From the NCBI GenBank assembly GCA_024072375.1, contig CP099617.1, forward strand, positions 3,603,001-3,667,000: a stretch of 64,000 nt of DNA. Direction: 5' to 3'. Origin of the DNA: Sphingomonadaceae bacterium OTU29LAMAA1. GTDB lineage: Bacteria; Pseudomonadota; Alphaproteobacteria; Sphingomonadales; Sphingomonadaceae. The notes under the pieces are model-generated. The model ran no database searches, was not told the DNA's origin, and worked only from the letters and a program-made list of their open reading frames with translations. Shown here one piece after another: positions 1-64,000 of this stretch (position 1 is the first letter of the stretch; every line of letters begins with the position of its first letter). Made by a program: the position numbers and the translations under genes.

Positions 1-810
1 CTGGCTGATGCCACTGGCGGCCGGATTGGTGAATCCGGTGGACAGGGAGCCACCGGGAAGGAATTGCGTGCCCGCGCCGCGGCCCTGCGCGATACCGAAC
101 TTGAAGCCGCCGGTGCTGTCGCGGCTTTGCAGGTTGACGCCGACGTTCTTGGCGAAGCCGCGGCTGACCTCTGCGACGCGGACCTGCAGATTGACCTGGA
201 GCGGCGTGGCGGTGCGCAGGCGCGAGAGCACCTTGGTCGCGTCACCGACATAGGCTTGCACGAGGCGCTCCGCCTCGGCCGCATCGCCGGGGCCGGCGAC
301 GGTGCCGGTGAGCAGGACGAGGCCGTTCATCGGCGTCGCGGTCAGCTGCGCATCGGGCATCGCCAGTTGCAGCATCGCGCCGATCGAATCGATGTTCTGG
401 CCGACGCGGACGGTGGTCGCATAGACGACCGCGCCGCCCTTTGCGGTGGCGGAGATGGTCGTCTCGCCGGTCTTCCTGCCGAAGATGTACAGCTGGGTCG
501 GCGACCGGACCTGCACGTCGGCGACAGTTTCGTCGGCGATGAACACGTCGCTCATCGGGCGCGACAGCGTGACGAGGCGACCACGACCAGTGTTTACCTG
601 GACGATCGACGACGTGCTGACGCTGCCCGAACGGGTGGCGGCGCGGATGGCGCTGCCGGTCCGGGCATCGGCCATGCCGACCGGCATCGCCGTCGTCGCG
701 ACCAGCGCGATGGACAGCGGCAGGGCCAGCGCGGCGATGCCGCCGTGCGTCGCGCGCTTCGATGGCGCATCGGCCACGGGCCCGCGCGATGTCCGCAAGA
801 TGGTGCGCAT
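1..810 (-). CDS. cpaC: Flp/Tad pilus secretin CpaC (RcpA), N-terminal part, truncated by window edge
   Basis: This is the first ~270 residues of the outer-membrane secretin of a Flp/Tad pilus, the pore through which the pilus leaves the cell. It starts at the ATG at 810, one base after the cpaB stop, with a basic N-terminus and hydrophobic signal (ALALPLSIALVATTAMP). It continues into the pilus/BON-type N-terminal domain with IVQVNTGRGRLVTLSRP and VADVQVRSPTQLYIFGRKTGET, typical of the CpaC/RcpA N-domain. A BON-like stretch follows (LTGTVAGPGDAAEAERLV), then the start of the secretin domain (VNLQVRVAEVSRGFAKNVGV). The C-terminal secretin core lies beyond position 1. The order cpaA-cpaB-cpaC is the usual one in Tad clusters. 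Confidence 0.9.
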   Translation of the reverse strand, partial: MRTILRTSRGPVADAPSKRATHGGIAALALPLSIALVATTAMPVGMADARTGSAIRAATRSGSVSTSSIVQVNTGRGRLVTLSRPMSDVFIADETVADVQVRSPTQLYIFGRKTGETTISATAKGGAVVYATTVRVGQNIDSIGAMLQLAMPDAQLTATPMNGLVLLTGTVAGPGDAAEAERLVQAYVGDATKVLSRLRTATPLQVNLQVRVAEVSRGFAKNVGVNLQSRDSTGGFKFGIAQGRGAGTQFLPGGSLSTGFTNPAASGISQ

Positions 811-811
811 C

Positions 812-1849
812 TTAATTCTTCCCCCCGACCGGAACGACGGTCACTGTGTTGCCGCGCGCGACGCGCACGACGGGTCCCTGGATCACCGGAGCGGTGCCGC
901 CGCCGGCGGGTGCCACGCCCGACGTCATCGACGACGTGCCGTCCGACGGGCCGCTGGCCCTGGCTGGCACCGAGCTGCGCTGGAAACGCGATACGTCGGC
1001 GCCGGTGGCGTAGGTGGTGCCGCCGGTCTGCGGCTGGCTGGCGATACGAACCATCATCGCCTTTTCGGCTTTCGGATCGCCGTCCGGTACCTTCACGGCA
1101 CCGCTGACGATGGCTTCTTCCAGCTCGCTCGAATTGTCGGCGAGCGCACGCAGCGACAGCGATAGTTCGCCGATCGTGCGGGCGACCGCGACCTGCTCCG
1201 CCATCTTGGGCGTCGCTTCGAGCGTGACGGTCGAGAAGGTGCTGACGCGGGTCTTGCCGTCTTCGCCCGCGACATTGTCGGTGCGCTGGTCGGTAGCGAG
1301 CACGCGGACATTGCGCATGATCGTTTCGGACACCTTGAGCGGCTGGCCATCGCCGCCGCCGTTGACGGTCTGCGTCAGGACGAGATCGATGCGATCGCCC
1401 GGGAAGACGAAGCCGGCGACCGCGGCCTGGCTGGACACGCTGACGGTGACCGCGCGCATGCCCGGCCCGAGTGCCGCCGCGAGGAAGCCCCGGTCGCCGG
1501 GCGAGACGAGCGCACCCTTGGTGACCGGCTGGCCGGCGGTGATCGCGCTGCGAACCACCGTGCCCTGCAATTTGGACAGGTCGGTCCCGGTGCGCAGGTA
1601 ATAGGCGCCGTCGACCAGTTCCTTGGGCCACGGCTGGAACTTCAGCGCGGTGGCATCCAGGATGGTACCGATCGGCAGGGCGCGGGTGGCGACCAGCACT
1701 TCAGGGCCCATCGGCACCGCTGCGACGGGCTGACCCATCGCGGCGGCTTCCGGTGCGGCAGACCCTGCGATGAGGGTGCGGGCGAAGAATGCCGTGATGC
1801 CGGCAACGAACAACGCGCCCACCAGCAAAACGATCTTGCGACTATCCAT
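812..1849 (-). CDS. cpaB: Flp pilus assembly protein CpaB (RcpC)
   Basis: A 345-residue periplasmic, inner-membrane-anchored pilus assembly protein that is thought to couple the CpaC secretin to the envelope. The N-terminus MDSRKIVLLVGALFVAGITA is a single membrane anchor. An SAF domain lies at about residues 48-115 (VLVATRALPIGTIL, then GDRGFLAAALGPGMRAVTV), followed by the RcpC/CpaB domain (FVFPGDRIDLVLTQTV). The C-terminus ends VVPVGGKN with TAA at 812-814, and cpaC begins one base later, so the two are translationally linked. The length is usual for alphaproteobacterial CpaB. The ribosome binding site is weak. Confidence 0.92.
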   Translation of the reverse strand: MDSRKIVLLVGALFVAGITAFFARTLIAGSAAPEAAAMGQPVAAVPMGPEVLVATRALPIGTILDATALKFQPWPKELVDGAYYLRTGTDLSKLQGTVVRSAITAGQPVTKGALVSPGDRGFLAAALGPGMRAVTVSVSSQAAVAGFVFPGDRIDLVLTQTVNGGGDGQPLKVSETIMRNVRVLATDQRTDNVAGEDGKTRVSTFSTVTLEATPKMAEQVAVARTIGELSLSLRALADNSSELEEAIVSGAVKVPDGDPKAEKAMMVRIASQPQTGGTTYATGADVSRFQRSSVPARASGPSDGTSSMTSGVAPAGGGTAPVIQGPVVRVARGNTVTVVPVGGKN

Positions 1850-1911
1850 GTCTCATCGGGCCTTTCAGCGCACCGGTGGTTGATCCGGCGGTAATCATTG
1901 GGTCGGAGTGG

Positions 1912-2385
1912 TTAAAATCCGGTTCGCGACATCGCGGGCGGCAGTGCGAGGAGGGCGGCGGCAGCGATCGCGACGCCGTACGGCACCTCGACCGTGCCGA
2001 TTCGGCGTTGCCAGCGACGCTCGATCATCATGACCAGCGTGATCGCCCCGCCGAGCACCGACATGACCATCAGCATGTTCACCAGCCCGCCCAACGGCAG
2101 CCACAGCGACAGCGCCGCGATCATCTTGACGTCGCCGCCGCCCATCCAGCCGCAGGCGAAGGCGCCGACGAACGCGGCGAAGACGATGCCGGCGACGAGC
2201 ACCTGCACGCCGACGTCACCCCAGCCGAGGCCCATCGCCCACCACCACACCGGCGCGAGCAACGCGATCGCCGCGTTCTTGGTATTGGCGATCTCGCGGG
2301 TGCGCGCATCCTCGATCCCTGCTGCCAACAGCAGCGCGCCGAGAACGACGACCAGCGTCACGACCAGAAGATTGTCCCACCCCAT
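1912..2385 (-). CDS. cpaA: Prepilin peptidase CpaA (A24 family, short form)
   Basis: An integral-membrane aspartyl protease that removes the leader from Flp pilins. The 157-residue protein has several hydrophobic segments and the two catalytic aspartates of the A24 family: D26 in GIEDARTREI and D85 in GGGDVK. It lacks the N-terminal methyltransferase-type domain of PilD, as CpaA proteins do. The ATG at 2385 is chosen because the membrane segment starts directly after it. The open frame extends further upstream, but that stretch is antisense to the neighbouring hydrolase. It sits 62 bp upstream of cpaB. No flp pilin gene is seen between it and the divergent hydrolase gene, so the pilin must be elsewhere. 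Confidence 0.85.
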   Translation of the reverse strand: MGWDNLLVVTLVVVLGALLLAAGIEDARTREIANTKNAAIALLAPVWWWAMGLGWGDVGVQVLVAGIVFAAFVGAFACGWMGGGDVKMIAALSLWLPLGGLVNMLMVMSVLGGAITLVMMIERRWQRRIGTVEVPYGVAIAAAALLALPPAMSRTGF

Positions 2386-2437
2386 CGGACGCAACAGGTA
2401 GACGGGATGGCTTGCGAAAACGTAACCACGACCAAAG

Positions 2438-3376
2438 ATGACCGATCCGACCGCCTTGCGCCGAGAGATGGCGGCCGATTCCCGCCTGTCAGAATGGATC
2501 GCGCCGGATGGCTGGCGGCATCGCCGGTTCGATTGGGACCATTCCGATTCGCGCGGGCGTATCCTGGTGCAGGGCGGCCGCGCCGACGTAATCGAGAAGT
2601 ATCTGGAGACGATCGCGCACCTGCATGATCGCGGCTGGTTGGTAACCGCATTCGACTGGCGGGGGCAGGGCGGTTCGGGACGGCTGGGCGCCGATCCGCA
2701 CGTCGGCCATGCGGCAAGCTTCGATCCGTGGATCGCCGACCTCGGCGCGTTCTGGCAGGGGTGGCGGACCGAGGGGAAGGGGCCTGCGATACTGCTGGCC
2801 CATTCGATGGGCGGGCACATCGCGTTGCGGGCCATGCTGGACGGCATGATCGATCCGGATGCCGCCATTCTGATCGCGCCGATGATCGGCGTGAAATCGC
2901 CGGTGGGGGCCGGTGCGGGGCTGCGGGTGGCGCGAATGATGACCCGGATAGGCGATCCGGCCCGCGCGGCATGGGCGGTGCGCCACGACGCACGATCCGC
3001 CGGACATCGCCAGCAACTGCTGACGCATTCGGTCGAACGCTACGATGACGAGGCCTATTGGTATGGACGCGATCCGTCGCTGCTGCTCGGCCCGCCGAGC
3101 TGGGCCTGGGTGCTGGAGGCGTTCGCGTCCGGCGCTCGGTTGCAGGCCGATCCGCGGTTGGCGAGCCTCGCAGTGCCGATCCTGATGCTGGTCGCCGAAG
3201 CCGACGGTCTGGTCGATGCGCCGGCTGCGATCCGGCTCGCGGCGAAGCTGCCCGACGTCGAACTGGTGCGATTCGGCCGCGAATCGGCGCATGAGATCCT
3301 GCGCGAGGGTGACGCGGTGAGGCTGCGCGCCTACGACGCGATCGATCGTTTCCTTGATGAGCGTACCCGCCGATGA
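2438..3376 (+). CDS. Alpha/beta hydrolase, lysophospholipase (PldB-type)
   Basis: A 312-residue serine hydrolase of the lysophospholipase L2/monoglyceride lipase group, probably cytoplasmic because no signal peptide is present. The nucleophile elbow is AHSMGGH with Ser123. The other triad members are readable as Asp256 (EADGLVD) and His285 (ESAHEI). The strand-turn DWRGQGGSGR before the elbow is typical of the family. Its stop overlaps the next ORF by 4 bp (ATGA), so the hydrolase and the FAD oxidoreductase form a translationally coupled pair. Only 52 bp separate its start from the divergent cpaA. The substrate cannot be told from sequence. Confidence 0.85.
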   Translation: MTDPTALRREMAADSRLSEWIAPDGWRHRRFDWDHSDSRGRILVQGGRADVIEKYLETIAHLHDRGWLVTAFDWRGQGGSGRLGADPHVGHAASFDPWIADLGAFWQGWRTEGKGPAILLAHSMGGHIALRAMLDGMIDPDAAILIAPMIGVKSPVGAGAGLRVARMMTRIGDPARAAWAVRHDARSAGHRQQLLTHSVERYDDEAYWYGRDPSLLLGPPSWAWVLEAFASGARLQADPRLASLAVPILMLVAEADGLVDAPAAIRLAAKLPDVELVRFGRESAHEILREGDAVRLRAYDAIDRFLDERTRR

Positions 3377-4461
3377 TCCATGATATCGCCATCGTCGGTG
3401 CCGGCATCGCCGGTGCCAGCCTTGCCGCCGCGGTTGCGCCGCATGCGCGCGTGCTATTGCTGGAGGCGGAGGATCAAGCGGGATATCACGCCACCGGCCG
3501 CTCCGCCGCCTTCTGGTCCGAAACCTATGGCGGGCCGGGTATCCAGCCACTGACCAGCGCATCCCAAGCGCCGTTGCGCGATGGCGGATTTCTGGAGCCG
3601 CTGGGCTCTCTACACATTGGCCGGGCGCGAGATGCTGCCCGGATCGACGCCTTTCTGTCCGCCTTCGCAGGCACGTCGGTGCCATTGTCGCGAGTCGATC
3701 CTGCCGAGCACATCCCGGGCCTGCGGCCCGAATGGTCGCTCGGCGTGTTCGAGCCCAGCTGCGCCTATATCGACGTGGCGGCATTGCATGCGCATTATCT
3801 GACGGAGGTGCGGCGCGCCGGCGGGACGATCGCGACGCGGGCGGGGTTGCGGACGGCGGAGCGGGCGGGCGGCGTGTGGACGATCGCGACCGAGTCGCAG
3901 GATTTCAGCGCGACGTTACTGGTGAATGCCGCAGGGGCATGGGCCGATCCGGTCGCCGTGCGGGCCGGGGCGGCGCCGCTCGGGATCCAGCCCTATCGTC
4001 GGACGATCGCGCAAATCCGGACCGATCCCCCGGCATCCACGGCGATGCCGCATGTCGCCGACATATCCGGCAATTTCTACTTCAAGCCCGAATCGGGCGG
4101 CAGGCTGTGGCTCAGCCCGCACGACGAGACGCCGGTCGATGCGTGCGATGCGGCGCCGGAGGAGCTGGACGTGGCGATCGCGATCGACCGGTTCGAGGGC
4201 GTGGTCGACTGGCGGGTCGCCGCGGTGGAGCGCAGCTGGGCAGGCCTGCGCAGCTTCGCGCCCGATCGATTGCCGGTGTACGGGTTCGATGCCGCGGTGC
4301 CGGGATTCTTCTGGTGTGCCGGGCAGGGTGGCTTCGGCATCCAGACCGCGCCCGCGGGCGCCGCGGTGGCGGCTAGCCTGCTGCTGGAGCGGCCGCTGCC
4401 CGCGGGTCACGAGCGTATCGATCCGCAGCGGTACGGCCCGGCACGGTTCGGGCAGGATTAG
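3373..4461 (+). CDS. FAD-dependent oxidoreductase, DadA/glycine-oxidase type
   Basis: A 362-residue flavoprotein of the DAO superfamily. The N-terminal dinucleotide fold is clear: IVGAGIAGASLAAAV, with the acidic end of strand beta2 in LLLEAEDQ. Next comes GYHATGRSAAFWSE, a region conserved in D-amino-acid dehydrogenase-like proteins. The second FAD motif is LLVNAAGAWADPVA, and the C-terminal GFFWCAGQGGFGIQTAPA is the usual substrate/FAD-closing segment. It probably oxidises an amine or D-amino acid; the substrate is not determined. Its start overlaps the upstream hydrolase stop by 4 bp. Confidence 0.85.
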   Translation: MIHDIAIVGAGIAGASLAAAVAPHARVLLLEAEDQAGYHATGRSAAFWSETYGGPGIQPLTSASQAPLRDGGFLEPLGSLHIGRARDAARIDAFLSAFAGTSVPLSRVDPAEHIPGLRPEWSLGVFEPSCAYIDVAALHAHYLTEVRRAGGTIATRAGLRTAERAGGVWTIATESQDFSATLLVNAAGAWADPVAVRAGAAPLGIQPYRRTIAQIRTDPPASTAMPHVADISGNFYFKPESGGRLWLSPHDETPVDACDAAPEELDVAIAIDRFEGVVDWRVAAVERSWAGLRSFAPDRLPVYGFDAAVPGFFWCAGQGGFGIQTAPAGAAVAASLLLERPLPAGHERIDPQRYGPARFGQD

Positions 4462-4519
4462 GCTGGCGCACGCCGGCGATGTTGTTAACCTGCGTCAATC
4501 GCACGAGAAGGAGCAGGGC

Positions 4520-4693
4520 ATGGCGCACAAGTTCGTGATCGAGAAGAACAAGGCCGGCGATTACGTCGCCAAGTTCAAGCACAACAGCGAGTTGATCTGG
4601 TGGACGGAGGGCTATGAGAGCCGTGCGTCCGCTCGCAATGCGATCGCGTCGATCCTGAAGAACGGGCCGGAGGCACCGGTCGAGGAGGAGTGA
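4520..4693 (+). CDS. DUF1508 (YegP-like) small protein
   Basis: A 57-residue protein with one DUF1508 repeat: KFVIEKNKAGDYVAKFKHN, then ELIWWTEGYESRASARNAI. E. coli YegP has two such repeats; single-repeat forms are common in proteobacteria. The function is unknown. The start is the ATG at 4520, with GAGAAGGAG about 7 bases upstream. The C-terminus is acidic (EAPVEEE). It lies 58 bp after the FAD oxidoreductase, probably with its own promoter. Confidence 0.85.
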   Translation: MAHKFVIEKNKAGDYVAKFKHNSELIWWTEGYESRASARNAIASILKNGPEAPVEEE

Positions 4694-4801
4694 TGTCGCG
4701 GGCGTGAGCCTGGGCTGAACGAGGCCTGTTCCTACGTCACCCCGGAACACGTCCGATGTGAAGCGGGCGGCGGGGCTGAACGACCGGTATCCAGCGTGTT
4801 T

Positions 4802-5284
4802 TCAGGCCGTGGCGCGCCCGGCGCCTGTTGCAGCCTGGCCGGCGGTCACCGCGGCATCGCTCGCCAGTTTGTCGACGCGTTCGTTGTCGGCGTTGCCGGC
4901 GTGGCCTTTGACCCAGATCCACTCGATGTCATGTTTCTGCGTCTCGGCGAACAGCGCCTGCCACAATTCGACGTTCTTTACCGGTTTCTTGTCCGCGGTG
5001 CGCCAGCCATTCTTTTGCCAGCCGTGGATCCAGCGGGTGAGGCCATCCATGACGTATTTGCTGTCGGTGGACAGCTTCACCTTGCACGGCCGCGTCAGGA
5101 TACGCAGCGCCTGAATCGCCGCGGTCAGCTCCATGCGGTTGTTGGTGGTCAGCGTCGCGCCGCCCGACAGCTCCTTTTCATGGGAACCGAAGCGGAGCAG
5201 CGCGCCCCAGCCGCCGGGGCCGGGATTGCCCTTGCACGCGCCATCGGTGGCGATTTCCACCAGCTGCGGAGCGGGGTCGGTCAT
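4802..5284 (-). CDS. rnhA: Ribonuclease HI
   Basis: A 160-residue RNase H that cleaves the RNA strand of RNA/DNA hybrids. The full catalytic set is present: D14 ([10 protein letters not shown]), E52 (NRMELTAAI), D74 (STDSKYV), H128 (VKGHAGN) and D138 (ERVDKLA). All are shifted by four from the E. coli numbering. The chosen start at 5284 overlaps the thrB stop by 4 bp (ATGA). A longer open frame exists upstream but lies inside thrB. The C-terminal tail after residue 145 is Ala/Gly-rich and not conserved. It is the third gene of the ispH-thrB-rnhA operon. Confidence 0.96.
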
Positions 5285-6234
5285 GCGAATGTCTCCGGAT
5301 GCACGTCGTACCAGTCGAGGCGGCGCAGATAGGCGAGGGGGTCCTTGCGCGTCACAAGTGCATCGGCGGGGGTGTTGAGCCAGTCCCACGCACGGGTGAG
5401 CAGGAAGCGGATGCACGCGCCCTTTGCCAGGACCGGCAGCGCCGCGCGCTCGGCATCGGACAAGCCGAACGCCTGCGCGTAACCGGTGAGCAGTGCAGGG
5501 CCGACGCCGTCGAGCGGTGCGCCGGGCGGATCGAAGGCCCAGGAGGTGTGCATGACTGCGACGTCATAGGCGCGCAGATCGCGGCAGGCGAAGTAGAAAT
5601 CGATGAGTCCCGTCACCTGTGCGCCGAGCGTCAGGACGTTGTCGGGGAACAGGTCGGCATGGATGACGCTGGCGGGAAGGTCGTGCGGCCATTCCGTCTC
5701 GACCGCGGCGAGCGCGGCGTCGACGCGCGCGAACAGGCCGGGTGCAATCCGGTCGAGGTCACTGCCGCAGCGCTCCAGCAACGGCCGCCAGTTGGCGATG
5801 CCAAGGCTGTTGGCGCGAGTGCCGCGGAAGTCGGCGACGGCGGCGTGCAGATCGCCGAGCGCGGCGCCGGCGGTGGCGGCCTGTTCCGGCGTAGGCTGGG
5901 TCAGCGAGACGCCGTTGAGGAAGCGGATGAGGCAGGCCGGGCGGCCCTCCAGCTGCTGGATCGCAATGCCGTCCCGGTCCTTGATCGCCGGGGGCACGGG
6001 CAGGCCACGGGCGGCGCAATGGTCGAGCAGATCGAGGAAGAAGGGGAGGTCGCCGGCATCGACGCGCTTTTCGTAGAGCGTCAGGATGAAGCGGTTCGTC
6101 GTCGTATCGACCAGATAATTGCTGTTCTCGACCCCTTCCGCGATGCCTTTCGCGGAAACGAGTTCGCCGACGTCGTCGTAACGGCGGAGGAAGGCGGTCA
6201 GCGCTTCGGCGGACACCTGTGTGTAGACGGCCAT
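5281..6234 (-). CDS. thrB: Homoserine kinase (APH-fold, ThrB type II)
   Basis: A 317-residue homoserine kinase of the aminoglycoside-phosphotransferase fold, as found in alphaproteobacteria and pseudomonads rather than the GHMP-type E. coli ThrB. It phosphorylates homoserine in threonine biosynthesis. The N-terminus [20 protein letters not shown] is characteristic. [15 protein letters not shown] is the nucleotide-binding region, the catalytic loop is [10 protein letters not shown], and the metal-binding segment is DFYFACRD. The ATG at 6234 is preferred over an upstream in-frame ATG whose extension is encoded by a palindromic intergenic repeat (6274-6357). It overlaps rnhA by 4 bp and follows ispH by 140 bp. 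Confidence 0.95.
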
Positions 6235-6273
6235 CGTGTCCTCTCCCCGATTATTCCGGGCATCGCCCCTATT

Positions 6274-6357
6274 CGTCATTCCCGCGCAGGCGGCGGCCGA
6301 CACATCGCTTCTATCGAGGCCGGAGGGATTATGGATCCCCGCCTGCGCGGGCATGAC
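6274..6357. repeat. Inverted pair of palindromic intergenic repeats (GTCAT-CCCGCGNAGGCGG type)
   Basis: Two copies of a roughly 20-25 bp element face each other between ispH and thrB: cgtcattcccgcgcaggcgg at 6274-6293 and its inverse at 6333-6357. Each half is itself nearly palindromic, so a long hairpin can form. The same family recurs at 8162-8269 and 16602-16883. It lies inside the ispH-thrB operon, where it could affect mRNA stability or attenuate. Confidence 0.85.
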
Positions 6358-6374
6358 CAAGCTGGCGTTTGGTT

Positions 6375-7346
6375 CTAGGCCGCCGCTTCCAGCCCGCGCG
6401 GGAGCTTGAAGGCGATCGTTTCGCGCGTCGTTTCTTCCTCACGCTCGGACACCGTGAAGCGGGTGGCGAGCAGGTCGACCAGTTCGCGGACCAGCAGTTC
6501 GGGGGCTGAGGCGCCGGCGGTGATGCCGAGCGTGCCGACGCCGTCGAGGAACGCCCAGTCGATGTCGGCGGCGCGCTGGATCAGGCGTGCGGGGATGCCT
6601 TCGCGTTCGGCGACCTCGACCAGCCGTACGGAGTTGGACGAATTGGGCGCGCCGATGACCAGCATCGCGTCGCACGCGGCGGCGATCGCCTTCACCGCCG
6701 CCTGACGATTGGAGGTGGCGTAGCAGATGTCTTCGCCACGCGGCGGCTGCATGTTGGGAAAGCGGCGCTGCAACGTCGCGACGACCGCAGCGGTGTCGTC
6801 GACCGACAGCGTCGTCTGGGTCAGGAAGGCTAGGTTGTCGGGATCGGGCGGCGTGAAGGCTTCGGCGTCAGCGACGGTCTCGATCAGCGACATCGCGCCC
6901 TCGGGCACCTGGCCGAAGGTGCCGACAACCTCGGGGTGTCCTTCGTGACCGATGAAGACGATGTGGCGTCCCGCGGCGACAAGGCGCTCGGCCTGACGGT
7001 GCACCTTCGATACCAAGGGGCAGGTAGCGTCGAGATAGTCGAGGCCGCGGTTCTGCGCCGCTGCGGGCACCGACTTCGGTACGCCGTGTGCAGAGAAGAC
7101 GACGGGGGCGCCGTCGGGCACCTGATCCAGTTCCTCGACGAAGATCGCGCCCTGCGCCTTCAGCGTGTCGACGACGAACTTGTTGTGGACGATCTCGTGC
7201 CGGACATAGACGGGAGCGCCGTGCTTTTCGATCGCGAGTTCGACGATGCGGATCGCGCGATCGACGCCGGCGCAAAAGCCGCGGGGTGCTGCGATCAGCA
7301 GCTCGAGGGCCGGCTTGCCGCCGGCCACGCTTGGAAGAGAAGCCAT
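6375..7346 (-). CDS. ispH: 4-hydroxy-3-methylbut-2-enyl diphosphate reductase
   Basis: This iron-sulfur enzyme performs the last step of the MEP isoprenoid pathway, giving IPP and DMAPP. The 323-residue protein has the three cluster cysteines at C25 ([11 protein letters not shown]), C109 ([11 protein letters not shown]) and C208 (ICYATSNRQ). The active-site segment is [12 protein letters not shown]. The start is ATG 7346, preceded by an AAAGG-type site; the first 18 codons of the longer open frame are not needed. It is the first gene of the ispH-thrB-rnhA operon, an order conserved in many alphaproteobacteria. Confidence 0.96.
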
Positions 7347-7491
7347 GATGCGGCCTTTCCTACGCGATTGGGTGAACGCGCGGAAGTACGCGATTGCTTG
7401 CACCCGCTAAAGGCGGTTCCTATGGTGCGCGCCGCACCGCCGGGGCCGTCCGGCGACGCACCATGCCCGCTCGACAAAGGTACGCGTCTCC

Positions 7492-8127
7492 GTGAAAACT
7501 CCGCTTCTCGGCCTCACCGCCCTCGGCCTGATCCTCTCCGGATGCGCCGGCAAGGGCGAGATCGTGGAAGGCGGCATCACCGCCGTGCGCTCCGCCTGCC
7601 CGACCGTGGGTGTTGCGGCGGGAACCGGCGACATCACGTTGTTCGACCCTGTCACCAGCCAGGACGCGAGCGCGATCGACATGGTGGCCAGCATGACCAA
7701 CGTGCGCGGCGCGTGCAACGACGCCGGCGACCAGATCGCGACCGCGGTGACGTTCGACGTGCTCGCCCGCCGCACCCGTACCGACGCCCCGCGCGATGTC
7801 GTGCTGCCTTATTATATCGCGATCGTGCGTGGCGGCAGCGCGGTGACGGCGAAGCGCAAGGGACAGATCGCGATCCACTTCGATGCCGGGCAGGCGCGCG
7901 CGCAGGCAAGCGGCACGGCCTCGACGCAGATCGCGCGCAGTGCGGCGACGTTGCCGGAGGAGGTGCGCGAGCAGCTGACCCGCAAGCGCAAGGCGGGTGA
8001 CGAGGATGCCGCGACCGATCCGCTGGCACGGCCCGAGGTGCGGTCCGCGGTGCTGCGCGCGACGTTCGAGGCGCTGGTGGGGTTCCAGCTGACCGACGAA
8101 CAGCTGAAGTATAACGCACAGCGTTGA
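7492..8127 (+). CDS. Putative lipoprotein of unknown function
   Basis: A 211-residue protein starting with GTG at 7492 and carrying a lipoprotein signal: KTPLLGLTALGLILSGCAGK, with lipobox LSGC and the acylated Cys at position 18. The mature part contains VDMVASMTNVRGACNDAGDQIATAVTF-like extracellular beta-rich sequence and an Arg/Lys-rich second half (REQLTRKRKAGDED). I do not recognise a domain with confidence. It is divergent from ispH and is followed by palindromic repeats, then the glycine riboswitch, so it is probably monocistronic. Confidence 0.75.
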   Translation: MKTPLLGLTALGLILSGCAGKGEIVEGGITAVRSACPTVGVAAGTGDITLFDPVTSQDASAIDMVASMTNVRGACNDAGDQIATAVTFDVLARRTRTDAPRDVVLPYYIAIVRGGSAVTAKRKGQIAIHFDAGQARAQASGTASTQIARSAATLPEEVREQLTRKRKAGDEDAATDPLARPEVRSAVLRATFEALVGFQLTDEQLKYNAQR

Positions 8128-8161
8128 CGCTGGGCCGGGGGGTCGGCTTTCGGTCCATGAT

Positions 8162-8269
8162 CCGTCATCCCGGCGAACGCCGGGACCAATGGCGGGGATG
8201 CAGGCGCGGTACGTGCACTGCCATCAGCCGTGTGCGTCCATGGGTTCCGGCGTTCGCCGGGATGACGGG
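8162..8269. repeat. Inverted pair of palindromic repeats (GTCATCCCGGCGAACGCCGGG type)
   Basis: Two inverted copies flank about 45 bp. The left copy (8162-8192) reads gtcatcccggcgaacgccgg and then gaccaatgg. The right copy (8238-8269) is its inverse, ending cgccgggatgacgg. They follow the lipoprotein gene and precede the glycine riboswitch, and could act as a bidirectional terminator or mRNA-stabilising hairpin. An almost identical pair lies at 16781-16881. Confidence 0.85.
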
Positions 8270-8349
8270 TCGCGGGGCTGCTTTCTCGATTGACTAACCC
8301 CCCTCGCGCCGCCACAGCTTGGCCCGTCGATGCCGGGCAACCGGCATGG

Positions 8350-8543
8350 GCACGCGCGGGAGAGAGCCTCTTCACAAGGAGGCCGCCGAAGGAGCAACCA
8401 CCCCGGAATCTCTCAGGCACAACGGACCGCGCGGGCCTCATCGACACTCTGGAAAGCGTTCCTTCGAGGAGCCACCGAAGGGGTAAGCCCGATGCCGCAA
8501 GGCAAAGGGTCAAAGCTCTCAGGTTACCGTGACAGAGGGGGTA
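8350..8543 (+). promoter_or_regulatory. Tandem (two-aptamer) glycine riboswitch
   Basis: This leader of the glycine cleavage operon has the hallmark repeated glycine-aptamer motifs. Aptamer 1 (about 8352-8432) contains GCGGGAGAGA, GGCCGCCGAAGGAGCAA and AATCTCTCAGGCA. Aptamer 2 (about 8447-8541) contains CTCTGGAAAG, GCCACCGAAGGGGTAA, CTCTCAGGTTACCGTGACAGAGGGG. The CCGAAGG-GCAA and CUCUCAGG boxes are the conserved core of the glycine riboswitch class. The ATG of gcvT lies about 62 bp downstream. In known cases glycine binding turns expression on, allowing glycine to be used for one-carbon units and energy. The mode here (transcriptional or translational) is not clear, as no strong terminator is visible. 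Confidence 0.93.
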
Positions 8544-8604
8544 TGACGGATCGAATGGAGCCCGCGGCTGCTATTCGGTCGCGTGCCTTTTATGGAGACG
8601 GTTG

Positions 8605-9813
8605 ATGAGCGAAACGCTGCCAGACACCTTGCCCGATCCGCTCGACGGCCTTGATGAAGGCGATGAGCCTGCCATCCTGCAACTGCCGCTCGACGCCTGG
8701 CACCGCGCCCGCGGTGGCCGGATGGTGCCGTTCGCCGGCTATGAAATGCCCGTCCAGTATGACGGCATCATGGCCGAGCATCTGTGGACACGCGAATCGG
8801 CGGGATTGTTCGACGTCAGTCATATGGGGCAGGTCGGCCTGACCGGTGACGGACTTGACGCGGCGGGCGTTGCCAGGGCGCTGGAAGCGGTGTTGCCGGG
8901 CGATATCAGCGGGCTGGCCGCGACGAAGATCCGCTATTCGCTGCTGCTGAACGACGAGGGTGGTATCCTCGACGACCTGATGGCGACGCGGTTGCCGGAA
9001 GAGGGCGCGCATCCGTTCGGCGAGGCGAGCTATTATGTCGTCGTCAACGGCGCGACCAAATATGACGATTTGTCATACCTGCTCGACGTGCTGCCCGACG
9101 ATATCACGATGAACCTGATGGAAGATCAGGCGCTGCTCGCGGTGCAGGGACCCAAGGCGGTCGCGGCGGTCGCGCGGCTGATCCCCGGAGTTGCCGATCT
9201 CGTGTTCATGACCGCGGGCGCGTTCGAGTGGAACGGCCATGCGCTGTGGATCAGCCGGTCGGGTTATACGGGCGAGGACGGGGTCGAGATTTCGATTCCT
9301 GCCGAAGCCGCCGCCGGCTTCGCCGATGCGATCTGTGCCGAACCCGAGGTGAAGCCGATCGGATTGGGCGCACGCGATTCGCTGCGACTCGAAGCCGGTC
9401 TGCCGCTGTATGGTCATGATCTCGATCCCGAGACGACGCCGGTAATGGCGGACCTGGGCTTCGCATTGTCGAAGCGTCGGCGCGAGGCCGCCGATTTCGC
9501 CGGTGCCGCGCGCATCCTCGCCGAGCGTGAGGATGGCCCTGCCGTCAAGCGCGTCGGGCTGTCGGTCGCGGGGCGTCAGCCGGTGCGCGAGGGCGCAAGC
9601 GTCGTCGATGCGGACGGCGCAGTGATCGGCCGCGTCACCAGCGGCGGTTTCGCCCCCAGCGTCGGCGCGCCGATCGCGATGGCCTACGTTCCGACCGCGC
9701 TCGCCACCGCCGGCACGTCCGTGCGGCTGGTCCAGCGCGGCAAGATCCACGAGGCGACGGTGACCCCGATGCCGTTCGTTCCCCACCGCTACGTCCGTGC
9801 AGGAGGCAAGTGA
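8605..9813 (+). CDS. gcvT: Glycine cleavage system T protein (aminomethyltransferase)
   Basis: A 402-residue folate-dependent aminomethyltransferase that releases ammonia and methylene-THF from the lipoyl-bound aminomethyl group of GcvH. Diagnostic stretches are [24 protein letters not shown] (in segments), [25 protein letters not shown] near residue 265, and the OB-like C-terminal domain ([20 protein letters not shown]). The start is ATG 8605 with GGAGA about 8 bases upstream. The N-terminal ~30 residues are an acidic extension compared with shorter homologues. It is the first gene after the riboswitch; gcvH starts one base after its stop. Confidence 0.96.
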
Positions 9814-9814
9814 G

Positions 9815-10186
9815 ATGAGCCGTTACTTTACCGAAGATCACGAATGGGTCGATGTCGACGGCGACGTCGGCACCGTCGGCATCTCCGAATACGCACAGAG
9901 CCAGTTGGGCGACATCGTGTTCGTAGACGTGCCGGAGGACGGCAAGCAGCTGGGCAAGGGCGATGAGGCCGCGGTGGTCGAATCGGTCAAGGCGGCGTCC
10001 GACGTCTATTCGCCGGTGTCGGGCAATGTCCTGGAGGGCAATGCGGCGCTGGTCGACGATCCTTCGCTGGTGAACTCCGACGCCGAGGGCGAGGGCTGGT
10101 TCTTCAAGATCACGCTCAGCGATCCGTCCGAGGTCGAGCAGCTGATGGACGAGACTGCGTACGAAGCGTTCGTCGCGAAGTTGTAA
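9815..10186 (+). CDS. gcvH: Glycine cleavage system H protein
   Basis: A 123-residue lipoyl carrier that shuttles the aminomethyl intermediate between the P, T and L proteins. [17 protein letters not shown] is the conserved start. The lipoylated lysine is K59 in [17 protein letters not shown], and the C-terminus has GEGWFFKI. The ATG at 9815 follows the gcvT stop by one base and has AGGAGG upstream inside the gcvT end, so the two are tightly coupled. It is followed by a palindromic repeat before gcvPA. Confidence 0.97.
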
Positions 10187-10196
10187 GTCTTTGCAA

Positions 10197-10298
10197 GCCC
10201 CTCCCCTTCAGGGGAGGGGTTGGGGTGGGGCATGTCCGCGGGCGATGGTCTCGGTGAGACCTCCCCCACCCCCTGCCCCTCCCCTGAAGGGGAGGGGT
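10197..10298. repeat. Palindromic repeat, CCCTTCAGGGGAGGGG family
   Basis: An element of about 100 bp between gcvH and gcvPA. It is bounded by cccctccccttcaggggagg at the left and its inverse (cctgaaggggaggggt) at the right, with an inner hairpin GGTCTCGGTGAGACC. The same arrangement is found inside the rnr coding sequence at 19106-19189. In one reading frame both copies encode the peptide [17 protein letters not shown]. Here it lies in the intercistronic gap of the operon. The ribosome binding site of gcvPA (AGGGAG, 10301) starts directly after it. Confidence 0.9.
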
Positions 10299-10312
10299 TT
10301 AGGGAGTATATG

Positions 10313-11671
10313 ATGCGCTACCTGCCGCTTACCCAGCCCGACCGCGACGCGATGCTCGGCGTCATCGGTGCCGCGACGATCGACGATTTGTTCATCGACG
10401 TGCCGGAATCCGCCCGCCTCGACGGCCCCGTCCACGGCCTGCCCAACCACGCGTCCGAGCTGGCGGTCGAGCGGCACATGACCGCGCTCGCCCGCAAGAA
10501 CGTCGTCGCGGGCGAAGTGCCGTTCTTCCTCGGCGCGGGCGCGTATCGGCATCACGTGCCGGCGAGCGTCGATCACCTGATCCAGCGCGGCGAGTTCCTG
10601 ACAGCCTACACCCCGTACCAGCCGGAAATCGCGCAGGGTACGCTCCAGATGTTGTTCGAATTCCAGACGCAGGTCGCGCGGCTGCTCGGCACCGATGTGG
10701 CGAATGCGTCGATGTACGACGGCTCGACCGCGTGCTGGGAGGCGATCGGCATGGCGCGGCGGATCACGCGGCGCGGCAAGGCGATCCTGTCGGGCGGGCT
10801 GCACCCGCATTATGTCAGCGTCGCCAGGACGATGGCGAAATACACCGGCGACGCGCTGGAAACCTCGACGCCGACGCTGACCGCCGAGACCGATATCGAC
10901 GCGTTGATCGCGGCGATCGACGGCGATACGTCGTGCGTCGTCGTGCAATATCCCGACATTCTCGGCCGCATCGCCGACCTGACGCCGCTCGCCGACGCCT
11001 GCCACGCCAACAAGGCGCTACTGATCGCGGTCGTCACTGAACCGGTCGCGCTGGGGGCGATCAAGTCGCCGGGCGAGATGGATGCGGATATCGTCGTCGG
11101 CGAAGGACAGTCGCTCGGCGTCGGGCTGCAATTCGGCGGGCCGTATGTCGGGCTGTTCGGTTGCAAAGACAAATACGTCCGCCAGATGCCGGGCCGGTTG
11201 TGCGGCGAGACGGTGGACGCCGATGGCAAGCGCGGCTTCGTGCTGACGCTGTCGACGCGCGAGCAGCATATCCGCCGCGAAAAGGCGACGTCGAACATCT
11301 GCACCAACTCCGGCCTGTGCGCGCTGGCATTCTCGGTGCACATGACGTTGCTGGGCGAGAAGGGGCTGCGGCAGTTGGCGGCGATCAACCATGTCGGCGC
11401 AGCGGCGGCGGCGGAGCGGCTGGCCAAGGTGCCGGGCGTCGAGCTGGTCACCGACACGTTCTTCAACGAATTCACGCTGAAACTGCCCGTCGAGGCGCGT
11501 CCCGTCGTTCGCACGCTGGCGGATCGCGGCATCCTGGCGGGCGTGTCGCTCGGGCGGCTGTACCCGGACGAGGCGGGGCTTGCGAACGGGCTGATCGTCG
11601 CGGTCACCGAAACCACCACCGCGGAGGACGTCGAGACGTTTGCCGCCGCGCTTCAGGAGGTACTGGCATGA
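10313..11671 (+). CDS. gcvPA: Glycine dehydrogenase (decarboxylating) subunit 1, P protein alpha
   Basis: A 452-residue N-terminal subunit of the split, heterotetrameric P protein, which decarboxylates glycine with PLP. Recognisable segments are [58 protein letters not shown] and [15 protein letters not shown]. Two ATGs stand in tandem (10310 and 10313); AGGGAG at 10301-10306 fits the second better. The frame is open further upstream only through a repeat element. The stop overlaps the gcvPB start by 4 bp (ATGA), matching the 1:1 stoichiometry of the two subunits. Confidence 0.96.
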
Positions 11672-13242
11672 GCATCAACCAGAGCGGCTGGCGGCCGGAG
11701 ATGAACGCTGGCACCGGTAACGCGGCCCCGACCTTCACCGGCAACAAGGCGCTGATGCTGGAAGAGGCGCTGATCTTCGAGATCGGCTCGGCGGAAACGA
11801 CCGGCGTGGATTTCGCCGATCGTGGTGAGATCGGTGCGAGCAACAAGCTTGGTGGGTTGTTCCGCGATAAGGCGATCGGGCTACCCGGCCTCGCCGAGCC
11901 CGAAGCCGTGCGCCACTATACGCGCCTGTCGCGTCAGAATTACGCGATCGACCTCGGCCTGTTCCCGCTCGGGTCGTGCACGATGAAGCACAATCCGCGA
12001 CTGAACGAAAAGATGGCGCGGCTGCCCGGCTTCAGCGACGTTCACCCGCTCGCGCCGGTCGATACGGTGCAGGGCGCCCTGGAGGTGATCCATCAGCTCA
12101 GCCACTGGCTGGTGACGCTGACCGGCATGACCAGCGTCGCGATGAGCCCCAAGGCGGGCGCGCATGGCGAGCTGTGCGGCATCCTCGCGATCAAGGCAGC
12201 GCTGGCCAAGCGCGGCGAGGTGGATCGCAAGGTCATCCTCGTCCCCGAATCGGCGCATGGCACCAATCCGGCCACCGCCGCCTTCGCCGGCTTCAAGGTG
12301 GAGGATATTCCTGCCACCGCCGATGGCCGCGTCGACACCGCGGCGCTGACCGCGCGGCTGGGGCCGGACGTGGCGGGCGTGATGATCACCAACCCCAACA
12401 CCTGCGGGCTGTTCGAGCGCGATCTCAAGACGATCTCGGACGCGGTGCATGCGGCGGGCGGCTACGTCTATTGCGACGGCGCGAACTTCAACGCGATCGT
12501 CGGGCGGGTGCGCCCGGGCGACCTCGGCGTCGATGCGATGCACATCAACCTGCACAAGACCTTCTCCACCCCGCACGGCGGCGGCGGACCGGGGTCGGGT
12601 CCGGTGGTGTTCTCCGAAGCACTGACCCCGTTCGCGCCGCTGCCGTTCGTCGAGAAGCAGGGCGAGCAGTTCGTGCTGGTCGAGGAAGAGACGGCGGGCG
12701 AGCATCACGCGGGCAGCTTCGGCCGGATGGTCGCGTTCCATGGCCAGATGGGCATGTTCACGCGGGCGCTGACCTACATCCTGTCGCACGGTGCCGACGG
12801 CCTGCGTCAGGTGGCCGAGGATGCGGTGCTCAACGCCAATTACGTGCTGCGTTCGCTCGAGGGTTCGCTCGACGCGCTGTTCGCCGGATCGGGGCCGTGC
12901 ATGCACGAGGCGATCTTCTCGGACGCCAACCTGGCCGAGGGCTTCTCGACGCTGGATGTCGCCAAGGGGCTGATCGACGAGGGCTTCCACCCGATGACGG
13001 TGTATTTCCCGCTGGTCGTCCACGGTGCGATGCTGGTCGAGCCGACCGAGACCGAATCGAAGGCGGCGCTCGACCAGTTCATCGGCGCGCTGCGCTCGGT
13101 GGCGGAGCGGGCGAAGGCGGGTGACGTGTCGCTCAAGTCCGCGCCGCACTTCGCCCCGCGCAGTCGGCTGGACGAGACGCTCGCCGCGCGCAAGCCGGTG
13201 CTGGTGTGGAAGGACGCAGTTCTGGCGCAGGCGGCGGAATAA
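11668..13242 (+). CDS. gcvPB: Glycine dehydrogenase (decarboxylating) subunit 2, P protein beta
   Basis: A 524-residue C-terminal, PLP-binding subunit of the split P protein. The PLP lysine lies in [18 protein letters not shown], and other conserved segments are [20 protein letters not shown] and [18 protein letters not shown]. The start ATG 11668 overlaps the gcvPA stop. It is the last gene of the gcvT-H-PA-PB operon; no gene for the L protein (lipoamide dehydrogenase) is present, which is usual because it is shared with other complexes. A palindromic repeat follows 3 bp after the stop and may act as a 3-prime hairpin. Confidence 0.96.
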
Positions 13243-13245
13243 CTT

Positions 13246-13325
13246 CGTGTTCCTGCGAACGCAGGAACCCCGAGCAACGGGCCGATCGGCTAGTGGCTCG
13301 GTGCTCCTGCGCGCGCAGGAGCACC
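13246..13325. repeat. Two palindromic repeats, GTGTTCCTGCGAACGCAGGAAC family
   Basis: Two short palindromes follow gcvPB: cgtgttcctgcgaacgcagg at 13246-13265 (continuing aacccc) and gtgctcctgcgcgcgcagga at 13301-13320 (continuing gcacc). Each can fold into a hairpin of about 10 bp. Related copies lie at 35086-35110, inside an acyltransferase gene, and at 41808-41838. Confidence 0.85.
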
Positions 13326-13390
13326 GGCGCGTTTATAACCTTCCTTGTCACAGCGTGTCCGACTAGCCTTACCCGAACGGGAGGCGGGGA

Positions 13391-13912
13391 ATGCAGGCAC
13401 AGCAACCGGGCGGATGGATCAGTTATGCGATCCCGCTGGTCATCGTCGCGATCGTCATGGCGATCCGGTGGAAGCGGATGAGCCGGGTACGGCCGCTCAA
13501 GCTCGAGCGGCTGTGGATATTGCCGGCGATCTATGCGGTGGTGATCGGATTCACTTTTTCGCGCTTTCCGCCGCAGGGTTGGGGATGGGCGTCCTGTCTT
13601 GCCGCCTTGATGCTCGGTGCGGGGCTGGGGTGGCAGCGGGGCAAGATGATGCGGATCACGCTCGATCCAGAGACGCATACGCTCGGTCAGACGTCGTCGC
13701 CCGCGGCGTTGCTGTTCATCCTGCTCCTGATCGTCGTCCGGAACGGTGCCAAAAGCGCCGTGGACTATGCCGGGCCGGTCGGGCTCGATCCGATGGCGAT
13801 GACGGATATCCTGATGGCGTTGGCGCTCGGGCTGTTCACGGCGCAACGGCTGGAGATGTATCTGCGGGGAAGGCAGATGCTGGCGGGCGGCTCACGCGAT
13901 CTCGCCGGCTGA
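13391..13912 (+). CDS. CcdC-like (DUF1453-type) membrane protein
   Basis: A 173-residue integral-membrane protein with about four to five hydrophobic segments (YAIPLVIVAIVMAI; LERLWILPAIYAVVIGF; ASCLAALMLGAGLGW; AALLFILLLIVVR; ILMALALGLFTAQ). The stretch GWQRGKMMRITLDPETHTLGQ resembles CcdC/DUF1453 proteins, which are of unknown function in proteobacteria. GAGGCGGGGA precedes the ATG. Its 3-prime end overlaps the convergent EamA transporter gene by 21 bp. Confidence 0.7.
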   Translation: MQAQQPGGWISYAIPLVIVAIVMAIRWKRMSRVRPLKLERLWILPAIYAVVIGFTFSRFPPQGWGWASCLAALMLGAGLGWQRGKMMRITLDPETHTLGQTSSPAALLFILLLIVVRNGAKSAVDYAGPVGLDPMAMTDILMALALGLFTAQRLEMYLRGRQMLAGGSRDLAG

Positions 13913-14791
13913 CAGGGTTTCCTGCCGCCGGCGGACGGCTTCGCGCCAGACGATCACCAGTCCGCTGGCGATGATGACCGGCGCGCCGATCCAGGTCGCC
14001 GCCGCCGGGAGCGAGCCGAACAGCAGCCAGCCGAGCAGGGTCGCCCATAACAGGCTGGAATAATCCATCGGCACCACGACCGACACCGGACCGAGACGTA
14101 GCGAGTTGGTCATCGCGATCTGCGCGCAGCCGCCGAGCGTGCCGACTGCCGCCAGCGCTGCCCAACCGGTCGGGCTGTGCGCCTGCGCGACCGGCAGGTA
14201 GAAGACCGACAGGGGTACCAGCGACAGGACGGAGAACCAGAAGACGGTGGTCAGCGCAGCCTCGGTCTTGCCGATCTGGCGGAGCAATATGGTAACGCAG
14301 GCGGTCCCGAATGCGCCGGCCAGCGAAAAGGCCGCGCCGCGCAACGGGAAATGGTCACCGGCCGGTTGCGCGACTATCAGGACACCGGCGAACCCGACGA
14401 GGACTGCGCCCCAGCGCCAGACACCGGTCGGCTCGCGCAGCACCGCCGCGCCGAGGATCGTCGCGAAGATCGGCACGGTGAAGCCGATCGTCGTCGCCTC
14501 CGCCAGCGGCAGCGCGACGATGCCGTTGAAGGTCATCGCCATTGCCGACAGCCCGACGATCGCGCGGAGGACATGTGCAGGCAGGCGCTGCGTCGCGACG
14601 GCGGAGAGGCTTGGACCCGCAAGGATTACGCCCGTCACCAGCAGCGCCGCGCCGAACTGGCGGAAGAACAGGATCTCGACGACGCTTGCGCCCGCTTGTT
14701 CGGCAAGTTTGATCGCGGCGTTCATCAGCGCGAAGAACACCACGGACAGCAGGCGCAGCGCGATCGCGGGAAGGATACGGTCGGATGTCAC
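13892..14791 (-). CDS. DMT-superfamily transporter (EamA domains)
   Basis: A 299-residue drug/metabolite transporter with ten predicted membrane segments in two EamA repeats (for example ALRLLSVVFFALMNAAIKLAE and GCAQIAMTNSLRLGPVSVV). EILFFRQFGAALLV and PLAEATTIGFTVPIFATILG are typical of proteobacterial members, some of which export small metabolites. The substrate is unknown. It converges with the CcdC-like gene and is divergent from proS, separated by a long palindromic repeat. Confidence 0.85.
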   Translation of the reverse strand: MTSDRILPAIALRLLSVVFFALMNAAIKLAEQAGASVVEILFFRQFGAALLVTGVILAGPSLSAVATQRLPAHVLRAIVGLSAMAMTFNGIVALPLAEATTIGFTVPIFATILGAAVLREPTGVWRWGAVLVGFAGVLIVAQPAGDHFPLRGAAFSLAGAFGTACVTILLRQIGKTEAALTTVFWFSVLSLVPLSVFYLPVAQAHSPTGWAALAAVGTLGGCAQIAMTNSLRLGPVSVVVPMDYSSLLWATLLGWLLFGSLPAAATWIGAPVIIASGLVIVWREAVRRRQETLSAGEIA

Positions 14792-14822
14792 GCAGGCGTC
14801 CTAGCGGCGGCGCCTGCTAAAG

Positions 14823-14972
14823 TCCTCCCCCGCCAAAGGGGAGGTGGCACGGCGCAGCCGTGACGGAGGGGGAGGGAAGCGACGGCGTCCGTGATCATAG
14901 CGTTCACCGCTTACCTCCCCCACCACCATTCGGCTGACGCCGAACGGTCCCCCTCCCCCTGGCGGGGGAGGA
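14823..14972. repeat. Compound palindromic repeat, CCTCCCCC...GGGGGAGG family
   Basis: This is a roughly 150 bp intergenic element between a divergent transporter gene and proS. It consists of a half with cctcccccgccaaaggggag followed by gtggcacggcgcagccgtga, and a second half with ttcggctgacgccgaacgg framed by CCTCCCCC and GGGGGAGGA. Several nested hairpins can form. Members of this family are also at 20576-20686 and 34585-34686. Confidence 0.8.
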
Positions 14973-15018
14973 ATGAAGGTGGGTGACGAATATGGCGGAG
15001 CGGCATAAAGGCACCCCC

Positions 15019-16548
15019 ATGAAGCACGCTCTCTCCGTCACGCGCGAAGCCGATTTCGCCGCCTGGTACCAGTCCGTCATCGCCGAGGCCGACCTCGCCG
15101 AGGAATCCGGTGTGCGCGGGTGCATGGTCATCCGGCCATGGGGCTATGGCATCTGGGAGCGCATCCAGCGGCTGCTCGACGACCGGATCAAGGCCACCGG
15201 GCATGAGAATTGCTATTTCCCGCTGTTCATCCCGCTGTCCTATTTCGAGAAGGAGGCGGAGCACGTCGAGGGCTTCGCCAAGGAGATGGCGGTCGTCACG
15301 CATCACCGGTTGATCCCGGACGGCAAGGGCGGGCTGATGCCCGATCCCGCCGCCAAGCTTGAGGAGCCTTTGGTGGTGCGGCCGACGTCGGAGACGGTGA
15401 TCGGCACCGCGTTCGCGCGCTGGGTGCAGTCGTGGCGCGACCTGCCGGTGCTGATCAACCAATGGGCCAATGTCGTGCGCTGGGAGATGCGGACGCGCAT
15501 GTTCCTGCGCACCAGCGAATTCCTGTGGCAGGAAGGGCATACCGCCCACGCCACTGCGGACGAGGCGCGCGAAGAGACGCTGAAGATGCTCGAGGTTTAC
15601 CGCTCGTTCGCCGAGGATTGTCTCGCGTTGCCGGTGGTCGCGGGCGAGAAGCCGGAGAACGAGCGCTTCCCCGGCGCGGTCGCTACCTACAGCATCGAGG
15701 CGATGATGCAGGACGGCAAGGCGCTGCAGGCGGGCACCAGCCACTTCCTGGGCACGAACTTCGCCAAGGCGCAGAACATCCGCTTCCAGAATACGAGCGG
15801 CGAATTCGAACTGGCGAACACGACAAGCTGGGGCGTCAGCACGCGGATGATCGGCGGCGTCATCATGGTGCATGGCGACGACGACGGCCTGCGTGTGCCG
15901 CCGCGGATCGCGCCGTGGCAGATCGTGATCGTGCCGATGCTGCGCGACGTGCCCGAGGACGAGGCGCTGGTCGCCTATGCAAAGGACATCCAGTCCAACC
16001 TTGCCGGCCTGACGGCGTTGGGCGAGCCGGTGCGCGCGCTGCTCGACCTGAAGCCGGTCAAGGCGGCGACCAAGCGCTGGGGCTGGGTCAAGAAGGGCGC
16101 GCCGATCATCGTCGAGATCGGCGGTCGGGATATGGCGGGTGGCAACGTGTCGGTGATCCGCCGCGACCGGTTGTATCGCGAAGACGGCAAGATCGACAGC
16201 GCGGTGATGCCGCGCGGCGACTTCGAGGCGGATGCGCCGGGGTTGCTGGCGGCGATCCAGACGGCGTTGCACGAACAGGCGCGCGCGCGATTGCAGGCGA
16301 ACATCGTGCCCGCGGGCGACTGGGCCGCGGTCGAGGCGCATTTTGCCGGGGGCGTGAAGAACCCCGGCTGGGTCGAGGTGTCGTGGTCGAAGCCGACGGG
16401 CGCGGCGCTGGATGCGGTGGTCGAGCGGTTGAAGGCGTTGAAGCTGACGATCCGCAATGCGCCGAGCGATGCGGGTGTCGTAGAGGGGGCGTGCGTGTTT
16501 ACCGGCGATCCCGCGGTGGAACGGGTGTTGCTGGCGCGAGCTTACTGA
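15019..16548 (+). CDS. proS: Prolyl-tRNA synthetase, short (archaeal/eukaryote-like, type 3) form
   Basis: A 509-residue class II synthetase that charges tRNA-Pro. It lacks the bacterial INS editing domain and belongs to the form with a C-terminal extension. Seen are LSVTREADFAAWYQ, GCMVIRPWGYGIWERIQ, motif 2 RWEMRTRMFLRTSEFLWQEG, and HTAHATADEAREETLKM. Further on come GTSHFLGTNFAKAQNI, the anticodon-binding region (WQIVIVPMLRD) and the C-terminal domain. The start at 15019 fits the conserved N-terminus with AAAGG upstream. In-frame ATG 14992 and GTG 14983 are alternatives that would add 9 or 12 residues. Confidence 0.92.
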   Translation: MKHALSVTREADFAAWYQSVIAEADLAEESGVRGCMVIRPWGYGIWERIQRLLDDRIKATGHENCYFPLFIPLSYFEKEAEHVEGFAKEMAVVTHHRLIPDGKGGLMPDPAAKLEEPLVVRPTSETVIGTAFARWVQSWRDLPVLINQWANVVRWEMRTRMFLRTSEFLWQEGHTAHATADEAREETLKMLEVYRSFAEDCLALPVVAGEKPENERFPGAVATYSIEAMMQDGKALQAGTSHFLGTNFAKAQNIRFQNTSGEFELANTTSWGVSTRMIGGVIMVHGDDDGLRVPPRIAPWQIVIVPMLRDVPEDEALVAYAKDIQSNLAGLTALGEPVRALLDLKPVKAATKRWGWVKKGAPIIVEIGGRDMAGGNVSVIRRDRLYREDGKIDSAVMPRGDFEADAPGLLAAIQTALHEQARARLQANIVPAGDWAAVEAHFAGGVKNPGWVEVSWSKPTGAALDAVVERLKALKLTIRNAPSDAGVVEGACVFTGDPAVERVLLARAY

Positions 16549-16601
16549 CGGGCGTTTTTAGGCCATCGTCATCGCCGCGGGGGTGGGGATTCGAACGTAC
16601 G

Positions 16602-16883
16602 AATGCCCTCGTCATCCCGCGTAGGCGGGGATGCCACCGTACCAATGCCCTCGTCATCCCCGCGTAGGCGGGGATCCATATCGGCTGGCGTCGAGGATAG
16701 AGCCGGTTGGTCACTGACTATGGATCCCCGCCTACGCGGGGATGACGATGTTGGTGGATGTACGTCACTCCTTACCTCTTCGTCGTCCCGAACGCCGGGA
16801 CCCATGGTTAGCGAGCGGCTGCCGATGTGCGCCGTCGCGAATCCAGCCACTCCATGGGTCCCGGCGTTCGCCGGGATGACGGG
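16602..16883. repeat. Cluster of five palindromic repeats filling the proS-trhO gap
   Basis: The 392 bp between proS and trhO contain no gene that I can support. Copies of the GTCATCCCCGCGTAGGCGGGGATCC element lie at 16610-16632 and 16651-16677 (direct) and 16721-16746 (inverted). An inverted pair of the related GTC(A/G)TCCCGAACGCCGGGACCCATGG element lies at 16781-16804 and 16852-16881. The first two copies are directly repeated with about 20 bp between them. The genes on both sides converge, so the cluster may serve as a bidirectional transcription stop. Confidence 0.85.
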
Positions 16884-16940
16884 AGGGGGGCTAGGCAGAA
16901 GGCTAAGACGCGAGGAGCCGGTTGGGGCGGCGTCGCCGAT

Positions 16941-17873
16941 CTACTCCTCCCGCGGCGTATCCTCGTACCGCCGCCCGACATGCGCCTCGCCGCGCGCTGC
17001 CGCCAGCAGTGCCTGCCGATGCCGCTCCGCATATCGCGCGCGGTCGTCCTCGTCGCGCGTATCGGCGCAACGGGGGCAAGCGACGCCCTCCGCGTAGAGC
17101 GGCGACGTGCGATCCTCTGGCGACACCGGCATCCGGCACGCGCGACACAGGCCATGCGTCCCCGGCGCCAAGCCATGCCCCACCGCGACGCGCTCGTCGA
17201 AGACGAAGCATTCGCCCTGCCACGCGCTGTCCTCTGCCGGCACGTCTTCCAGATATTTCAGGATGCCGCCCTTGAGGTGGAAGACGTCCTCGATGCCCTC
17301 GGCCTTCAGGAACGCCGTCGCCTTTTCGCAGCGGATGCCGCCGGTGCAGAACATCGCGACCTGCTTGTCGCCCGCCACCAGCGCGTCGCGATGGTCGCGG
17401 AACCACGCCGGGAAGTCGCGGAACGTCCGCGTCGCCGGGTCGATCGCGCCGGCGAAGGTGCCGACCGCGACCTCGTAGTCGTTGCGGGTGTCGATCAGCA
17501 CAGTTTTCGGATCGGCGATCAGCGCGTTCCAGTCTGCCGGCTCGACGTAATGGCCGGCATCGAGCGGTTCGATCGCGGGTTCGCCCATCGTCACGATCTC
17601 CGCCTTCACCCGAACCTTGGTGCGGTGGAACGGCATCGTCCCGGCGCGCGATTCCTTTACGTCGAGGTCGGCGCAACCGGGTAGCGCGCGGATATGGGCG
17701 AGTACCGCCTCCATCCCCGCATCGGTGCCGGCGATGGTGCCGTTGATGCCCTCATGCGCGAGCAGCAGCGTGCCGCGCACGCCCGCCGCTTCGCACGCGG
17801 CCAGCAGCGGCGGTTTCAGGGCGGCGGGATCGGTGAACGGGGTGAAGCGGTAGAGCGCACAGACGCGGAACAT
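16941..17873 (-). CDS. trhO: tRNA uridine(34) hydroxylase TrhO (YceA, rhodanese-like)
   Basis: A 310-residue protein of the YceA/TrhO family, which hydroxylates U34 of certain tRNAs using oxygen (established for the E. coli and B. subtilis proteins). The N-terminal ferredoxin-like domain has [15 protein letters not shown]. The rhodanese domain has [19 protein letters not shown] and the active-site loop [14 protein letters not shown] with the catalytic Cys. A zinc-type Cys cluster (GLCRACR and CPRC) follows. The C-terminus is basic. It converges with proS across a repeat cluster and is divergent from rnr. Confidence 0.92.
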
Positions 17874-17910
17874 GGAGAGCCTTTAGCCGCTCGGCGGCGC
17901 GCGCGCAAAG

Positions 17911-20250
17911 ATGGAGCATGACGGAACGCGGTCGGCTCCCTATCTCTCATCCGTGCATAAGAAAACCAGACCCGGCCTGCCAACGCAGGCGCAGATCCTC
18001 GACTTCATCGCGACCTCCGACGTGCCCGCCGGCAAACGCGAGATCGCCAAGGCGTTCGGCCTGACCGCGCAGGAGAAGATTGCGCTGAAGGCGTTGCTGA
18101 AGGACATGGCCGACGAAGGCCTGATCGATAGCGCCCCCGGCCGCGCCTTCCACAAGATGGGCGGGCTGCCCAAGGTGACGGTGCTGCGCGTCGCCGATGT
18201 CGATGACGGCGGCAACGTGTGGGCGGTGCCGGAACGGTGGGAGGCGGACACGCCGCCGCCGCGCCTGCGGGTGCGCGAGCGGAAGGGGAGCACGCTGGGG
18301 ATCGGCGAGCGCATCCTAGCGCGGACCGAGGAAGCGGGCGCGGGCTGGATCGCGCATCCGATGAAGGTGCTGGCGAAGGCGTCGGAGCAGGTGCTCGGCG
18401 TGCTGCGGCGCGAGGGAGACCGGTTCTGGCTGACCGGGGTCGAGAAGAAGGACCGGCGCGAGTTCCCGGTGTCCGACGTTGGCGAGGCGCAAGCGGGCGA
18501 TCTCGTGATGACCGAAATCACCGGGCGGCCCCCGCGGCTATCGGTGCGGGTGGTGCAGCGGTTGGGCGATCCGTTCGCGCCGCGCAGCTTCTCGCTGATC
18601 GCGATCCACAAGCTCGGCATTCCCGACGTGTTTTCGGGTGAGGCGCTCGACGAGGCGGAGCGGGTGTCGCGGCTGCCGTTGGGCGACGATCGCGAAGACC
18701 TGACGCATCTGCCGATCGTCGCGATCGATCCGGTCGATGCGCGCGACCACGACGATGCGGTGTGGGCGGCGCCCGACGATGACCCCGGCAACCCCGGCGG
18801 GTGGAAGGCGGTGGTCGCGATCGCGGATGTCAGCTTCTACGTGCGACCCGGTTCGGAGATCGATCGCGAGGCGCGGCGGCGGGGCAATTCGGTGTATTTT
18901 CCCGATCGCGTCGTACCGATGCTGCCGGAGATCCTGTCCGCCGAGGTGTGTTCGCTGAAGGAAGGGGAGGATCGCGCGGCGCTGGTGTGCCATTTGCAGG
19001 TGGGGAAGTCGGGCAAGCTGGAGAGCTGGCGGTTTTCCCGGGCGCGGGTGCGGATCGCGGCGAACCTGGCGTATGAAGATGCGCAGGCAATGATCGACGG
19101 CAAGCCCATTCCCTTCAGGGGAGGGGACGCGGGCGTCGGTCTCGGTGAGACGTCCCCCACCCCCACCCCCTCTCCTGAAGGGGAGGGGCTTATCCTGGGG
19201 TCGCTCCGCCACCTTTGGGACTGCTGGCGCGCGCTGGCGAAGGCGCGGGATGCGCGCGAGCCGCTCGACCTCGATCTGCCCGAACGGCGCGTCGTGCTCG
19301 ACGAGAAGGGGCGGATCATGTCGGTCGCGCCGCGCGAGCGGCTCGATGCGCACCGGTTGATCGAGGATTACATGATCGCCGCCAACGTCGCCGCTGCCAA
19401 GGCGCTGGAGGCGAAGAAGGCGCCAGTGATGTACCGCGTGCACGAACCGCCAAGCCGTGAAAAGCTGGTCGCGTTGAAGGACTATCTCGAGACTTTCGAT
19501 GTCGCTTTTGCACTCGGGCAGGTGATCCGTCCGGCGACATTCAACCATGTGCTGAACCGCGTCGGTGACGCCGATTTCCGCCCGCAGGTAATGGAGCAGG
19601 TGCTGCGCACGCAGACCCAGGCTTATTACGCGCCGGCCAACCAAGGGCATTTCGGGCTGTCGCTGGGCTCCTACGCGCATTTCACCTCGCCGATCCGGCG
19701 TTATGCCGATCTCGTCGTCCACCGCTCGCTGGTCGCGGCCTACAAGCTCGGGCCGGGTGAGCTGACCAGGACGGATGCCGAGGCGATCGAGCAGATCGGC
19801 ACCACCATCAGCGGCCTCGAACGCCGCGCGATGGAGGCGGAGCGCGATACGATCGATCGCTATGTCGCGGCGTTCCTGTCGGAAAAGGTCGGCGAGACGG
19901 TGTCGGCGCGGATCACGGGGGTGCAGAATTACGGCTTCTTCGCCACGGTGGAGGGAATCGGCGGCGACGGGCTGATGCCGGTCCGCGATCTGGGCGGCGA
20001 ATATTTCCGCTTCGACGAGGCGGCGCGCAAGCTGATCGGCGAGCAGACCGGCGAGGAATATGCGCTCGGCCAGCGCATCGACCTGAGGCTGGCGGAGGCG
20101 AACCCCGTGTCGGGCGCGTTGCGCTTCGAACTGCCGGGCGGCAAGGGGGCGGCACCGGGCGCGCGGCATGTCGGCTCGGGGCGCAAGGATCGCGTGATCA
20201 AGCATCGCGGGCGGCCGCAGAACATCCGCCATCAGGGCAAGCGGCGGTGA
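17911..20250 (+). CDS. rnr: Ribonuclease R with an in-frame palindromic repeat insertion
   Basis: A 779-residue 3-to-5 exoribonuclease. An N-terminal winged-helix region is followed by cold-shock domains, the RNB catalytic domain and a C-terminal S1 domain. The RNB domain shows the metal-binding DPVDARDHDDAV and the conserved VAIADVSFYV. It continues with FPDRVVPMLPEILS and FTSPIRRYADLVVHR, and the S1 start is VSARITGVQNYGFFA. Residues about 400-427 (DNA 19106-19189) are encoded by an intergenic-type repeat element and are not expected in homologues. An alternative start is GTG 17953 (HKKTRPGLPTQ follows), which better matches the usual N-terminus; no strong SD decides it. Confidence 0.93.
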   Translation: MEHDGTRSAPYLSSVHKKTRPGLPTQAQILDFIATSDVPAGKREIAKAFGLTAQEKIALKALLKDMADEGLIDSAPGRAFHKMGGLPKVTVLRVADVDDGGNVWAVPERWEADTPPPRLRVRERKGSTLGIGERILARTEEAGAGWIAHPMKVLAKASEQVLGVLRREGDRFWLTGVEKKDRREFPVSDVGEAQAGDLVMTEITGRPPRLSVRVVQRLGDPFAPRSFSLIAIHKLGIPDVFSGEALDEAERVSRLPLGDDREDLTHLPIVAIDPVDARDHDDAVWAAPDDDPGNPGGWKAVVAIADVSFYVRPGSEIDREARRRGNSVYFPDRVVPMLPEILSAEVCSLKEGEDRAALVCHLQVGKSGKLESWRFSRARVRIAANLAYEDAQAMIDGKPIPFRGGDAGVGLGETSPTPTPSPEGEGLILGSLRHLWDCWRALAKARDAREPLDLDLPERRVVLDEKGRIMSVAPRERLDAHRLIEDYMIAANVAAAKALEAKKAPVMYRVHEPPSREKLVALKDYLETFDVAFALGQVIRPATFNHVLNRVGDADFRPQVMEQVLRTQTQAYYAPANQGHFGLSLGSYAHFTSPIRRYADLVVHRSLVAAYKLGPGELTRTDAEAIEQIGTTISGLERRAMEAERDTIDRYVAAFLSEKVGETVSARITGVQNYGFFATVEGIGGDGLMPVRDLGGEYFRFDEAARKLIGEQTGEEYALGQRIDLRLAEANPVSGALRFELPGGKGAAPGARHVGSGRKDRVIKHRGRPQNIRHQGKRR
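19106..19189. repeat. Palindromic repeat of the CCCTTCAGGGGAGGGG family inside rnr
   Basis: An 84 bp element with inverted ends (cattcccttcaggggagggg and ctcctgaaggggaggggc) and the inner hairpin GGTCTCGGTGAGAC. Its architecture is the same as the intergenic copy at 10197-10298. It is a multiple of three, keeps the rnr frame open, and encodes [17 protein letters not shown] plus TPSPEGEG. It sits between the segment ending AQAMIDGKP and the segment LRHLWDCWRALAKARDAREP of the RNB domain, where RNase R homologues have a short variable loop. Confidence 0.9.
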
Positions 20251-20573
20251 CGCGTCTGGTGCGTGTCGAGCCGCAGGGTACGGTGCGCGACCGTTATCTG
20301 GTGCACGGGACGATCGCGCCGCGTTTCGTCGACGCGCACGCGGTGACGGCGAGCGATGCGATCGATTTCGCGCCGGCCGATGAGCGCGAGGCGAAGGCGT
20401 TCGCGGCGATGGTCTCCGACGGGTCGATCCGGGTGGCTGTGCCGGGACGGTTTTGGTTCGACATGGATGCGTATGAGGCGGCTGCGGCAGGACGACGGGC
20501 GAAGCGGGTGCCGGTGATGCTGATCGTGACGCTGTTGATCGCGGTGGGGGCGGTGATGTTCTACCGCGGATGA
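20247..20573 (+). CDS. Small protein with C-terminal membrane segment, unknown
   Basis: A 108-residue protein that starts with GTG at 20247, overlapping the rnr stop by 4 bp (GTGA), so it is probably translated by coupling. Residues 1-85 are soluble and mixed in charge (LVHGTIAPRFVDAHAVTASD). The last 20 residues form one membrane segment (VPVMLIVTLLIAVGAVMFYRG). I do not recognise the family. A C-terminal anchor and rnr coupling suggest a membrane-tethered partner, but this is inference only. Confidence 0.65.
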   Translation: MTRLVRVEPQGTVRDRYLVHGTIAPRFVDAHAVTASDAIDFAPADEREAKAFAAMVSDGSIRVAVPGRFWFDMDAYEAAAAGRRAKRVPVMLIVTLLIAVGAVMFYRG

Positions 20574-20575
20574 AA

Positions 20576-20686
20576 TCCTCCCCGGCGAGGTGAGTCGAGG
20601 GGGCGTTTCCGCGAGTCACCACGTTCATGGTGGACCTCCCCCTCCGCCACGGCTTCGCCGCGCCACCTCCCTCTGGCGGGGAAGGA
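20576..20686. repeat. Compound palindromic repeat (CCTCCCC...GGCGGGGAAGGA family)
   Basis: An intergenic element between the small rnr-coupled gene and the convergent oxidoreductase gene. It contains cacgttcatggtg, then cctccccctccgccacggct and cgccgcgccacctccctctg, with ends that pair (TCCTCCCCGGCGAGG and CTGGCGGGGAAGGA). It is related to 14823-14972 and 34585-34686. It probably acts as a bidirectional 3-prime hairpin. Confidence 0.75.
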
Positions 20687-20696
20687 ATTGCAAGAC

Positions 20697-21845
20697 TCAC
20701 CCCGCAGTAAACGTCAGCCCGGCCTTGTCCTGCAAGCGATCGCGCAGCGTCGTGCCGAGCAGCGCGCCGGGGGTCCAGACGCCGCCGGCGCCTTCCGTTT
20801 CCAGCAGGCAGCGCGCGGTCTCGGCGATCATCTTGCTGGTCGATCCATAGCCGGGGTCGCGGTCACCGGTGACCACCGCGTCGAAGCGCGCGCCGTCGGG
20901 CATCAGGCCGACGAACAGCAGGTCGTAATGGCCACTGTCGCGCTCTTCCTTGCTGGGGCCTTCGCCGGGTTTGGGCCCCTTGTCGCTCGCCAGCGGGTTG
21001 AGCTTGGCGATCGCGTCCGCTGCCGCCTTGCCCATCTCGCCGAGGCCGGCGACCATCATCTCGTCGTACACGAAATCCTTGCCGTAGCGGTGGTCGAGCA
21101 GGAAGTTGGTGCGGTGGACGTTCTTGGTGTTGATTGCCGCCATGATGAACGGCGCGACCCAGGTGTTGAGCGTCGCGTCGAATTCGGGCAGCAGCCCGGT
21201 CGGCTGGTGCGGGCCGCTGAAGCCGGGGGTCAGCGCAAATGGGCTGGCGAGCAGGCCGAGGATCGACGGATCGCGCGCTGCGGCGGCGAGCGTCGCCTTC
21301 AGGCTTGCCGCGGTGCCGCCGGAAAAGCCGCCCTTCATCGCCCGTACGCGGCCCTTCACGCGGGGTGCTGGATGGCCGTATTTGGCGCGGGCGCATTCCT
21401 GCAAGGTCAGCACGCCGAGATCGAACGGGATCGAATCGAAGCCGCAGGAGAACACGATGCGCGCGCCGCTCGCCTGCGCTCCGGCATGGTGGGCGTCGAT
21501 CATGTGGCGCATCCACGCCGGTTCACCGCACAGGTCGACGTAAGCGGTGCCCGCGGCGACGCAGGCGGCGATCAGCGGCTCGCCATAGAGCTGGTATGGG
21601 CCGACGGTGGTGAGCACGACCTGCGTCGATTGCGCCATCGCCTTCAGGCTGGCGGGATCGTCTGCATCGGCGACGAGCAGCGGCGTGTCTGCGGGCGCGC
21701 CGATGATGTCGCGCACCTCCTCCAGTTTGGCGCGGCTGCGGCCCGCCATCGCCCAGCGGGTGACGTTCTGCTGGCAGAGATATTCAGCGACGAGACGCCC
21801 GGTGAAGCCCGTCGCGCCGTAGACGATTATGTCATAGTCGCGCAT
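20697..21845 (-). CDS. Saccharopine-dehydrogenase-like oxidoreductase (trans-acting enoyl reductase type)
   Basis: A 382-residue protein of the saccharopine dehydrogenase NADP-binding family. The Rossmann motif is IIVYGATGFTGRLVAEYL, followed by VVLTTVGPYQLYGEPLI and AYVDLCGEPAWMRHMID. The region FSCGFDSIPFDLGVLTLQE is conserved in bacterial and fungal relatives such as the mycobacterial trans-acting enoyl reductase. The start is the ATG at 21845. The substrate is unknown, and the absence of polyketide genes nearby makes a phthiocerol-type role unlikely. It converges with the rnr operon. Confidence 0.82.
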   Translation of the reverse strand: MRDYDIIVYGATGFTGRLVAEYLCQQNVTRWAMAGRSRAKLEEVRDIIGAPADTPLLVADADDPASLKAMAQSTQVVLTTVGPYQLYGEPLIAACVAAGTAYVDLCGEPAWMRHMIDAHHAGAQASGARIVFSCGFDSIPFDLGVLTLQECARAKYGHPAPRVKGRVRAMKGGFSGGTAASLKATLAAAARDPSILGLLASPFALTPGFSGPHQPTGLLPEFDATLNTWVAPFIMAAINTKNVHRTNFLLDHRYGKDFVYDEMMVAGLGEMGKAAADAIAKLNPLASDKGPKPGEGPSKEERDSGHYDLLFVGLMPDGARFDAVVTGDRDPGYGSTSKMIAETARCLLETEGAGGVWTPGALLGTTLRDRLQDKAGLTFTAG

Positions 21846-21942
21846 TGCTCTCTCCCATTGCTTTACGCGAACGTCATGCGCTTTGCGGGACAAGGGATCA
21901 AGTTTCCCCAAACATCCCAACGAAAACCGGGATGACGGAAGG

Positions 21943-23712
21943 TTACGCCGCCTCGCTGAACTGCAAGCTCGCCAGCCGCGCGTACAAACCGCCGTGACCG
22001 ATCAGGCTGCTATGCGTACCCTCCTCGACGATCCCGCCTTGATCCATCACAACGATGCGTTCCGCGGCGCGAACCGTCGCCAGCCGGTGCGCGATCACCA
22101 GCGTGGTGCGGTTCTCCATCAGTCGTTCCAATGCCTGCTGCACCAGCCGCTCGCTTTCGGCATCCAGTGCGCTGGTCGCCTCGTCGAGCAGCAGGATCGG
22201 CGCATCGCGGAGCAGCGCGCGCGCGATCGTCACCCGCTGGCGCTGGCCGCCGGACAGGCGCGCGCCGCCTTCGCCCAGATTGGTGTCGAGGCCCTGCGGC
22301 AACGCACGCAGGAAATCGGCGGCGTTGGCGGCTTCTGCCGCGGCCCACAATTCGTCGTCGGTCGCTTCCCACTGGCCATAACGCAGATTGTCGCGGGCGC
22401 TGGCGCCGAAGATCACGGTTTCCTGCGGCACCATCGCGATCTGTGCGCGGATCGCGGCGGGGTCGGCCTCCCGCAGATCGACGCCATCGAGCAGGACGCG
22501 GCCCGCGGCGGGGTCGTAGAAACGCTCGGCAAGCTGGAAGAGCGTAGATTTGCCCGCACCCGAGGGGCCCACCACCGCGACCGTTTCGCCGGGACGTACG
22601 CTGAGGGTGAAATCCTCCAGCGCGGCGACGTCGGGGCGGGTCGGATAGTGGAAGCGGACGTGCTCGAACGACAGCGCGCCGTTGACCGGTACGGGCAAGG
22701 GGATCGGCGCGGCGGGGCGCGTGATCTCGGGCTGTTCGCGCAGCAGTTCGGCGAGACGGCTGGCTGCGCCGGCACCGCGGAGCAGATCGCCGTACACTTC
22801 GGTCAACGCGCCGAACGCGCCGGCGACTATGCCGCCGGTGAGCACGAAGGCGGCGATCGCTCCGCCGCTGATCTTGCCGGCGGCGACATCGGTCGCGCCC
22901 TCCCACAGCACCAAAGTAATCGACCCGAAGATCAGGAAGATCATGATCGCCGTCATCACTGCCCGCAACGCGATGCGCGACTTGGCGGCGGCGAAGGTCG
23001 CGTCGACCGCGCTGGTGAAGCGTTGCGCCTCGCGCGGCTCCTGTCCGAACGCCTGGACGATCTTCATCGCGCCGAGCGTCTCCGTGATCAGCGATCCGAC
23101 GTCGGCCACCCGATCCTGCGACGTGCGCGACAAGTTGCGGATGCGGCGGCCCAGGATCGTCACGGGCAGGATGATGAGCGGGATGCCGAGCAGCAGCATG
23201 CCGGCCAGTTTGGGCGACAGCGCGAAGAGATAGATCATGCCGCCGACACCGGTGAAGGTGTTGCGCAGCGCGATGCTGACGGTGCTGCCGACGACGTTTT
23301 CGATCAGCGCAGTATCGGACGTCAGGCGCGATGCGATTTCCGACGGACGATTTTCCTCAAAGAAGCGCGGCGTCAATCCGAGCAGGTGAGCTTGCACGCG
23401 CGTGCGGATATCGGCGACGACCCGTTCGCCCAGCCAGGACACGAAATAGAAGCGGATCGCCGTCGCTACCGCGAGGACCGTGACGATCATCAGCAGGTAA
23501 TGGAACGACGACGCCACCGTCTCGCCGCCGCCCGGTGCGAAGCCGCGATCGATCACGCGCTTGAATCCATAGGGGATTCCGATCGTCGCCGCGGACGTGG
23601 TGGCAAGCGCGGCAAGCGCGATGGCGAGTTGGCGCGGATAACTCAGCACGCGCTCCAGCACGAGCCGGAGATCGCCGAGGCGGCGGTTGCTGGAAACGGG
23701 ATCTTTGGCCAT
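21943..23712 (-). CDS. ABC transporter, fused permease and ATPase (MsbA-like exporter)
   Basis: A 589-residue half-transporter. The N-terminal six-helix exporter domain runs to about residue 320 (LATTSAATIGIPYGFKRVID; FYFVSWLGERVVADIRTRV). The ATPase has Walker A VVGPSGAGKSTLFQL, the signature LSGGQRQRVTIARALL, Walker B PILLLDEATSALD, and the H-loop in VIAHRLATVRAA. The start chosen is ATG 23712 (MAKDPVSSNRRLGDL); an in-frame start 19 codons upstream is less likely. The substrate is undetermined; it could be lipid or drug. It is divergent from phaZ. Confidence 0.9.
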   Translation of the reverse strand: MAKDPVSSNRRLGDLRLVLERVLSYPRQLAIALAALATTSAATIGIPYGFKRVIDRGFAPGGGETVASSFHYLLMIVTVLAVATAIRFYFVSWLGERVVADIRTRVQAHLLGLTPRFFEENRPSEIASRLTSDTALIENVVGSTVSIALRNTFTGVGGMIYLFALSPKLAGMLLLGIPLIILPVTILGRRIRNLSRTSQDRVADVGSLITETLGAMKIVQAFGQEPREAQRFTSAVDATFAAAKSRIALRAVMTAIMIFLIFGSITLVLWEGATDVAAGKISGGAIAAFVLTGGIVAGAFGALTEVYGDLLRGAGAASRLAELLREQPEITRPAAPIPLPVPVNGALSFEHVRFHYPTRPDVAALEDFTLSVRPGETVAVVGPSGAGKSTLFQLAERFYDPAAGRVLLDGVDLREADPAAIRAQIAMVPQETVIFGASARDNLRYGQWEATDDELWAAAEAANAADFLRALPQGLDTNLGEGGARLSGGQRQRVTIARALLRDAPILLLDEATSALDAESERLVQQALERLMENRTTLVIAHRLATVRAAERIVVMDQGGIVEEGTHSSLIGHGGLYARLASLQFSEAA

Positions 23713-23865
23713 GCCGACGCGCCTAGCAGTCGCGGAAGGGTGGCTCAACGGCTCGCGACGGGCCGGCATTGGGGCCGGTCGGGCGTCTCGGGCGTTCAGA
23801 CTGATTACACGGGCCGTGATTTGCGTTACGACGCTCTCAACCTATCTTATGTAAAGATGCCAACC

Positions 23866-25098
23866 ATGCTCTACGACGCCTATGAAATGCAGCGCTCGAT
23901 GCTCGCCGGGGCCAGCGCGATGGCCACGTTCGGGGCCGACTGGATGCGCAATCCCGCCAATCCGTGGTCGTATGTCGGCGGTGGCCAGATCGTCAGCTCG
24001 GCGCTCGACGTGTTCGCTCATGCGTCCGCGACCCGGGGCAAGCCGGCGTTCGGGCTGACGCACACGACGATCGACGGGCGCGAGGTGGCGGTGCATGAAG
24101 AGATCGTGCTGCAAAAGCCGTTCGGCCAGCTGAAGCGGTTCCGTCGCGAGGGCGTCGAGGGCGGACCCAAGCTGCTGATCGTCGCGCCGATGTCGGGCCA
24201 CTTCGCCACGTTGCTGCGCGGCACTGTAGAGCGGATGCTGCCGACCGCCGAGGTCTACATCACCGACTGGCGCGACGCGAAGCTGGTGCCGCTGTCGGAC
24301 GGGCGTTTCGACCTCGATGATTATATCGATTATCTGATCGCGTTCATGGAGGCGATCGGCCCCAACGAGGGGCAGGGTGGTGCGCACATGCTCGCAGTCT
24401 GCCAGCCATCGGTGCCCTGCTATGCCGCCGTTGCGTTGATGAGCGCGGACCAGAACCCCTGTCGTCCGAAGACGCTGACGATGATGGGCGGGCCGGTCGA
24501 CACGCGCGAGGCGCCGACCGCGGTCAATACGCTGGCGACTGAGCGGCCACATGCGTGGTTCGAACAGAATGTCGTGGTGACTGTGCCGGCGATGTACCCG
24601 GGTTCGGGCCGCAAGGTGTATCCCGGCTTCCTTCAGCTCGCCGGCTTCATGTCGATGAACCTCGGCAACCACATGGTCTCGCACTGGGAGATGTTCAAAC
24701 ATCTGGTCCAGGGCGACGGCGAAAGCGCGGACGCGACCAAGGGGTTCTACGAGGAATATCGGTCGGTCTGCGATATGACGGCGGAATTCTATCTGCAGAC
24801 GGTGGAACTGGTGTTCCAGAAGCATGCACTGCCGCGGGGCGAGATGATGCACCGTGGGCGCCGGGTCGATCCGGGCGCGATCACCGATGTCGCGGTGCTG
24901 GCTATCGAGGGCGAGCGCGACGACATCTCCGGTATCGGCCAGACGAAGGCGGCGTTGACGCTGGCGACCAACCTGCCCGAGGACAAGAAGCGTTATCTGA
25001 TGGCGGAAGGCGCCGGCCATTACGGCATCTTCAACGGATCGAAGTGGCGCAACCATGTCGCGCCGGTCGTCGAAGAATGGATGGCGGCGAACGCCTGA
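23866..25098 (+). CDS. phaZ: Intracellular polyhydroxyalkanoate depolymerase
   Basis: A 410-residue enzyme that mobilises intracellular PHB granules. It belongs to the intracellular PhaZ family, which uses a cysteine nucleophile instead of the lipase-box serine: C179 in HMLAVCQPSVPCYA. LLIVAPMSGHFATLLRGTVE, VYITDWRDAKLVP and the C-terminal EGAGHYGIF with the triad His are conserved. The start at 23866 (MLYDAYEMQRS) matches the family N-terminus; ATG 23857 is the alternative. The frame is open far upstream, but that part is antisense to the ABC transporter. It ends before a double-hairpin terminator. Confidence 0.93.
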   Translation: MLYDAYEMQRSMLAGASAMATFGADWMRNPANPWSYVGGGQIVSSALDVFAHASATRGKPAFGLTHTTIDGREVAVHEEIVLQKPFGQLKRFRREGVEGGPKLLIVAPMSGHFATLLRGTVERMLPTAEVYITDWRDAKLVPLSDGRFDLDDYIDYLIAFMEAIGPNEGQGGAHMLAVCQPSVPCYAAVALMSADQNPCRPKTLTMMGGPVDTREAPTAVNTLATERPHAWFEQNVVVTVPAMYPGSGRKVYPGFLQLAGFMSMNLGNHMVSHWEMFKHLVQGDGESADATKGFYEEYRSVCDMTAEFYLQTVELVFQKHALPRGEMMHRGRRVDPGAITDVAVLAIEGERDDISGIGQTKAALTLATNLPEDKKRYLMAEGAGHYGIFNGSKWRNHVAPVVEEWMAANA

Positions 25099-25104
25099 TA
25101 TGAA

Positions 25105-25171
25105 ACGAGCGGCCTGTTGAAAGGCCGCTCGTACTGTTTCGACGGAGGGGCGGTGGCGACCGCCCCTTTTC
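25105..25171 (+). terminator. Two hairpins after phaZ, the second followed by T-run
   Basis: The first hairpin, 25105-25132, pairs acgagcggcct with aggccgctcgt around a short loop. The second, 25147-25166, pairs ggggcggt with accgcccc and is followed by TTTT, a standard intrinsic terminator. It ends phaZ, and the first palindrome could also stop the convergent flavoprotein-like gene. Confidence 0.8.
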
Positions 25172-25174
25172 GTG

Positions 25175-25657
25175 TCAGGCGACCGAGTCGACCATGGCGT
25201 GGCTGCTCGATTCATCGCCGCGGATCGTGCCGCCGAACAGCATCTTTACCCGGCCAGATATCGAGATATCGGTCTCCCACAGCTCCGCACTGTCGATGTC
25301 AAAGCGCAGCAGCGTGACGTTCGGATCGTCCTTGCCGTTCGGGAACCAGGCGTCGACCTGATTATTCCAGAGCTTGTCGATCTGACCCCGGTCGTTATCC
25401 TGGCTGACATTGCCGGCGAGGCAGGCGAAGAAGTCATGCCCCTTGCCGACGAACTGCGCCATCGCGTCGCCGCCCTTCGCGATACGGTTGTCCTTGCCAG
25501 CGAAGAAGAACAGCGTGTTCGGCTGATCGTCGTCGATCTGCGCAGTCATCGGCTCGGAATGTTCACCGTCCACAAGGCCGATCATCACGAACGGGCTCGC
25601 CTTCAGCTTGTCGAGGAACTTGGCGGCAATCTCCTGAGGACTGTCGTGGTCGGCCAT
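25175..25657 (-). CDS. Pyridoxamine 5-phosphate oxidase-fold protein (general stress protein 26 type)
   Basis: A 160-residue split-barrel flavin-binding protein. Visible are VMIGLVDGEHSEPMTAQIDD, TLFFFAGKDNRIAKGGD and HDFFACLAGNVSQDND. Near the C-terminus are KLWNNQVDAWFPNGKDDP and LLRFDIDSAELWE, which is the typical pattern of the GS26/PPOX-like group induced by general stress in many bacteria. The start is ATG 25657. It converges with phaZ across the terminator. A ligand (FMN or F420-like) cannot be assigned from sequence. Confidence 0.85.
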   Translation of the reverse strand: MADHDSPQEIAAKFLDKLKASPFVMIGLVDGEHSEPMTAQIDDDQPNTLFFFAGKDNRIAKGGDAMAQFVGKGHDFFACLAGNVSQDNDRGQIDKLWNNQVDAWFPNGKDDPNVTLLRFDIDSAELWETDISISGRVKMLFGGTIRGDESSSHAMVDSVA

Positions 25658-25855
25658 GCGTCGTCTCCTGTACGGGGTTTGGCGGGAGAACGAGCGCGGC
25701 GAGGGTTGGTTGCGCGGTTGGCAGCTTCGGCCATCGACGTGATTGACAGACGCAAACGATAAAGCACACGGGCGGCGCTCGGGTAGCAGCCTAAGCCCCA
25801 AACGATTTGGGCCCCGACCGTAGCAGCGGTCGAGGCCCATACAAGGAGGACACCA

Positions 25856-25894
25856 ATGACAATGCCCGATCCGGACATATGCCGATCAGGCTAA
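25856..25894 (+). CDS. Possible 12-residue leader peptide or remnant with strong SD
   Basis: A very short open frame (ATG ACA ATG CCC ... GGC TAA) encoding MTMPDPDICRSG. It is preceded by an excellent ribosome binding site AAGGAGG at 25843-25849, and further upstream by a GC-rich hairpin at about 25809-25837 (GGGCC...GACCG...CGGTC..GGCCC). No gene follows on the same strand; the next gene is on the opposite strand. It may be a tiny translated peptide, the start of a lost gene, or a small RNA feature. Confidence 0.25.
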   Translation: MTMPDPDICRSG

Positions 25895-25903
25895 CACTTC
25901 AAC

Positions 25904-27082
25904 TCACAGCACCTCGAACAGACCGGCCGCGCCCATGCCGCCGCCGATGCACATCGTGACGACGACGTACTTCGCCCCGCGGCGCTTGCCCTCGATCAGG
26001 GCGTGGCCGGTCATGCGGGCGCCCGACATACCATAGGGATGGCCGATCGAGATCGCGCCGCCGTTGACGTTGAGCAGTTCGTCGGGAATGCCGAGCGTGT
26101 CGCGGCAATAGAGAACCTGCACCGCGAACGCCTCGTTGAGCTCCCACAGGCCGATGTCGTTCATCGTCAGGCCGTTCTTCTCGAGCAGCTTGGGGATCGC
26201 GTAGACCGGGCCGATACCCATCTCGTCGGGCTTGGTCCCTGCCACCGCCATGCCGACGTAGCGGCCGAGCGGGGCGAGGCCGCGCGCGGAAGCGACGCTT
26301 TCCTCCATCAGCACCGATGCCGATGCGCCGTCCGACAGCTGGCTGGCGTTGCCGGCGGTGATGACGCCGTCCGGACCGACGACTGCCTGGAGCGCCTGAA
26401 GCCCCTCCAACGTGGTGTCGGCGCGATTGCCCTCGTCCTTCGACAGGGTCACGTCCTTGGTGCTGACCTCCTTGGTCAGCTTGTCCACCACGTTCATCGT
26501 CGCGGCCAGCGGCACGATTTCGTCGTCGAACTTGCCCGCGGCCTGGGCGGCGGCGGTGCGCTGCTGCGACTGGAGGCCATAGGCGTCCTGCACGTCGCGG
26601 CTGATACCGTAGCGCTTCGCGACTGTCTCGGCAGTCTGGAGCATGGGCATGTAGATGTCGTCGTGCATCACCATCAGCTGCTTGTCGGGCGCGACGCGCA
26701 TCTGCGGGGTTTGCACCATGCTGATGCTCTCGACACCGCCGCCGATGGCGATGTCCATGCCGTCGACGATGATCTGCTTCGCTGCCGTCGCGATCGCCAT
26801 CAGGCCGCTCGCGCACTGGCGGTCGAGCGACATGCCCGAGACCGACGTCGGCAGACCGGCACGCAGCGCAGCCTGGCGAGCGATGTTGCCGGCCTGATGG
26901 CCCTGCTGGAGCGCGGCGCCGAAGACGACGTCGTCGACCTCGGCGCCATCGATCCCCGCGCGCCTGACGGCATGTTCGATGGCGTGGCCGGCGAGCGCCT
27001 GCGGCGTCGTGTTGTTGAACGCGCCGCGATAGGCGCGGCCGATCGGCGTACGGGCGGTGGAGACGATGACGGCTGAGCGCAT
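25904..27082 (-). CDS. Acetyl-CoA C-acyltransferase (thiolase)
   Basis: A 392-residue thiolase that condenses or cleaves acyl-CoAs in beta-oxidation or PHB synthesis. Nucleophile C90 lies in [14 protein letters not shown]. The active-site His is in [20 protein letters not shown], and the second Cys is in [19 protein letters not shown]. Start ATG 27082 ([15 protein letters not shown]) is the family N-terminus. It lies 31 bp downstream of the MaoC gene on the same strand, and the two form a likely operon in acyl-CoA metabolism. Biosynthetic and degradative forms cannot be separated by eye. Confidence 0.93.
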
Positions 27083-27113
27083 GGTGGATTTCTCTCGGCT
27101 GATGATGGGACGG

Positions 27114-27572
27114 TTAGACGAATATCTGGCTGATCCATTCGGCGATCATCGCGGGTTTCGGCTGCCCTTCGATCTCGACGGTGAATTCATTGGTCTGCTG
27201 GAACTGGCCGGGGCGCTTTTCATCGAATTCGATTAGCTTGAAGCGACCGCGGACGCGGCTGCCGGAGCGGACGGGGGTGAGGAAGCGGACTTTGTTGCCG
27301 CCGTAATTGACCCCCATCTTCACGCCTTCCAACCGCGGCGCATCGGGTACCTTGGACGACAGTAGCGGCATCAGCGACAGCGTCAGGAAGCCGTGTGCGA
27401 TCGTGCCGCCGAACGGCGTCCGCGCGGCGGCGGCCGGATCGATGTGGATGAACTGGTGATCGCCGGTCGCCTCGGCGAACTGGTCGATCATGGCTTGCGT
27501 CACCTCGACCCAGTCGGAGACGGTTTCGGTGCCGATCCTGTCTTTCATCTGGTCGACGGTGATCGTCGTCAC
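27114..27572 (-). CDS. MaoC-family (R)-specific enoyl-CoA hydratase
   Basis: A 152-residue hot-dog-fold hydratase. The catalytic Asp/His pair lies in [19 protein letters not shown], followed by [18 protein letters not shown], the standard MaoC signature. The C-terminal half has [22 protein letters not shown] (in segments). The ATG at 27572 is the first codon. It precedes the thiolase gene by 31 bp. This combination, with phaZ nearby, points to acyl-CoA and PHA turnover, but no specific substrate can be given. Confidence 0.9.
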
Positions 27573-27669
27573 GGGATTCCCCTTCCAACCTATTTGGCGC
27601 TAAACGCGGGGTATTCTGTAGGCGCGGGAGGGTGTTCCTCGCAAGCCTCGACCGACCGAAAGCTTGAAC

Positions 27670-30600
27670 ATGTCCTCTGCCGTAACGTCCGCTGCCCGCA
27701 AATCCATGGCACAACTGTACCGCGCCAGCGAACCCGATGTTCTAAAACCCCTGCTGGACCGTGCGTCGACCGCTCCCGACTCGCGTCAGCGGATCATGGG
27801 ACATGCGTCAGGACTGCTGGCGGACCTGCGCGCGGCGCAGAACCGCGGCTGGGTGAACCAGTTCCTGCAGGAATATCGCCTCAATTCGTCGGAGGGCGTC
27901 GCGCTGCTGAGCCTCGCCGAGGCATTCCTGCGCGTGCCCGATCCGGAGACGGCGGACCTGCTGATCGCCGACAAGCTGGGCGACGCCGATTGGCGCGCGC
28001 ATGCCGGTCGGTCGAACAGCAAATTGGTCAACAGCGCGACTTGGGGGCTGGTCGTCGGGCGCGTGCTGGTGGGCGAGGGGCCGTCCGGGCCGCTGCGTCG
28101 GCTGATCTCCCGCGCGGGAGAGCCGTTCGTCCGGCAGGCGGTCGGCGCGGCGATGAAGATGATGGGCGAGATCTTCGTGATGGGCCGCACCATCGACGAG
28201 GCGATGCGGCGGATGAAGCGCGGTGAGAACAAGGGTTTTACCGCCAGCTTCGACATGCTGGGCGAGGCTGCGCGGACCTATGACGACGCGGATCGCTATT
28301 TCCGGGCCTATGTCGGTGCGATCGATGCGGTCGGCAGCGATCCGGCGGCGGGGCATTCGGTGTCGGTGAAGCTGTCGGCGTTGCATCCGCGGTACGAGGT
28401 GGCGCGGTGGAGCGAGTGCGTGCCGGCACTGACCGAGATGTTGGAGCAACTCGCGGTGCAGGCGGCGGCGAAGAACATCGCGCTGACCGTCGACGCGGAG
28501 GAATCCGAGCGGCTGGAGATGAGCCTCGACATCATCGGTGCGGTCGCGGCGCTGCCGAGCCTGAAGGGCTGGGACGGCTTCGGCATGGCGGTGCAGGCCT
28601 ATGGCAAGCGCGCGCGGCCGGTGGTGGCGTGGGCGAACGGGCTGGACCGCGTGATGAACGTGCGGCTGGTCAAGGGCGCCTATTGGGACAGCGAGATCAA
28701 GCGGACGCAGGTCGAGGGGCTGGCGGACTACCCACTGTTCACGCGCAAGGCGGCGACCGACGTGTCGTATCTGGCGGTGGCGAAGGACATGCTGGCGGCG
28801 GAGAATATCCGGCCGGCGTTCGCCAGCCACAATGCGCTGACGGTGGCAACGATCCTGGAATGGGCCGGCAACAGCCGCGACTTCGAATTCCAGCGGCTGC
28901 ACGGGATGGGCGACGGCCTGTATGAGCGGCTGGTGCGCGAGAACGGCTATCATTGCCGGATTTACGCGCCGGTGGGCGGGCATCGCGATTTGCTGGCGTA
29001 TCTGGTGCGGCGCTTGCTGGAGAATGGAGCGAATTCGAGCTTCGTGCATCAGTTGGCGGATGCGCGGTTGAGCGAGGACGAGATTCTGGCGGACCCGGTG
29101 GCGAAGATCGCTGCGGTCGGCGGCACGCGACATCCGAGCATTCCGTTGCCGAAGGATCTGTTCGCGCCAGGACACCGCAATTCGCGCGGGCTGGATTTGA
29201 GCGATGTGGCGACGCTGGAGGCGGCGGTCGCGGCGGTCAAAAAGCCGCTGCCTCACCCTCACCCTCACCCGTCGCCGGCTGACGCCGTCTCTCCCTCTCC
29301 CGATGGGAGAGGGAAGGGGCCCGCTGCCGCAGGCGGTGGGAAGGGTGAGGGTGAGCGCGTGTCTGCAGCCGTCACCCGCGCGCATGCCGCGTTCCCGGCG
29401 TGGTCGGCCACGCCGGTGGACGACCGCGCCGCCTGCCTCGAACGGCTCGCGGACCTGCTGGAGGAGAATCGCGACCGGTTGATGGCGATCTGCGTGCAGG
29501 AGGCGTTCAAGACGATCCCCGATGCGATCGGCGAGGTGCGCGAGGCGGCGGATTTCTGTCGCTATTACGCCGGCGAGGCGCGGGCGCGGTTGCGCGCGGT
29601 GGAGCTGCCGGGGCCGACCGGCGAGCGCAACATGCTGCATATCGAAGGGCGCGGTGTCTGGGCGACGGTGGCGCCGTGGAATTTCCCGCTGGCGATCTTC
29701 CTCGGCCAGACGGTCGCGGCGCTTGTCGCGGGCAACACCGTCGTCGCCAAGCCTGCGCCGCAGACGCCGGAGATCGCGCGCTTCGCGGTCGAGCTGGCGC
29801 ATCGCGCGGGGGTGCCGGCGGATGCGCTGGTGCTGGTGACCGGCGGGCCGGAGGTCGGCGCTGCGCTGACCGGCGACGTGCGGGTGGCGGGCGTCGCCTT
29901 CACCGGATCGACCGCGACCGCCAAGCGGATCGCGCGGACGCTGGTGCAGGACGACGATCGCCCGATCGTGCCGCTGATCGCGGAAACGGGCGGGATCAAC
30001 GCGATGATCGTCGATTCCACCGCACTGCCCGAACAGGTGGTGGCGGACGTCGTCACATCCTCGTTCCGGTCGGCTGGGCAGCGCTGTTCGGCGCTGCGCC
30101 TGCTGCTGGTGCAGGAGGATGTCGCGGATACCGTCATCCACATGCTGACGGGGGCGATGGATACGCTGCGGCTGGGTGATCCGGGCGATCCGGCGACGGA
30201 CGTCGGGCCGGTGATCGACCGCGCGTCGTACGAGAAGCTGATGGACTATCGTGCGAGTGTGACCGACCGGACGCTCAAGACGCTGGAGGCGCCGGTGGAC
30301 GGGCTGTTCGTGCCGCCGACGCTGGTGAAGCTCGACCGGATCGAGGATCTGGACCGGGAGTGGTTCGGGCCGATCCTGCACGTCGCGACGTGGGAAGCGG
30401 GCAAGCTGTCGGAGACGATCGCGCGGGTCAACGCCAAGGGCTATGGCCTGACGATGGGGCTGCACAGCCGTATCGCGCGCGCGGCGGAGGTGACCGAGGC
30501 GGCGGCGGCGGTCGGCAACCTCTACATCAACCGGTCGATGATCGGCGCTGTGGTGGGGTCGCAGCCGTTCGGTGGTGAGGGGCTGTCGGGCACCGGGCCG

Positions 30601-30717
30601 AAGGCGGGTGGACCGCATTACCTTTACCGGTTCTGCGCGGAGCGGGCGGTGTCGGTGGATACGACCTCCGCCGGCGGCAATGCGACGTTGCTGAGCCTGG
30701 ACGAAGGGGGAATTTGA
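27670..30717 (+). CDS. putA: Bifunctional proline dehydrogenase / P5C dehydrogenase with repeat insertion
   Basis: A 1,015-residue PutA that oxidises proline to glutamate. It lacks the N-terminal ribbon-helix-helix DNA-binding domain. The PRODH barrel covers about 190-450 (VSVKLSALHPRYE; LTVDAEESERLEMSLDI; VRLVKGAYWDSEIKRTQVEG; LHGMGDGLYERLV). The aldehyde dehydrogenase domain starts near 570 (VAPWNFPLAIFLGQTVAALVAGN in segments). Its catalytic Cys is C806 in SAGQRCSALRL, and the Glu lies in PLIAETGGINAMIVD. Residues about 526-562 are encoded by a palindromic intergenic-type repeat placed in the linker between the two domains. The start is ATG 27670; a TTG two codons upstream is possible. Confidence 0.94.
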   Translation: MSSAVTSAARKSMAQLYRASEPDVLKPLLDRASTAPDSRQRIMGHASGLLADLRAAQNRGWVNQFLQEYRLNSSEGVALLSLAEAFLRVPDPETADLLIADKLGDADWRAHAGRSNSKLVNSATWGLVVGRVLVGEGPSGPLRRLISRAGEPFVRQAVGAAMKMMGEIFVMGRTIDEAMRRMKRGENKGFTASFDMLGEAARTYDDADRYFRAYVGAIDAVGSDPAAGHSVSVKLSALHPRYEVARWSECVPALTEMLEQLAVQAAAKNIALTVDAEESERLEMSLDIIGAVAALPSLKGWDGFGMAVQAYGKRARPVVAWANGLDRVMNVRLVKGAYWDSEIKRTQVEGLADYPLFTRKAATDVSYLAVAKDMLAAENIRPAFASHNALTVATILEWAGNSRDFEFQRLHGMGDGLYERLVRENGYHCRIYAPVGGHRDLLAYLVRRLLENGANSSFVHQLADARLSEDEILADPVAKIAAVGGTRHPSIPLPKDLFAPGHRNSRGLDLSDVATLEAAVAAVKKPLPHPHPHPSPADAVSPSPDGRGKGPAAAGGGKGEGERVSAAVTRAHAAFPAWSATPVDDRAACLERLADLLEENRDRLMAICVQEAFKTIPDAIGEVREAADFCRYYAGEARARLRAVELPGPTGERNMLHIEGRGVWATVAPWNFPLAIFLGQTVAALVAGNTVVAKPAPQTPEIARFAVELAHRAGVPADALVLVTGGPEVGAALTGDVRVAGVAFTGSTATAKRIARTLVQDDDRPIVPLIAETGGINAMIVDSTALPEQVVADVVTSSFRSAGQRCSALRLLLVQEDVADTVIHMLTGAMDTLRLGDPGDPATDVGPVIDRASYEKLMDYRASVTDRTLKTLEAPVDGLFVPPTLVKLDRIEDLDREWFGPILHVATWEAGKLSETIARVNAKGYGLTMGLHSRIARAAEVTEAAAAVGNLYINRSMIGAVVGSQPFGGEGLSGTGPKAGGPHYLYRFCAERAVSVDTTSAGGNATLLSLDEGGI
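29248..29355. repeat. Palindromic repeat inside putA linker
   Basis: A 108 bp element, a multiple of three. Its outer ends pair as CCTCACCCTCACCC and GGGTGAGGGTGAG. An inner hairpin is formed by ccctctcccgatgggagagg and a further one by GCCGC...GCGGT. It is read in the putA frame as His-Pro, Asp-Gly and Gly-rich peptide (PLPHPHPHPSPADAV, then SPSPDGRGKGPAAAGGGKGE). A relative with the same GGGGTGAGGG and CTCTCCC modules is intergenic at 63208-63268. Confidence 0.88.
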
Positions 30718-30768
30718 GGGGCAGCAGCGCGAGCCGGGAGACGCTCGCGCCTGCTGCTCTCGCGGGCG

Positions 30769-31179
30769 CTACCAGCGGAACGGAAGGGTCCGACAGTCGG
30801 CGCAGAACAACAACAATCGGCTACGCCCGCGGATCAGCGTGCCGACGCGGAGTTGCTCGATCGTCCAGCGCCCTCTGCTGCCGTCGGTAAAGGTTACCGT
30901 CCCGGATGCCTGACACGGCGAACGATCCAGCGTGGCATCGGCCGCCACGGGATCGACCCGCTTGGCGGTCATCAGGAAACGTCGAACCTGAGGCGCGGAT
31001 GGCCTGAAGCTGCCGCACGAGATACGGTCGCCGTCTTCGGCATACGCGCGATGGCCGACGCGGGAGACGACGAGCGTGCGGATGGCAGGCAATCTGCTGG
31101 CGCAAAGCGGCGGCACCTGCTCCGTTCCGACCGTGCATGCGCCATGTGCCGCCAACGCCGCAAGTAACAGACCTACCAT
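30769..31179 (-). CDS. Exported cysteine-rich small protein, likely immunity protein partner of the adjacent amidase
   Basis: A 136-residue protein with a short signal-like N-terminus (MVGLLLAALAAHGACTVGTE) and six cysteines spread over the chain. Distinct segments are VVSRVGHRAYAEDGDRISCG, PSAPQVRRFLMTAKRVDP, DRSPCQASGTVTFTDGSRGR and LLLFCADCRTLPFRW. The start at 31179 overlaps the amidase-remnant stop by 7 bp (ATGGTAG), a strongly coupled arrangement. The pattern resembles small periplasmic proteins found next to peptidoglycan-amidase toxins; I infer an immunity role from this. Its frame is intact while the amidase is broken. GC is lower than the neighbourhood at its 5-prime side. Confidence 0.6.
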   Translation of the reverse strand: MVGLLLAALAAHGACTVGTEQVPPLCASRLPAIRTLVVSRVGHRAYAEDGDRISCGSFRPSAPQVRRFLMTAKRVDPVAADATLDRSPCQASGTVTFTDGSRGRWTIEQLRVGTLIRGRSRLLLFCADCRTLPFRW

Positions 31180-31635
31180 CGCGCCGTACTCGCCTCTGAC
31201 GGTGTTTTTCGCGACAACTGCGGATGGCGGAACACGTCCGTCATCTGGACGCGGAAGGTCTGCGCCAACTCGCCTACCAGCCACTTCAAAGCGGCGTTCC
31301 GGGCTTCCGTCGTCGTGACGAAGATGCCTGTCTTAGTCGACACCTCCCCCACCAACTCTATGCCGATGCTATCCCTGTTAGCAGGATATCGTGCAGGATG
31401 CGCCTTTTTCATCTCCAGGAGGCTTTCCGTAATCGATGAAAACTTGGCATACCGCGTCATGCCGACGGGCGAGCAATCATGATCGGCCAAGCACCGTGCT
31501 TCCAACTTACCGACCCGTTGGTGAGTATGGCAGCGATGCATTCTGATAGATCGTATCATCCTTGTCGACCAAGACATACTTCTCGAACGTTCTACGAATA
31601 CATAGCTTTGGTGGCCAGAACAACTGGTCAGTCAT
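31173..31635 (-). pseudogene. Frameshifted N-acetylmuramoyl-L-alanine amidase (PGRP/amidase_2-like)
   Basis: Two reading frames together give one amidase. The first runs from ATG 31635: TDQLFWPPKLCIRRTFEKYV, then LVDKDDTIYQNASL. The second frame continues as CHTHQRVGKLEARCLADHDC, then DSIGIELVGEVSTKTG, and ends FRHPQLSRKTPSEASTARW. SIGIELVG and the HP-x-S-x-K-x-P-x-E-A end are hallmarks of the amidase_2 fold; the two His are likely zinc ligands. The frames meet at about 31530-31533, and a lost TG from CTGTGCC would explain it. An in-frame product of about 154 residues would be complete. The segment has about 50% GC, unlike its neighbours, suggesting transfer. Confidence 0.75.
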
Positions 31636-31654
31636 GGCATTGCCGCAGTCCTGG

Positions 31655-32860
31655 TCACTCCTTCACACCGGCTTCCGCTTTCACCGGCACTGCATAGGGC
31701 ATCACCAGCTTCCCGTCCGGCGCGGCGGTGTAGGTCGTCTGAGTCGGGTAGGGGATGCTGATGCCTTCGCTAGCGAAGCGGGTCATGATGCTGACCATGA
31801 TGCGATCGCGCATCGGGTGGGCGGTGGCCCAGTCGTCGCCGGGAATGTCGAACTGAAGCGCAAAGTCGAGGCTGGAGGCGCCGAAATTCTCGAAGCCGCT
31901 GCGGGCGACCTTGCCGCCTTCCGCCTCGACGATCTCCTTCAGCATGTCGGGAATACGGGCGAGGGTTTCCGGGGGTGTCTCGTATGCGGCGCCGATCATG
32001 AAGCCGATGCGGATATGGTCGCGGACGCTGGTATTCTGGATTTCCTTGTCGAGCAGTTGCTTGTTACTGATGACGCGCAACTCGCCGGTGAAGGCGCGGA
32101 TGCGGGTGCTTTTCAGGCCGATCGATTCGATGACGCCGCTGGTGGTGCCGTAGCTGATCTTATCACCGCGGCGGAACGGGCGGTCGAAGATGATCGCGAG
32201 CGCCGCGAACAGGTCGCCGAAGATGCCCTGCGCCGCCAGACCGATGGCGATGCCGCCGACGCCGAGGCCGGCGATCAGGCCGGTGACGTTGACGCCGAGA
32301 TTGTCGAGCACGACGACCAGCGCGACCGCGAACAGCGCGACGGTGACGAGCAGGCGGATCAGGCCCATCGCCGACAGCAATGCCTCGCCGCTGTAATGTT
32401 CGCTGCTGGTACGATGTTCGATCGCGCCGAGGATCAATTCGCGCGCCCAGATCGCCGCCTGGAACACCGAAGCGACGGTCCACAGGAAGTTGACGGTGGT
32501 CGCGACCTGGCTGGGGGCGCCGGCGTAACCGACGACCAGCTTGGCGGCGAGCATGACGATGAAGAAGTTGTTGGTGCGGGTGATCGCGCGGCCGACGATC
32601 GTACCCCAGCCGCGGCGGGGGATGCCCGCCACGCCGTCACCGCTGCCGAGTGGTTTGCCGCAGAGGCGCTCCCCCAGCTTGCGCAGGCCGTGTAACGCGA
32701 CGACGATGATCGCGCCGATTCCGAACGCGATCAGGATCTGCAACCAGTGCGTATGCAACCAGACCTCGCTGGCGACGTACAGGTCGCCGATCTGGTTCTG
32801 CACGTTGTCGGCGTCGAAGATTGGCGCCTTGGCGGCGGCGGTGGTGGTGTTGCTAGCCAT
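31655..32860 (-). CDS. Small-conductance mechanosensitive channel (MscS family)
   Basis: A 401-residue inner-membrane channel that opens under membrane tension. The N-terminal segment HTHWLQILIAFGIGAIIVVAL and three or four further helices precede the pore helix region VNVTGLIAGLGVGGIAIGLA, then AQGIFGDLFAALAIIFDRPF. The beta domain follows with GVIESIGLKSTRIRAFTGE and VISNKQLLDKEIQN. It is somewhat longer than E. coli MscS. It is transcribed from 32860 toward the amidase remnant, with topoisomerase IB 12 bp upstream on the same strand, suggesting cotranscription. Confidence 0.93.
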   Translation of the reverse strand: MASNTTTAAAKAPIFDADNVQNQIGDLYVASEVWLHTHWLQILIAFGIGAIIVVALHGLRKLGERLCGKPLGSGDGVAGIPRRGWGTIVGRAITRTNNFFIVMLAAKLVVGYAGAPSQVATTVNFLWTVASVFQAAIWARELILGAIEHRTSSEHYSGEALLSAMGLIRLLVTVALFAVALVVVLDNLGVNVTGLIAGLGVGGIAIGLAAQGIFGDLFAALAIIFDRPFRRGDKISYGTTSGVIESIGLKSTRIRAFTGELRVISNKQLLDKEIQNTSVRDHIRIGFMIGAAYETPPETLARIPDMLKEIVEAEGGKVARSGFENFGASSLDFALQFDIPGDDWATAHPMRDRIMVSIMTRFASEGISIPYPTQTTYTAAPDGKLVMPYAVPVKAEAGVKE

Positions 32861-32872
32861 GAATACTCTTTG

Positions 32873-33889
32873 TCAGGCGGCCGCCTTCATGTCCGGCAGC
32901 GTCGCGGGCGTACCGGCTTCGAGGAACGCGATGAGGCCGCGTTCTTCGCGGCTGAGGTAACGGGCGGAGCGCGGCAGGCGCAACGCCTTGCGGAATGTGC
33001 TCTGGCCCTGTTTCACAAGCGCGATGAGCGCGGGGTGAACGTAGCTTTTGCGCGCGATGGCGGGGGTGTTGCCGAGGCGCTCGACCACCGGTTCCAGCAG
33101 CGCTTTCAGGCTGAGGTCCGCCTCGGCCTTCGCCAGCGCCTCGAACGCGGTGACGCTGGCGCCCCAGGTGCGGAAATGCTTGGCGGTGAAGTCGGCGCCG
33201 CTCGCGCGCTTGATGTAGTCGTTGACATCGGACGAGGTGACCGGATGCGCGTCTCCGTCGGCATCGACCCAGGCGAAGAGGTGCTGTTCGTCGAGATCCT
33301 GCATCTTCTTCACCGTCGCGGCGAGGCGTTTGTCGGTGACCTTCATGTCCCGTTCCTTGCCCGACTTGCCCTTGTAGCGGAGCTTGAGCGTGTCGCCGCG
33401 GACCGTGCCGTGTTCCTTGCGCAATGTGGTGGCGCCGTAGCTCTCGTTCGCTTCGACATAGGCTTCGTTGCCGACGCGAATGTGGCCGATGTCGAGCAGG
33501 CGGACGACGGCGGCGATCGCGCGGTCCTTGTGCAGGCCGCGCGAGGCGAGGTCTTCCTCGACCCGGGCGCGGACCTTGGGCAGGCAATGGCCGAAGTCGG
33601 CGCATTTTTCGTATTTCGCCGCCTCCTGCGCCTCCCGGAAGCCGGTGTGGTAGCGATATTGCTTGCGGCCCTTCTCATCCCAGCCGACCGCCTGGATGTG
33701 GCCGTTCGGCTTCGGACAATACCAGGCGTCGCGATAGGCGGGCGGTAAACCGACAGCGTTCAGGCGGTCGATCTCGTCGCGATCGGTGATGCGGTCGCCA
33801 TTCGGAGCATAATAGGCCCAGCCGTTGCGCACCTTCTTGCGGGTGATCCCGGGTTTCGAATCGTCGCAATAGGTGATCCGCGTTGCCAC
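32873..33889 (-). CDS. DNA topoisomerase IB (poxvirus/bacterial type)
   Basis: A 338-residue type IB topoisomerase that relaxes supercoils through a 3-phosphotyrosine. The catalytic residues are visible as R130 (VVRLLDIGHIRVGNE), K173 (RYKGKSGKERD), R240 (TAKHFRTWGAS) and Y283 (IARKSYVHPALI). GTG at 33889 is the likely start: it is preceded by AAGGAAG and gives the conserved MATRITYCDD. Bacterial members are scattered and are believed to have been exchanged horizontally. Its stop is followed by mscS after 12 bp. Confidence 0.93.
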   Translation of the reverse strand: MATRITYCDDSKPGITRKKVRNGWAYYAPNGDRITDRDEIDRLNAVGLPPAYRDAWYCPKPNGHIQAVGWDEKGRKQYRYHTGFREAQEAAKYEKCADFGHCLPKVRARVEEDLASRGLHKDRAIAAVVRLLDIGHIRVGNEAYVEANESYGATTLRKEHGTVRGDTLKLRYKGKSGKERDMKVTDKRLAATVKKMQDLDEQHLFAWVDADGDAHPVTSSDVNDYIKRASGADFTAKHFRTWGASVTAFEALAKAEADLSLKALLEPVVERLGNTPAIARKSYVHPALIALVKQGQSTFRKALRLPRSARYLSREERGLIAFLEAGTPATLPDMKAAA

Positions 33890-33946
33890 TCGGCGCTTCC
33901 TTGTCAGCAGGTGATCCGAAAATGCGCGGGGAGGCCGGTGTGTTCC

Positions 33947-33972
33947 GGAACGGGCGGGTGCGGGCGGGGGTT
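33947..33972 (+). promoter_or_regulatory. Candidate sigma-EcfG (general stress) promoter upstream of pfpI-like gene
   Basis: GGAAC at 33947-33951 is followed, after 17 bp, by GGTT at 33969-33972. This matches the alphaproteobacterial EcfG pattern GGAAC-N16/17-(c)GTT. The start codon is 33 bp further downstream, with a typical RBS between them. Confidence 0.45.
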
Positions 33973-34004
33973 GAGGCGAGGTATCCCCACAGGAGTGAAA
34001 CGAC

Positions 34005-34571
34005 ATGGCCGATCTATCCGACGCGCGCGTGCTAATGCTGGCGACCGACGGGTTCGAGCAGGACGAACTGTTCAAGCCACGGCAGGCGTTGCTGGATGCG
34101 GGTGCCAAGGTGACGCTGGCATCGATCAGGACCGACGCGATCACCGGCGTGATCAACGACAGCGACAAGGGCGAGAGCATCACGCCGGACCTGACGCTGG
34201 ATGACGTCGACACGGACGATTACGACGCGCTGGTGCTGCCGGGCGGGGTGGGCAACCCCGACAAGATGCGGTTGCAGGAGCGCGCCGTCGAGATCGTCAC
34301 GGAGTTCATGGAAGATGGCAAGATCGTCGCAGCGATCTGCCATGCGCCATGGCTGCTGGTCGAGGCGGACGTGGTCGACGGGCGGCGGGTGACGAGCTGG
34401 CCGTCGGTGCGGACCGATCTGGAGAATGCCGGCGCGGATGTCGTCGACGAGCAGGTCGTCGTGGACGAGAATCTGATCACCAGCCGCAAGCCGGACGATA
34501 TTCCGGCGTTCAATGCCGCGATCATCGCGGCGCTGGAGGAAGAGTTGGCGGAGGAAAGCGAGGACGCCTGA
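34005..34571 (+). CDS. PfpI/DJ-1 family type 1 glutamine-amidotransferase-like protein
   Basis: A 188-residue protein of the DJ-1/PfpI superfamily, often a stress-linked protease, chaperone or deglycase. The nucleophile elbow is AAICHAPWLL with C112-H113; E18 in DGFEQDEL forms the expected Cys-Glu pair. ALVLPGGVGNPDKMRL and RRVTSWPSVRTDLENAGA are conserved in the PfpI branch. The C-terminus is acidic (EEELAEESEDA). A candidate EcfG promoter at 33947-33972 fits a general stress role. Confidence 0.9.
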   Translation: MADLSDARVLMLATDGFEQDELFKPRQALLDAGAKVTLASIRTDAITGVINDSDKGESITPDLTLDDVDTDDYDALVLPGGVGNPDKMRLQERAVEIVTEFMEDGKIVAAICHAPWLLVEADVVDGRRVTSWPSVRTDLENAGADVVDEQVVVDENLITSRKPDDIPAFNAAIIAALEEELAEESEDA

Positions 34572-34584
34572 CGTCTGGCCAATT

Positions 34585-34686
34585 CCTGCTGAGGCGGGGA
34601 GGTGGGCCGTGCCGCTCGTAACCGCACGTCGCTTGCCTCCCCCTCCGTCAGCCTTCGGCGGCCGCCTCTTCCTTGCGGGGGAGGAA
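34585..34686. repeat. Compound palindromic repeat supplying the end of the acyltransferase gene
   Basis: The element contains cctccccctccgtcagcctt and cggcggccgcctcttccttg, then gcgggggagga, with a partial mirrored left side (ctgaggcggggaggtgggcc). It belongs to the family also seen at 14823-14972 and 20576-20686. The right part is coding: on the minus strand it encodes the last residues of the acyltransferase (PRKEEAAAEG) and its stop at 34648-34650. Confidence 0.75.
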
Positions 34687-35742
34687 CCGGCGTTGGTTGA
34701 TCCACCGCTGCGCGGGTCGCTCGGTGCCGTGGTAGAGTGCGATCGAGGCGGCAAGCACCAGCGCGAGGTACAATGCGATCAGGGCCGGCGACAGCGACTG
34801 GCTGGAGAGCGGGAGTTTGAAGGCTTTCCAGATCAGGAAGTGCGACAGGTAGGTCGCGTAGCTGATCTCGCCCAGATAGTGGATCGTACGGCCTTCGAGC
34901 AGATGGTGTTTGCGGCCCGAGGTCAGCGCGAGCGACAGCAGCAGCGCAGCGAAGGTTGCGGGCGCTGCCAGGGTTTCGGGGGTGCCGAGAATCCAGGCGG
35001 TGATCGCCAGAGCCGTCGCCGTTAGCGCCAGGGGCGTCTGCGAACTTAGAGATCTCTGGATTTGAGGGGCGCCGGTTGCATCTTCGTGTTCCCGCGTTCG
35101 CAGGAACACCGTGGCGATGATCGTGCCTACGGCGAATTCGATGAGGCAGCGGATCAGGCCATAGCGGGGGATGTTCTCGCCGAGCGAGGGTGCGCCGTTC
35201 ATGGCGACGTGCAATGTCAGGAACAGCGCCGCTACGATGCAGATCAGCGCCGTCGTCGGTAGCTTGCGCCAGTCGACGGTCAGGACCAGCAGCGGGAACA
35301 GCAGGTAGGCGGCGAGTTCGCAGCTGATCGACCAGGAGGGATCGTTCCAGCGGAGGGTGTCGGTGAACCCCCAGTTCTGGACGAGCAGGACGTGCAACGG
35401 CAGTTCCGCAAAGGGGAACGCCGGATCGTCGCGCCCTGTCGCCCGCAGCACCAGCGCCAGCGCTACCGCGGCGGTCAGCATGACCGCGTGCAGCGGCCAG
35501 ATACGCGCGACGCGCTTTTGCAGGAAGCGCGGGATCGCGCCGGGCGTGCGGAAGCGGTCGTGCCATGTCAGCCAGATGACGAAGCCGGACAGCAGAAAGA
35601 AGAAATCCACCGCGAGATAGCCCTTGGCGAAGGCCGCTTCGATCGCAGGCGGGAGTCCGGCCATGCCGCCGCGGATGTGGTAGAGGACGACCAGCCATGC
35701 CGCGAGACCCCGCACGCTGGTGAGGACGCGGAGTTCGGTCAT
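34648..35742 (-). CDS. Acyltransferase 3 family membrane protein (OafA-like)
   Basis: A 364-residue integral-membrane acyltransferase that modifies surface sugars. The N-terminus has the diagnostic LTSVRGLAAWLVVLYHI with the catalytic His, and FFLLSGFVIWLTWHDRFR. Further on come RWNDPSWSISCELAAYLLFP and the C-terminal helices. Two portions derive from repeats: residues about 211-219 (FLRTREHE, at 35086-35110) and the last ~12 residues (from 34585-34686). It lies 19 bp downstream of the O-glycosylation ligase on the same strand, so it probably decorates the same glycan. Confidence 0.88.
   Translation of the reverse strand: MTELRVLTSVRGLAAWLVVLYHIRGGMAGLPPAIEAAFAKGYLAVDFFFLLSGFVIWLTWHDRFRTPGAIPRFLQKRVARIWPLHAVMLTAAVALALVLRATGRDDPAFPFAELPLHVLLVQNWGFTDTLRWNDPSWSISCELAAYLLFPLLVLTVDWRKLPTTALICIVAALFLTLHVAMNGAPSLGENIPRYGLIRCLIEFAVGTIIATVFLRTREHEDATGAPQIQRSLSSQTPLALTATALAITAWILGTPETLAAPATFAALLLSLALTSGRKHHLLEGRTIHYLGEISYATYLSHFLIWKAFKLPLSSQSLSPALIALYLALVLAASIALYHGTERPAQRWINQRRFLPRKEEAAAEG
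35086..35110. repeat. Palindromic repeat of the GTTCC-TGCGAACGCAGGAAC family inside acyltransferase
   Basis: The 25 bp core reads gtgttcccgcgttcgcagga then acacc and is almost a perfect palindrome. It matches the intergenic copies at 13246-13325 and 41808-41838. It is read in frame on the minus strand as FLRTREHE, in a loop between two membrane segments of the acyltransferase. Confidence 0.8.
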
Positions 35743-35761
35743 CGCGCGTGGCGTCCAATGC

Positions 35762-37120
35762 TCACGCCGCCGCCGCTTCCGGCATGCGCGCCTTGCGCAT
35801 CGGCACCTGCGCCGTTTCGCTCCGCCGCCGCGCCAGATACGAATCGAGTCCGATCTGCGCGCCTATGAGCATGTAGACGAACGGCTGGAAGGCGATGGCG
35901 ATGAAGGCCGCGCCGAGCAGGTATACGAGATGCGCGGTTTGCAACGCGGCCGCGAGCGGTCCGGCCCAGCCGAATTCTCCTTCCGGGTCGCGGTAGCGGC
36001 GGCGCAATATCTCCATGCGGACCAGGCCGATCAGGCTGATGGCCAGCCACAGCGCGAGGCCCATATAGCCCTGTTCGCCGAGCATTTCGAAATAGGCGCT
36101 GTGATAGCCGCGCGCCTTGTCCGTCACCGCCTGATCGGTGACGCCGGGGGCGGGGCCCGCGCCGGCGACCTTCTTGATCTCGTAGCGGATGCGGTTGCCG
36201 CGATACGCCTCGAATCCGCCACCGAACGGATGCGCCTTGGCGTAGTCCATCGTCCACTGCCACACGGCGAGGCGGGTGGAGGCGGATTCGTCGGCGTCGT
36301 GGCTCTTGATCGTGCTCATCCGGTCGGTGAAGGTCGCCGGCAGGAACGGCACCGCGACCAGCCCCGCCGCCGCGATCAGCGACACGTACAGGACCTTGCG
36401 CTTGGCGTTGCGCAGCGACAGCAGCGCGACGAGCACGGTGCACAGGGTGCCGGTGCGCGTCGACGTGCCGATCGGGATCAGCAGGCACGCGAAGATGAGG
36501 CACAGGCAAAAGCCCTTCACCTTCCAGTCGGGCGGAAAGATCGTGCCGTAGCGCATGAACCACGCGATCAGCGGTACGATCGCGATCGCGACGGTGGAGA
36601 TCGTGCTGCCTTCGTACAGCCCGGAGTTGTTGTTCACCATCAGATCGAGCTGGCCGTAACCGCCGCCGCCCGCCGCGGTCTTGATCCCGCCGACGATGAT
36701 GATCGATGCCGCCGACAGGATCATGAACAGCAGCAGCGCCTCGATCCGCAGTCGCGTCCGCAGGGTGAGCGGCAGGAAGGCGGCGAAGGCGAGGCATTTC
36801 CACACCCAGTCCCATTTGTCCTTGGCATCGAGCGGGAAGTCCGCGCCTGCGGTCGTGCCCCAGCAATACAGCAGCAGCAGCACGATGAGGCCCTGCCGCG
36901 GGGTGAAGCGGCTGTCCGACTTGTCGTCCATCAGCAGCCAGCCACCGACCGCCATCGCGACCGCGATCAGCGAGATCGGCACGGTGTTGAGCAGGATATA
37001 GGTCAGCCGCTGGGGCGAGACGATGTCGATATAGACATAGGCCAGCACCAGGATGAACGGCCGTCGCAGCCCCATCCCGAAGATCGCGGCGAGGAAGGCG
37101 ACGAAGACGAGATCACGCAC
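35762..37120 (-). CDS. O-glycosylation ligase, exosortase A-associated (O-antigen ligase/Wzy-like)
   Basis: A 452-residue polytopic membrane protein with roughly ten to twelve hydrophobic segments. The start is GTG 37120 (the frame reads RDLVFVAFLAAIFGMGLRRP). It matches the exosortase-A-associated O-glycosylation ligase family: IDIVSPQRLTYILLNTVPIS, the large periplasmic loop with STRLAVWQWTMDYAKAHP and FGGGFEAYRGNRIRYE, and HSAYFEMLGEQGYMGLALW. The role would be attaching or polymerising surface glycan. Its start overlaps the stop of a 50-residue membrane protein by 8 bp. Confidence 0.86.
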   Translation of the reverse strand: MRDLVFVAFLAAIFGMGLRRPFILVLAYVYIDIVSPQRLTYILLNTVPISLIAVAMAVGGWLLMDDKSDSRFTPRQGLIVLLLLYCWGTTAGADFPLDAKDKWDWVWKCLAFAAFLPLTLRTRLRIEALLLFMILSAASIIIVGGIKTAAGGGGYGQLDLMVNNNSGLYEGSTISTVAIAIVPLIAWFMRYGTIFPPDWKVKGFCLCLIFACLLIPIGTSTRTGTLCTVLVALLSLRNAKRKVLYVSLIAAAGLVAVPFLPATFTDRMSTIKSHDADESASTRLAVWQWTMDYAKAHPFGGGFEAYRGNRIRYEIKKVAGAGPAPGVTDQAVTDKARGYHSAYFEMLGEQGYMGLALWLAISLIGLVRMEILRRRYRDPEGEFGWAGPLAAALQTAHLVYLLGAAFIAIAFQPFVYMLIGAQIGLDSYLARRRSETAQVPMRKARMPEAAAA

Positions 37121-37265
37121 CGGGCGGCGGGTCCAGCGGCATGGCTTTCGCGCGCCAGTGGCGCGGCGGCGGGGATTCAGCGTCGAGATCGGGCCGCTTG
37201 AGCAGCAGCCATGCCGCGAGCAGCATGAGCCCGTGGGTGAGGCCCAGCGACAGATTGTCGATCAT
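37113..37265 (-). CDS. 50-residue membrane protein coupled to the O-glycosylation ligase
   Basis: A small protein: MIDNLSLGLTHGLMLLAAWL and LLKRPDLDAESPPPRHWRAK, then a short tail. It has one membrane segment (about residues 7-23) and a Pro/Arg-rich cytoplasmic tail. A good ribosome binding site (AAAGGAG) stands about 10 bases upstream of ATG 37265. The TGA at 37113-37115 lies inside the start of the ligase gene, so translation of the two is coupled. I do not recognise the family; it is too short for usual gene finders. Confidence 0.7.
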   Translation of the reverse strand: MIDNLSLGLTHGLMLLAAWLLLKRPDLDAESPPPRHWRAKAMPLDPPPGA

Positions 37266-37425
37266 GGTGTCGCCGCGCTCCTTTCCCGGTGTCGGGCGGA
37301 TGTAGGGGGAGAGGGGTTGATGCGGCGTTAAGTGGAACAGCTTCCCTGCGTCGATGCCCCGCCGGATCGTTGCGTACGTCGTAACGCCGATCTAGCCATT
37401 GGTGCGAGAACATGGGGAGGGCGAC

Positions 37426-38124
37426 ATGCGAATCGAACCGGGGCTGGTGGCGATCGGGGCATTGGCATTCGGTGGCCTGCAGGACCAGCCTTCCCCTGTC
37501 GCCGCGCCGGGCAACATGCAGGATGGCCAGATCGTCGTCATCGCCCCCGACGACGCCGGTATCGACACGCGCGGACCGGTGCCTGTGCTGCGGGGCGGAG
37601 AATGGCGGTTCGAACGGAGCGGGCAGCTGGGCAGGGGCGAGTCCAGCAACGAGGCGGTGCAGCGGATACCCGGTGCCGGTGGTAGCCCTCGCCGGTTCGG
37701 GTTTTCCGTCTGCCTGCCCGACGACAGTCTGGAGGCTGCGCTCCAGCGGCTCGCCGGCGATCGATCCACCATGCCCAACCCCAGCCAGTTTTGCGGACGG
37801 TTGCGAGTGGACGCGGGCAAGGGGCGCATCGGCGGGCGGCGTACCTGCCAGCTGCCAAGTCGGCAGATCGGCACATCGCACAGCAACCTGAACCTGCGAC
37901 TGAGCGGGCGTTACGATGCGCGCGCGATGACGATCAACGTCTATGCGGAGGAACAGACCGACGGGATTGCGGAGGGGCAACGCGTGCCGCGGCCCGCGAC
38001 CTATAGCTGGAGGGTCGGCGCGCGACGCGTCGGACATTGTCCCGGCACCGGCGGCACGGTGCGGTCGCTGGACGAGGCCGCAGACCTGCTGTTCGTCCCC
38101 GGGGCGGACGGTAGCGGCATCTGA
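37426..38124 (+). CDS. Unknown exported protein, DUF3617-like
   Basis: A 232-residue protein. The N-terminal MRIEPGLVAIGALAFGGLQD is a weak signal or anchor. The body contains RGGEWRFERSGQLGRG, FCGRLRVDAGKGRIGGRRTC and NLRLSGRYDARAMTINVYAE, a pattern (two spaced Cys around a beta-hairpin) seen in DUF3617-type periplasmic proteins. The start at 37426 is chosen over an upstream TTG because GGGGAGGG precedes it. It lies between the divergent ligase cluster and the glycosyltransferase; a role in the same glycan system is only inferred. Confidence 0.55.
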   Translation: MRIEPGLVAIGALAFGGLQDQPSPVAAPGNMQDGQIVVIAPDDAGIDTRGPVPVLRGGEWRFERSGQLGRGESSNEAVQRIPGAGGSPRRFGFSVCLPDDSLEAALQRLAGDRSTMPNPSQFCGRLRVDAGKGRIGGRRTCQLPSRQIGTSHSNLNLRLSGRYDARAMTINVYAEEQTDGIAEGQRVPRPATYSWRVGARRVGHCPGTGGTVRSLDEAADLLFVPGADGSGI

Positions 38125-38188
38125 ACGCGACGGTCGGCGTTCCCACGGTTGACGGCCTATTAAGCCGTGTCATGTCACAGCGTTGCCC

Positions 38189-39424
38189 ATGCGGATTCTT
38201 CATGTTCTGGACCATGGCCTGCCTTTGCAGAGCGGCTACACCTTTCGCACCCGCGCGATCCTGAAGGCGCAGGAGCAGCGGGGCTGGCACGTGGCGGCGG
38301 TGACCGGGCCGCGGCAGGGCATGACGGCGGATGCGGTGGAATCGGTGGACGGGCTGACATTCCACCGAACGCGGGCGACGTTGAAGAGCGGTGCGTTCGG
38401 AGAGCTGGCGGGGATCGCGGCGTTTGCGCGGCGTATCGATGCCGCGGTCGAATCGTTCCGGCCGGACATCCTGCACGCGCATTCGCCCGTGCTCGACGCG
38501 CTTGCGGCCTATCGCGTGGCGCGGCGGCGCGGGTTGCCTCTGGTCTATGAAATCCGTGCGTTCTGGGAGGATGCGGCGGTCGGCAACGGGACCGGCACCG
38601 AAGGGTCGGTCAAATATCGCGCAACGCGGGCGATGGAGACATGGGCGGTACAGCGCGCCGATGCGGTGGCGGTGATCTGCGAAGGCTTGCGCGGCGACCT
38701 GATCGCGCGCGGGGTAGCGGCGGACAAAATCGTGGTCTCGCCCAACGGCGTCGATCTGACCGTGTTCGGCGAGCCCGTGCCACGGGATGACTCGCTGGCG
38801 CGCGATCTGGGGCTGGAGGACGCCGAGACGATCGGTTTCATCGGCAGCTTCTACGATTACGAGGGGCTCGACGATCTGATCGCGGCAATGCCGGCGCTGG
38901 TCGCGGCGCGGCCGAAGGCGCGGTTGCTGTTGGTCGGCGGCGGGCCGATGGAGGCGGCATTGCGGGCGCAGGCGGCGGCATCGCCGGTGGCCGGAGCGAT
39001 CCGCTTCGTCGGGCGGGTGCCGCATACCGAGGTAGAACGTTATTATGCGCTGGTCGACGTTCTGGCCTATCCGCGCAAGCACATGCGGCTGACGGATCTG
39101 GTGACGCCCTTGAAGCCGCTGGAAGCGATGGCGCAAGGCAAGCTGGTCGCGGCGTCCGACGTCGGCGGACATCGCGAATTGATTCGCGACGGCGACACCG
39201 GCACGTTGTTCAGGCCTGACGACCCGGCGGCGATCGCGAGCGCGCTGGCGGGATTGCTGGCGGATCGCAGCGGCTGGGATGCCCGTCGGGCGCGGGGGCG
39301 GGCGTTCGTCGAGGCGGAGCGTAACTGGTCGTCAAACATTTGTCGTTACGAGCCAATTTACCAGCGGCTGACATCGGCCGCGACAGTGGATGGATCATGG
39401 CAGCGTTCACCAGCCAGTATTTGA
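38189..39424 (+). CDS. Glycosyltransferase, exosortase A system-associated (GT4 type)
   Basis: A 411-residue retaining glycosyltransferase. The N-terminal domain begins RILHVLDHGLPLQSGYTFRT, the signature of the exosortase-A-associated GT4 group, with ILHAHSPVLDALAAYRVA. The C-terminal domain has VVSPNGVDLTVF, IGFIGSFYDYEGLDDLIAA and VGGGPMEAALRAQ. The donor-binding PLKPLEAMAQGKLVAASDVG carries the EX7E-type motif. The start is ATG 38189. The next gene starts 28 bp before its stop. With the ligase at 35762 it suggests an exosortase-A/PEP-CTERM-linked polysaccharide locus, whose core genes are outside this window. Confidence 0.9.
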   Translation: MRILHVLDHGLPLQSGYTFRTRAILKAQEQRGWHVAAVTGPRQGMTADAVESVDGLTFHRTRATLKSGAFGELAGIAAFARRIDAAVESFRPDILHAHSPVLDALAAYRVARRRGLPLVYEIRAFWEDAAVGNGTGTEGSVKYRATRAMETWAVQRADAVAVICEGLRGDLIARGVAADKIVVSPNGVDLTVFGEPVPRDDSLARDLGLEDAETIGFIGSFYDYEGLDDLIAAMPALVAARPKARLLLVGGGPMEAALRAQAAASPVAGAIRFVGRVPHTEVERYYALVDVLAYPRKHMRLTDLVTPLKPLEAMAQGKLVAASDVGGHRELIRDGDTGTLFRPDDPAAIASALAGLLADRSGWDARRARGRAFVEAERNWSSNICRYEPIYQRLTSAATVDGSWQRSPASI

Positions 39425-40116
39425 AGCTCCCCCGCCCGGGCATGACGGCGGCGGCCCATTGGGTCGCACCCGTGGGCGGAACCGTGGCCGCGGTCCTTGC
39501 GGCGGCGACATTCCTGCTCGTGCCGCAAGCCCTGCTGGAAAGCTGGGTATGGAGTAGCGGTCTGCCGGCGCTGATCGCCGCGGCAGAGCCGCCGCTCGGT
39601 ACGACCGCGCGTGCGGTGCTGGCGCTCGGCGTGGGGGCACTTGCTGCCGCGGTGACCTGGTCCGCGCTGTTCCTGATGTTCGGGCCCGACGGCCTGCTCG
39701 CGCCGAAGCCGGTCGCCGAAGAGGGCGTGCCGATATTGCGACGGGCCGATGCGCATCCGGACGCGCCGGCGCGCAAGCCCCTGTCCGCCGCCGATCTGGG
39801 TGCTCCCTTGCCACCGCCGCAGGTCGAGGTTGCAGGGGAGCCGATGCCAGCACCGCCGCCACCGCCGGTGATGCAGCCGATCCCGGTCGACCTCGATATG
39901 CCTTTGTCCGCCTTCCATCCCGGTGCGTTGCCGGACGTGCCGCGCGAGCCCGTTCGCCCCGTCGCGCCGTTGCGTCCGCCGGTGGCGCTGGAGCAGGGCG
40001 AGCGCATCGCCACCGTCCAGTTGCCGCGATCACCGGCGGAATCGACGACCGCTCCCTCGATCGAGGCGCTGCTGAAGCGGCTGGAACACAGCACGCGACG
40101 GCCGTTGCGCGCCTGA
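39397..40116 (+). CDS. Membrane protein with proline-rich tail, unknown
   Basis: A 239-residue protein starting at ATG 39397, inside the last 28 bp of the glycosyltransferase gene. Two N-terminal membrane segments (VGGTVAAVLAAATFLLVP; TARAVLALGVGALAAAVTWS) are followed by a long Pro-rich region (PLPPPQVEVAGEPMPAPPPP) and a basic C-terminus with IEALLKRLEHSTRRPLRA. No domain is recognised. The layout (membrane anchor plus flexible Pro-rich tail) resembles envelope-spanning or scaffold proteins, but this is inference. Confidence 0.6.
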   Translation: MAAFTSQYLKLPRPGMTAAAHWVAPVGGTVAAVLAAATFLLVPQALLESWVWSSGLPALIAAAEPPLGTTARAVLALGVGALAAAVTWSALFLMFGPDGLLAPKPVAEEGVPILRRADAHPDAPARKPLSAADLGAPLPPPQVEVAGEPMPAPPPPPVMQPIPVDLDMPLSAFHPGALPDVPREPVRPVAPLRPPVALEQGERIATVQLPRSPAESTTAPSIEALLKRLEHSTRRPLRA

Positions 40117-40225
40117 CGGGCCGGCGGTCCCGTCGATCGGGCTGCGGTTTAGAATATCGGGTATCGTTTTCGGGCTTACCGCCCCGCCGTGCCTCTGTTA
40201 GCCTTCGGCCAAACAGACGGAGAGG

Positions 40226-41800
40226 ATGATGGCCGACCCCACATTGCCCGGGCTTGCCGGGGGCGAGCAGAAGGCATCACGGTATGCCTGGTACGTGCTC
40301 GGCATCCTGTTCGTCGTCTATGTCCTGAACTTCATCGACCGGCAGGTGATCTCGATCCTGGCGGAGGATATCAAGCGCGACCTGAACCTGAAGGACGAGG
40401 ATCTGGGGTTCCTGTACGGGACCGCGTTCGGCGTATTCTACGCGCTGTTCGGAATCCCGCTGGGGCGGCTGGCGGACAGCTGGCATCGGGTGCGGCTGAT
40501 GACACTGGGGCTGGCGCTATGGTCGTCGATGACCGCGCTGTCCGGCTTTTCCCGCACCGGCGGTCAACTGGCTGCGGCTCGGATCGGCGTCGGCATCGGC
40601 GAGGCGACGGCGAGCCCGTCGGCCTATTCCCTGATCTCGGACTATTTCCCCAAGCGGCTGCGCGCCACCGCGCTGTCGATCTATTCCGCCGGGCTGTATG
40701 TCGGTGGCGGCGTGTCGCTGTTCATCGGCGGGCTGATCGTACAGGGCTGGAACAACGCCTATCCGGGCGGTGGGCCGTTCGGGCTGGTCGGGTGGCAGGC
40801 GGCGTTCCTGGCGGTCGGTGCGCCGGGACTGATCGTGGCGCTGTGGATCGCGACGCTGCGCGAGCCGGTTCGCGGGTTGGTCGAGGGGCTGCCGGAGCCC
40901 GAGAAGCACCCGGCGCCGTTTCGCGCGTTTTTCGAGGAATTGCTGACGATCATCCCGCCGTTGACGCTGATCGGCGCGGCGCGGGGTGGTGCGCGTGCGC
41001 TGATGATCAACCTGACCGGACTGGCGGCGGTGGTCGCGGTGGTGGCGCTGCTGATCGGGCTGGGCGAACCTAAACCGCAGTGGCTGGCGGTCGGGACGGG
41101 CGTCTATGCGGTGTTTTCCTGGGCCTGTGCGCTGAAGCGGCGCGATCCGCCGACGTTCGCGCTGATCGTCGGCACTCCGGCGTTCCTGTGCACGGTAGTG
41201 GCCTATGGGCTGAATTCGTTCCTGAGCTATGCCGCCAGCTTCTGGGGCGCCCCCTATGTCTTGCGCGAACTGGGTGAGACGCCGGCGCGCGCCGGCCTGC
41301 TGCTGGGAAGCAGCGGCGCGCTGTCGGGATTCCTGGGGCTGACCATCGGCGGGATCGTTGCCGATCGGCTGCGGCGGACCGACCCGGCGGGGCGGCTGAT
41401 CGTCGTGATCTTCGGCGCGAGCGTTCCGGTGCCGTTCCTGATCGGGGCGTTCACGGCGAGCAGCGTCTGGGTGTTCTACCCGTGCCTGTTCCTCGCCGGC
41501 CTGACCGCGAGCGGGGCATTGGGTTCGGCGGCGGCGACGACGCAGGATCTGGTGTTGCCACGCATGCGGGGAACGGCGACGGCGACCTTCTTCATCGGCA
41601 CGACGCTGATGGGGCTGGCGATGGGGCCGTATCTGGCCGGGCGGATATCGACGCTGTCCGGCAGCCTGTCGGTAGGCATGCTGTCGCTGCTGCTGGCGAT
41701 GCCGATCACGCTGACCTGTGCGATCGCGGCATACCGGCTGGTGCCGAAGGCCGAGGCATCACGGGAGGCGCGGGCGCGGGCTGCGGGCGAGCCTATCTGA
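40226..41800 (+). CDS. MFS transporter (spinster-like)
   Basis: A 524-residue major facilitator with 12 or more membrane segments. The first helix motif WYVLGILFVVYVLNFIDRQV, then LGFLYGTAFGVFYALFGIPL, and the loop 2-3 motif GRLADSWHRVRLMTLGLALW, mark the spinster/hexuronate-like MFS branch common in sphingomonads. SPSAYSLISDYFPKRLRATA follows. A central region of about 80 residues holds extra hydrophobic segments. Tandem ATGs at 40226 and 40229 are both possible after GGAGAGG. The substrate is unknown. It ends before a palindromic repeat and converges with sodC. Confidence 0.9.
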   Translation: MMADPTLPGLAGGEQKASRYAWYVLGILFVVYVLNFIDRQVISILAEDIKRDLNLKDEDLGFLYGTAFGVFYALFGIPLGRLADSWHRVRLMTLGLALWSSMTALSGFSRTGGQLAAARIGVGIGEATASPSAYSLISDYFPKRLRATALSIYSAGLYVGGGVSLFIGGLIVQGWNNAYPGGGPFGLVGWQAAFLAVGAPGLIVALWIATLREPVRGLVEGLPEPEKHPAPFRAFFEELLTIIPPLTLIGAARGGARALMINLTGLAAVVAVVALLIGLGEPKPQWLAVGTGVYAVFSWACALKRRDPPTFALIVGTPAFLCTVVAYGLNSFLSYAASFWGAPYVLRELGETPARAGLLLGSSGALSGFLGLTIGGIVADRLRRTDPAGRLIVVIFGASVPVPFLIGAFTASSVWVFYPCLFLAGLTASGALGSAAATTQDLVLPRMRGTATATFFIGTTLMGLAMGPYLAGRISTLSGSLSVGMLSLLLAMPITLTCAIAAYRLVPKAEASREARARAAGEPI

Positions 41801-41807
41801 AGGCGAA

Positions 41808-41838
41808 CCGGTGTTCCTGCGGGTGCGGGAACACCGGA
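41808..41838. repeat. Palindromic repeat between convergent MFS and sodC genes
   Basis: accggtgttcctgcgggtgc followed by gggaacaccgg forms a hairpin with a 13 bp stem. It belongs to the GTTCCTGCG family (13246-13325 and 35086-35110) and sits exactly between the two convergent stops, so it may terminate both transcripts. Confidence 0.8.
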
Positions 41839-41850
41839 AGGCCGCCGGGG

Positions 41851-42387
41851 TCAGGCGGCGCCGAATACGCCGCACGCGATGCGGCCACCGCTATTGCCGG
41901 ACGGATCGGTCATCAGATCGTCCGGGCCGGCATGCACCACGATCGCCGATCCGTCCGCATCCAGCAGCCCGGCCATCGTCGCGCCGGGGACGGTGATGCC
42001 GAGCGTACCGCGCCCGTCGGTGCCGATGATAAGATTGGGCAGGTCGCCCTCGTGCGGCCCTTGCGGGTTCATCGTACCGTGCTTTGTAGCGGTCGGGTTC
42101 CAATGGCCACCGGCAGTGGTGAAGTCCGGCCCGTCGCAGCGGCCGACGGTGTGGACATGCGCACCATGCGTACCGGCGGGCAGGCCCTTTACGTCCAGCG
42201 TATAGCGGATGCCGCCCGCGACTTCGGTGGCGGAGGCGCGCCCGGCATCGATGCCCGTGCCGGTCTTCAACATCGCGGTCGCACGCGCGCCGCCCTCGGT
42301 CGGCGATCCGACGGCGACCTCCTCCGACTTGGTGCAGGCGGCAAGGGCCAGCGAGGACAGGCCGGCGAGGACGAGAATGGCGCGCAT
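41851..42387 (-). CDS. sodC: Copper/zinc superoxide dismutase, lipoprotein
   Basis: A 178-residue periplasmic Cu/Zn superoxide dismutase with a lipoprotein signal: RAILVLAGLSSLALAACTKS, lipobox LAAC. Metal-binding segments are GAHVHTVGRCDGPDF, TTAGGHWNPTATKHG, and AIVVHAGPDDLMTDPSGNSG near the C-terminus, with the disulfide partner in GGRIACGVFG. The start is ATG 42387 with AGGGAG upstream. A candidate EcfG promoter (42415-42440) overlaps the end of thpR. It is probably transcribed from that promoter and possibly also with thpR. Confidence 0.93.
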   Translation of the reverse strand: MRAILVLAGLSSLALAACTKSEEVAVGSPTEGGARATAMLKTGTGIDAGRASATEVAGGIRYTLDVKGLPAGTHGAHVHTVGRCDGPDFTTAGGHWNPTATKHGTMNPQGPHEGDLPNLIIGTDGRGTLGITVPGATMAGLLDADGSAIVVHAGPDDLMTDPSGNSGGRIACGVFGAA

Positions 42388-42409
42388 GATGGAAACTCCC
42401 TGATTCACA

Positions 42410-42976
42410 TTACGAACCCGTCATGACGGCTGCCGGTTCCAGCGACCAGCGGGCGACCGGTTGGTAGCTGGCGCCGCTGCGGCCGAGATGGCTTTGATAG
42501 AGCAGGATGTGGGGCATCGCGAACAGCGGGCCGGTCAGGCCGGCATGCACTGCGAGCCAGCCCTCAATTTCCGGCATCATGCCTGCGCTGCGCGGCAGGC
42601 GGGCGAGGGTGATATGCGGCAGATATGCGCGACGCTCCGGCGGCAGGCCGGCGCGGACGCAGGCCTGATCGACCTTGCGGGCGAGATGATGGAGCGCATC
42701 GGTGGGGGCGAGGCCCGCCCATAGCGTATCGGTGCGCCCCTTGTGCGCGAACCGGTCGACGCCGGCGATCCGCACGGTCGGCGTTTCCGCATGGATCGCG
42801 GCGAGCGCGGCTGCGATATCCTCCGCCTGCGGGCGATCGACCTCGCCGATGAAGCGCAACGTGCAATGGAGTTGTTCGTCATCCTGCCACCGGGCATGCG
42901 GCACGCCGCCCATGGTCGCCGCCAGCAAGCGGCGGATACCGGGTGGCGGACGGAGCGCGACAAACAGGCGTAACAT
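42410..42976 (-). CDS. thpR: RNA 2,3-cyclic phosphodiesterase
   Basis: A 188-residue 2H phosphoesterase (ThpR/LigT family) that opens 2,3-cyclic phosphates on RNA. The two HxTx motifs are HCTLRF with H37 and HITLARL with H121. The N-terminus MLRLFVALRPPP is typical. The start is ATG 42976. It lies 22 bp upstream of the sodC start codon and contains a sodC promoter candidate at its 3-prime end. The physiological substrate is unknown. Confidence 0.93.
   Translation of the reverse strand: MLRLFVALRPPPGIRRLLAATMGGVPHARWQDDEQLHCTLRFIGEVDRPQAEDIAAALAAIHAETPTVRIAGVDRFAHKGRTDTLWAGLAPTDALHHLARKVDQACVRAGLPPERRAYLPHITLARLPRSAGMMPEIEGWLAVHAGLTGPLFAMPHILLYQSHLGRSGASYQPVARWSLEPAAVMTGS
42415..42440 (-). 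promoter_or_regulatory. Candidate sigma-EcfG promoter for sodC
   Basis: On the minus strand, GGAAC (42440-42436) is followed by 17 bp, then GGTT (42418-42415). The sodC start codon is 28 bp further. The spacing and boxes match those of the other three candidates in this window. Confidence 0.4.
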
Positions 42977-43109
42977 GATGAATGCGAAGCCCTTTGTAAT
43001 GTTCTGTTGCTTTGGAACGCGACCCTAGCCGGTTTCGCTTGAAAAGGGACGGGTCGAGGCCGATATTTCAGCTATCCGACATCAGGTCGGAAAAGGAGTT
43101 CTGGATACC

Positions 43110-43850
43110 ATGGCAAACTGGTCTGACCCCCGGCCGAGCGCCGCGCCGTTCGGGGCTTCACGCGCCGATGCAGCGCGTAGCGGCGCGTACGACGCGGGTC
43201 TGCGTTCGTACATGCTGTCTGTCTACAATTACATGGGCTCGGGCGTTTTGCTCACGGGCATCGTCGCCCTGCTGTTCGCGACCTCCGGCGCGGCACAGGC
43301 GGTGTTCGCCAATGGCGCGCTGCGGATGATCCTGATGCTGGCACCGCTCGGCATCGTGTTCGCGATGAGCTTCGGCCAGGGCCGGATGAAGACGGCGACG
43401 CTGCAACTGTTGTTCTGGGCCTTCGCGGTCCTGATGGGCCTGTCGCTCTCGACGATCTTCCTCGTCTATAGCGGTACGTCGATCGCGGGTGCGTTCTTTG
43501 CGACGGCGGCGGGCTTCGCCGGTCTGAGCCTGTACGGCTACACGACGAAGAAGGATCTTTCGGCCTTCGGCACCTTCCTGATCGTCGGTCTGGTCGGGCT
43601 GATCGTCGCGAGCCTGATCAACCTGTTCCTGCAGTCGGGCGTCATGAGCCTCGTCATCAGCGCCGTCGGCGTGCTGATCTTCGCCGGCCTTACCGCCTAT
43701 GACACGCAGCGGACGAAGAGCCTGTATTTCGAAGTCGCGGGCACGGACATGGTCGGCAAGGCCGTCATCATGTCGGCATTGTCGCTGTACCTCGATTTCA
43801 TCAACATGTTCCTGTTCGTCCTTCGCCTGTTCGGCGCCTCGCGCGACTAA
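43110..43850 (+). CDS. Bax inhibitor-1 / YccA family membrane protein
   Basis: A 246-residue seven-helix membrane protein. Visible are AYDAGLRSYMLSVYNYMGSG, LSTIFLVYSGTSIAGAFFAT, SLYGYTTKKDLSAFGTFLIV, and the conserved end YDTQRTKSLYFEVAG... ALSLYLDFINMFLFVLRLFG. The family includes E. coli YbhL and YccA; the YccA protein binds FtsH. The role in this organism is unknown. The start is ATG 43110 with AAAAGGAG upstream. It ends before a clear intrinsic terminator. Confidence 0.93.
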   Translation: MANWSDPRPSAAPFGASRADAARSGAYDAGLRSYMLSVYNYMGSGVLLTGIVALLFATSGAAQAVFANGALRMILMLAPLGIVFAMSFGQGRMKTATLQLLFWAFAVLMGLSLSTIFLVYSGTSIAGAFFATAAGFAGLSLYGYTTKKDLSAFGTFLIVGLVGLIVASLINLFLQSGVMSLVISAVGVLIFAGLTAYDTQRTKSLYFEVAGTDMVGKAVIMSALSLYLDFINMFLFVLRLFGASRD

Positions 43851-43876
43851 TCAGGAAGGCGAGCGTTACCTGTCAT

Positions 43877-43912
43877 GAGCCCGGTGGCCGATGCCGCCGG
43901 GCTCTTTCTTTT
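43877..43912 (+). terminator. Intrinsic terminator after BI-1 gene
   Basis: The stem gagcccgg (43877-43884) pairs with ccgggctc (43897-43904) and is followed by TTTCTTTT. It is 27 bp after the stop of the BI-1 gene and before the transglutaminase gene. Confidence 0.85.
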
Positions 43913-43931
43913 GCCTGAAGGATCGGTGCCG

Positions 43932-44711
43932 ATGCGGCTCTCCATTGCCGTCGACCTGGATTACGCGATCATCGGGCAGCCGGCGGACGTGTTGTTGCAG
44001 ATCGAGGCGGCCGCGATGCCCGATCAGCGGATCGTCGCCGAGGCGCTGACGGTCTGGAGCGACAATCCGGTCGCGGCCGTGCGGGGCGAGGACGGGATCG
44101 GGCAGCGATGCTGGATCCGCGCCGAGAACTGGCTGAAGGCGGAATATCGCGCCACCGTCGAGGTCGAGCGGGAGCCGGTCGATCTCGCGTCCTTGCCGCC
44201 GACGTCGGTCAGGGCGCTCGACGGCGCGCTGGTGCCGTATCTGTTGCCGAGCCGCTATTGCCAGTCCGACCGGCTGGAAGGATTCGTCCGTCGTGAATTC
44301 GGCGGGCTGGAGGGCGGAGCGCTGGCAAGCGCGCTGAGCGAGTGGGTGGCGGAATCGCTGCAATATCGATCAAACGCCAGCAGTGGCGAAACGACGGCGC
44401 TGGACACCTTTGCCAGCCGTTCGGGCGTGTGCCGCGATTATGCGCATCTGCTGGTCGCGCTGGCGCGGGCCGGCGAGATCCCGGCGCGGTGCGTTGCCGC
44501 TTATGCTCCGGGTGTCGATCCGCCCGACTTCCATGCGGTGGCCGAGCTGTGGCTGGATGGCGCGTGGCGGTTGGTGGATGCGACTCAGATGGCGCCGGCG
44601 GAATCGATCGCCCGCGTCTGCGTCGGCCGCGATGCGACTGATATCGCGTTCATGACGGTATTCGGCGAAGCCCAATTCGTCCGGCAGGATGTTCGCGTTG
44701 CACAGGTCTGA
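43932..44711 (+). CDS. Transglutaminase-like cysteine protease domain protein
   Basis: A 259-residue protein of the bacterial transglutaminase-like family. The catalytic triad is C167 (RSGVCRDYAHLLVALAR), H201 (DFHAVAELWLDG) and D216 (RLVDATQMAP). The N-terminal domain is beta-rich (MRLSIAVDLDYAIIGQPADV), as in homologues. The start is ATG 43932, whose GAAGGA-like site is about 10 bases upstream; earlier codons in the frame run through the terminator of the preceding gene. The function is unknown; such proteins are often proteases. Confidence 0.88.
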   Translation: MRLSIAVDLDYAIIGQPADVLLQIEAAAMPDQRIVAEALTVWSDNPVAAVRGEDGIGQRCWIRAENWLKAEYRATVEVEREPVDLASLPPTSVRALDGALVPYLLPSRYCQSDRLEGFVRREFGGLEGGALASALSEWVAESLQYRSNASSGETTALDTFASRSGVCRDYAHLLVALARAGEIPARCVAAYAPGVDPPDFHAVAELWLDGAWRLVDATQMAPAESIARVCVGRDATDIAFMTVFGEAQFVRQDVRVAQV

Positions 44712-44732
44712 TCCGGCCTGCCGATGACGGCA

Positions 44733-44758
44733 GGAACGGAAACGTTCGAGCAATCGTT
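44733..44758 (+). promoter_or_regulatory. Sigma-EcfG-type promoter upstream of a small hydrophilic protein gene
   Basis: GGAAC at 44733-44737, 17 bp spacer, CGTT at 44755-44758. This is the full alphaproteobacterial EcfG consensus. The ATG at 44789 is 30 bp downstream with an AGGAGG-type ribosome binding site in between. Confidence 0.6.
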
Positions 44759-44788
44759 CTCTCCCTGTAATCACAGGAGGGTGTCACT

Positions 44789-45064
44789 ATGACCGGTATC
44801 GACGAAAAGGCGCTGGACAGCCTGTCGGTCGCGCCGAACGCCGGCAATCAGGAGCGCGACCCGCGCCAGGATGCCGGCCAGGACAAATCGATCAACAAGC
44901 GGCTGGAGAAGAATCCGGAAAGCTCGGACGCGCGGCTCGATGCCGGGCTGGACCAGTCGATGGACGCGAGCGATCCGCCCTCGTCGACGCAGCCCGTACA
45001 CAGCAACGGGCCGGCTCCGTCGTCGGGATATGACGAGGAGGCGGAACGCGCCCGTCAGGGGTAA
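44789..45064 (+). CDS. Small, highly hydrophilic protein, probably general-stress induced
   Basis: A 91-residue, low-complexity, charged protein (MTGIDEKALDSLSVAPNAGN; QERDPRQDAGQDKSINKRLE; DASDPPSSTQPVHSNGPAPS). It is rich in Asp, Gln, Pro and Ser, and likely disordered. It has no recognisable domain. CACAGGAGGG precedes the ATG and a full EcfG promoter lies at 44733-44758. A hairpin terminator follows at 45088-45115, so this is a monocistronic unit. Confidence 0.75.
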   Translation: MTGIDEKALDSLSVAPNAGNQERDPRQDAGQDKSINKRLEKNPESSDARLDAGLDQSMDASDPPSSTQPVHSNGPAPSSGYDEEAERARQG

Positions 45065-45087
45065 TCCGTTCGGTCGTTATCACCAAG

Positions 45088-45115
45088 CGGCGGTCCCGGG
45101 AGGGGCCGCCGTTTT
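45088..45115 (+). terminator. Intrinsic terminator after the small stress protein gene
   Basis: CGGCGGTCC pairs with GGGCCGCCG around a short loop and is followed by TTTT at 45112-45115. The 230 bp between it and the next gene (45348) hold no ORF that I can support. Confidence 0.75.
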
Positions 45116-45347
45116 CGTCGGTGGTCCCGGCTATCGATATTGGCCGGCGCAGCATTGTTGCTAGCCGGCCGCCGCGAGCGTCCATTGCGACCAATCGTAT
45201 TCGCTCCGTCGCATCGATGTTGCGGTGCAACAGCTTTCGTGATGCATTTGTGACGTCGAACCGTGGCCGGGATGAGAGCGTTAAGCTGCCCGTTAACCAT
45301 CCTGTGCCATAGTGCGATCGAGTTCACTGGGGTGGGGTGTAACGATC

Positions 45348-45905
45348 ATGGGTGCCAAGATGAGACCGGCCGAAGGCGCGATGACGCTGTCCGAGATGAA
45401 GGAGTTCGCAGGCTTTCCGAGCTCGACGCAGCGCTACATCCGGCGCAGCCTCGATATCGGGCTCGACCGCGACGATGCGATGGCGCGCTGGTCGCGCGAC
45501 GTGGTCGAGGCGGCGAGCATCCGGGCGCAGGCGCGGCTGTACCGATCGCTGCCCGAACTGCGGCAGATGGTGCCCGACGATTCGGACCTGGGTGCGGTGG
45601 CCCCGTTCCTTGCGCCATTGATCACGCTGGTCGGGTTCGATCTGGGGCAGGGGCGGCTGACCACCTTTTCGGCGTTCCGCTTCCTGTACGAACGGTTGAT
45701 CGGTGCGGAGTCGCGACCGTGGTTGCCGAGCGCATTCTGTGCGGCGGCGGCGTTGCCGCACCTGCACCCCGAATTGCGGCGCAAGCTGTTGCAATCGATC
45801 AGCGAAGCCGCGGCCACCGCGTCGGGATGGTCGAACCGGCAGCCTGCATTCTTCCCGCACTGGGTGGAAAAGGTCGACAACGGGTCGGCGGCATTGCCGA
45901 ACTGA
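45348..45905 (+). CDS. Hypothetical alpha-helical protein
   Basis: A 185-residue protein without signal or membrane segment. Segments are MTLSEMKEFAGFPSSTQRYI, RRSLDIGLDRDDAMARWSRD and AFRFLYERLIGAESRPWLPS. I do not recognise a domain. The start at 45348 (MGAKMRPAEG) is chosen over an upstream GTG because nothing upstream is conserved-looking; both lack a strong SD. Its 3-prime end converges with the extensin-like gene, 13 bp apart. Confidence 0.65.
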   Translation: MGAKMRPAEGAMTLSEMKEFAGFPSSTQRYIRRSLDIGLDRDDAMARWSRDVVEAASIRAQARLYRSLPELRQMVPDDSDLGAVAPFLAPLITLVGFDLGQGRLTTFSAFRFLYERLIGAESRPWLPSAFCAAAALPHLHPELRRKLLQSISEAAATASGWSNRQPAFFPHWVEKVDNGSAALPN

Positions 45906-45918
45906 TCAGCATGCTGCG

Positions 45919-46665
45919 CTAACGGCAGGCTCGCCATCCCATGCTGCCGCGGTTCGCCTGATCGAGGTGCAGGTGATCGCGGTGGGCGGCGTTATAGTCG
46001 GGCGACAGCGTCGTCGCGAACAGATCGCAGGCGCCATCGCGTATGTCGTGCAAAAACGCGGCTTTGGCGTCGTCGCCGCGCCAGTCCCCCACAACGGTGA
46101 TGCGGGTGCCGTCGGCAAGGCGGAAACCGGCGATGTCGACCGCGTCGGCGGTCGAGTGTTCGCTCCAGTTGCCGGCATCGCGACCGTAGATGCGGCGACA
46201 GGAATAGCTGCCGAAATGGTCGATGGCAGTGACGCGGCTGCCAAGATACTTCTGAGCCGCGGGTTGCACGACGTCCCATTCCCACATCGCCAGTGCCGCC
46301 GCGACCGGACAGGCGATGCCGAGGTTCGCCGGACGAAAGCCGATGTTGCGCGATCCGCCGTCGGTCAGGCGCACGCCGTCGGCATAGCCACAGCGGTCAC
46401 CGTCACGCCGTTCGGGCAAGGCGGTGTAGCGCACGCCCGCATCCTTCAGCAGTGCGCGACATTGCGGAAAATCCCCTGTCAGCGCCGTCAGTTTGCGCCC
46501 GGTGAAGAGGCCGATCGGTTCGCCGAGCTGTAACGGCGTCCAGGGCATGTCCTGTGGCCGCCCCTTCGCAAACGCCCAGAGCAGGAAGACCGCCGCGCCG
46601 ATCGCCAGCAATGCGACGATCCAGTCGATCGCGTGGCGTACCGCCCGGATCCAGCGCGCATCCAT
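45919..46665 (-). CDS. Extensin-like family protein (C-terminal extensin_2 domain)
   Basis: A 248-residue protein with one N-terminal membrane anchor (IDWIVALLAIGAAVFLLWAF). The extracytoplasmic domain has ACPVAAALAMWEWDVVQPAA, HFGSYSCRRIYGRDAGNWSE and HSTADAVDIAGFRLADGT, and ends AAHRDHLHLDQANRG. This His/Asp-rich pattern is that of the bacterial extensin-like domain, which resembles D-Ala-D-Ala peptidases with a metal site (H-x6-D and H-x-H). The start overlaps the NUDIX stop by one base. A role in cell wall processing is inferred. Confidence 0.82.
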   Translation of the reverse strand: MDARWIRAVRHAIDWIVALLAIGAAVFLLWAFAKGRPQDMPWTPLQLGEPIGLFTGRKLTALTGDFPQCRALLKDAGVRYTALPERRDGDRCGYADGVRLTDGGSRNIGFRPANLGIACPVAAALAMWEWDVVQPAAQKYLGSRVTAIDHFGSYSCRRIYGRDAGNWSEHSTADAVDIAGFRLADGTRITVVGDWRGDDAKAAFLHDIRDGACDLFATTLSPDYNAAHRDHLHLDQANRGSMGWRACR

Positions 46666-47411
46666 CAGCCGCGCATGGCCGCGCTCATCGGCTCGGCCGT
46701 GATGGGATAGCCCAGGTCGTCGGGGATGCAGAGGTGCGCGACGCCGTCGCGATCCTCGGTAAAGGGGGTGATGGTGCGGACCGGATAGGCGCGGGCATCG
46801 GCGACGGCATCGTCATAGTCGGCGTAGAGTGCCAGTCGTTCGAGGTTGCGGCGGGTGGGATAGATGATCGTCACATGGCCCGCATCCGCCTGCGCCAGCA
46901 GTTCGGCCGCGCCAGTCCAGATCAGTCGCACATTCTCGGTACGGTCGACGGTGGCGACCGCTTCATCCGGCGCCCTGACGAGGAAGAAGAGCGTGTCGAA
47001 GATCCGCATATGCGCGTGCGCCGGCAACCAGCGGGCAAAGGGCACCAGCACGTCGGGGTCGATCGCCAGCCGTTCGTCGGCGAGGATCGCCGCCAGCCCC
47101 TCGCCGGCATGCAGTCGCGCCCGGATCGCGACCACCTGCGCCGGCGAAGGTTGCGGGGACAGGCCGATCGCGAGGCCGGCTTCCTCCAGCGTCTCCCGGA
47201 TAGCGGCGATGCGAGCCGCGCCGTCCTCGCCTGCACCCGATGCTTGAGCCAATATGTGGTCGCCGGGATCGATCCTCCCACCGGGGAACACCATGGCACC
47301 GCCGGCGAAGGCCATCGCCTTCGCGCGTTCGACCATCAGCAGTTCGGGCGGTCCGTCCGGTCGATCGCGGAAGATGACGAGGGTCGCTGCGGGAATCGGA
47401 TCATCGGGCAT
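46665..47411 (-). CDS. NUDIX hydrolase (NUDT19/CoA-diphosphatase-like)
   Basis: A 248-residue NUDIX protein. The fold start is ATLVIFRDRPDGPPELLMVE; AFAGGAMVFPGGRIDPGD precedes the Nudix box, whose core is AAIRETLEEAGLAIG (RE-x2-EE-x-G). An insertion before the box is typical of the NUDT19-like branch. The C-terminal part continues with PFARWLPAHAHMRIFDTLFF. The substrate is probably a nucleoside diphosphate linked to something, such as CoA or NADH. It forms a two-gene unit with the extensin-like gene (stop and start overlap) and lies next to tRNA-Ala. Confidence 0.85.
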   Translation of the reverse strand: MPDDPIPAATLVIFRDRPDGPPELLMVERAKAMAFAGGAMVFPGGRIDPGDHILAQASGAGEDGAARIAAIRETLEEAGLAIGLSPQPSPAQVVAIRARLHAGEGLAAILADERLAIDPDVLVPFARWLPAHAHMRIFDTLFFLVRAPDEAVATVDRTENVRLIWTGAAELLAQADAGHVTIIYPTRRNLERLALYADYDDAVADARAYPVRTITPFTEDRDGVAHLCIPDDLGYPITAEPMSAAMRG

Positions 47412-47473
47412 GTCACGCTATAACGCGCATCGGCACGGTTGGTGACGGATGATCCGGGGAGATTGCGGGGTGG

Positions 47474-47549
47474 TGGTGGAGCTGAGGGGAATCGAACCCC
47501 TGACCTCTGCAGTGCGATTGCAGCGCTCTCCCATCTGAGCTACAGCCCC
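47474..47549 (-). tRNA. tRNA-Ala, anticodon CGC
   Basis: A 76-nt cloverleaf on the minus strand. The acceptor stem GGGGCTG pairs with CAGCTCC and contains the G3-U70 pair that identifies tRNA-Ala. The D arm is AGCTCAGATGGGAGAGC. The anticodon stem CTGCA/TGCAG has the loop ATCGCAC, giving anticodon CGC. The T arm is AGGGGTTCGAATCCCCT. The discriminator A and CCA end are encoded (TGGT on the plus strand). It serves GCG codons, frequent in this GC-rich genome. The 3-prime side carries no integrase or attachment site. Confidence 0.97.
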
Positions 47550-47793
47550 GCACCCCGACCGGGCAGCGCCCGGAAGCGTCGCCATTAGCGGCCCCGCGAA
47601 ACCGATGCAACAGGGCTCGATCGGCGGTTCATAAATTCCCCTGCGACCGGCCGCCCGCTGCGCACGACACAAAGTCGTTGCGATCGTTCAACAATAGGAA
47701 CGAAGCGACGGCTTGACCTTTGTTAACTCAGGAGCAGGGGCGCGCAGCAACGACGCGTCTCGCACCCGCAGGATGTTAATGCAGGAGACGAGC

Positions 47794-48966
47794 ATGGGCT
47801 ACGAACGCTATCCGCGCGGCACCAATCCGCAGAGCGACTATTACGGGCGCACCGATCCGCAGGACTATGGCCGCGACTACGGCTCCGGCCGTGATTACAA
47901 CTATTCGAGCGCGCGCGACTATCAGGCCGCAGGGCAGTCCGGCGATCGCGATCGTCAGGGCTATGGCGCGCGCGAATACGGCAACCAGGGCTATGGCCAG
48001 CGCGACCAGTATCAGCGCGGTGCCGAAGACGGCCGTGGTCGTTACGGCGCAGGCAGCGGGTACGATCGCGACGACCGGCAGGATCGCGGCTACGGGCGGT
48101 CCGAACACGGCTATGGCGAGCATAGCCGTTACGGCGCAGATGCGGGCGGTGGCCAGAGCCGCGAATATCACGGCAGCTACGGATCGGGCAGTCGCCGGTT
48201 CGAGGATCATGGTCGCTACGCCCATGCCGACGACGATAATTACCGCAGCGGCAATCGCGACCGGCAGCAGGCTTATGGGCGATCGCAGCAGCAGGGATAT
48301 GGGCGCCAGCCGCAGGGCTACGACTATGAGGACCGCGGCTTCTTCGCGCGGGCAGGAGACGAGGTCCGGTCGTGGTTCGGCGACGAGGATGCCGAGCGTC
48401 GACGCGAGTTTGATTCGCGGATGGACGACCGGTACGACAACGATCGCGACAACGACTATCACAGCTGGCGCCGCGGGCAGATCCAGTCGCTGGATCGCGA
48501 CTACGACGAATACCGCCGCGAGAACCGTTCGAAGTTCGAGAGCGAGTTCGGATCGTGGCGCTCGACGCGCCAGACCCAGCGTGATTCGCTGAACAAGGTC
48601 GAAGAGCATATGGACGTCGTCGGCAGCGACGGCGAGCATGTGGGCACGGTCGACAAGGTGCGTGGCGACCGTATCCTGCTGACCAAGAACGATGCGGATG
48701 CGGGCGGTCGCCACCATTCGATCCCGTCGAGCTGGCTGCAGTCGGTCGACAGCAAGGTGACGCTGAGCAAGTCGGCCGCCGATGCCAAGCGGGCGTGGCG
48801 CGACGAGGAGCGCAATCAGGCGATGTTCGGCGACGAGGGCAACGATCGTTCGCGATACGGACTGGGCGGAAGCCAGTCGTCGTCTACGACGAGCGGTCAG
48901 TCGTCGGCCAGCAGCACGTCCGGCGATGGCAAGACCCTGAACAAGAGCTTTTCGGGCACCTATTAA
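47794..48966 (+). CDS. Gly/Tyr/Arg-rich low-complexity protein with PRC-barrel-like (DUF2171) domain
   Basis: A 390-residue protein. Residues 1-180 are a low-complexity stretch rich in Gly, Tyr, Arg, Asp and Gln with short repeats (YGRDYGSGRDYNYSSARDY; QGYGAREYGNQGYGQRDQYQ). Next is FFARAGDEVRSWFGDEDAER, then a charged region. The C-terminal part VEEHMDVVGSDGEHVGTVDK, then VRGDRILLTKNDADAG, is a DUF2171-type beta domain. The tail is Ser/Thr-rich. The start is ATG 47794 with AGGAGAC 5-10 bases upstream. The composition suggests a stress or phase-separating protein; a function cannot be assigned. Confidence 0.8.
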   Translation: MGYERYPRGTNPQSDYYGRTDPQDYGRDYGSGRDYNYSSARDYQAAGQSGDRDRQGYGAREYGNQGYGQRDQYQRGAEDGRGRYGAGSGYDRDDRQDRGYGRSEHGYGEHSRYGADAGGGQSREYHGSYGSGSRRFEDHGRYAHADDDNYRSGNRDRQQAYGRSQQQGYGRQPQGYDYEDRGFFARAGDEVRSWFGDEDAERRREFDSRMDDRYDNDRDNDYHSWRRGQIQSLDRDYDEYRRENRSKFESEFGSWRSTRQTQRDSLNKVEEHMDVVGSDGEHVGTVDKVRGDRILLTKNDADAGGRHHSIPSSWLQSVDSKVTLSKSAADAKRAWRDEERNQAMFGDEGNDRSRYGLGGSQSSSTTSGQSSASSTSGDGKTLNKSFSGTY

Positions 48967-48986
48967 GGCGCGGGAGACGTGAAGCG

Positions 48987-49017
48987 AAAGGCCCGGGGCA
49001 ATGCCCCGGGCCTTTTT
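48987..49017 (+). terminator. Intrinsic terminator after the Gly/Tyr-rich protein gene
   Basis: AAAGGCCCGGGGC pairs with GCCCCGGGCCTTT around AAT, followed by further T residues. A 12 bp GC-rich stem with a T-run is a standard intrinsic terminator. Confidence 0.9.
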
Positions 49018-49076
49018 CGTTGCAGACTGCAACTGACATCGTCAGGTTGCGGGTACATCAGAACAGGAGAGCGAGA

Positions 49077-50066
49077 ATGGCACGTGCATGGAGCCTGAAG
49101 TCCCGGCCGCAGGGGATGCCGACGATGGACAATTTCGAGTTGGTCGATCTCGGCACCCGCGACCTGAAGGATGGCGAGATCCGCGTCGCCAACAGCTGGC
49201 TATCGGTCGATCCGTACATGCGCGGACGGATGAACGACGTGAAGAGTTACACACCACCGTTCGAACTCGGCTCACCGATGCAGGGTGGCGCGATCGGCAA
49301 GGTGATCGAGAGCCGCTCCGATACGTACAAGGAAGGCGAGATGGTCCAGCATTTCGCCGGCTGGCGTGACGAAGCGGTGCTGCCCGCCGATCAGGCCCAG
49401 TCGCTGCCGCAACTCGACGTCGATCCGCAAGCCTATCTGGGGCAGCTCGGTATGCCGGGGATGACCGCCTATTTCGGACTGCTGGAGGTTGCAGGCGCAA
49501 AAGAGGGCGACACGGTGTTCGTGTCCGCTGCGGCCGGCGCGGTCGGATCGACGGTGGTGCAGATCGCCAAGGCCAAAGGCTGCCGCGTGATCGGTTCGGC
49601 CGGCGGCGCAGAGAAGTGCGCCTGGGTGGAATCGTTGGGTGCCGATGCGGTGATCGATTACAAGAGCGGAACGCCGGTGGTGAAGGCGCTGGGAGAGGTC
49701 GCCCGGACCGGGATCGACGTATACTTCGACAATGTCGGCGGTGAGCATCTGGATGCGGCCCTGGCGCACGGCAATCAGGGTGCGCGCTTCGCGATCTGCG
49801 GGATGATCGACGTCTACAACAGCGGCAAGGCGACCGAATTGCGGTATCTTGCGCGGCTGATCGGCATGCGGATGCGGGTGCAGGGCTTCATCGTCAGCGA
49901 CTACATGGATCGCGCGCCCGAGTTCTATCGCGACATGGGGGGCTGGCTGAAGGACGGCAAGCTGAAGCGCAACGAGACGGTGTTCGACGGACTGGATGCG
50001 ATGCCGGATGCGTTCCTCGGCCTGTTTACCGGGGGGAACACGGGCAAGATGTTGGTGCGGGTGTAA
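49077..50066 (+). CDS. NADP-dependent oxidoreductase, CurA-like (leukotriene B4 dehydrogenase type)
   Basis: A 329-residue zinc-free medium-chain reductase that reduces the C=C bond of enones. VANSWLSVDPYMRGRMNDVK is the signature N-terminal stretch. The NADPH fold is FVSAAAGAVGSTVVQIAKAK, followed by RVIGSAGGAEKCAWVESLGA and DVYFDNVGGEHLDAAL. The C-terminus has GNTGKMLVRV. E. coli CurA reduces curcumin; physiological substrates are probably reactive aldehydes or enones. The start is ATG 49077 with AGGAG. It is read toward rne and ends at a bidirectional terminator. Confidence 0.93.
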   Translation: MARAWSLKSRPQGMPTMDNFELVDLGTRDLKDGEIRVANSWLSVDPYMRGRMNDVKSYTPPFELGSPMQGGAIGKVIESRSDTYKEGEMVQHFAGWRDEAVLPADQAQSLPQLDVDPQAYLGQLGMPGMTAYFGLLEVAGAKEGDTVFVSAAAGAVGSTVVQIAKAKGCRVIGSAGGAEKCAWVESLGADAVIDYKSGTPVVKALGEVARTGIDVYFDNVGGEHLDAALAHGNQGARFAICGMIDVYNSGKATELRYLARLIGMRMRVQGFIVSDYMDRAPEFYRDMGGWLKDGKLKRNETVFDGLDAMPDAFLGLFTGGNTGKMLVRV

Positions 50067-50172
50067 GGATGGCGAGCGCCGGGTCGCAATGATCGCGTGC
50101 GGTGCCCGGCATTCCGGAAGTGGTGACTGGTAACAGTTCGGTCATCGCGACGGCAGAATCCGCTCACAAAGA

Positions 50173-50208
50173 AAAACCCCTCCCGCTCGAGTGAGCGGGA
50201 GGGGTTTT
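50173..50208. terminator. Bidirectional terminator between the CurA-like gene and rne
   Basis: AAAACCCCTCCCGCTC and GAGCGGGAGGGGTTTT pair around GAGT, giving a 16 bp stem with T-runs on both strands. It separates two convergent genes and should stop both transcripts. Confidence 0.93.
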
Positions 50209-50217
50209 CGTATCAGC

Positions 50218-52989
50218 TCATGCGCCGAAGGTGCGTTGCCACCAGCCGCGGCGGGGAGCTTCGCCGTCTTCGGGGGCCGTATCGTCGGCGTCGGCCGGAG
50301 CGGTGCCGTCCTGCGCAACTGCCAATGTCGATTCCGGCTGTGGGACAGGTTCCGCTACCGGTGCCGCGACCGTTTCCACCGGAGCGGCCTCGGTAGCCGC
50401 GGCGGGCTTGCGAGTGCGGCGGCGCTTGGGCTTCTCCTCGGCGGCGGGCGCTTCGGTCGGGGCTTCGACGACAGGCGCCGCTTCCTCGATCGCGGCGGCA
50501 GGGGGCGCCTTCTTGCGGGTGCGCTTGGGCTTGATGGCCGGGGCCTCCGCTTCGGTTGCAGGTGCCTCGGCCGGGACCGGCGCTTCGGCGGCCGGAGCCT
50601 CCACCGCAGGCGACGCGGCGCGCGCGCGCGGTCGGCGGCGGGTCTTGGGTGCTTCTACAGGAGCTGCGTCCTCGACCGCGACCGGTGCGGGCGCGTCGAG
50701 GCCGGTGGTGACCGGACCGGCATCGCCGGCTTCGGCGATCGGTTCGAGCTCCACGGCGTCGGCCTCGACATCGTCGGCCGACAGCTGCGGTTCCGTCGTG
50801 CCGTCGTTGCCTTCGGTCTGATCCCCCGCCTGACGACGTCCGCCGCGACGACCGCGACGACCGCGACGACGACGGCCTTCGCCTTGCGGCTGTTCGCCAG
50901 CGAATTCGGCGGTGTCCGCCTCGTTGCCTTCGATCGCCTCCGGCTCGTCGCCTTCGCCGGTGTCGGCCTCGACGGCGTCGCTTTCGACACCGGCATCGTC
51001 CTGCACCGTCTCGCCGTTCTCGTCCTTGCGACCGCGACGACCGCGACGACGGCGGCGACCACGACCGCGGCCTTCACCCTCGCCACGATCTTCGCGTTGC
51101 TCGGGACGGCGGCCGCCTTCGCGACGGGGCAGTTCCTCCGCCTCCTCGACGATCTCTTCCTCTTCCTCGTCCTCGATCTCCTCGGGGACGTCGTCGTAAT
51201 CTTCCTCGATCAGCGCCTCGATCCTGGGGGCGTAGGCGGGCGGCGGTCCGGAGACCTCGACCGACATGCGGGCGCCCTCTTCCTCGCGATCGGGGATGAT
51301 CTCGACCTGCACGCCGTAGCGATCCTCGATCTCGGCGATGTCGGCGCGCTTGCGATTGAGCACGTAGATCGTCGCTTCCTGCGAAGCGCGCAGCGTGATG
51401 AGCGAGCCGCGACCGCGTGCGGCCTCATCCTCGATCATGCGCAACGCGGACAGGCCGGCTGACGATGCGGTGCGGACCAGACCGGTGCCCTCGCAATGCG
51501 GGCAGGCGCGGGTGGAGGCTTCGAGTACGCCCGTGCGCAGGCGCTGACGGCTCATCTCCATGAGGCCGAACGACGAGATGCGACCGACCTGAATGCGGGC
51601 GCGATCGTTCTTCAGCGCCTCCTTCATCGCCTTCTCGACCTTCCGGACATTGGAATTGTTGTCCATGTCGATGAAGTCGATGACGACGAGGCCGGCCATG
51701 TCGCGCAGCCGCAATTGGCGCGCGATCTCATGCGCGGCTTCGAGGTTGGTCGCAGTCGCGGTCTGCTCTATATTGTGTTCGCGGGTCGAACGGCCCGAAT
51801 TGATGTCGATCGACACCAAAGCTTCGGTCGGATTGATGACCAGATAGCCGCCCGATTTCAGCTGCACGACCGGATGGTACATCGCGGCGAGCTGATCCTC
51901 GACGTGTGCGCGCTGGAACAGCGGCACCGCGTCGGCGTATTGCTTGATGCGCCGGCCGTGGCTGGGCATCAGCAGTTTCATGAATTCCTTGGCGTGGAGA
52001 TAGCCTTCCTCGCCCTCGACGATCACCTCGTCGATATCCTTGTTGTAGATGTCGCGGATCGCGCGCTTGATCAGGTCGCTGTCGCCGTAGATCAGTGCCG
52101 GCGCGGCCGAACCGAGCGTGGCTTCGCGGATGCCGTCCCAGAGGCGGGCGAGATAATCGAAGTCGCGCTTGATCTCGACCTTGGTGCGCTGGAGGCCCGC
52201 GGTGCGGACGATGCAGCCCATCGACGGCGGCAGCTGCATGTCGGCCATGATCGACTTCAGGCGCTTGCGGTCGGACGCATTGCTGATCTTGCGGCTGATC
52301 CCGCCGCCGTGCGACGTATTGGGCATGAGCACGCAGTAGCGACCGGCAAGCGACAGATACGTGGTCAGTGCCGCGCCCTTGTTGCCGCGCTCTTCCTTGA
52401 CGACCTGCACCAGCAGCACCTGACGGCGGCGGATGACGTCCTGAATCTTGTAGCGGCGGCGCAGGTTCATGCGGCGCTGGCGCAGCGCCTCGACCTGGTC
52501 GTCGTTCGCGGTGCGCGGCTTCTTCGAGGTGCCGTCCGACGTGCCTTCGTCGCCGTTGGCCTCGTCGTGCTCGGCGTCATCGTCGTGATGGTCGGCGTCG
52601 TCGAAATCGTCATGCTCGTCGTCATGATGATCACCGTCATGGTCGGCGTGATCGTCGTCATCGCCGTCATGTTCCGCACGCAGCGCGGCTTCCTCGGCGG
52701 CATGCTCGGCTTCTTCGCGGAGCAGCGCGTCGCGGTCTTCCTTCGGGATCTGATAGTAATCCGGGTGGATTTCGCTGAACGCCAGGAAGCCGTGGCGATT
52801 GCCGCCGTAATCGACGAACGCCGCCTGCAGCGACGGCTCGACGCGCGTCACCTTGGCGAGGTAGATATTCCCCTTGAGCTGTTTGCGCTCGGCACTCTCG
52901 AAATCGAACTCTTCGATCCGGTTATTCTTGACGACGGCGACCCGGGTTTCTTCCCGGTGGCGTGCGTCGATCAGCATACGCGTGGTCAT
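50218..52989 (-). CDS. rne: Ribonuclease E (Rne/Rng) with acidic-His insertion and long disordered tail
   Basis: A 923-residue RNase E. The S1 domain begins KGNIYLAKVTRVEPSLQAAF and is interrupted at about residues 106-165 by a very acidic, His-rich stretch (GDDDDHADHDGDHHDDEHDD, and similar). The catalytic core has TEALVSIDINSGRSTREHNI and MAGLVVIDFIDMDNN, with the two metal-binding Asp. The Zn-link is RACPHCEGTGLVR. After residue ~600 the C-terminal half is disordered: acidic (EEEEEIVEEAEELP), then Arg-rich (GRGRGRRRRRGRRGRKD), then Ala/Pro/Lys-rich, the likely degradosome scaffold. Start ATG 52989 has GGAGA upstream. It has a long structured leader (53000-53460). Confidence 0.95.
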   Translation of the reverse strand: MTTRMLIDARHREETRVAVVKNNRIEEFDFESAERKQLKGNIYLAKVTRVEPSLQAAFVDYGGNRHGFLAFSEIHPDYYQIPKEDRDALLREEAEHAAEEAALRAEHDGDDDDHADHDGDHHDDEHDDFDDADHHDDDAEHDEANGDEGTSDGTSKKPRTANDDQVEALRQRRMNLRRRYKIQDVIRRRQVLLVQVVKEERGNKGAALTTYLSLAGRYCVLMPNTSHGGGISRKISNASDRKRLKSIMADMQLPPSMGCIVRTAGLQRTKVEIKRDFDYLARLWDGIREATLGSAAPALIYGDSDLIKRAIRDIYNKDIDEVIVEGEEGYLHAKEFMKLLMPSHGRRIKQYADAVPLFQRAHVEDQLAAMYHPVVQLKSGGYLVINPTEALVSIDINSGRSTREHNIEQTATATNLEAAHEIARQLRLRDMAGLVVIDFIDMDNNSNVRKVEKAMKEALKNDRARIQVGRISSFGLMEMSRQRLRTGVLEASTRACPHCEGTGLVRTASSAGLSALRMIEDEAARGRGSLITLRASQEATIYVLNRKRADIAEIEDRYGVQVEIIPDREEEGARMSVEVSGPPPAYAPRIEALIEEDYDDVPEEIEDEEEEEIVEEAEELPRREGGRRPEQREDRGEGEGRGRGRRRRRGRRGRKDENGETVQDDAGVESDAVEADTGEGDEPEAIEGNEADTAEFAGEQPQGEGRRRRGRRGRRGGRRQAGDQTEGNDGTTEPQLSADDVEADAVELEPIAEAGDAGPVTTGLDAPAPVAVEDAAPVEAPKTRRRPRARAASPAVEAPAAEAPVPAEAPATEAEAPAIKPKRTRKKAPPAAAIEEAAPVVEAPTEAPAAEEKPKRRRTRKPAAATEAAPVETVAAPVAEPVPQPESTLAVAQDGTAPADADDTAPEDGEAPRRGWWQRTFGA

Positions 52990-53469
52990 TGAAATGTCTC
53001 CGCGCGCGTGGCGCTCCAGCGGGTGGCCCTGACAGGACCGGTCCGGAGGGCGCGCATGCGCATTGATAAAGCGCGCCGGGCAATCCGGCGCGTATGTATG
53101 GCAAAGATGCGTCTGCTCGCCCGGCACATCGGGGGGCTCGGCCCTCCCACACGTTCGACACGCCGCCGGCCGAAGCCGGGCGGTGTCGAACGTTGGAAAA
53201 GTGCGTCATGCGAGCGTCAACCTGGTTAAACCCGACCCAGGAAGGGCCGGGGACCTGTGCTTCGCGTCTTACGGATAGCGCGCGTCGCACGGGTGCAGTC
53301 CGTTGGTAGCATCGGACCCGACGCACCGCAACTGGCAGGAACTTGCCGGCCGACGCGGCAAAATAATGCCGAATTCCGGATTAACCTTGCCGGGCAACTC
53401 CGCGTTCGCACCCCGGCATCTAGAACAAACCCCGGCGATCGCAGGAGAATCGTCAAAAGGGGTTTGGTA
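52990..53469. promoter_or_regulatory. Leader region of rne with strong hairpins, shared with divergent amidase gene
   Basis: No gene is supported in these 480 bp. On the rne (minus) side there are two clear hairpins. One, at 53151-53193, pairs acgttcgaca with tgtcgaacgt and CCGCCGGC with GCCGGGCGG around CGAA. The other, at 53072-53093, pairs cgcgccgg with ccggcgcg. E. coli rne mRNA is autoregulated by RNase E cleavage in a structured leader of about 360 nt; a similar leader here is inferred. A TTGACG box on the minus strand at about 53213-53218 could be part of the promoter. The amidase start is at the far side. Confidence 0.55.
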
Positions 53470-54717
53470 ATGGCTTTTCGCTGGACCCGCGCATCGTCTG
53501 CGCGGCAAGGACGCCGTGTGTTCGCGCTCTTCGCCCTGATCGCCGGCTGGCTGACGAGCGCGCCCGCGTGGGCAGCGACCGCCATTCGCAGCGTCGTGGT
53601 GCAGGACGGATCGATCGTCATCCGCTTCGACGGGCGTGTCGGCGACGCGACCGGCATCATCCTGGACGGGACCCGCCAGATCGCCGTCGATGTCGCAGGC
53701 GCCTTACCGGGCGTGCGGGCCGCAACCGGTGGACCGGTAAGCGGTGTACGCCAGCTGCGTCAGGGAAGCGGCACGCGCCTGTTGTTCGATCTCGCGCGTC
53801 CGGCGATTCTGGGCGATGGCGGGTTTGACGCGGACGGGCAGAGCCTGACGCTGTCGCTGGAGCCGGTCAGCGCCGCGCGTTTCGCCGCCGCCAGCGCGGC
53901 CGGGCCGCTCAGCTTCATGGCATTCGACTTCGGCGACTGGGCCGCCAAGCCGAAGTACAAGGTATCGATCCCTGTGCCGCCGCCCGCGCGCGGCGTCGCG
54001 CTGCCACGGGTGCGCGGTGACGACAGCCGCCCGTTGGTGGTGATCGATGCCGGTCATGGCGGCGTCGATCCGGGTGCGATCAATCCCGAGACCGGCCTGC
54101 GCGAAAAGGACGTGACGCTGCGGATCGCACAGGCGATTCGTGACGAACTGCTGGCGACGGGCCGCGTCCGCGTGGCGTTGACGCGGGACGACGACCGTTA
54201 TCTGGTGTTGCGTGAACGGTACGGCATCGCACGCCGGCTGAAGGCGAGCCTGTTCATCTCGGTTCATTGCGACAGCGTCGGTAGTGGCGATGCCTCCGGT
54301 GCCTCGGTCTACACGCTGTCCGAGGTCGCGTCCGACAAGGAGGCCGCGCGGCTGGCAACGCGCGAGAACAAGGCGGACGTCATCTCCGGCGTCAACCTGG
54401 GAGATGCCGGTGCGGACGTGTCATCGATCCTGATCGATCTGACGCAGCGCGAGACGATGAACACCTCCGCCAGTTTCGCCCGACTTCTCGGGCGTGAGGC
54501 CAAGCCGCTGATCCCGACGAAGCCGGTGTTCCATCGCATGGCGTCGTTGATGGTGCTGAAAGCGCCGGACATGCCATCGATCCTGTTCGAGACGGGCTAT
54601 ATCTCCAATCCGTCGGATGCGGCGTTTTTGGATAGCCGGCAGGGGCGCGAACGGATCGCGGAGAGCGTAACGAAGGCGGTGGAAGTACATTTCGCGCGGC
54701 AACTGGCAAGCCGCTAG
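53470..54717 (+). CDS. amiC: N-acetylmuramoyl-L-alanine amidase, AmiC type (AMIN + amidase_3)
   Basis: A 415-residue periplasmic zinc amidase that splits peptidoglycan during cell separation. A signal peptide ends at about residue 36 (FALFALIAGWLTSAPAWAA). An AMIN domain follows (VQDGSIVIRFDGRVGDATGI). The amidase_3 domain (~190-410) has zinc ligands in VVIDAGHGGVDPGAI, TGLREKDVTL and FISVHCDSVGSG, and the catalytic Glu in SILFETGYISNPSDA. The start is ATG 53470, before which AAAGGGG stands. It is divergent from rne and converges with the zinc metallopeptidase gene. Confidence 0.93.
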   Translation: MAFRWTRASSARQGRRVFALFALIAGWLTSAPAWAATAIRSVVVQDGSIVIRFDGRVGDATGIILDGTRQIAVDVAGALPGVRAATGGPVSGVRQLRQGSGTRLLFDLARPAILGDGGFDADGQSLTLSLEPVSAARFAAASAAGPLSFMAFDFGDWAAKPKYKVSIPVPPPARGVALPRVRGDDSRPLVVIDAGHGGVDPGAINPETGLREKDVTLRIAQAIRDELLATGRVRVALTRDDDRYLVLRERYGIARRLKASLFISVHCDSVGSGDASGASVYTLSEVASDKEAARLATRENKADVISGVNLGDAGADVSSILIDLTQRETMNTSASFARLLGREAKPLIPTKPVFHRMASLMVLKAPDMPSILFETGYISNPSDAAFLDSRQGRERIAESVTKAVEVHFARQLASR

Positions 54718-54726
54718 TCGGGATCG

Positions 54727-54748
54727 CCCCCTCCCTTGCGGGAGGGGG
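54727..54748. terminator. Perfect 9 bp hairpin between convergent genes
   Basis: cccccctccc-type stem CCCCCTCCC pairs with GGGAGGGGG around TTGC. There is no T-run, but it lies between two convergent stops and resembles the core of the repeat elements seen elsewhere. Confidence 0.5.
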
Positions 54749-54754
54749 ACTGGA

Positions 54755-55663
54755 TCAGATCGCGCCGGAGAAGGTGTCACACTGGGCCGGGTCGCCCGTC
54801 GTCAGGCCGCGTTGCAGCCATGCCTGACGCTGCGCCGACGTGCCGTGCGTGAAGCTGTCGGGAACGACCCGGCCCTGGCTCTGCTTCTGGAGCGTATCGT
54901 CGCCGATCGCCTGAGCCGCGGTGAGACCCTCTTCGAGATCGCCGGGTTCCATCCGACTGCGGTTCTGCGCCGCCCACACCCCGGCATAGCAATCCGCCTG
55001 TAGCTCCAGCCGCACCGAAGCGGCGTTGCCTTCCGTCTCGCTGCCGCGGCGCTGGATCTGCTGCACCTGATCGGACGTGCCGAGCAAATTCTGGATGTGG
55101 TGGCCGAATTCGTGCGCGATCACGTAATCCTGCGCGAAATCGCCCTTGGCGCCGAAACGCGTGGCGAGCTCGTCGAAGAAGCTGGTGTCGAGATAGATGC
55201 CCTGATCGGTCGGGCAATAGAAGGGACCCATCGCCGCCTGCGCCGCGCCGCAGCCGGATTTGCCGCTGCCACCGAAGAAGACGAGCTTGGGTTCCTGAAA
55301 GCGCTGGCCGGCTTTTTCGAACAAGGCGGTCCAGGTGTTTTCCGCGGACTGGAACGCGTTGCAGGCCGCCTTGCTCTGCGGCGTCAGGTTGCAGCTCGAT
55401 GCGACATCGGTGCCGGCGCGCTGGCTGGTCGGCGCGGACACCTGACCGCCGCCACCGCCGAGCATGCCGCCGAGGTTGCCCAGCCCGCCGAACACCGCGA
55501 ACAACAGCAGCACCACGACGATGCCGCCGCAGCCAAAGCGACTGCCGATCAGCGGCAGCAGACCAAACAGCAATCCGCCGCCGCCACCGCCGCCACCGCC
55601 GAAGCTCTGGCCCCTTTGATCCTCGACATTGATATCATTGGGATCGAAATCGTCGAGGCGCAT
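54755..55663 (-). CDS. Neutral zinc metallopeptidase (YpfJ family)
   Basis: A 302-residue membrane-anchored metalloprotease-like protein. The N-terminus is soluble and acidic ([20 protein letters not shown]), followed by a poly-Gly run and a membrane segment ([18 protein letters not shown]). The domain has [20 protein letters not shown] and the zinc site [15 protein letters not shown] (residues 184-189). It continues with [19 protein letters not shown], the third ligand region, as in YpfJ/PF04228. The start is ATG 55663; the open frame upstream runs into the divergent region. Substrate unknown. Confidence 0.93.
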
Positions 55664-55772
55664 GGCAGGCTCCGTTTTGCTTGCGTTACGAAATGCGCGA
55701 ACCGTACCGACGGTTGCAACGTTTACCGTGACGACGCAGGACGACTCGCGTTCATCAGGAGATCCCATCGCC

Positions 55773-56558
55773 ATGTTCCTCAAGGGCAAGACCGCGCTCA
55801 TCACCGGCTCCACCTCGGGTATCGGCCTTGCCTATGCGCGCGCCTTCGCCGCCGAAGGCGCCGCGGTGATGATCAACGGCTTCGGTGACGCCGACCAGAT
55901 CGAGGACATCCGGGCCGAGCTGGCCGCCACCAGCGGCGTGGCTGCGCTGTATGATGCGGCGGACATGACGAAGCCGGACGAGATCGCGGCGATGGTCGAC
56001 CGGGCGGCCCGGGAGACGGGAAGCGTCGATATCGCGGTCAACAACGCAGGCATCCAGCACGTCGCGCCGATCGAAAGCTTTCCGGACGATAAAATGGAGG
56101 CGATCATCCGCATCAACCTTCTGTCGGCCTGGTACGTCGCAAAGGCGGCGATACCGCATATGAAGGCGAAGGGATGGGGACGGATGATCACCACCGCCTC
56201 GGCACACAGCCTGGTCGCGAGCCCGAACAAATCGGCCTATGTCATGGCCAAGCACGGGATCGCCGGCCTGACCAAGACGCTGGCGCTTGAGACGGCGCAG
56301 CAGGGCATCACCGTCAATTGCATCTCGCCCGGCTATGTCTGGACACCATTGGTCGAGGCGCAGATCCCCGACACGATGACGGCGCGGGGCCTGACGCGCG
56401 ATCAGGTGATCAACGACGTGCTGCTCGCCGCGCAGCCGACCAAGGAATTCGTCACGCCGGAACAGGTTGCCGCGTTGGCGCTGTTCCTGTGCCGCGACGA
56501 GGCGAAGGCGATCACCGGTGCGAACATGTCGGTGGACGGCGGCTGGACGGCGGCATGA
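55773..56558 (+). CDS. bdhA: 3-hydroxybutyrate dehydrogenase (SDR)
   Basis: A 261-residue short-chain dehydrogenase that converts 3-hydroxybutyrate to acetoacetate, the step after PHB depolymerisation. The NAD-binding motif is [40 protein letters not shown] is a segment typical of 3-hydroxybutyrate dehydrogenases. The active site is S143-Y156-K160 ([24 protein letters not shown]). [20 protein letters not shown]-like sequence follows. The start is ATG 55773 with CAGGAGA. Its stop overlaps the DUF4893 gene start (ATGA). It is the metabolic partner of phaZ, though 30 kb away. Confidence 0.9.
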
Positions 56559-57169
56559 CGGCATGGCGCCTTGCCGTGCCCGTGCTGTTGGCCGCGGCGA
56601 TGGCATCGCCGGCGACCGGTGCGCAACGCGATGTCGATGTCGACTGGCGCAAGGTCGCGACGAAGCAGGATCGCGAGCGGCTGCGCGGCTGGCGTGATGC
56701 GTGGATCGAAGCGCTGGGCAAGGTGCGTACGACGCGCAACGGCGCCGCCGCACTGGCGCAAGACGCGGCGCTGTTCGATCCCGACCGGTTGATTCAGGGA
56801 GCGGCGCTGACGCCGGGGTCCTATCGCTGCCGGATGTACCGGCTGGGCGGTGTCGGAGCGGGAGCGCGGGTGCTGCTCAGCGGCGGATGGGCCGGATGCC
56901 GCGTCACGGAAAATGGCCTCGTCCGTCGTTTCGTGACCGATGGTGCGCAGCGGGCGAGCGGCAATCTGTTCGACAGCACCGACTCCCGTACCGTCTTTCT
57001 CGGCACTCTGGCGCTTGGCGACGAGGACAGGCCGATGCGTTACGGCCGCGATGCGCGTCGCGACATGGCGGGGCTGGTCGAGCGGATCGGGCCGGACCGA
57101 TGGCGGATGGTGCTGCCGTTCCCCGGTTTCCAGTCCACGCTGGACGTGATGGAAATCGTGCGCGGTTAG
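56555..57169 (+). CDS. DUF4893 protein, exported
   Basis: A 204-residue protein with a signal peptide (RLAVPVLLAAAMASPATGA). The mature domain matches DUF4893: DVDWRKVATKQDRERLRGWR, PGSYRCRMYRLGGVG, FLGTLALGDEDRPMRYGRDA and MAGLVERIGPDRWRMVLPFP. The function is unknown; the family is largely sphingomonad. The ATG at 56555 overlaps the end of the hydroxybutyrate dehydrogenase gene by 4 bp, so the two are cotranscribed. The 3-prime end overlaps the convergent gene by 4 bp. Confidence 0.85.
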   Translation: MTAWRLAVPVLLAAAMASPATGAQRDVDVDWRKVATKQDRERLRGWRDAWIEALGKVRTTRNGAAALAQDAALFDPDRLIQGAALTPGSYRCRMYRLGGVGAGARVLLSGGWAGCRVTENGLVRRFVTDGAQRASGNLFDSTDSRTVFLGTLALGDEDRPMRYGRDARRDMAGLVERIGPDRWRMVLPFPGFQSTLDVMEIVRG

Positions 57170-57831
57170 TTGACTGTCGCGGGCGCCGTCGCCGGATCGG
57201 GGGCGACCGTCGGCCCAGCGGTGATCGGCGGCCCCGCTCCGATCGGCGGCCCCGCTCCGATCGGCGGCAATGACGCGAGATACGCCTTCCCATGCATGTT
57301 GACGATCGTCACCCGCCCCGGATTGGCCTCTGCTACCGCCTTCAGGTAGGAACGCGGCTTCTTCATCAATCCGGGCTGGTCGAGACCCGACAGGCCGGCG
57401 ATTCGTGCCGCTTCCTTGACGAAATGAACGCAATTGCGATTGTTGAGGTTGTAGTGCCCATCACCCGTCTTTTCGTCCCACGCGGCGATCAGCGTCAGTA
57501 TCTCGGCATATTGCGCATCGCTGAGCACGAGCGAGAACTGGGCATCGCTGCCAGCGATATAACCGGGTTTGGATATGTCGAGCCGGCCGGCGACGGTTCC
57601 CATCAGTATCTTCGGTGACACCGATTTGGCCGTGAAGCCGTAATTGACGTCGACCGGGTTACCGCCTGCGTCGGGCACACCGCGCAACGTGAAGAAGGTA
57701 TGCGGGAAGCTGTTGCCGAGTTCGTGGCTCCAGAAGGTGATCGTCACCGCCGCCCATGCCGGCGCAGATCCGAAGATCGAGCCGAGCAGCAGCAATGTGG
57801 CGAGCAACGGGCGCAGAAGTGAGCGGTGCAT
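57166..57831 (-). CDS. Exported protein with permuted NlpC-like His-Cys pattern and short C-terminal repeats
   Basis: A 221-residue secreted protein (signal MHRSLLRPLLATLLLLGSIF, cleavage near APAWAA). The mature part has FWSHELGNSFPHTFFTLRGV first and YNLNNRNCVHFVKEAARIAG later. The His-before-Cys order resembles circularly permuted NlpC/papain-like hydrolases, which I offer as a hypothesis. Residues near 190-205 repeat PPIGAGPPIGAGPPITAG, encoded by a short tandem DNA repeat (gatcggcggccccgctcc). The family is not recognised further. It is divergent from the DUF1206 gene and converges with DUF4893. Confidence 0.6.
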   Translation of the reverse strand: MHRSLLRPLLATLLLLGSIFGSAPAWAAVTITFWSHELGNSFPHTFFTLRGVPDAGGNPVDVNYGFTAKSVSPKILMGTVAGRLDISKPGYIAGSDAQFSLVLSDAQYAEILTLIAAWDEKTGDGHYNLNNRNCVHFVKEAARIAGLSGLDQPGLMKKPRSYLKAVAEANPGRVTIVNMHGKAYLASLPPIGAGPPIGAGPPITAGPTVAPDPATAPATVN

Positions 57832-57901
57832 GGAGGCGATGATATCCGCATCGCCGCGTCACCCGCAATCGCGATTCGCGCGGTGATGCCGTCACGCTGC
57901 C

Positions 57902-57926
57902 GGAACGATCGTGCAGCGCGGCGGTT
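57902..57926 (+). promoter_or_regulatory. Candidate sigma-EcfG promoter for the DUF1206 gene
   Basis: GGAAC at 57902-57906, 16 bp spacer, GGTT at 57923-57926. The ATG at 57952 follows 25 bp later with GGGAG in between. It matches the EcfG consensus. Confidence 0.5.
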
Positions 57927-57951
57927 GGCGGCGTCGAACGGGAGACGCGGC

Positions 57952-58767
57952 ATGACGGCGAAAGCAAAAACGAACGACATCAACGGACTGGAGATGGCGG
58001 CGCGGCTTGGCTTCGCTGCGCGTGCGGTGACCTATGGCGCGATCGGCTATCTGACGCTGCGGCTTGGCCGGACGGAGGACAATCAGGGCGTGCTCGGATT
58101 CGTGCAGAGCACCGGCGGCAGTATCGTGCTGTCGCTGATGGCACTCGGTTTCGCGGGGTACGGCCTGTGGCGATTGTCCGAGGCGGCGGTGGACAGCGAA
58201 GGGCAGGGCAGTGGTGCGGGCGGCATGGTCAAGCGGCTGGGGGGTGCGATCTCCGGCGCAATCCACCTGGGGCTGTGCTGGGCGGCGGTGCGGCTGCTGG
58301 TATGGGGCGAGCGGAGCAGCGGCGACAGCGCCGAATGGGGGGCATCGACCGCGCTGCGCTTCCCCGGCGGCGAGGTGGCGTTGATCCTGGTCGCGATCGT
58401 GCTGCTCGGTCTTGGCATCTATCAGGCGGTCAAGGCGGTTAAGCTTGGCTTCCTCAAGCATCTGAAGCCGGCGGCGGCGGCAAGGCCTTGGGTCGGCTGG
58501 GTCGGCCGTGCCGGTTATCTGGCGCGCGGCATCGTGTTCGCTGCCACCGCATTGTTCATGGTGCAGGCGAGCATGAACAGCCGCGCCTCGGCAGCCGGGG
58601 GGCTGGAGCAGGCGCTCGACCGCTTTCCCGAATGGCTGCGGTTGCTGGTCGCGGCGGGACTGTTGCTGTTCGGCGTGTTCAGCGCGGTGGAGGCGGTCTA
58701 TCGCCGGATCACCGATCCGCAGGTCGTCGAACGGCTGACCCGCGGTGCGGCGAGGATCGTCGGCTGA
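57952..58767 (+). CDS. DUF1206 family membrane protein
   Basis: A 271-residue protein with three tandem DUF1206 units, each a pair of membrane helices: GFAARAVTYGAIGYLTLRLG, AISGAIHLGLCWAAVRLLVW and GRAGYLARGIVFAATALFMV. RxG(Y/F)xARG-like starts recur in each unit. The function is unknown; homologues are common in sphingomonads and actinobacteria. The start is ATG 57952, preceded by GGGAG and an EcfG-type promoter, so I infer general stress induction. It converges with the CDF transporter gene 3 bp away. Confidence 0.85.
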   Translation: MTAKAKTNDINGLEMAARLGFAARAVTYGAIGYLTLRLGRTEDNQGVLGFVQSTGGSIVLSLMALGFAGYGLWRLSEAAVDSEGQGSGAGGMVKRLGGAISGAIHLGLCWAAVRLLVWGERSSGDSAEWGASTALRFPGGEVALILVAIVLLGLGIYQAVKAVKLGFLKHLKPAAAARPWVGWVGRAGYLARGIVFAATALFMVQASMNSRASAAGGLEQALDRFPEWLRLLVAAGLLLFGVFSAVEAVYRRITDPQVVERLTRGAARIVG

Positions 58768-58770
58768 GCG

Positions 58771-59736
58771 TCACGGCTGCTCCGGCGGCCGGATGGTCGC
58801 CAGCGTCGCGGCATTTTCATGCTTTTCCGGGCGGATGTAGATCGAGCTCAGCATCGGCACGGCGATGCGGAGCTGGTCCTCCATTTCCTCAATCAGTCGC
58901 TCGCCATCGCCCATCGTCACGCTGTCGACGAAATCCGCGCTGACCGCGACGAAGATCGCATCGGGCGCGGTGTGGATCGTGCGGACGTGGTTCACCGCCG
59001 TCACCGCCGGGTGGCGGGCGATGATGTTGCGCACCGTCTCGACAACCTGAGGGTTGGCTCGTTCGCCGATCAGCAGGCCCTTGGCCTCCCGCGCCAGAAG
59101 TACCGCAACCAGACCCAGGATCAGGCCGATGACGATCGAGGCGACGCCATCGATGCGCGGATCGGCGAATGCATGGCTTGCCCAGACGCCGATCCCGGCG
59201 ATGACCAGGCCCGCGAGTGCCGCCGAATCCTCGAACAGGACGATGAAGCCCGCTGGGTCCTTGCTTTGACGGATCGCGCGCCACCAGCCGCTGTCGCCCT
59301 TTGCCTTGCGAAATTCGCGCATGGCGATGAACCACGACGATCCTTCGAGGGCGAAAGCGATGACGAGGACGATATAGTTGACCAGCGGATCGCTGAGTTC
59401 CTCCGGCTCGACGATGTGCAGATAGCCTTCGTACACCGATACGCCGGCGCCGACCGCGAAGATCAGGATCGCGACGACAAATGCCCAGAAGTAAAGCTCG
59501 CGACCGTAACCGAAGGGGTGGATCGTGTCGGGCTTCTGCCTGGCGCGATGCTGTCCATAGAGCAGCAGGATCTGATTGCCGCTGTCGACGCAACTGTGCA
59601 CGCCCTCGGTCAGCATCGACGACGATCCGGTGATACCCGCCGCGACGAATTTCGCGACGCCGATCCCGAGATTGGCAGCGAGCGCACCGTATAGAACGAT
59701 ATTCTCGCGGATGCGGGCGGTCAGTCCTTGACTCAT
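58771..59736 (-). CDS. Cation diffusion facilitator transporter
   Basis: A 321-residue metal exporter. It has six membrane segments with VLYGALAANLGIGVAKFVAA and SSSMLTEGVHSCVDSGNQIL (the first metal-site helix). HPFGYGRELYFWAFVVAILI and FEDSAALAGLVIAGIGVWAS follow, with the metal-binding DSAA helix, then a C-terminal cytoplasmic domain. This is the group with an SLC30A9-like sequence. The metal ion cannot be predicted. The start is ATG 59736. Confidence 0.9.
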   Translation of the reverse strand: MSQGLTARIRENIVLYGALAANLGIGVAKFVAAGITGSSSMLTEGVHSCVDSGNQILLLYGQHRARQKPDTIHPFGYGRELYFWAFVVAILIFAVGAGVSVYEGYLHIVEPEELSDPLVNYIVLVIAFALEGSSWFIAMREFRKAKGDSGWWRAIRQSKDPAGFIVLFEDSAALAGLVIAGIGVWASHAFADPRIDGVASIVIGLILGLVAVLLAREAKGLLIGERANPQVVETVRNIIARHPAVTAVNHVRTIHTAPDAIFVAVSADFVDSVTMGDGERLIEEMEDQLRIAVPMLSSIYIRPEKHENAATLATIRPPEQP

Positions 59737-60082
59737 GCGGGGTCCTCGTCGGCGTCCGGGGCAGTGTGGAGGCGATACGCGCGAAGGGACGATGGGGTCC
59801 GACCGGCGTATCCGCAGCCGCCTCGCCACGCCGTCTGTGCCGCGATCATATCGCACGAGCCCTGAAACGGAATGACCGCCGGAGCACGAAGCGCCGGCGG
59901 TCACCTTTCCTCCCCAGGAAACTTTCGAAATTCCGTTAGCTACAGAGTGGGCTTCGGGGCAGTGGGCGGTGACCGGCAAGCGAGGTCATGGTGTATACCG
60001 CGCAGACAGTGACACTGGTCATGCTGTAAGGAATTGACAAGTCGCGTTGCATACCGGACCTTCTGTACCGGAAGGAGCTGCG
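59737..60082. other. Gap of 346 bp between the CDF gene and the regulator gene
   Basis: No gene is supported. A hairpin at 59874-59902 pairs gaccgccgg with ccggcggtc and is followed by a pyrimidine-rich stretch (acctttcctcccc). Near the regulator, TTGACA at 60034-60039 could be a -35 box. The region 59990-60060 is lower in GC than its surroundings. Confidence 0.5.
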
Positions 60083-61471
60083 GTGGCGGATCGGAAATTG
60101 TTTGCTGGCCATGCGGTGCGACGGCTGCGGCGACAGGCCGGGCTGACGCAGGCGGCAATGGCGGAGGTGCTGGCGATTTCGTCGAGCTATCTCAATCTGG
60201 TCGAGCGCAACCAGCGGCCGTTGTCGGCGGCGCTGCTGGTCAAGCTGGCCGAATCCTACGACTTCGATCCACGTGCCTTGACTGCGGGAGAACCGGGTGG
60301 CGGCGAAGCGGCAATGCGGCGGCGGCTGGCAGACCCGATATTCGCCGACCTTGAGATCGATCGGAACGAGGTGGGCGAATGGCTCGCCGGCGCCCCCGGC
60401 GGGGCGGAGGCTTTCGCGCGCGCCTATGATAAATTGGGTGCCGGTGGCGGTGGTGGCGCTTCGGAGGGCGTCGATCCGGTAGCGGAAGTGCGGCGCGAGA
60501 TCGAGCGGTGGCGGGGGCATTTCGCCGATCTGGACAGTGCGGCGGAGGCGCTGGCAGACGAATTGCGGCTGGGGGCGGGCGACCTGTATGGTGCCATTGC
60601 CGAGCGGTTGCGGGTCAAGCACCAGCTTACCATCCGCATCCTGCCCGTCGATGTCATGCCCGACCTGTTGCGGCGGCTCGACCTGCATGCGCGGCAGGTG
60701 CAGTTGAGCGAGGTGCTCGATTCGGCGTCGCGGACCTTCGCCGCGGCGTATCAGCTCGCGCAGATCGAGGCGCGGGCGGAGATCGAAGCGCTGGCCAAGG
60801 GGGCGGCGTTTGCGGATCGATCGTCGGAGCGGTTGTTCCGGCGGCACCTCGCCAGCTATTTTGCGGCGGCGGTGATGATGCCGTACGCGCGGTTCCTGCG
60901 GGCATGCGAGACGACGGGATACGACCTCGAACTGTTGCAGCGGCGGTTCGGGGCGGGGTTCGAGCAGGTGGCGCATCGGCTGACAACGCTGCACCGGGTG
61001 GGTGCGCGGGGGCTGCCGTTCTTCCTGATCCGGATCGATCGGGCTGGGCAATGTTCGAAGCGGTTCTCGGGCGCGAGCGCCTCACCGCTGGCGGAGGCGG
61101 AGGGACGGTGCCCGTTGTGGCGGTTGCATCATGCCTTCGACAGGCCGGGGGCGCTGGCGGTGCAACTGGTCGAACTGGAGGACAAGGCGCGGTGGTTGAC
61201 GATCGCGCGGACGGTGACGCCGCAGCGGCGGCGCTATGGCGGGGTGCTCGCCGAATTTGCGGTGGGGATCGGTGTCGCGGCGGAACTGGGGGGCGCGCTG
61301 GCGGTAGCGCGGGGGGTCGATCTGAAGGGGGATGCGACGCCGATCGGACTGGGGTGTCGTGCCTGCCATCGCACCGATTGCCCGCAGCGTTCGGCCCCGC
61401 CGGCGGGGCGGGCGCTGCTGATCAACGAGCGCGATCGGGGGGTGTCGGGGTTTACCTTCGCGGGCGACTGA
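60083..61471 (+). CDS. XRE/short-chain fatty acyl transcriptional regulator (RamB/ScfR type)
   Basis: A 462-residue regulator. An N-terminal helix-turn-helix (HAVRRLRRQAGLTQAAMAEV, LAISSSYLNLVERNQRPLS) is followed by a middle region and an IrrE/ImmA-like domain (DLLRRLDLHARQVQLSEVLD; FRRHLASYFAAAVMMPYARF). The C-terminal DUF2083 part has GCRACHRTDCPQRSAPP, a metal-type Cys cluster. RamB of Corynebacterium represses aceA and aceB, and related ScfR/MccR-like proteins control acyl-CoA metabolism. Here the gene stands 137 bp upstream of isocitrate lyase, which fits. GTG 60083 is the start (AAGGAG 7 bases before). Confidence 0.88.
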   Translation: MADRKLFAGHAVRRLRRQAGLTQAAMAEVLAISSSYLNLVERNQRPLSAALLVKLAESYDFDPRALTAGEPGGGEAAMRRRLADPIFADLEIDRNEVGEWLAGAPGGAEAFARAYDKLGAGGGGGASEGVDPVAEVRREIERWRGHFADLDSAAEALADELRLGAGDLYGAIAERLRVKHQLTIRILPVDVMPDLLRRLDLHARQVQLSEVLDSASRTFAAAYQLAQIEARAEIEALAKGAAFADRSSERLFRRHLASYFAAAVMMPYARFLRACETTGYDLELLQRRFGAGFEQVAHRLTTLHRVGARGLPFFLIRIDRAGQCSKRFSGASASPLAEAEGRCPLWRLHHAFDRPGALAVQLVELEDKARWLTIARTVTPQRRRYGGVLAEFAVGIGVAAELGGALAVARGVDLKGDATPIGLGCRACHRTDCPQRSAPPAGRALLINERDRGVSGFTFAGD

Positions 61472-61608
61472 TTGTAAACAGTCACACCGAAATACAATGT
61501 TTAGTCATGAAATGTTACAGCTTCACGCTGTTTATGTTGGCGTATCGGCTGTAGTGTCTGTGAAGTTCAGTACACATCCTCGCATTCGTACAGAGTGAGG
61601 ACGTGGAC
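61472..61608 (+). promoter_or_regulatory. aceA upstream region with repeated TGTTTA / TAAACA half-sites
   Basis: The gap is AT-richer than its surroundings. TAAACA lies at 61475-61480, TGTTTA at 61498-61503 (reading aatgtttag) and TGTTTA at 61529-61534. All three share the same six-base core, in either orientation. They may be operators for the adjacent regulator, but spacing is irregular, so this is a guess. GAGG at 61597-61600 is the ribosome binding site of aceA. Confidence 0.35.
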
Positions 61609-63201
61609 ATGACGTATCAGCAGCAGATCGGCACCGCCAGCCAGACCATCGGTGCGCAGGCGACCTGGGGCGGGATCGACGCGGAGTCGGTCGCGCGCAT
61701 GCGCTTGCAAAACCGCTTCCAGACCGGGCTCGACATCGCGCGCTATACCGCCGCGATCATGCGCCGCGACATGGCGGCCTATGACGCCGATCCGGCGGCG
61801 TACACGCAGTCGCTGGGCTGCTGGCACGGCTTCATCGGCCAGCAGAAGATGATCAGCATCAAGAAGCATTTCGGCACGACCGACAAGCGCTACCTGTACC
61901 TGTCGGGCTGGATGGTCGCGGCGTTGCGCAGCGATTTCGGGCCGCTGCCCGACCAGTCGATGCACGAGAAGACGAGCGTGCCGGCGCTGATCAAGGAGCT
62001 GTACACGTTCCTGCGGCAGGCGGATGCGCGCGAGCTGAGCCTGTTGTTCCGCGATCTCGACCATGCGCGCGATGCGGGTAATGAAGTCGAGGCGCAGCGG
62101 CTGATGCAGGCGATCGACAATCACCAGACGCATGTCGCGCCGATCATCGCCGATATCGACGCCGGCTTCGGCAATGCCGAGGCGACGTATCTGCTGGCGA
62201 AGAAGATGATCGAGGCGGGAGCGTGTGCGCTCCAGATCGAGAATCAGGTCAGCGACGAAAAGCAGTGCGGCCATCAGGACGGCAAGGTCACCGTGCCGCA
62301 CGAGGACTTCCTCGCGAAGGTGCGCGCCTGCCGCTACGCATTCCTGGAGCTGGGCGTCGAGGACGGCATCATCGTCACGCGTACCGACTCGCTGGGCGCG
62401 GGCCTGACCAAGCAGATCGCGGTGAGCAAGACGCCGGGCGATCTGGGCGACCAATATAACAGCTACCTCGATTGCGAGGAGGTGACCGACCTGTCGACGA
62501 TCAACGGCGACGTCATCATCAACCGCGACGGCAAGCTGATGAAGCCCAAGCGGCTGCCGTCGAACCTGTTCCAGTTCCGCGAGGGCACCGGCGCGGACCG
62601 CTGCGTGATGGATTGTATCGCGTCGTTGCAGAATGGTGCGGATCTGTTGTGGATCGAGACGGAGAAGCCGCACATCGAGCAAATCGCATCGATGGTCGAT
62701 CGCATCCGCGAGGTGATCCCGAACGCGAAGCTGGTCTACAACAATTCGCCGAGCTTCAACTGGACGCTGAACTTCCGCCAGCAGGTTTACGACGCGTGGG
62801 TCGAGGCGGGGCGTGACGTCTCGGCGTACGATCGGGCGCGGCTGATGTCGGTCGATTACGACGGGACCGAGCTGGGGGCGGAGGCGGACGAGCGCATCCG
62901 CACGTTCCAGAAGGACGCGGCGGCGCGGGCGGGGATCTTCCACCACCTCATCACGCTGCCGACCTATCATACCGCGGCGCTGTCGACGGATAATCTGGCG
63001 AAGGAGTATTTCGGCGACGCGGGCATGCTGGGGTACGTCAAGGGCGTGCAGCGGAAGGAGATCCGCGAGGGGATCGCGTGTGTGAAGCACCAGAACATGT
63101 CCGGGTCGGACATCGGTGACGATCACAAGGAGTATTTTGCTGGCGAGGCTGCGCTGAAGGCGGGCGGGGCGCACAATACGATGAATCAATTCGCGGCTTG
63201 A
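61609..63201 (+). CDS. aceA: Isocitrate lyase
   Basis: A 530-residue isocitrate lyase that opens the glyoxylate bypass by splitting isocitrate into succinate and glyoxylate. The length places it in the long (~530) class known from pseudomonads. The catalytic motif is KQCGH at 218-222 (in SDEKQCGHQDGKV). PIIADIDAGFGNAEATYLLA and VYNNSPSFNWTLNF follow. The C-terminus is MNQFAA. The start is ATG 61609; GTG 61603 is too close to the ribosome binding site. The gene sits next to a RamB/ScfR-type regulator. Confidence 0.95.
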   Translation: MTYQQQIGTASQTIGAQATWGGIDAESVARMRLQNRFQTGLDIARYTAAIMRRDMAAYDADPAAYTQSLGCWHGFIGQQKMISIKKHFGTTDKRYLYLSGWMVAALRSDFGPLPDQSMHEKTSVPALIKELYTFLRQADARELSLLFRDLDHARDAGNEVEAQRLMQAIDNHQTHVAPIIADIDAGFGNAEATYLLAKKMIEAGACALQIENQVSDEKQCGHQDGKVTVPHEDFLAKVRACRYAFLELGVEDGIIVTRTDSLGAGLTKQIAVSKTPGDLGDQYNSYLDCEEVTDLSTINGDVIINRDGKLMKPKRLPSNLFQFREGTGADRCVMDCIASLQNGADLLWIETEKPHIEQIASMVDRIREVIPNAKLVYNNSPSFNWTLNFRQQVYDAWVEAGRDVSAYDRARLMSVDYDGTELGAEADERIRTFQKDAAARAGIFHHLITLPTYHTAALSTDNLAKEYFGDAGMLGYVKGVQRKEIREGIACVKHQNMSGSDIGDDHKEYFAGEAALKAGGAHNTMNQFAA

Positions 63202-63207
63202 AGCCTG

Positions 63208-63268
63208 CTCACTGCCTCTCCCCTTTGGGAAAAGGGTCGGGGTGAGGGGTTCTCCGACGGGGAGAGGG
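63208..63268. repeat. Palindromic repeat after aceA, CTCTCCC...GGGGTGAGGGG family
   Basis: tgctcactgcctctcccctt tgg... with ggtcggggtgaggggttctc and ggggagaggg forms overlapping hairpins. It shares the CTCTCCC, GGGTGAGG and GGGAGAGGG modules with the repeat inside putA (29248-29355). It probably works as the 3-prime hairpin for the convergent aceA and aldo/keto reductase genes. Confidence 0.7.
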
Positions 63269-63278
63269 CTATCGCTTT

Positions 63279-64000
63279 TTAGGCACCGGCGGTGTCGAGG
63301 CGGTCTAGCTGGTTCTTGGTCAGCTTCAGCTCCATTGCGGGGAGCAGGTCTTCCAGCTGGTCTACCCGCGTTGCGCTGGCGATCGGGGCCGTCACGCCCT
63401 CCTGTGCGATGAGCCATGCCAGCGCGATCTGTGCCAGCGTTGCGCCGGTTTCCTCGGCAACCGAGTCCATCGCCTTCAGCACCGCGGCGCCTTTGCCCTC
63501 GAGCAAGTCGGCCATGCGGCCACCGCGGACGCTCTGGCCAAGGTCGTCCTTCGACCGGTACTTGCCGGTGAGGAAGCCGGAGGCGAGGCCGTAATAGGGC
63601 AGCACGCCGATGTTTTCGGTGATGCAATAATCCTGCAACTCGCCCTCGAACTTGTGGCGGCTGACGAGGTTATATTCGGGCTGGAGGACGTGATAGCGGG
63701 GCAGGCCGCTCGCCTTGGCTGCGTCGACCGCGGATTTCAGGCGTGCGGCGTGGAAATTGGAGGCGCCGAGGACGCGGACCTTGCCGGCGTCGATCAGCTT
63801 GCCGAACGCTTCGAGCACCGCGTCCTGCGGGACGGCATCGTCGTCCTGATGCGCGTAATAGAGGTCGATGCGGTCGGTGCCGAGTCGCTTGAGCGACGCT
63901 TCCGCTGCGGCGGCGATGCGGGCGGGGGCGAGCTTTTCGCCGCCGTCGCCGGGTAGCATGCCGACCTTGGTGGCGATCAGCACCTGGTCGCGCTTGCCGC
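63279..64000 (-). CDS. Aldo/keto reductase, partial (N-terminus beyond window)
   Basis: The last ~240 residues of an aldo/keto reductase. The barrel strands are clear: VLIATKVGML near the window edge, LKRLGTDRIDLYYAHQDDDA, KVRVLGASNFHAARL, YHVLQPEYNLVSRHKFE, and IGVLPYYGLASGFLTGKYRS. The C-terminal cofactor region is IASATRVDQLEDLLPAMELK. The active-site Tyr and Asp are expected in the part that is missing. It belongs to the YajO/YghZ-like type. The window begins inside the reading frame, so no start can be given. Confidence 0.88.
   Translation of the reverse strand, partial: GKRDQVLIATKVGMLPGDGGEKLAPARIAAAAEASLKRLGTDRIDLYYAHQDDDAVPQDAVLEAFGKLIDAGKVRVLGASNFHAARLKSAVDAAKASGLPRYHVLQPEYNLVSRHKFEGELQDYCITENIGVLPYYGLASGFLTGKYRSKDDLGQSVRGGRMADLLEGKGAAVLKAMDSVAEETGATLAQIALAWLIAQEGVTAPIASATRVDQLEDLLPAMELKLTKNQLDRLDTAGA

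Follow-up and report, generated by a model that had tools for sequence, protein, structure and literature searches.

The best-known examples of translated palindromic repeats are those of the intracellular genera Rickettsia and Wolbachia, where weak selection offers an easy explanation for their presence. The palindromic elements of Rickettsia (RPEs) and Wolbachia are approximately 100-150 bp long, are located both in intergenic regions and in frame within conserved genes, and add tens of residues to their host proteins without breaking them (PMC2229807, PMC10969869, PMC4224334). REPs of the GTAG and CGTC super-families bear the respective tag at one end of a 5-13 bp stem, the GTAG type having a RAYT transposase. 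As dimers they also occur inside open reading frames (ORFs), among them tRNA synthetase genes from two sphingomonads, S. alaskensis and E. litoralis, and different REPs occupy about the same site of recB in two Xanthomonas (PMC3733652). The CIR elements of Caulobacter are reported to be strictly intergenic and to contain conserved GANTC sites (PMC2229807, PMC10969869).

Here, we describe a palindromic repeat that is translated within the RNase R gene of Sphingomonadaceae bacterium OTU29LAMAA1, and compare it with the corresponding region of related bacteria. The window – the whole stretch of DNA analysed – is 64,000 nucleotides long and spans positions 3,603,001 to 3,667,000 of contig CP099617.1. 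The rnr gene (17911..20250, + strand) is a single open frame encoding 779 aa with Pfam RNB and CSD2 domains. Its product is RNase R, having an RNB domain (residues 261-610; E 6e-93), the catalytic Asp motif and an RNase R fold; the motifs DARDHDDA and SPIRRYAD are both found, and the closest solved fold to its model by Foldseek is that of E. coli RNase R (5xgu; E 9e-59).

The repeat, which we refer to as type B, corresponds to residues 398-427 (19102..19191, + strand) and lies within the RNB domain of an ORF that is open throughout, in agreement with an earlier note on this DNA. It is an inverted repeat of about 90 bp, with 32-nt arms at 19102..19133 (left, + strand) and 19160..19191 (right, - strand) that are 81% complementary, and it includes the inner hairpin GGTCTCGGTGAGAC reported in that note, at 19138..19151, which is common to other copies. 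The note had described an 84 bp element with inverted ends; the ends and the palindrome were both found, although the element is slightly longer and its right end is imperfect. The sequence CCCTTCAGGGGAGGGG forms the left end exactly (19111-19126), and the right end (19167-19182, minus strand) has one mismatch to this 16-mer. Seven near-matches to the 16-mer are present in the window against 0.7 expected, a number reached in no shuffle, and the RNA fold of the repeat region has an energy of -61.7 kcal/mol (z -2.75). The frame is kept, as proposed, but relative to the empty loop of the nearest relative the net gain is 24 codons (72 bp) and not 84 bp, because the native loop partly differs as well.

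The whole genome (4.13 Mb in two contigs, scored 100% complete) was searched for the element with a cut-off of E < 0.002. It is present at about 19 separate places, the rnr copy among them, and mostly between genes. Most copies are 90-110 bp in length, the element ends are AAGCCCCTCCCC...GGGGAGGGGCTT, and most of the copies listed contain the inner hairpin or its complement. Three copies fall within long ORFs whose GC3 is of coding character on either side, namely rnr and two genes named by their Pfam matches as encoding valyl-tRNA synthetase (valS) and the glycyl-tRNA synthetase beta subunit (glyS). Bacterial genomes are mostly coding, and we counted the finding of only three ORF copies among about 19 in favor of a purging of coding insertions. 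Each copy is open in one to four of the six frames, so read-through is possible without being automatic. An intergenic copy between gcvH and gcvPA (10195..10300, + strand) has 36-nt arms that are 86% complementary and matches the rnr copy at 90% identity across query positions 18-78 (C2:3613237-3613297); one of its frames gives a 17-residue peptide comparable to that of RNase R, as the note had stated.

No transposition was observed, and a search of the genome for PF01797, the RAYT-type transposase, found no mobilising enzyme; the control search was positive in E. coli. No target-site duplication was definable, the native loops and spacers having diverged, and the orthologous intergenic sites compared in three relatives hold other elements, remnants or unrelated sequence. 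Two further palindromic regions were seen near rnr: a cluster of CGTCATCCC...GGGATCCA palindromes at window positions 16609-16880, with perfect arms of 19-30 nt and similar to CGTC-tagged REP dimers, and a degenerate type A-like palindrome, TCCTCCCCGGCGAGG...CTCTGGCGGGGAAGGA, at 20573-20690, downstream of rnr.

RNase R genes were found by search in 30 genomes and combined with 80 named records, using one genome per species; this gave 109 readable RNase R loops and 101 distinct Sphingomonas-group proteins. The loop between YExAQ and LWxCW has 16-26 residues in 58 of the 101, and up to 75 in the remainder. The nearest relative, Sphingomonas sp. UBA978 (L061), has an RNase R that is 90% identical and an 18-residue loop, AAIDGTLSHPLTDTVLKP, from which the repeat is missing; sliding identity gave no clear signal that L061 acquired this empty loop by recent segment transfer. 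Alignment of the homologues revealed no common conserved peptide, with the nearest lacking the insert and others having unrelated peptides. The suggestion that RNase R tolerates a mobile-looking intergenic repeat is thus supported, the repeat being both multi-copy and variable among homologues. The Asp motif and SPIRRY could both be located at 23 loci from other alphaproteobacterial genera and families, where they are 290-295 residues apart, and this constant spacing indicates that loop expansion belongs to the Sphingomonas group.

Judged by eye from their sequences, the loop inserts belong to at least seven types of repeat. In addition to type B, which is that of the window, these include type A (LPGTGRGTSEAGGGG...PPPRAGE), type C (SPPVLREGSGEGG...PPTPPVDGRGD, near type H), type D (VRAEPVEARD...PFDKLRANG), type E (...STSLDTNG), type F (SSRTWSGIH...PWTPEQVRRDE) and type G (QRKLGPQ...PSFRWD). 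When inserts were used as concatenated queries, representatives of types A, D, E, F and H matched many other places in their own genomes, as did those of types B, C, E and G; the insert of L130 has the weakest support as a repeat, its sole match in the rest of the genome, among those listed, being a short one. Longer loops of the SSPCSMP and ERPLL types look native, and were left out of the repeats in the tree.

The 101 aligned RNase R sequences contain 52 insertions that are at least 10 residues long, and 42 of these (native-looking long loops included) share a single one of the 754 core positions. Under a uniform spread this has a probability of about 1e-108, although shared ancestry inflates the figure and a tree is the fairer test. 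On an RNase R tree constructed using FastTree with the loop removed, presence of an insert requires about 20 changes, of which well-supported branches dictate 16; when all 12 insert states are considered, the number is 29. Six more of the 52 insertions are at another site, shortly before the RNB domain. This permissive site, before REDLR, was observed in the RNase R of L053, L054, L125 and L134, and in L054 a GVSTALDTNGG repeat is located there as well.

Comparison across genomes shows the rnr insert to be one case of a genus-wide pattern that takes in GlyS and ValS. Of the 29 genomes of the genus in which GlyS was readable, 24 have a repeat-like insert in its first loop, after RWLVEEGI, and a second GlyS loop holds other inserts. 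The ValS loop following WPFATLG has an insert in 7 of 30 genomes, the native loop being 11-12 residues long. All three proteins are affected in the genome of the window, and GlyS twice: glyS (L171; C2:3944993-3947473) has a type B insert after RWLVEEGIV and, following KKEGYS, another that is composite, and valS (L201 / L016; C2:736966-739743) has a related palindromic insert near WPFATLGW. The valS gene of another genome (L207, genome G023) has an apparent frameshift exactly within its repeat insert, reflecting either a sequencing error or a truly split essential enzyme. This frameshift, and the difficulty of sequencing G-rich palindromes, are what could be said for the inserts being artefacts of assembly or annotation, but we find such an origin scarcely credible: all 109 RNase R loops are in open frames and come from many independent projects, the window's own assembly consists of two contigs and is scored complete, and there is coding composition on both sides of the insert.

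An AlphaFold model of RNase R using 60 diverse sequences has a mean pLDDT of 88, and supersedes one using 30 close sequences (pLDDT 49). Residues 401-420 are its one internal segment of low confidence, with pLDDT values of 50-61 against about 87-98 on either side, and residues 404-409 are the sole internal stretch of the model below 50. This dip sits between helices at 388-395 and 422-449, and the insert is predicted to be a disordered surface loop joining these two helices of the RNB domain. The repeat had been placed in the catalytic domain in the earlier note, which is correct with respect to the RNB domain, but the loop is outside of the catalytic core. Four rnr copies (L034, L066, L067 and L076) are closely related and share a type C insert. 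In their flanks pN/pS is 0.02-0.05, a sign of strong constraint; within the insert pN is 0.09-0.17 and pS 0.15-0.27, and because these are close, the amino acid sequence of the insert is nearly unconstrained. However, pS is lower in the insert than in the flanks, where pure neutrality predicts otherwise, and this counts against the insert being purely neutral filler. Homogenisation with other copies, or a constraint on the nucleic acid, may account for it.

We strongly doubt that the insert is a selected functional part, such as a protein linker or interaction loop, or an mRNA hairpin that controls expression of rnr, glyS and valS. Different species have unrelated peptides and pN about equals pS, the segment is predicted to be disordered, and it is absent from many close relatives. 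Inserts do recur at the same loops of core RNA enzymes, loop 1 of GlyS is seldom empty, and the synonymous sites of the insert vary less than those of its flanks, all of which would suit a function. Type A coding inserts also keep their hairpin pairing while their sequence changes, but this may merely mirror the family from which each copy originated. In another reading, which we regard as unlikely, the loops are preferred or maintained docking sites that acquire palindromic repeats anew because the coding-strand hairpin is kept, either through recombination directed at the genome's repeats or through selection on an mRNA hairpin in rnr, glyS and valS. If this were so, a by-product would be a loop in each protein that is constantly exchanged and has no fixed sequence.

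There are several signs of turnover among the inserts. Close relatives in the type C clade either have the full insert or miss 81 bp of it, in frame, and the 81-bp difference between L072 and L034 fits a deletion between two CCCTCCCGT repeats. In L087, another palindrome is nested within the type B element; this nested unit, AGCGTCGGG...CCCGACGCT (peptide GRSGSQPDLN), is present in the L087 loop, in an intergenic copy in the genome of the window (L028) and in the second insert of the same genome's GlyS, which suggests an element that targets other repeats. The spacers are variable too. Between gcvH and gcvPA (orthologues L299, L300 and L301), two species have type B, whereas a third has another palindrome and the fourth a solo hairpin. 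At the spacer of locus L004 in the window's genome, the forms seen across species are B, a solo hairpin, A and A-like.

Alternatively, the loop could have received a palindrome in one or a few ancient insertions and been rewritten in place since then, by recombination or gene conversion with whichever repeat family is abundant in a lineage, with deletions giving rise to the short loops. The changes of type at orthologous spacers that keep an element would be in accord with this, as would the reduced synonymous divergence of the inserts and the downstream flank that insert-bearing loops often share, and which is unlike HPLTETALKP of the empty loop. Types D, E, F and G are unrelated, however, and are without arm sequence through which to recombine with B or A, and the empty loops are scattered over the tree, such that many losses are needed. 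We consider conversion of ancient insertions to be a serious possibility that nonetheless falls short of an even chance. Several insert-bearing loops differ from the empty loop downstream as well, making segment replacement indistinguishable from simple insertion.

We consider it highly probable that a genomic palindromic repeat of approximately 100 bp landed in rnr and is read in frame as a disordered surface loop. Under this explanation, repeats would insert regardless of reading frame, or be swapped by recombination between hairpin arms; most coding insertions would be lethal and lost, and in-frame insertions would survive solely at the few loops that tolerate extra residues, as in rnr, glyS and valS. 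The surviving inserts would then be replaced repeatedly by the current repeat families of a species, acquire further elements within them and become shorter through deletion. The peptide encoded by the repeat is most likely functionless in itself. Core enzymes of translation and RNA decay in a free-living genus carry translated repeats that are near-fixed, with unrelated repeats captured independently at the same loop. Such captures are natural replicates for the conversion of repeat DNA into protein and mark out where RNase R, GlyS and ValS have loops that tolerate insertions. The repeat-derived stretches can distort sphingomonad alignments, trees and gene calls.

The element shares features with several described systems. 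Like the Caulobacter CIRs, which are about 110 bp long, it is a two-armed palindrome in the Alphaproteobacteria, but identity with these is rejected, as GANTC is found in 7 of 19 copies and not in that of rnr, and intragenic copies exist; the density of GANTC is 2.9 per kb in the copies and 1.5 per kb in the window. The MITEs of enterobacteria and Neisseria (ERIC/RU-1 and Correia) are similarly short repeats with open frames that become fused into ORFs, although their sequences and hosts are different and a loop hotspot is not described for them in the text consulted (PMC2229807). The type F and G inserts resemble CGTC-tagged REP dimers, whereas the element of the window has neither a GTAG nor a CGTC tag and is a palindrome of about 100 bp with GGGGAGGGG hairpin ends; with no PF01797 match in the genome either, a RAYT-driven REP is not supported. 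Recurrence at the same site is also far more extensive here than for the intragenic REPs reported previously (PMC3733652).

The likeness to RPEs proposed in the earlier note, which extends to the Wolbachia elements, is taken here as one of behavior: the element is palindromic and multi-copy, with most of its copies (at about 19 places) being 90-110 bp, and it is in frame in rnr, valS and glyS as well as intergenic. Intragenic palindromes outside of Rickettsia have, however, already been described (PMC3733652, PMC2229807). Within openly readable papers, the pattern in Sphingomonas is not reported beyond PMC3733652. The novelty lies in the families of element, in rnr being a host gene, and in how widely insertions recur at one site. 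Relative to RPEs, no sequence relation is apparent, the host is free-living and of high GC, many unrelated families are found at the same loop of the same gene, and the GlyS insert is present in most congeners.
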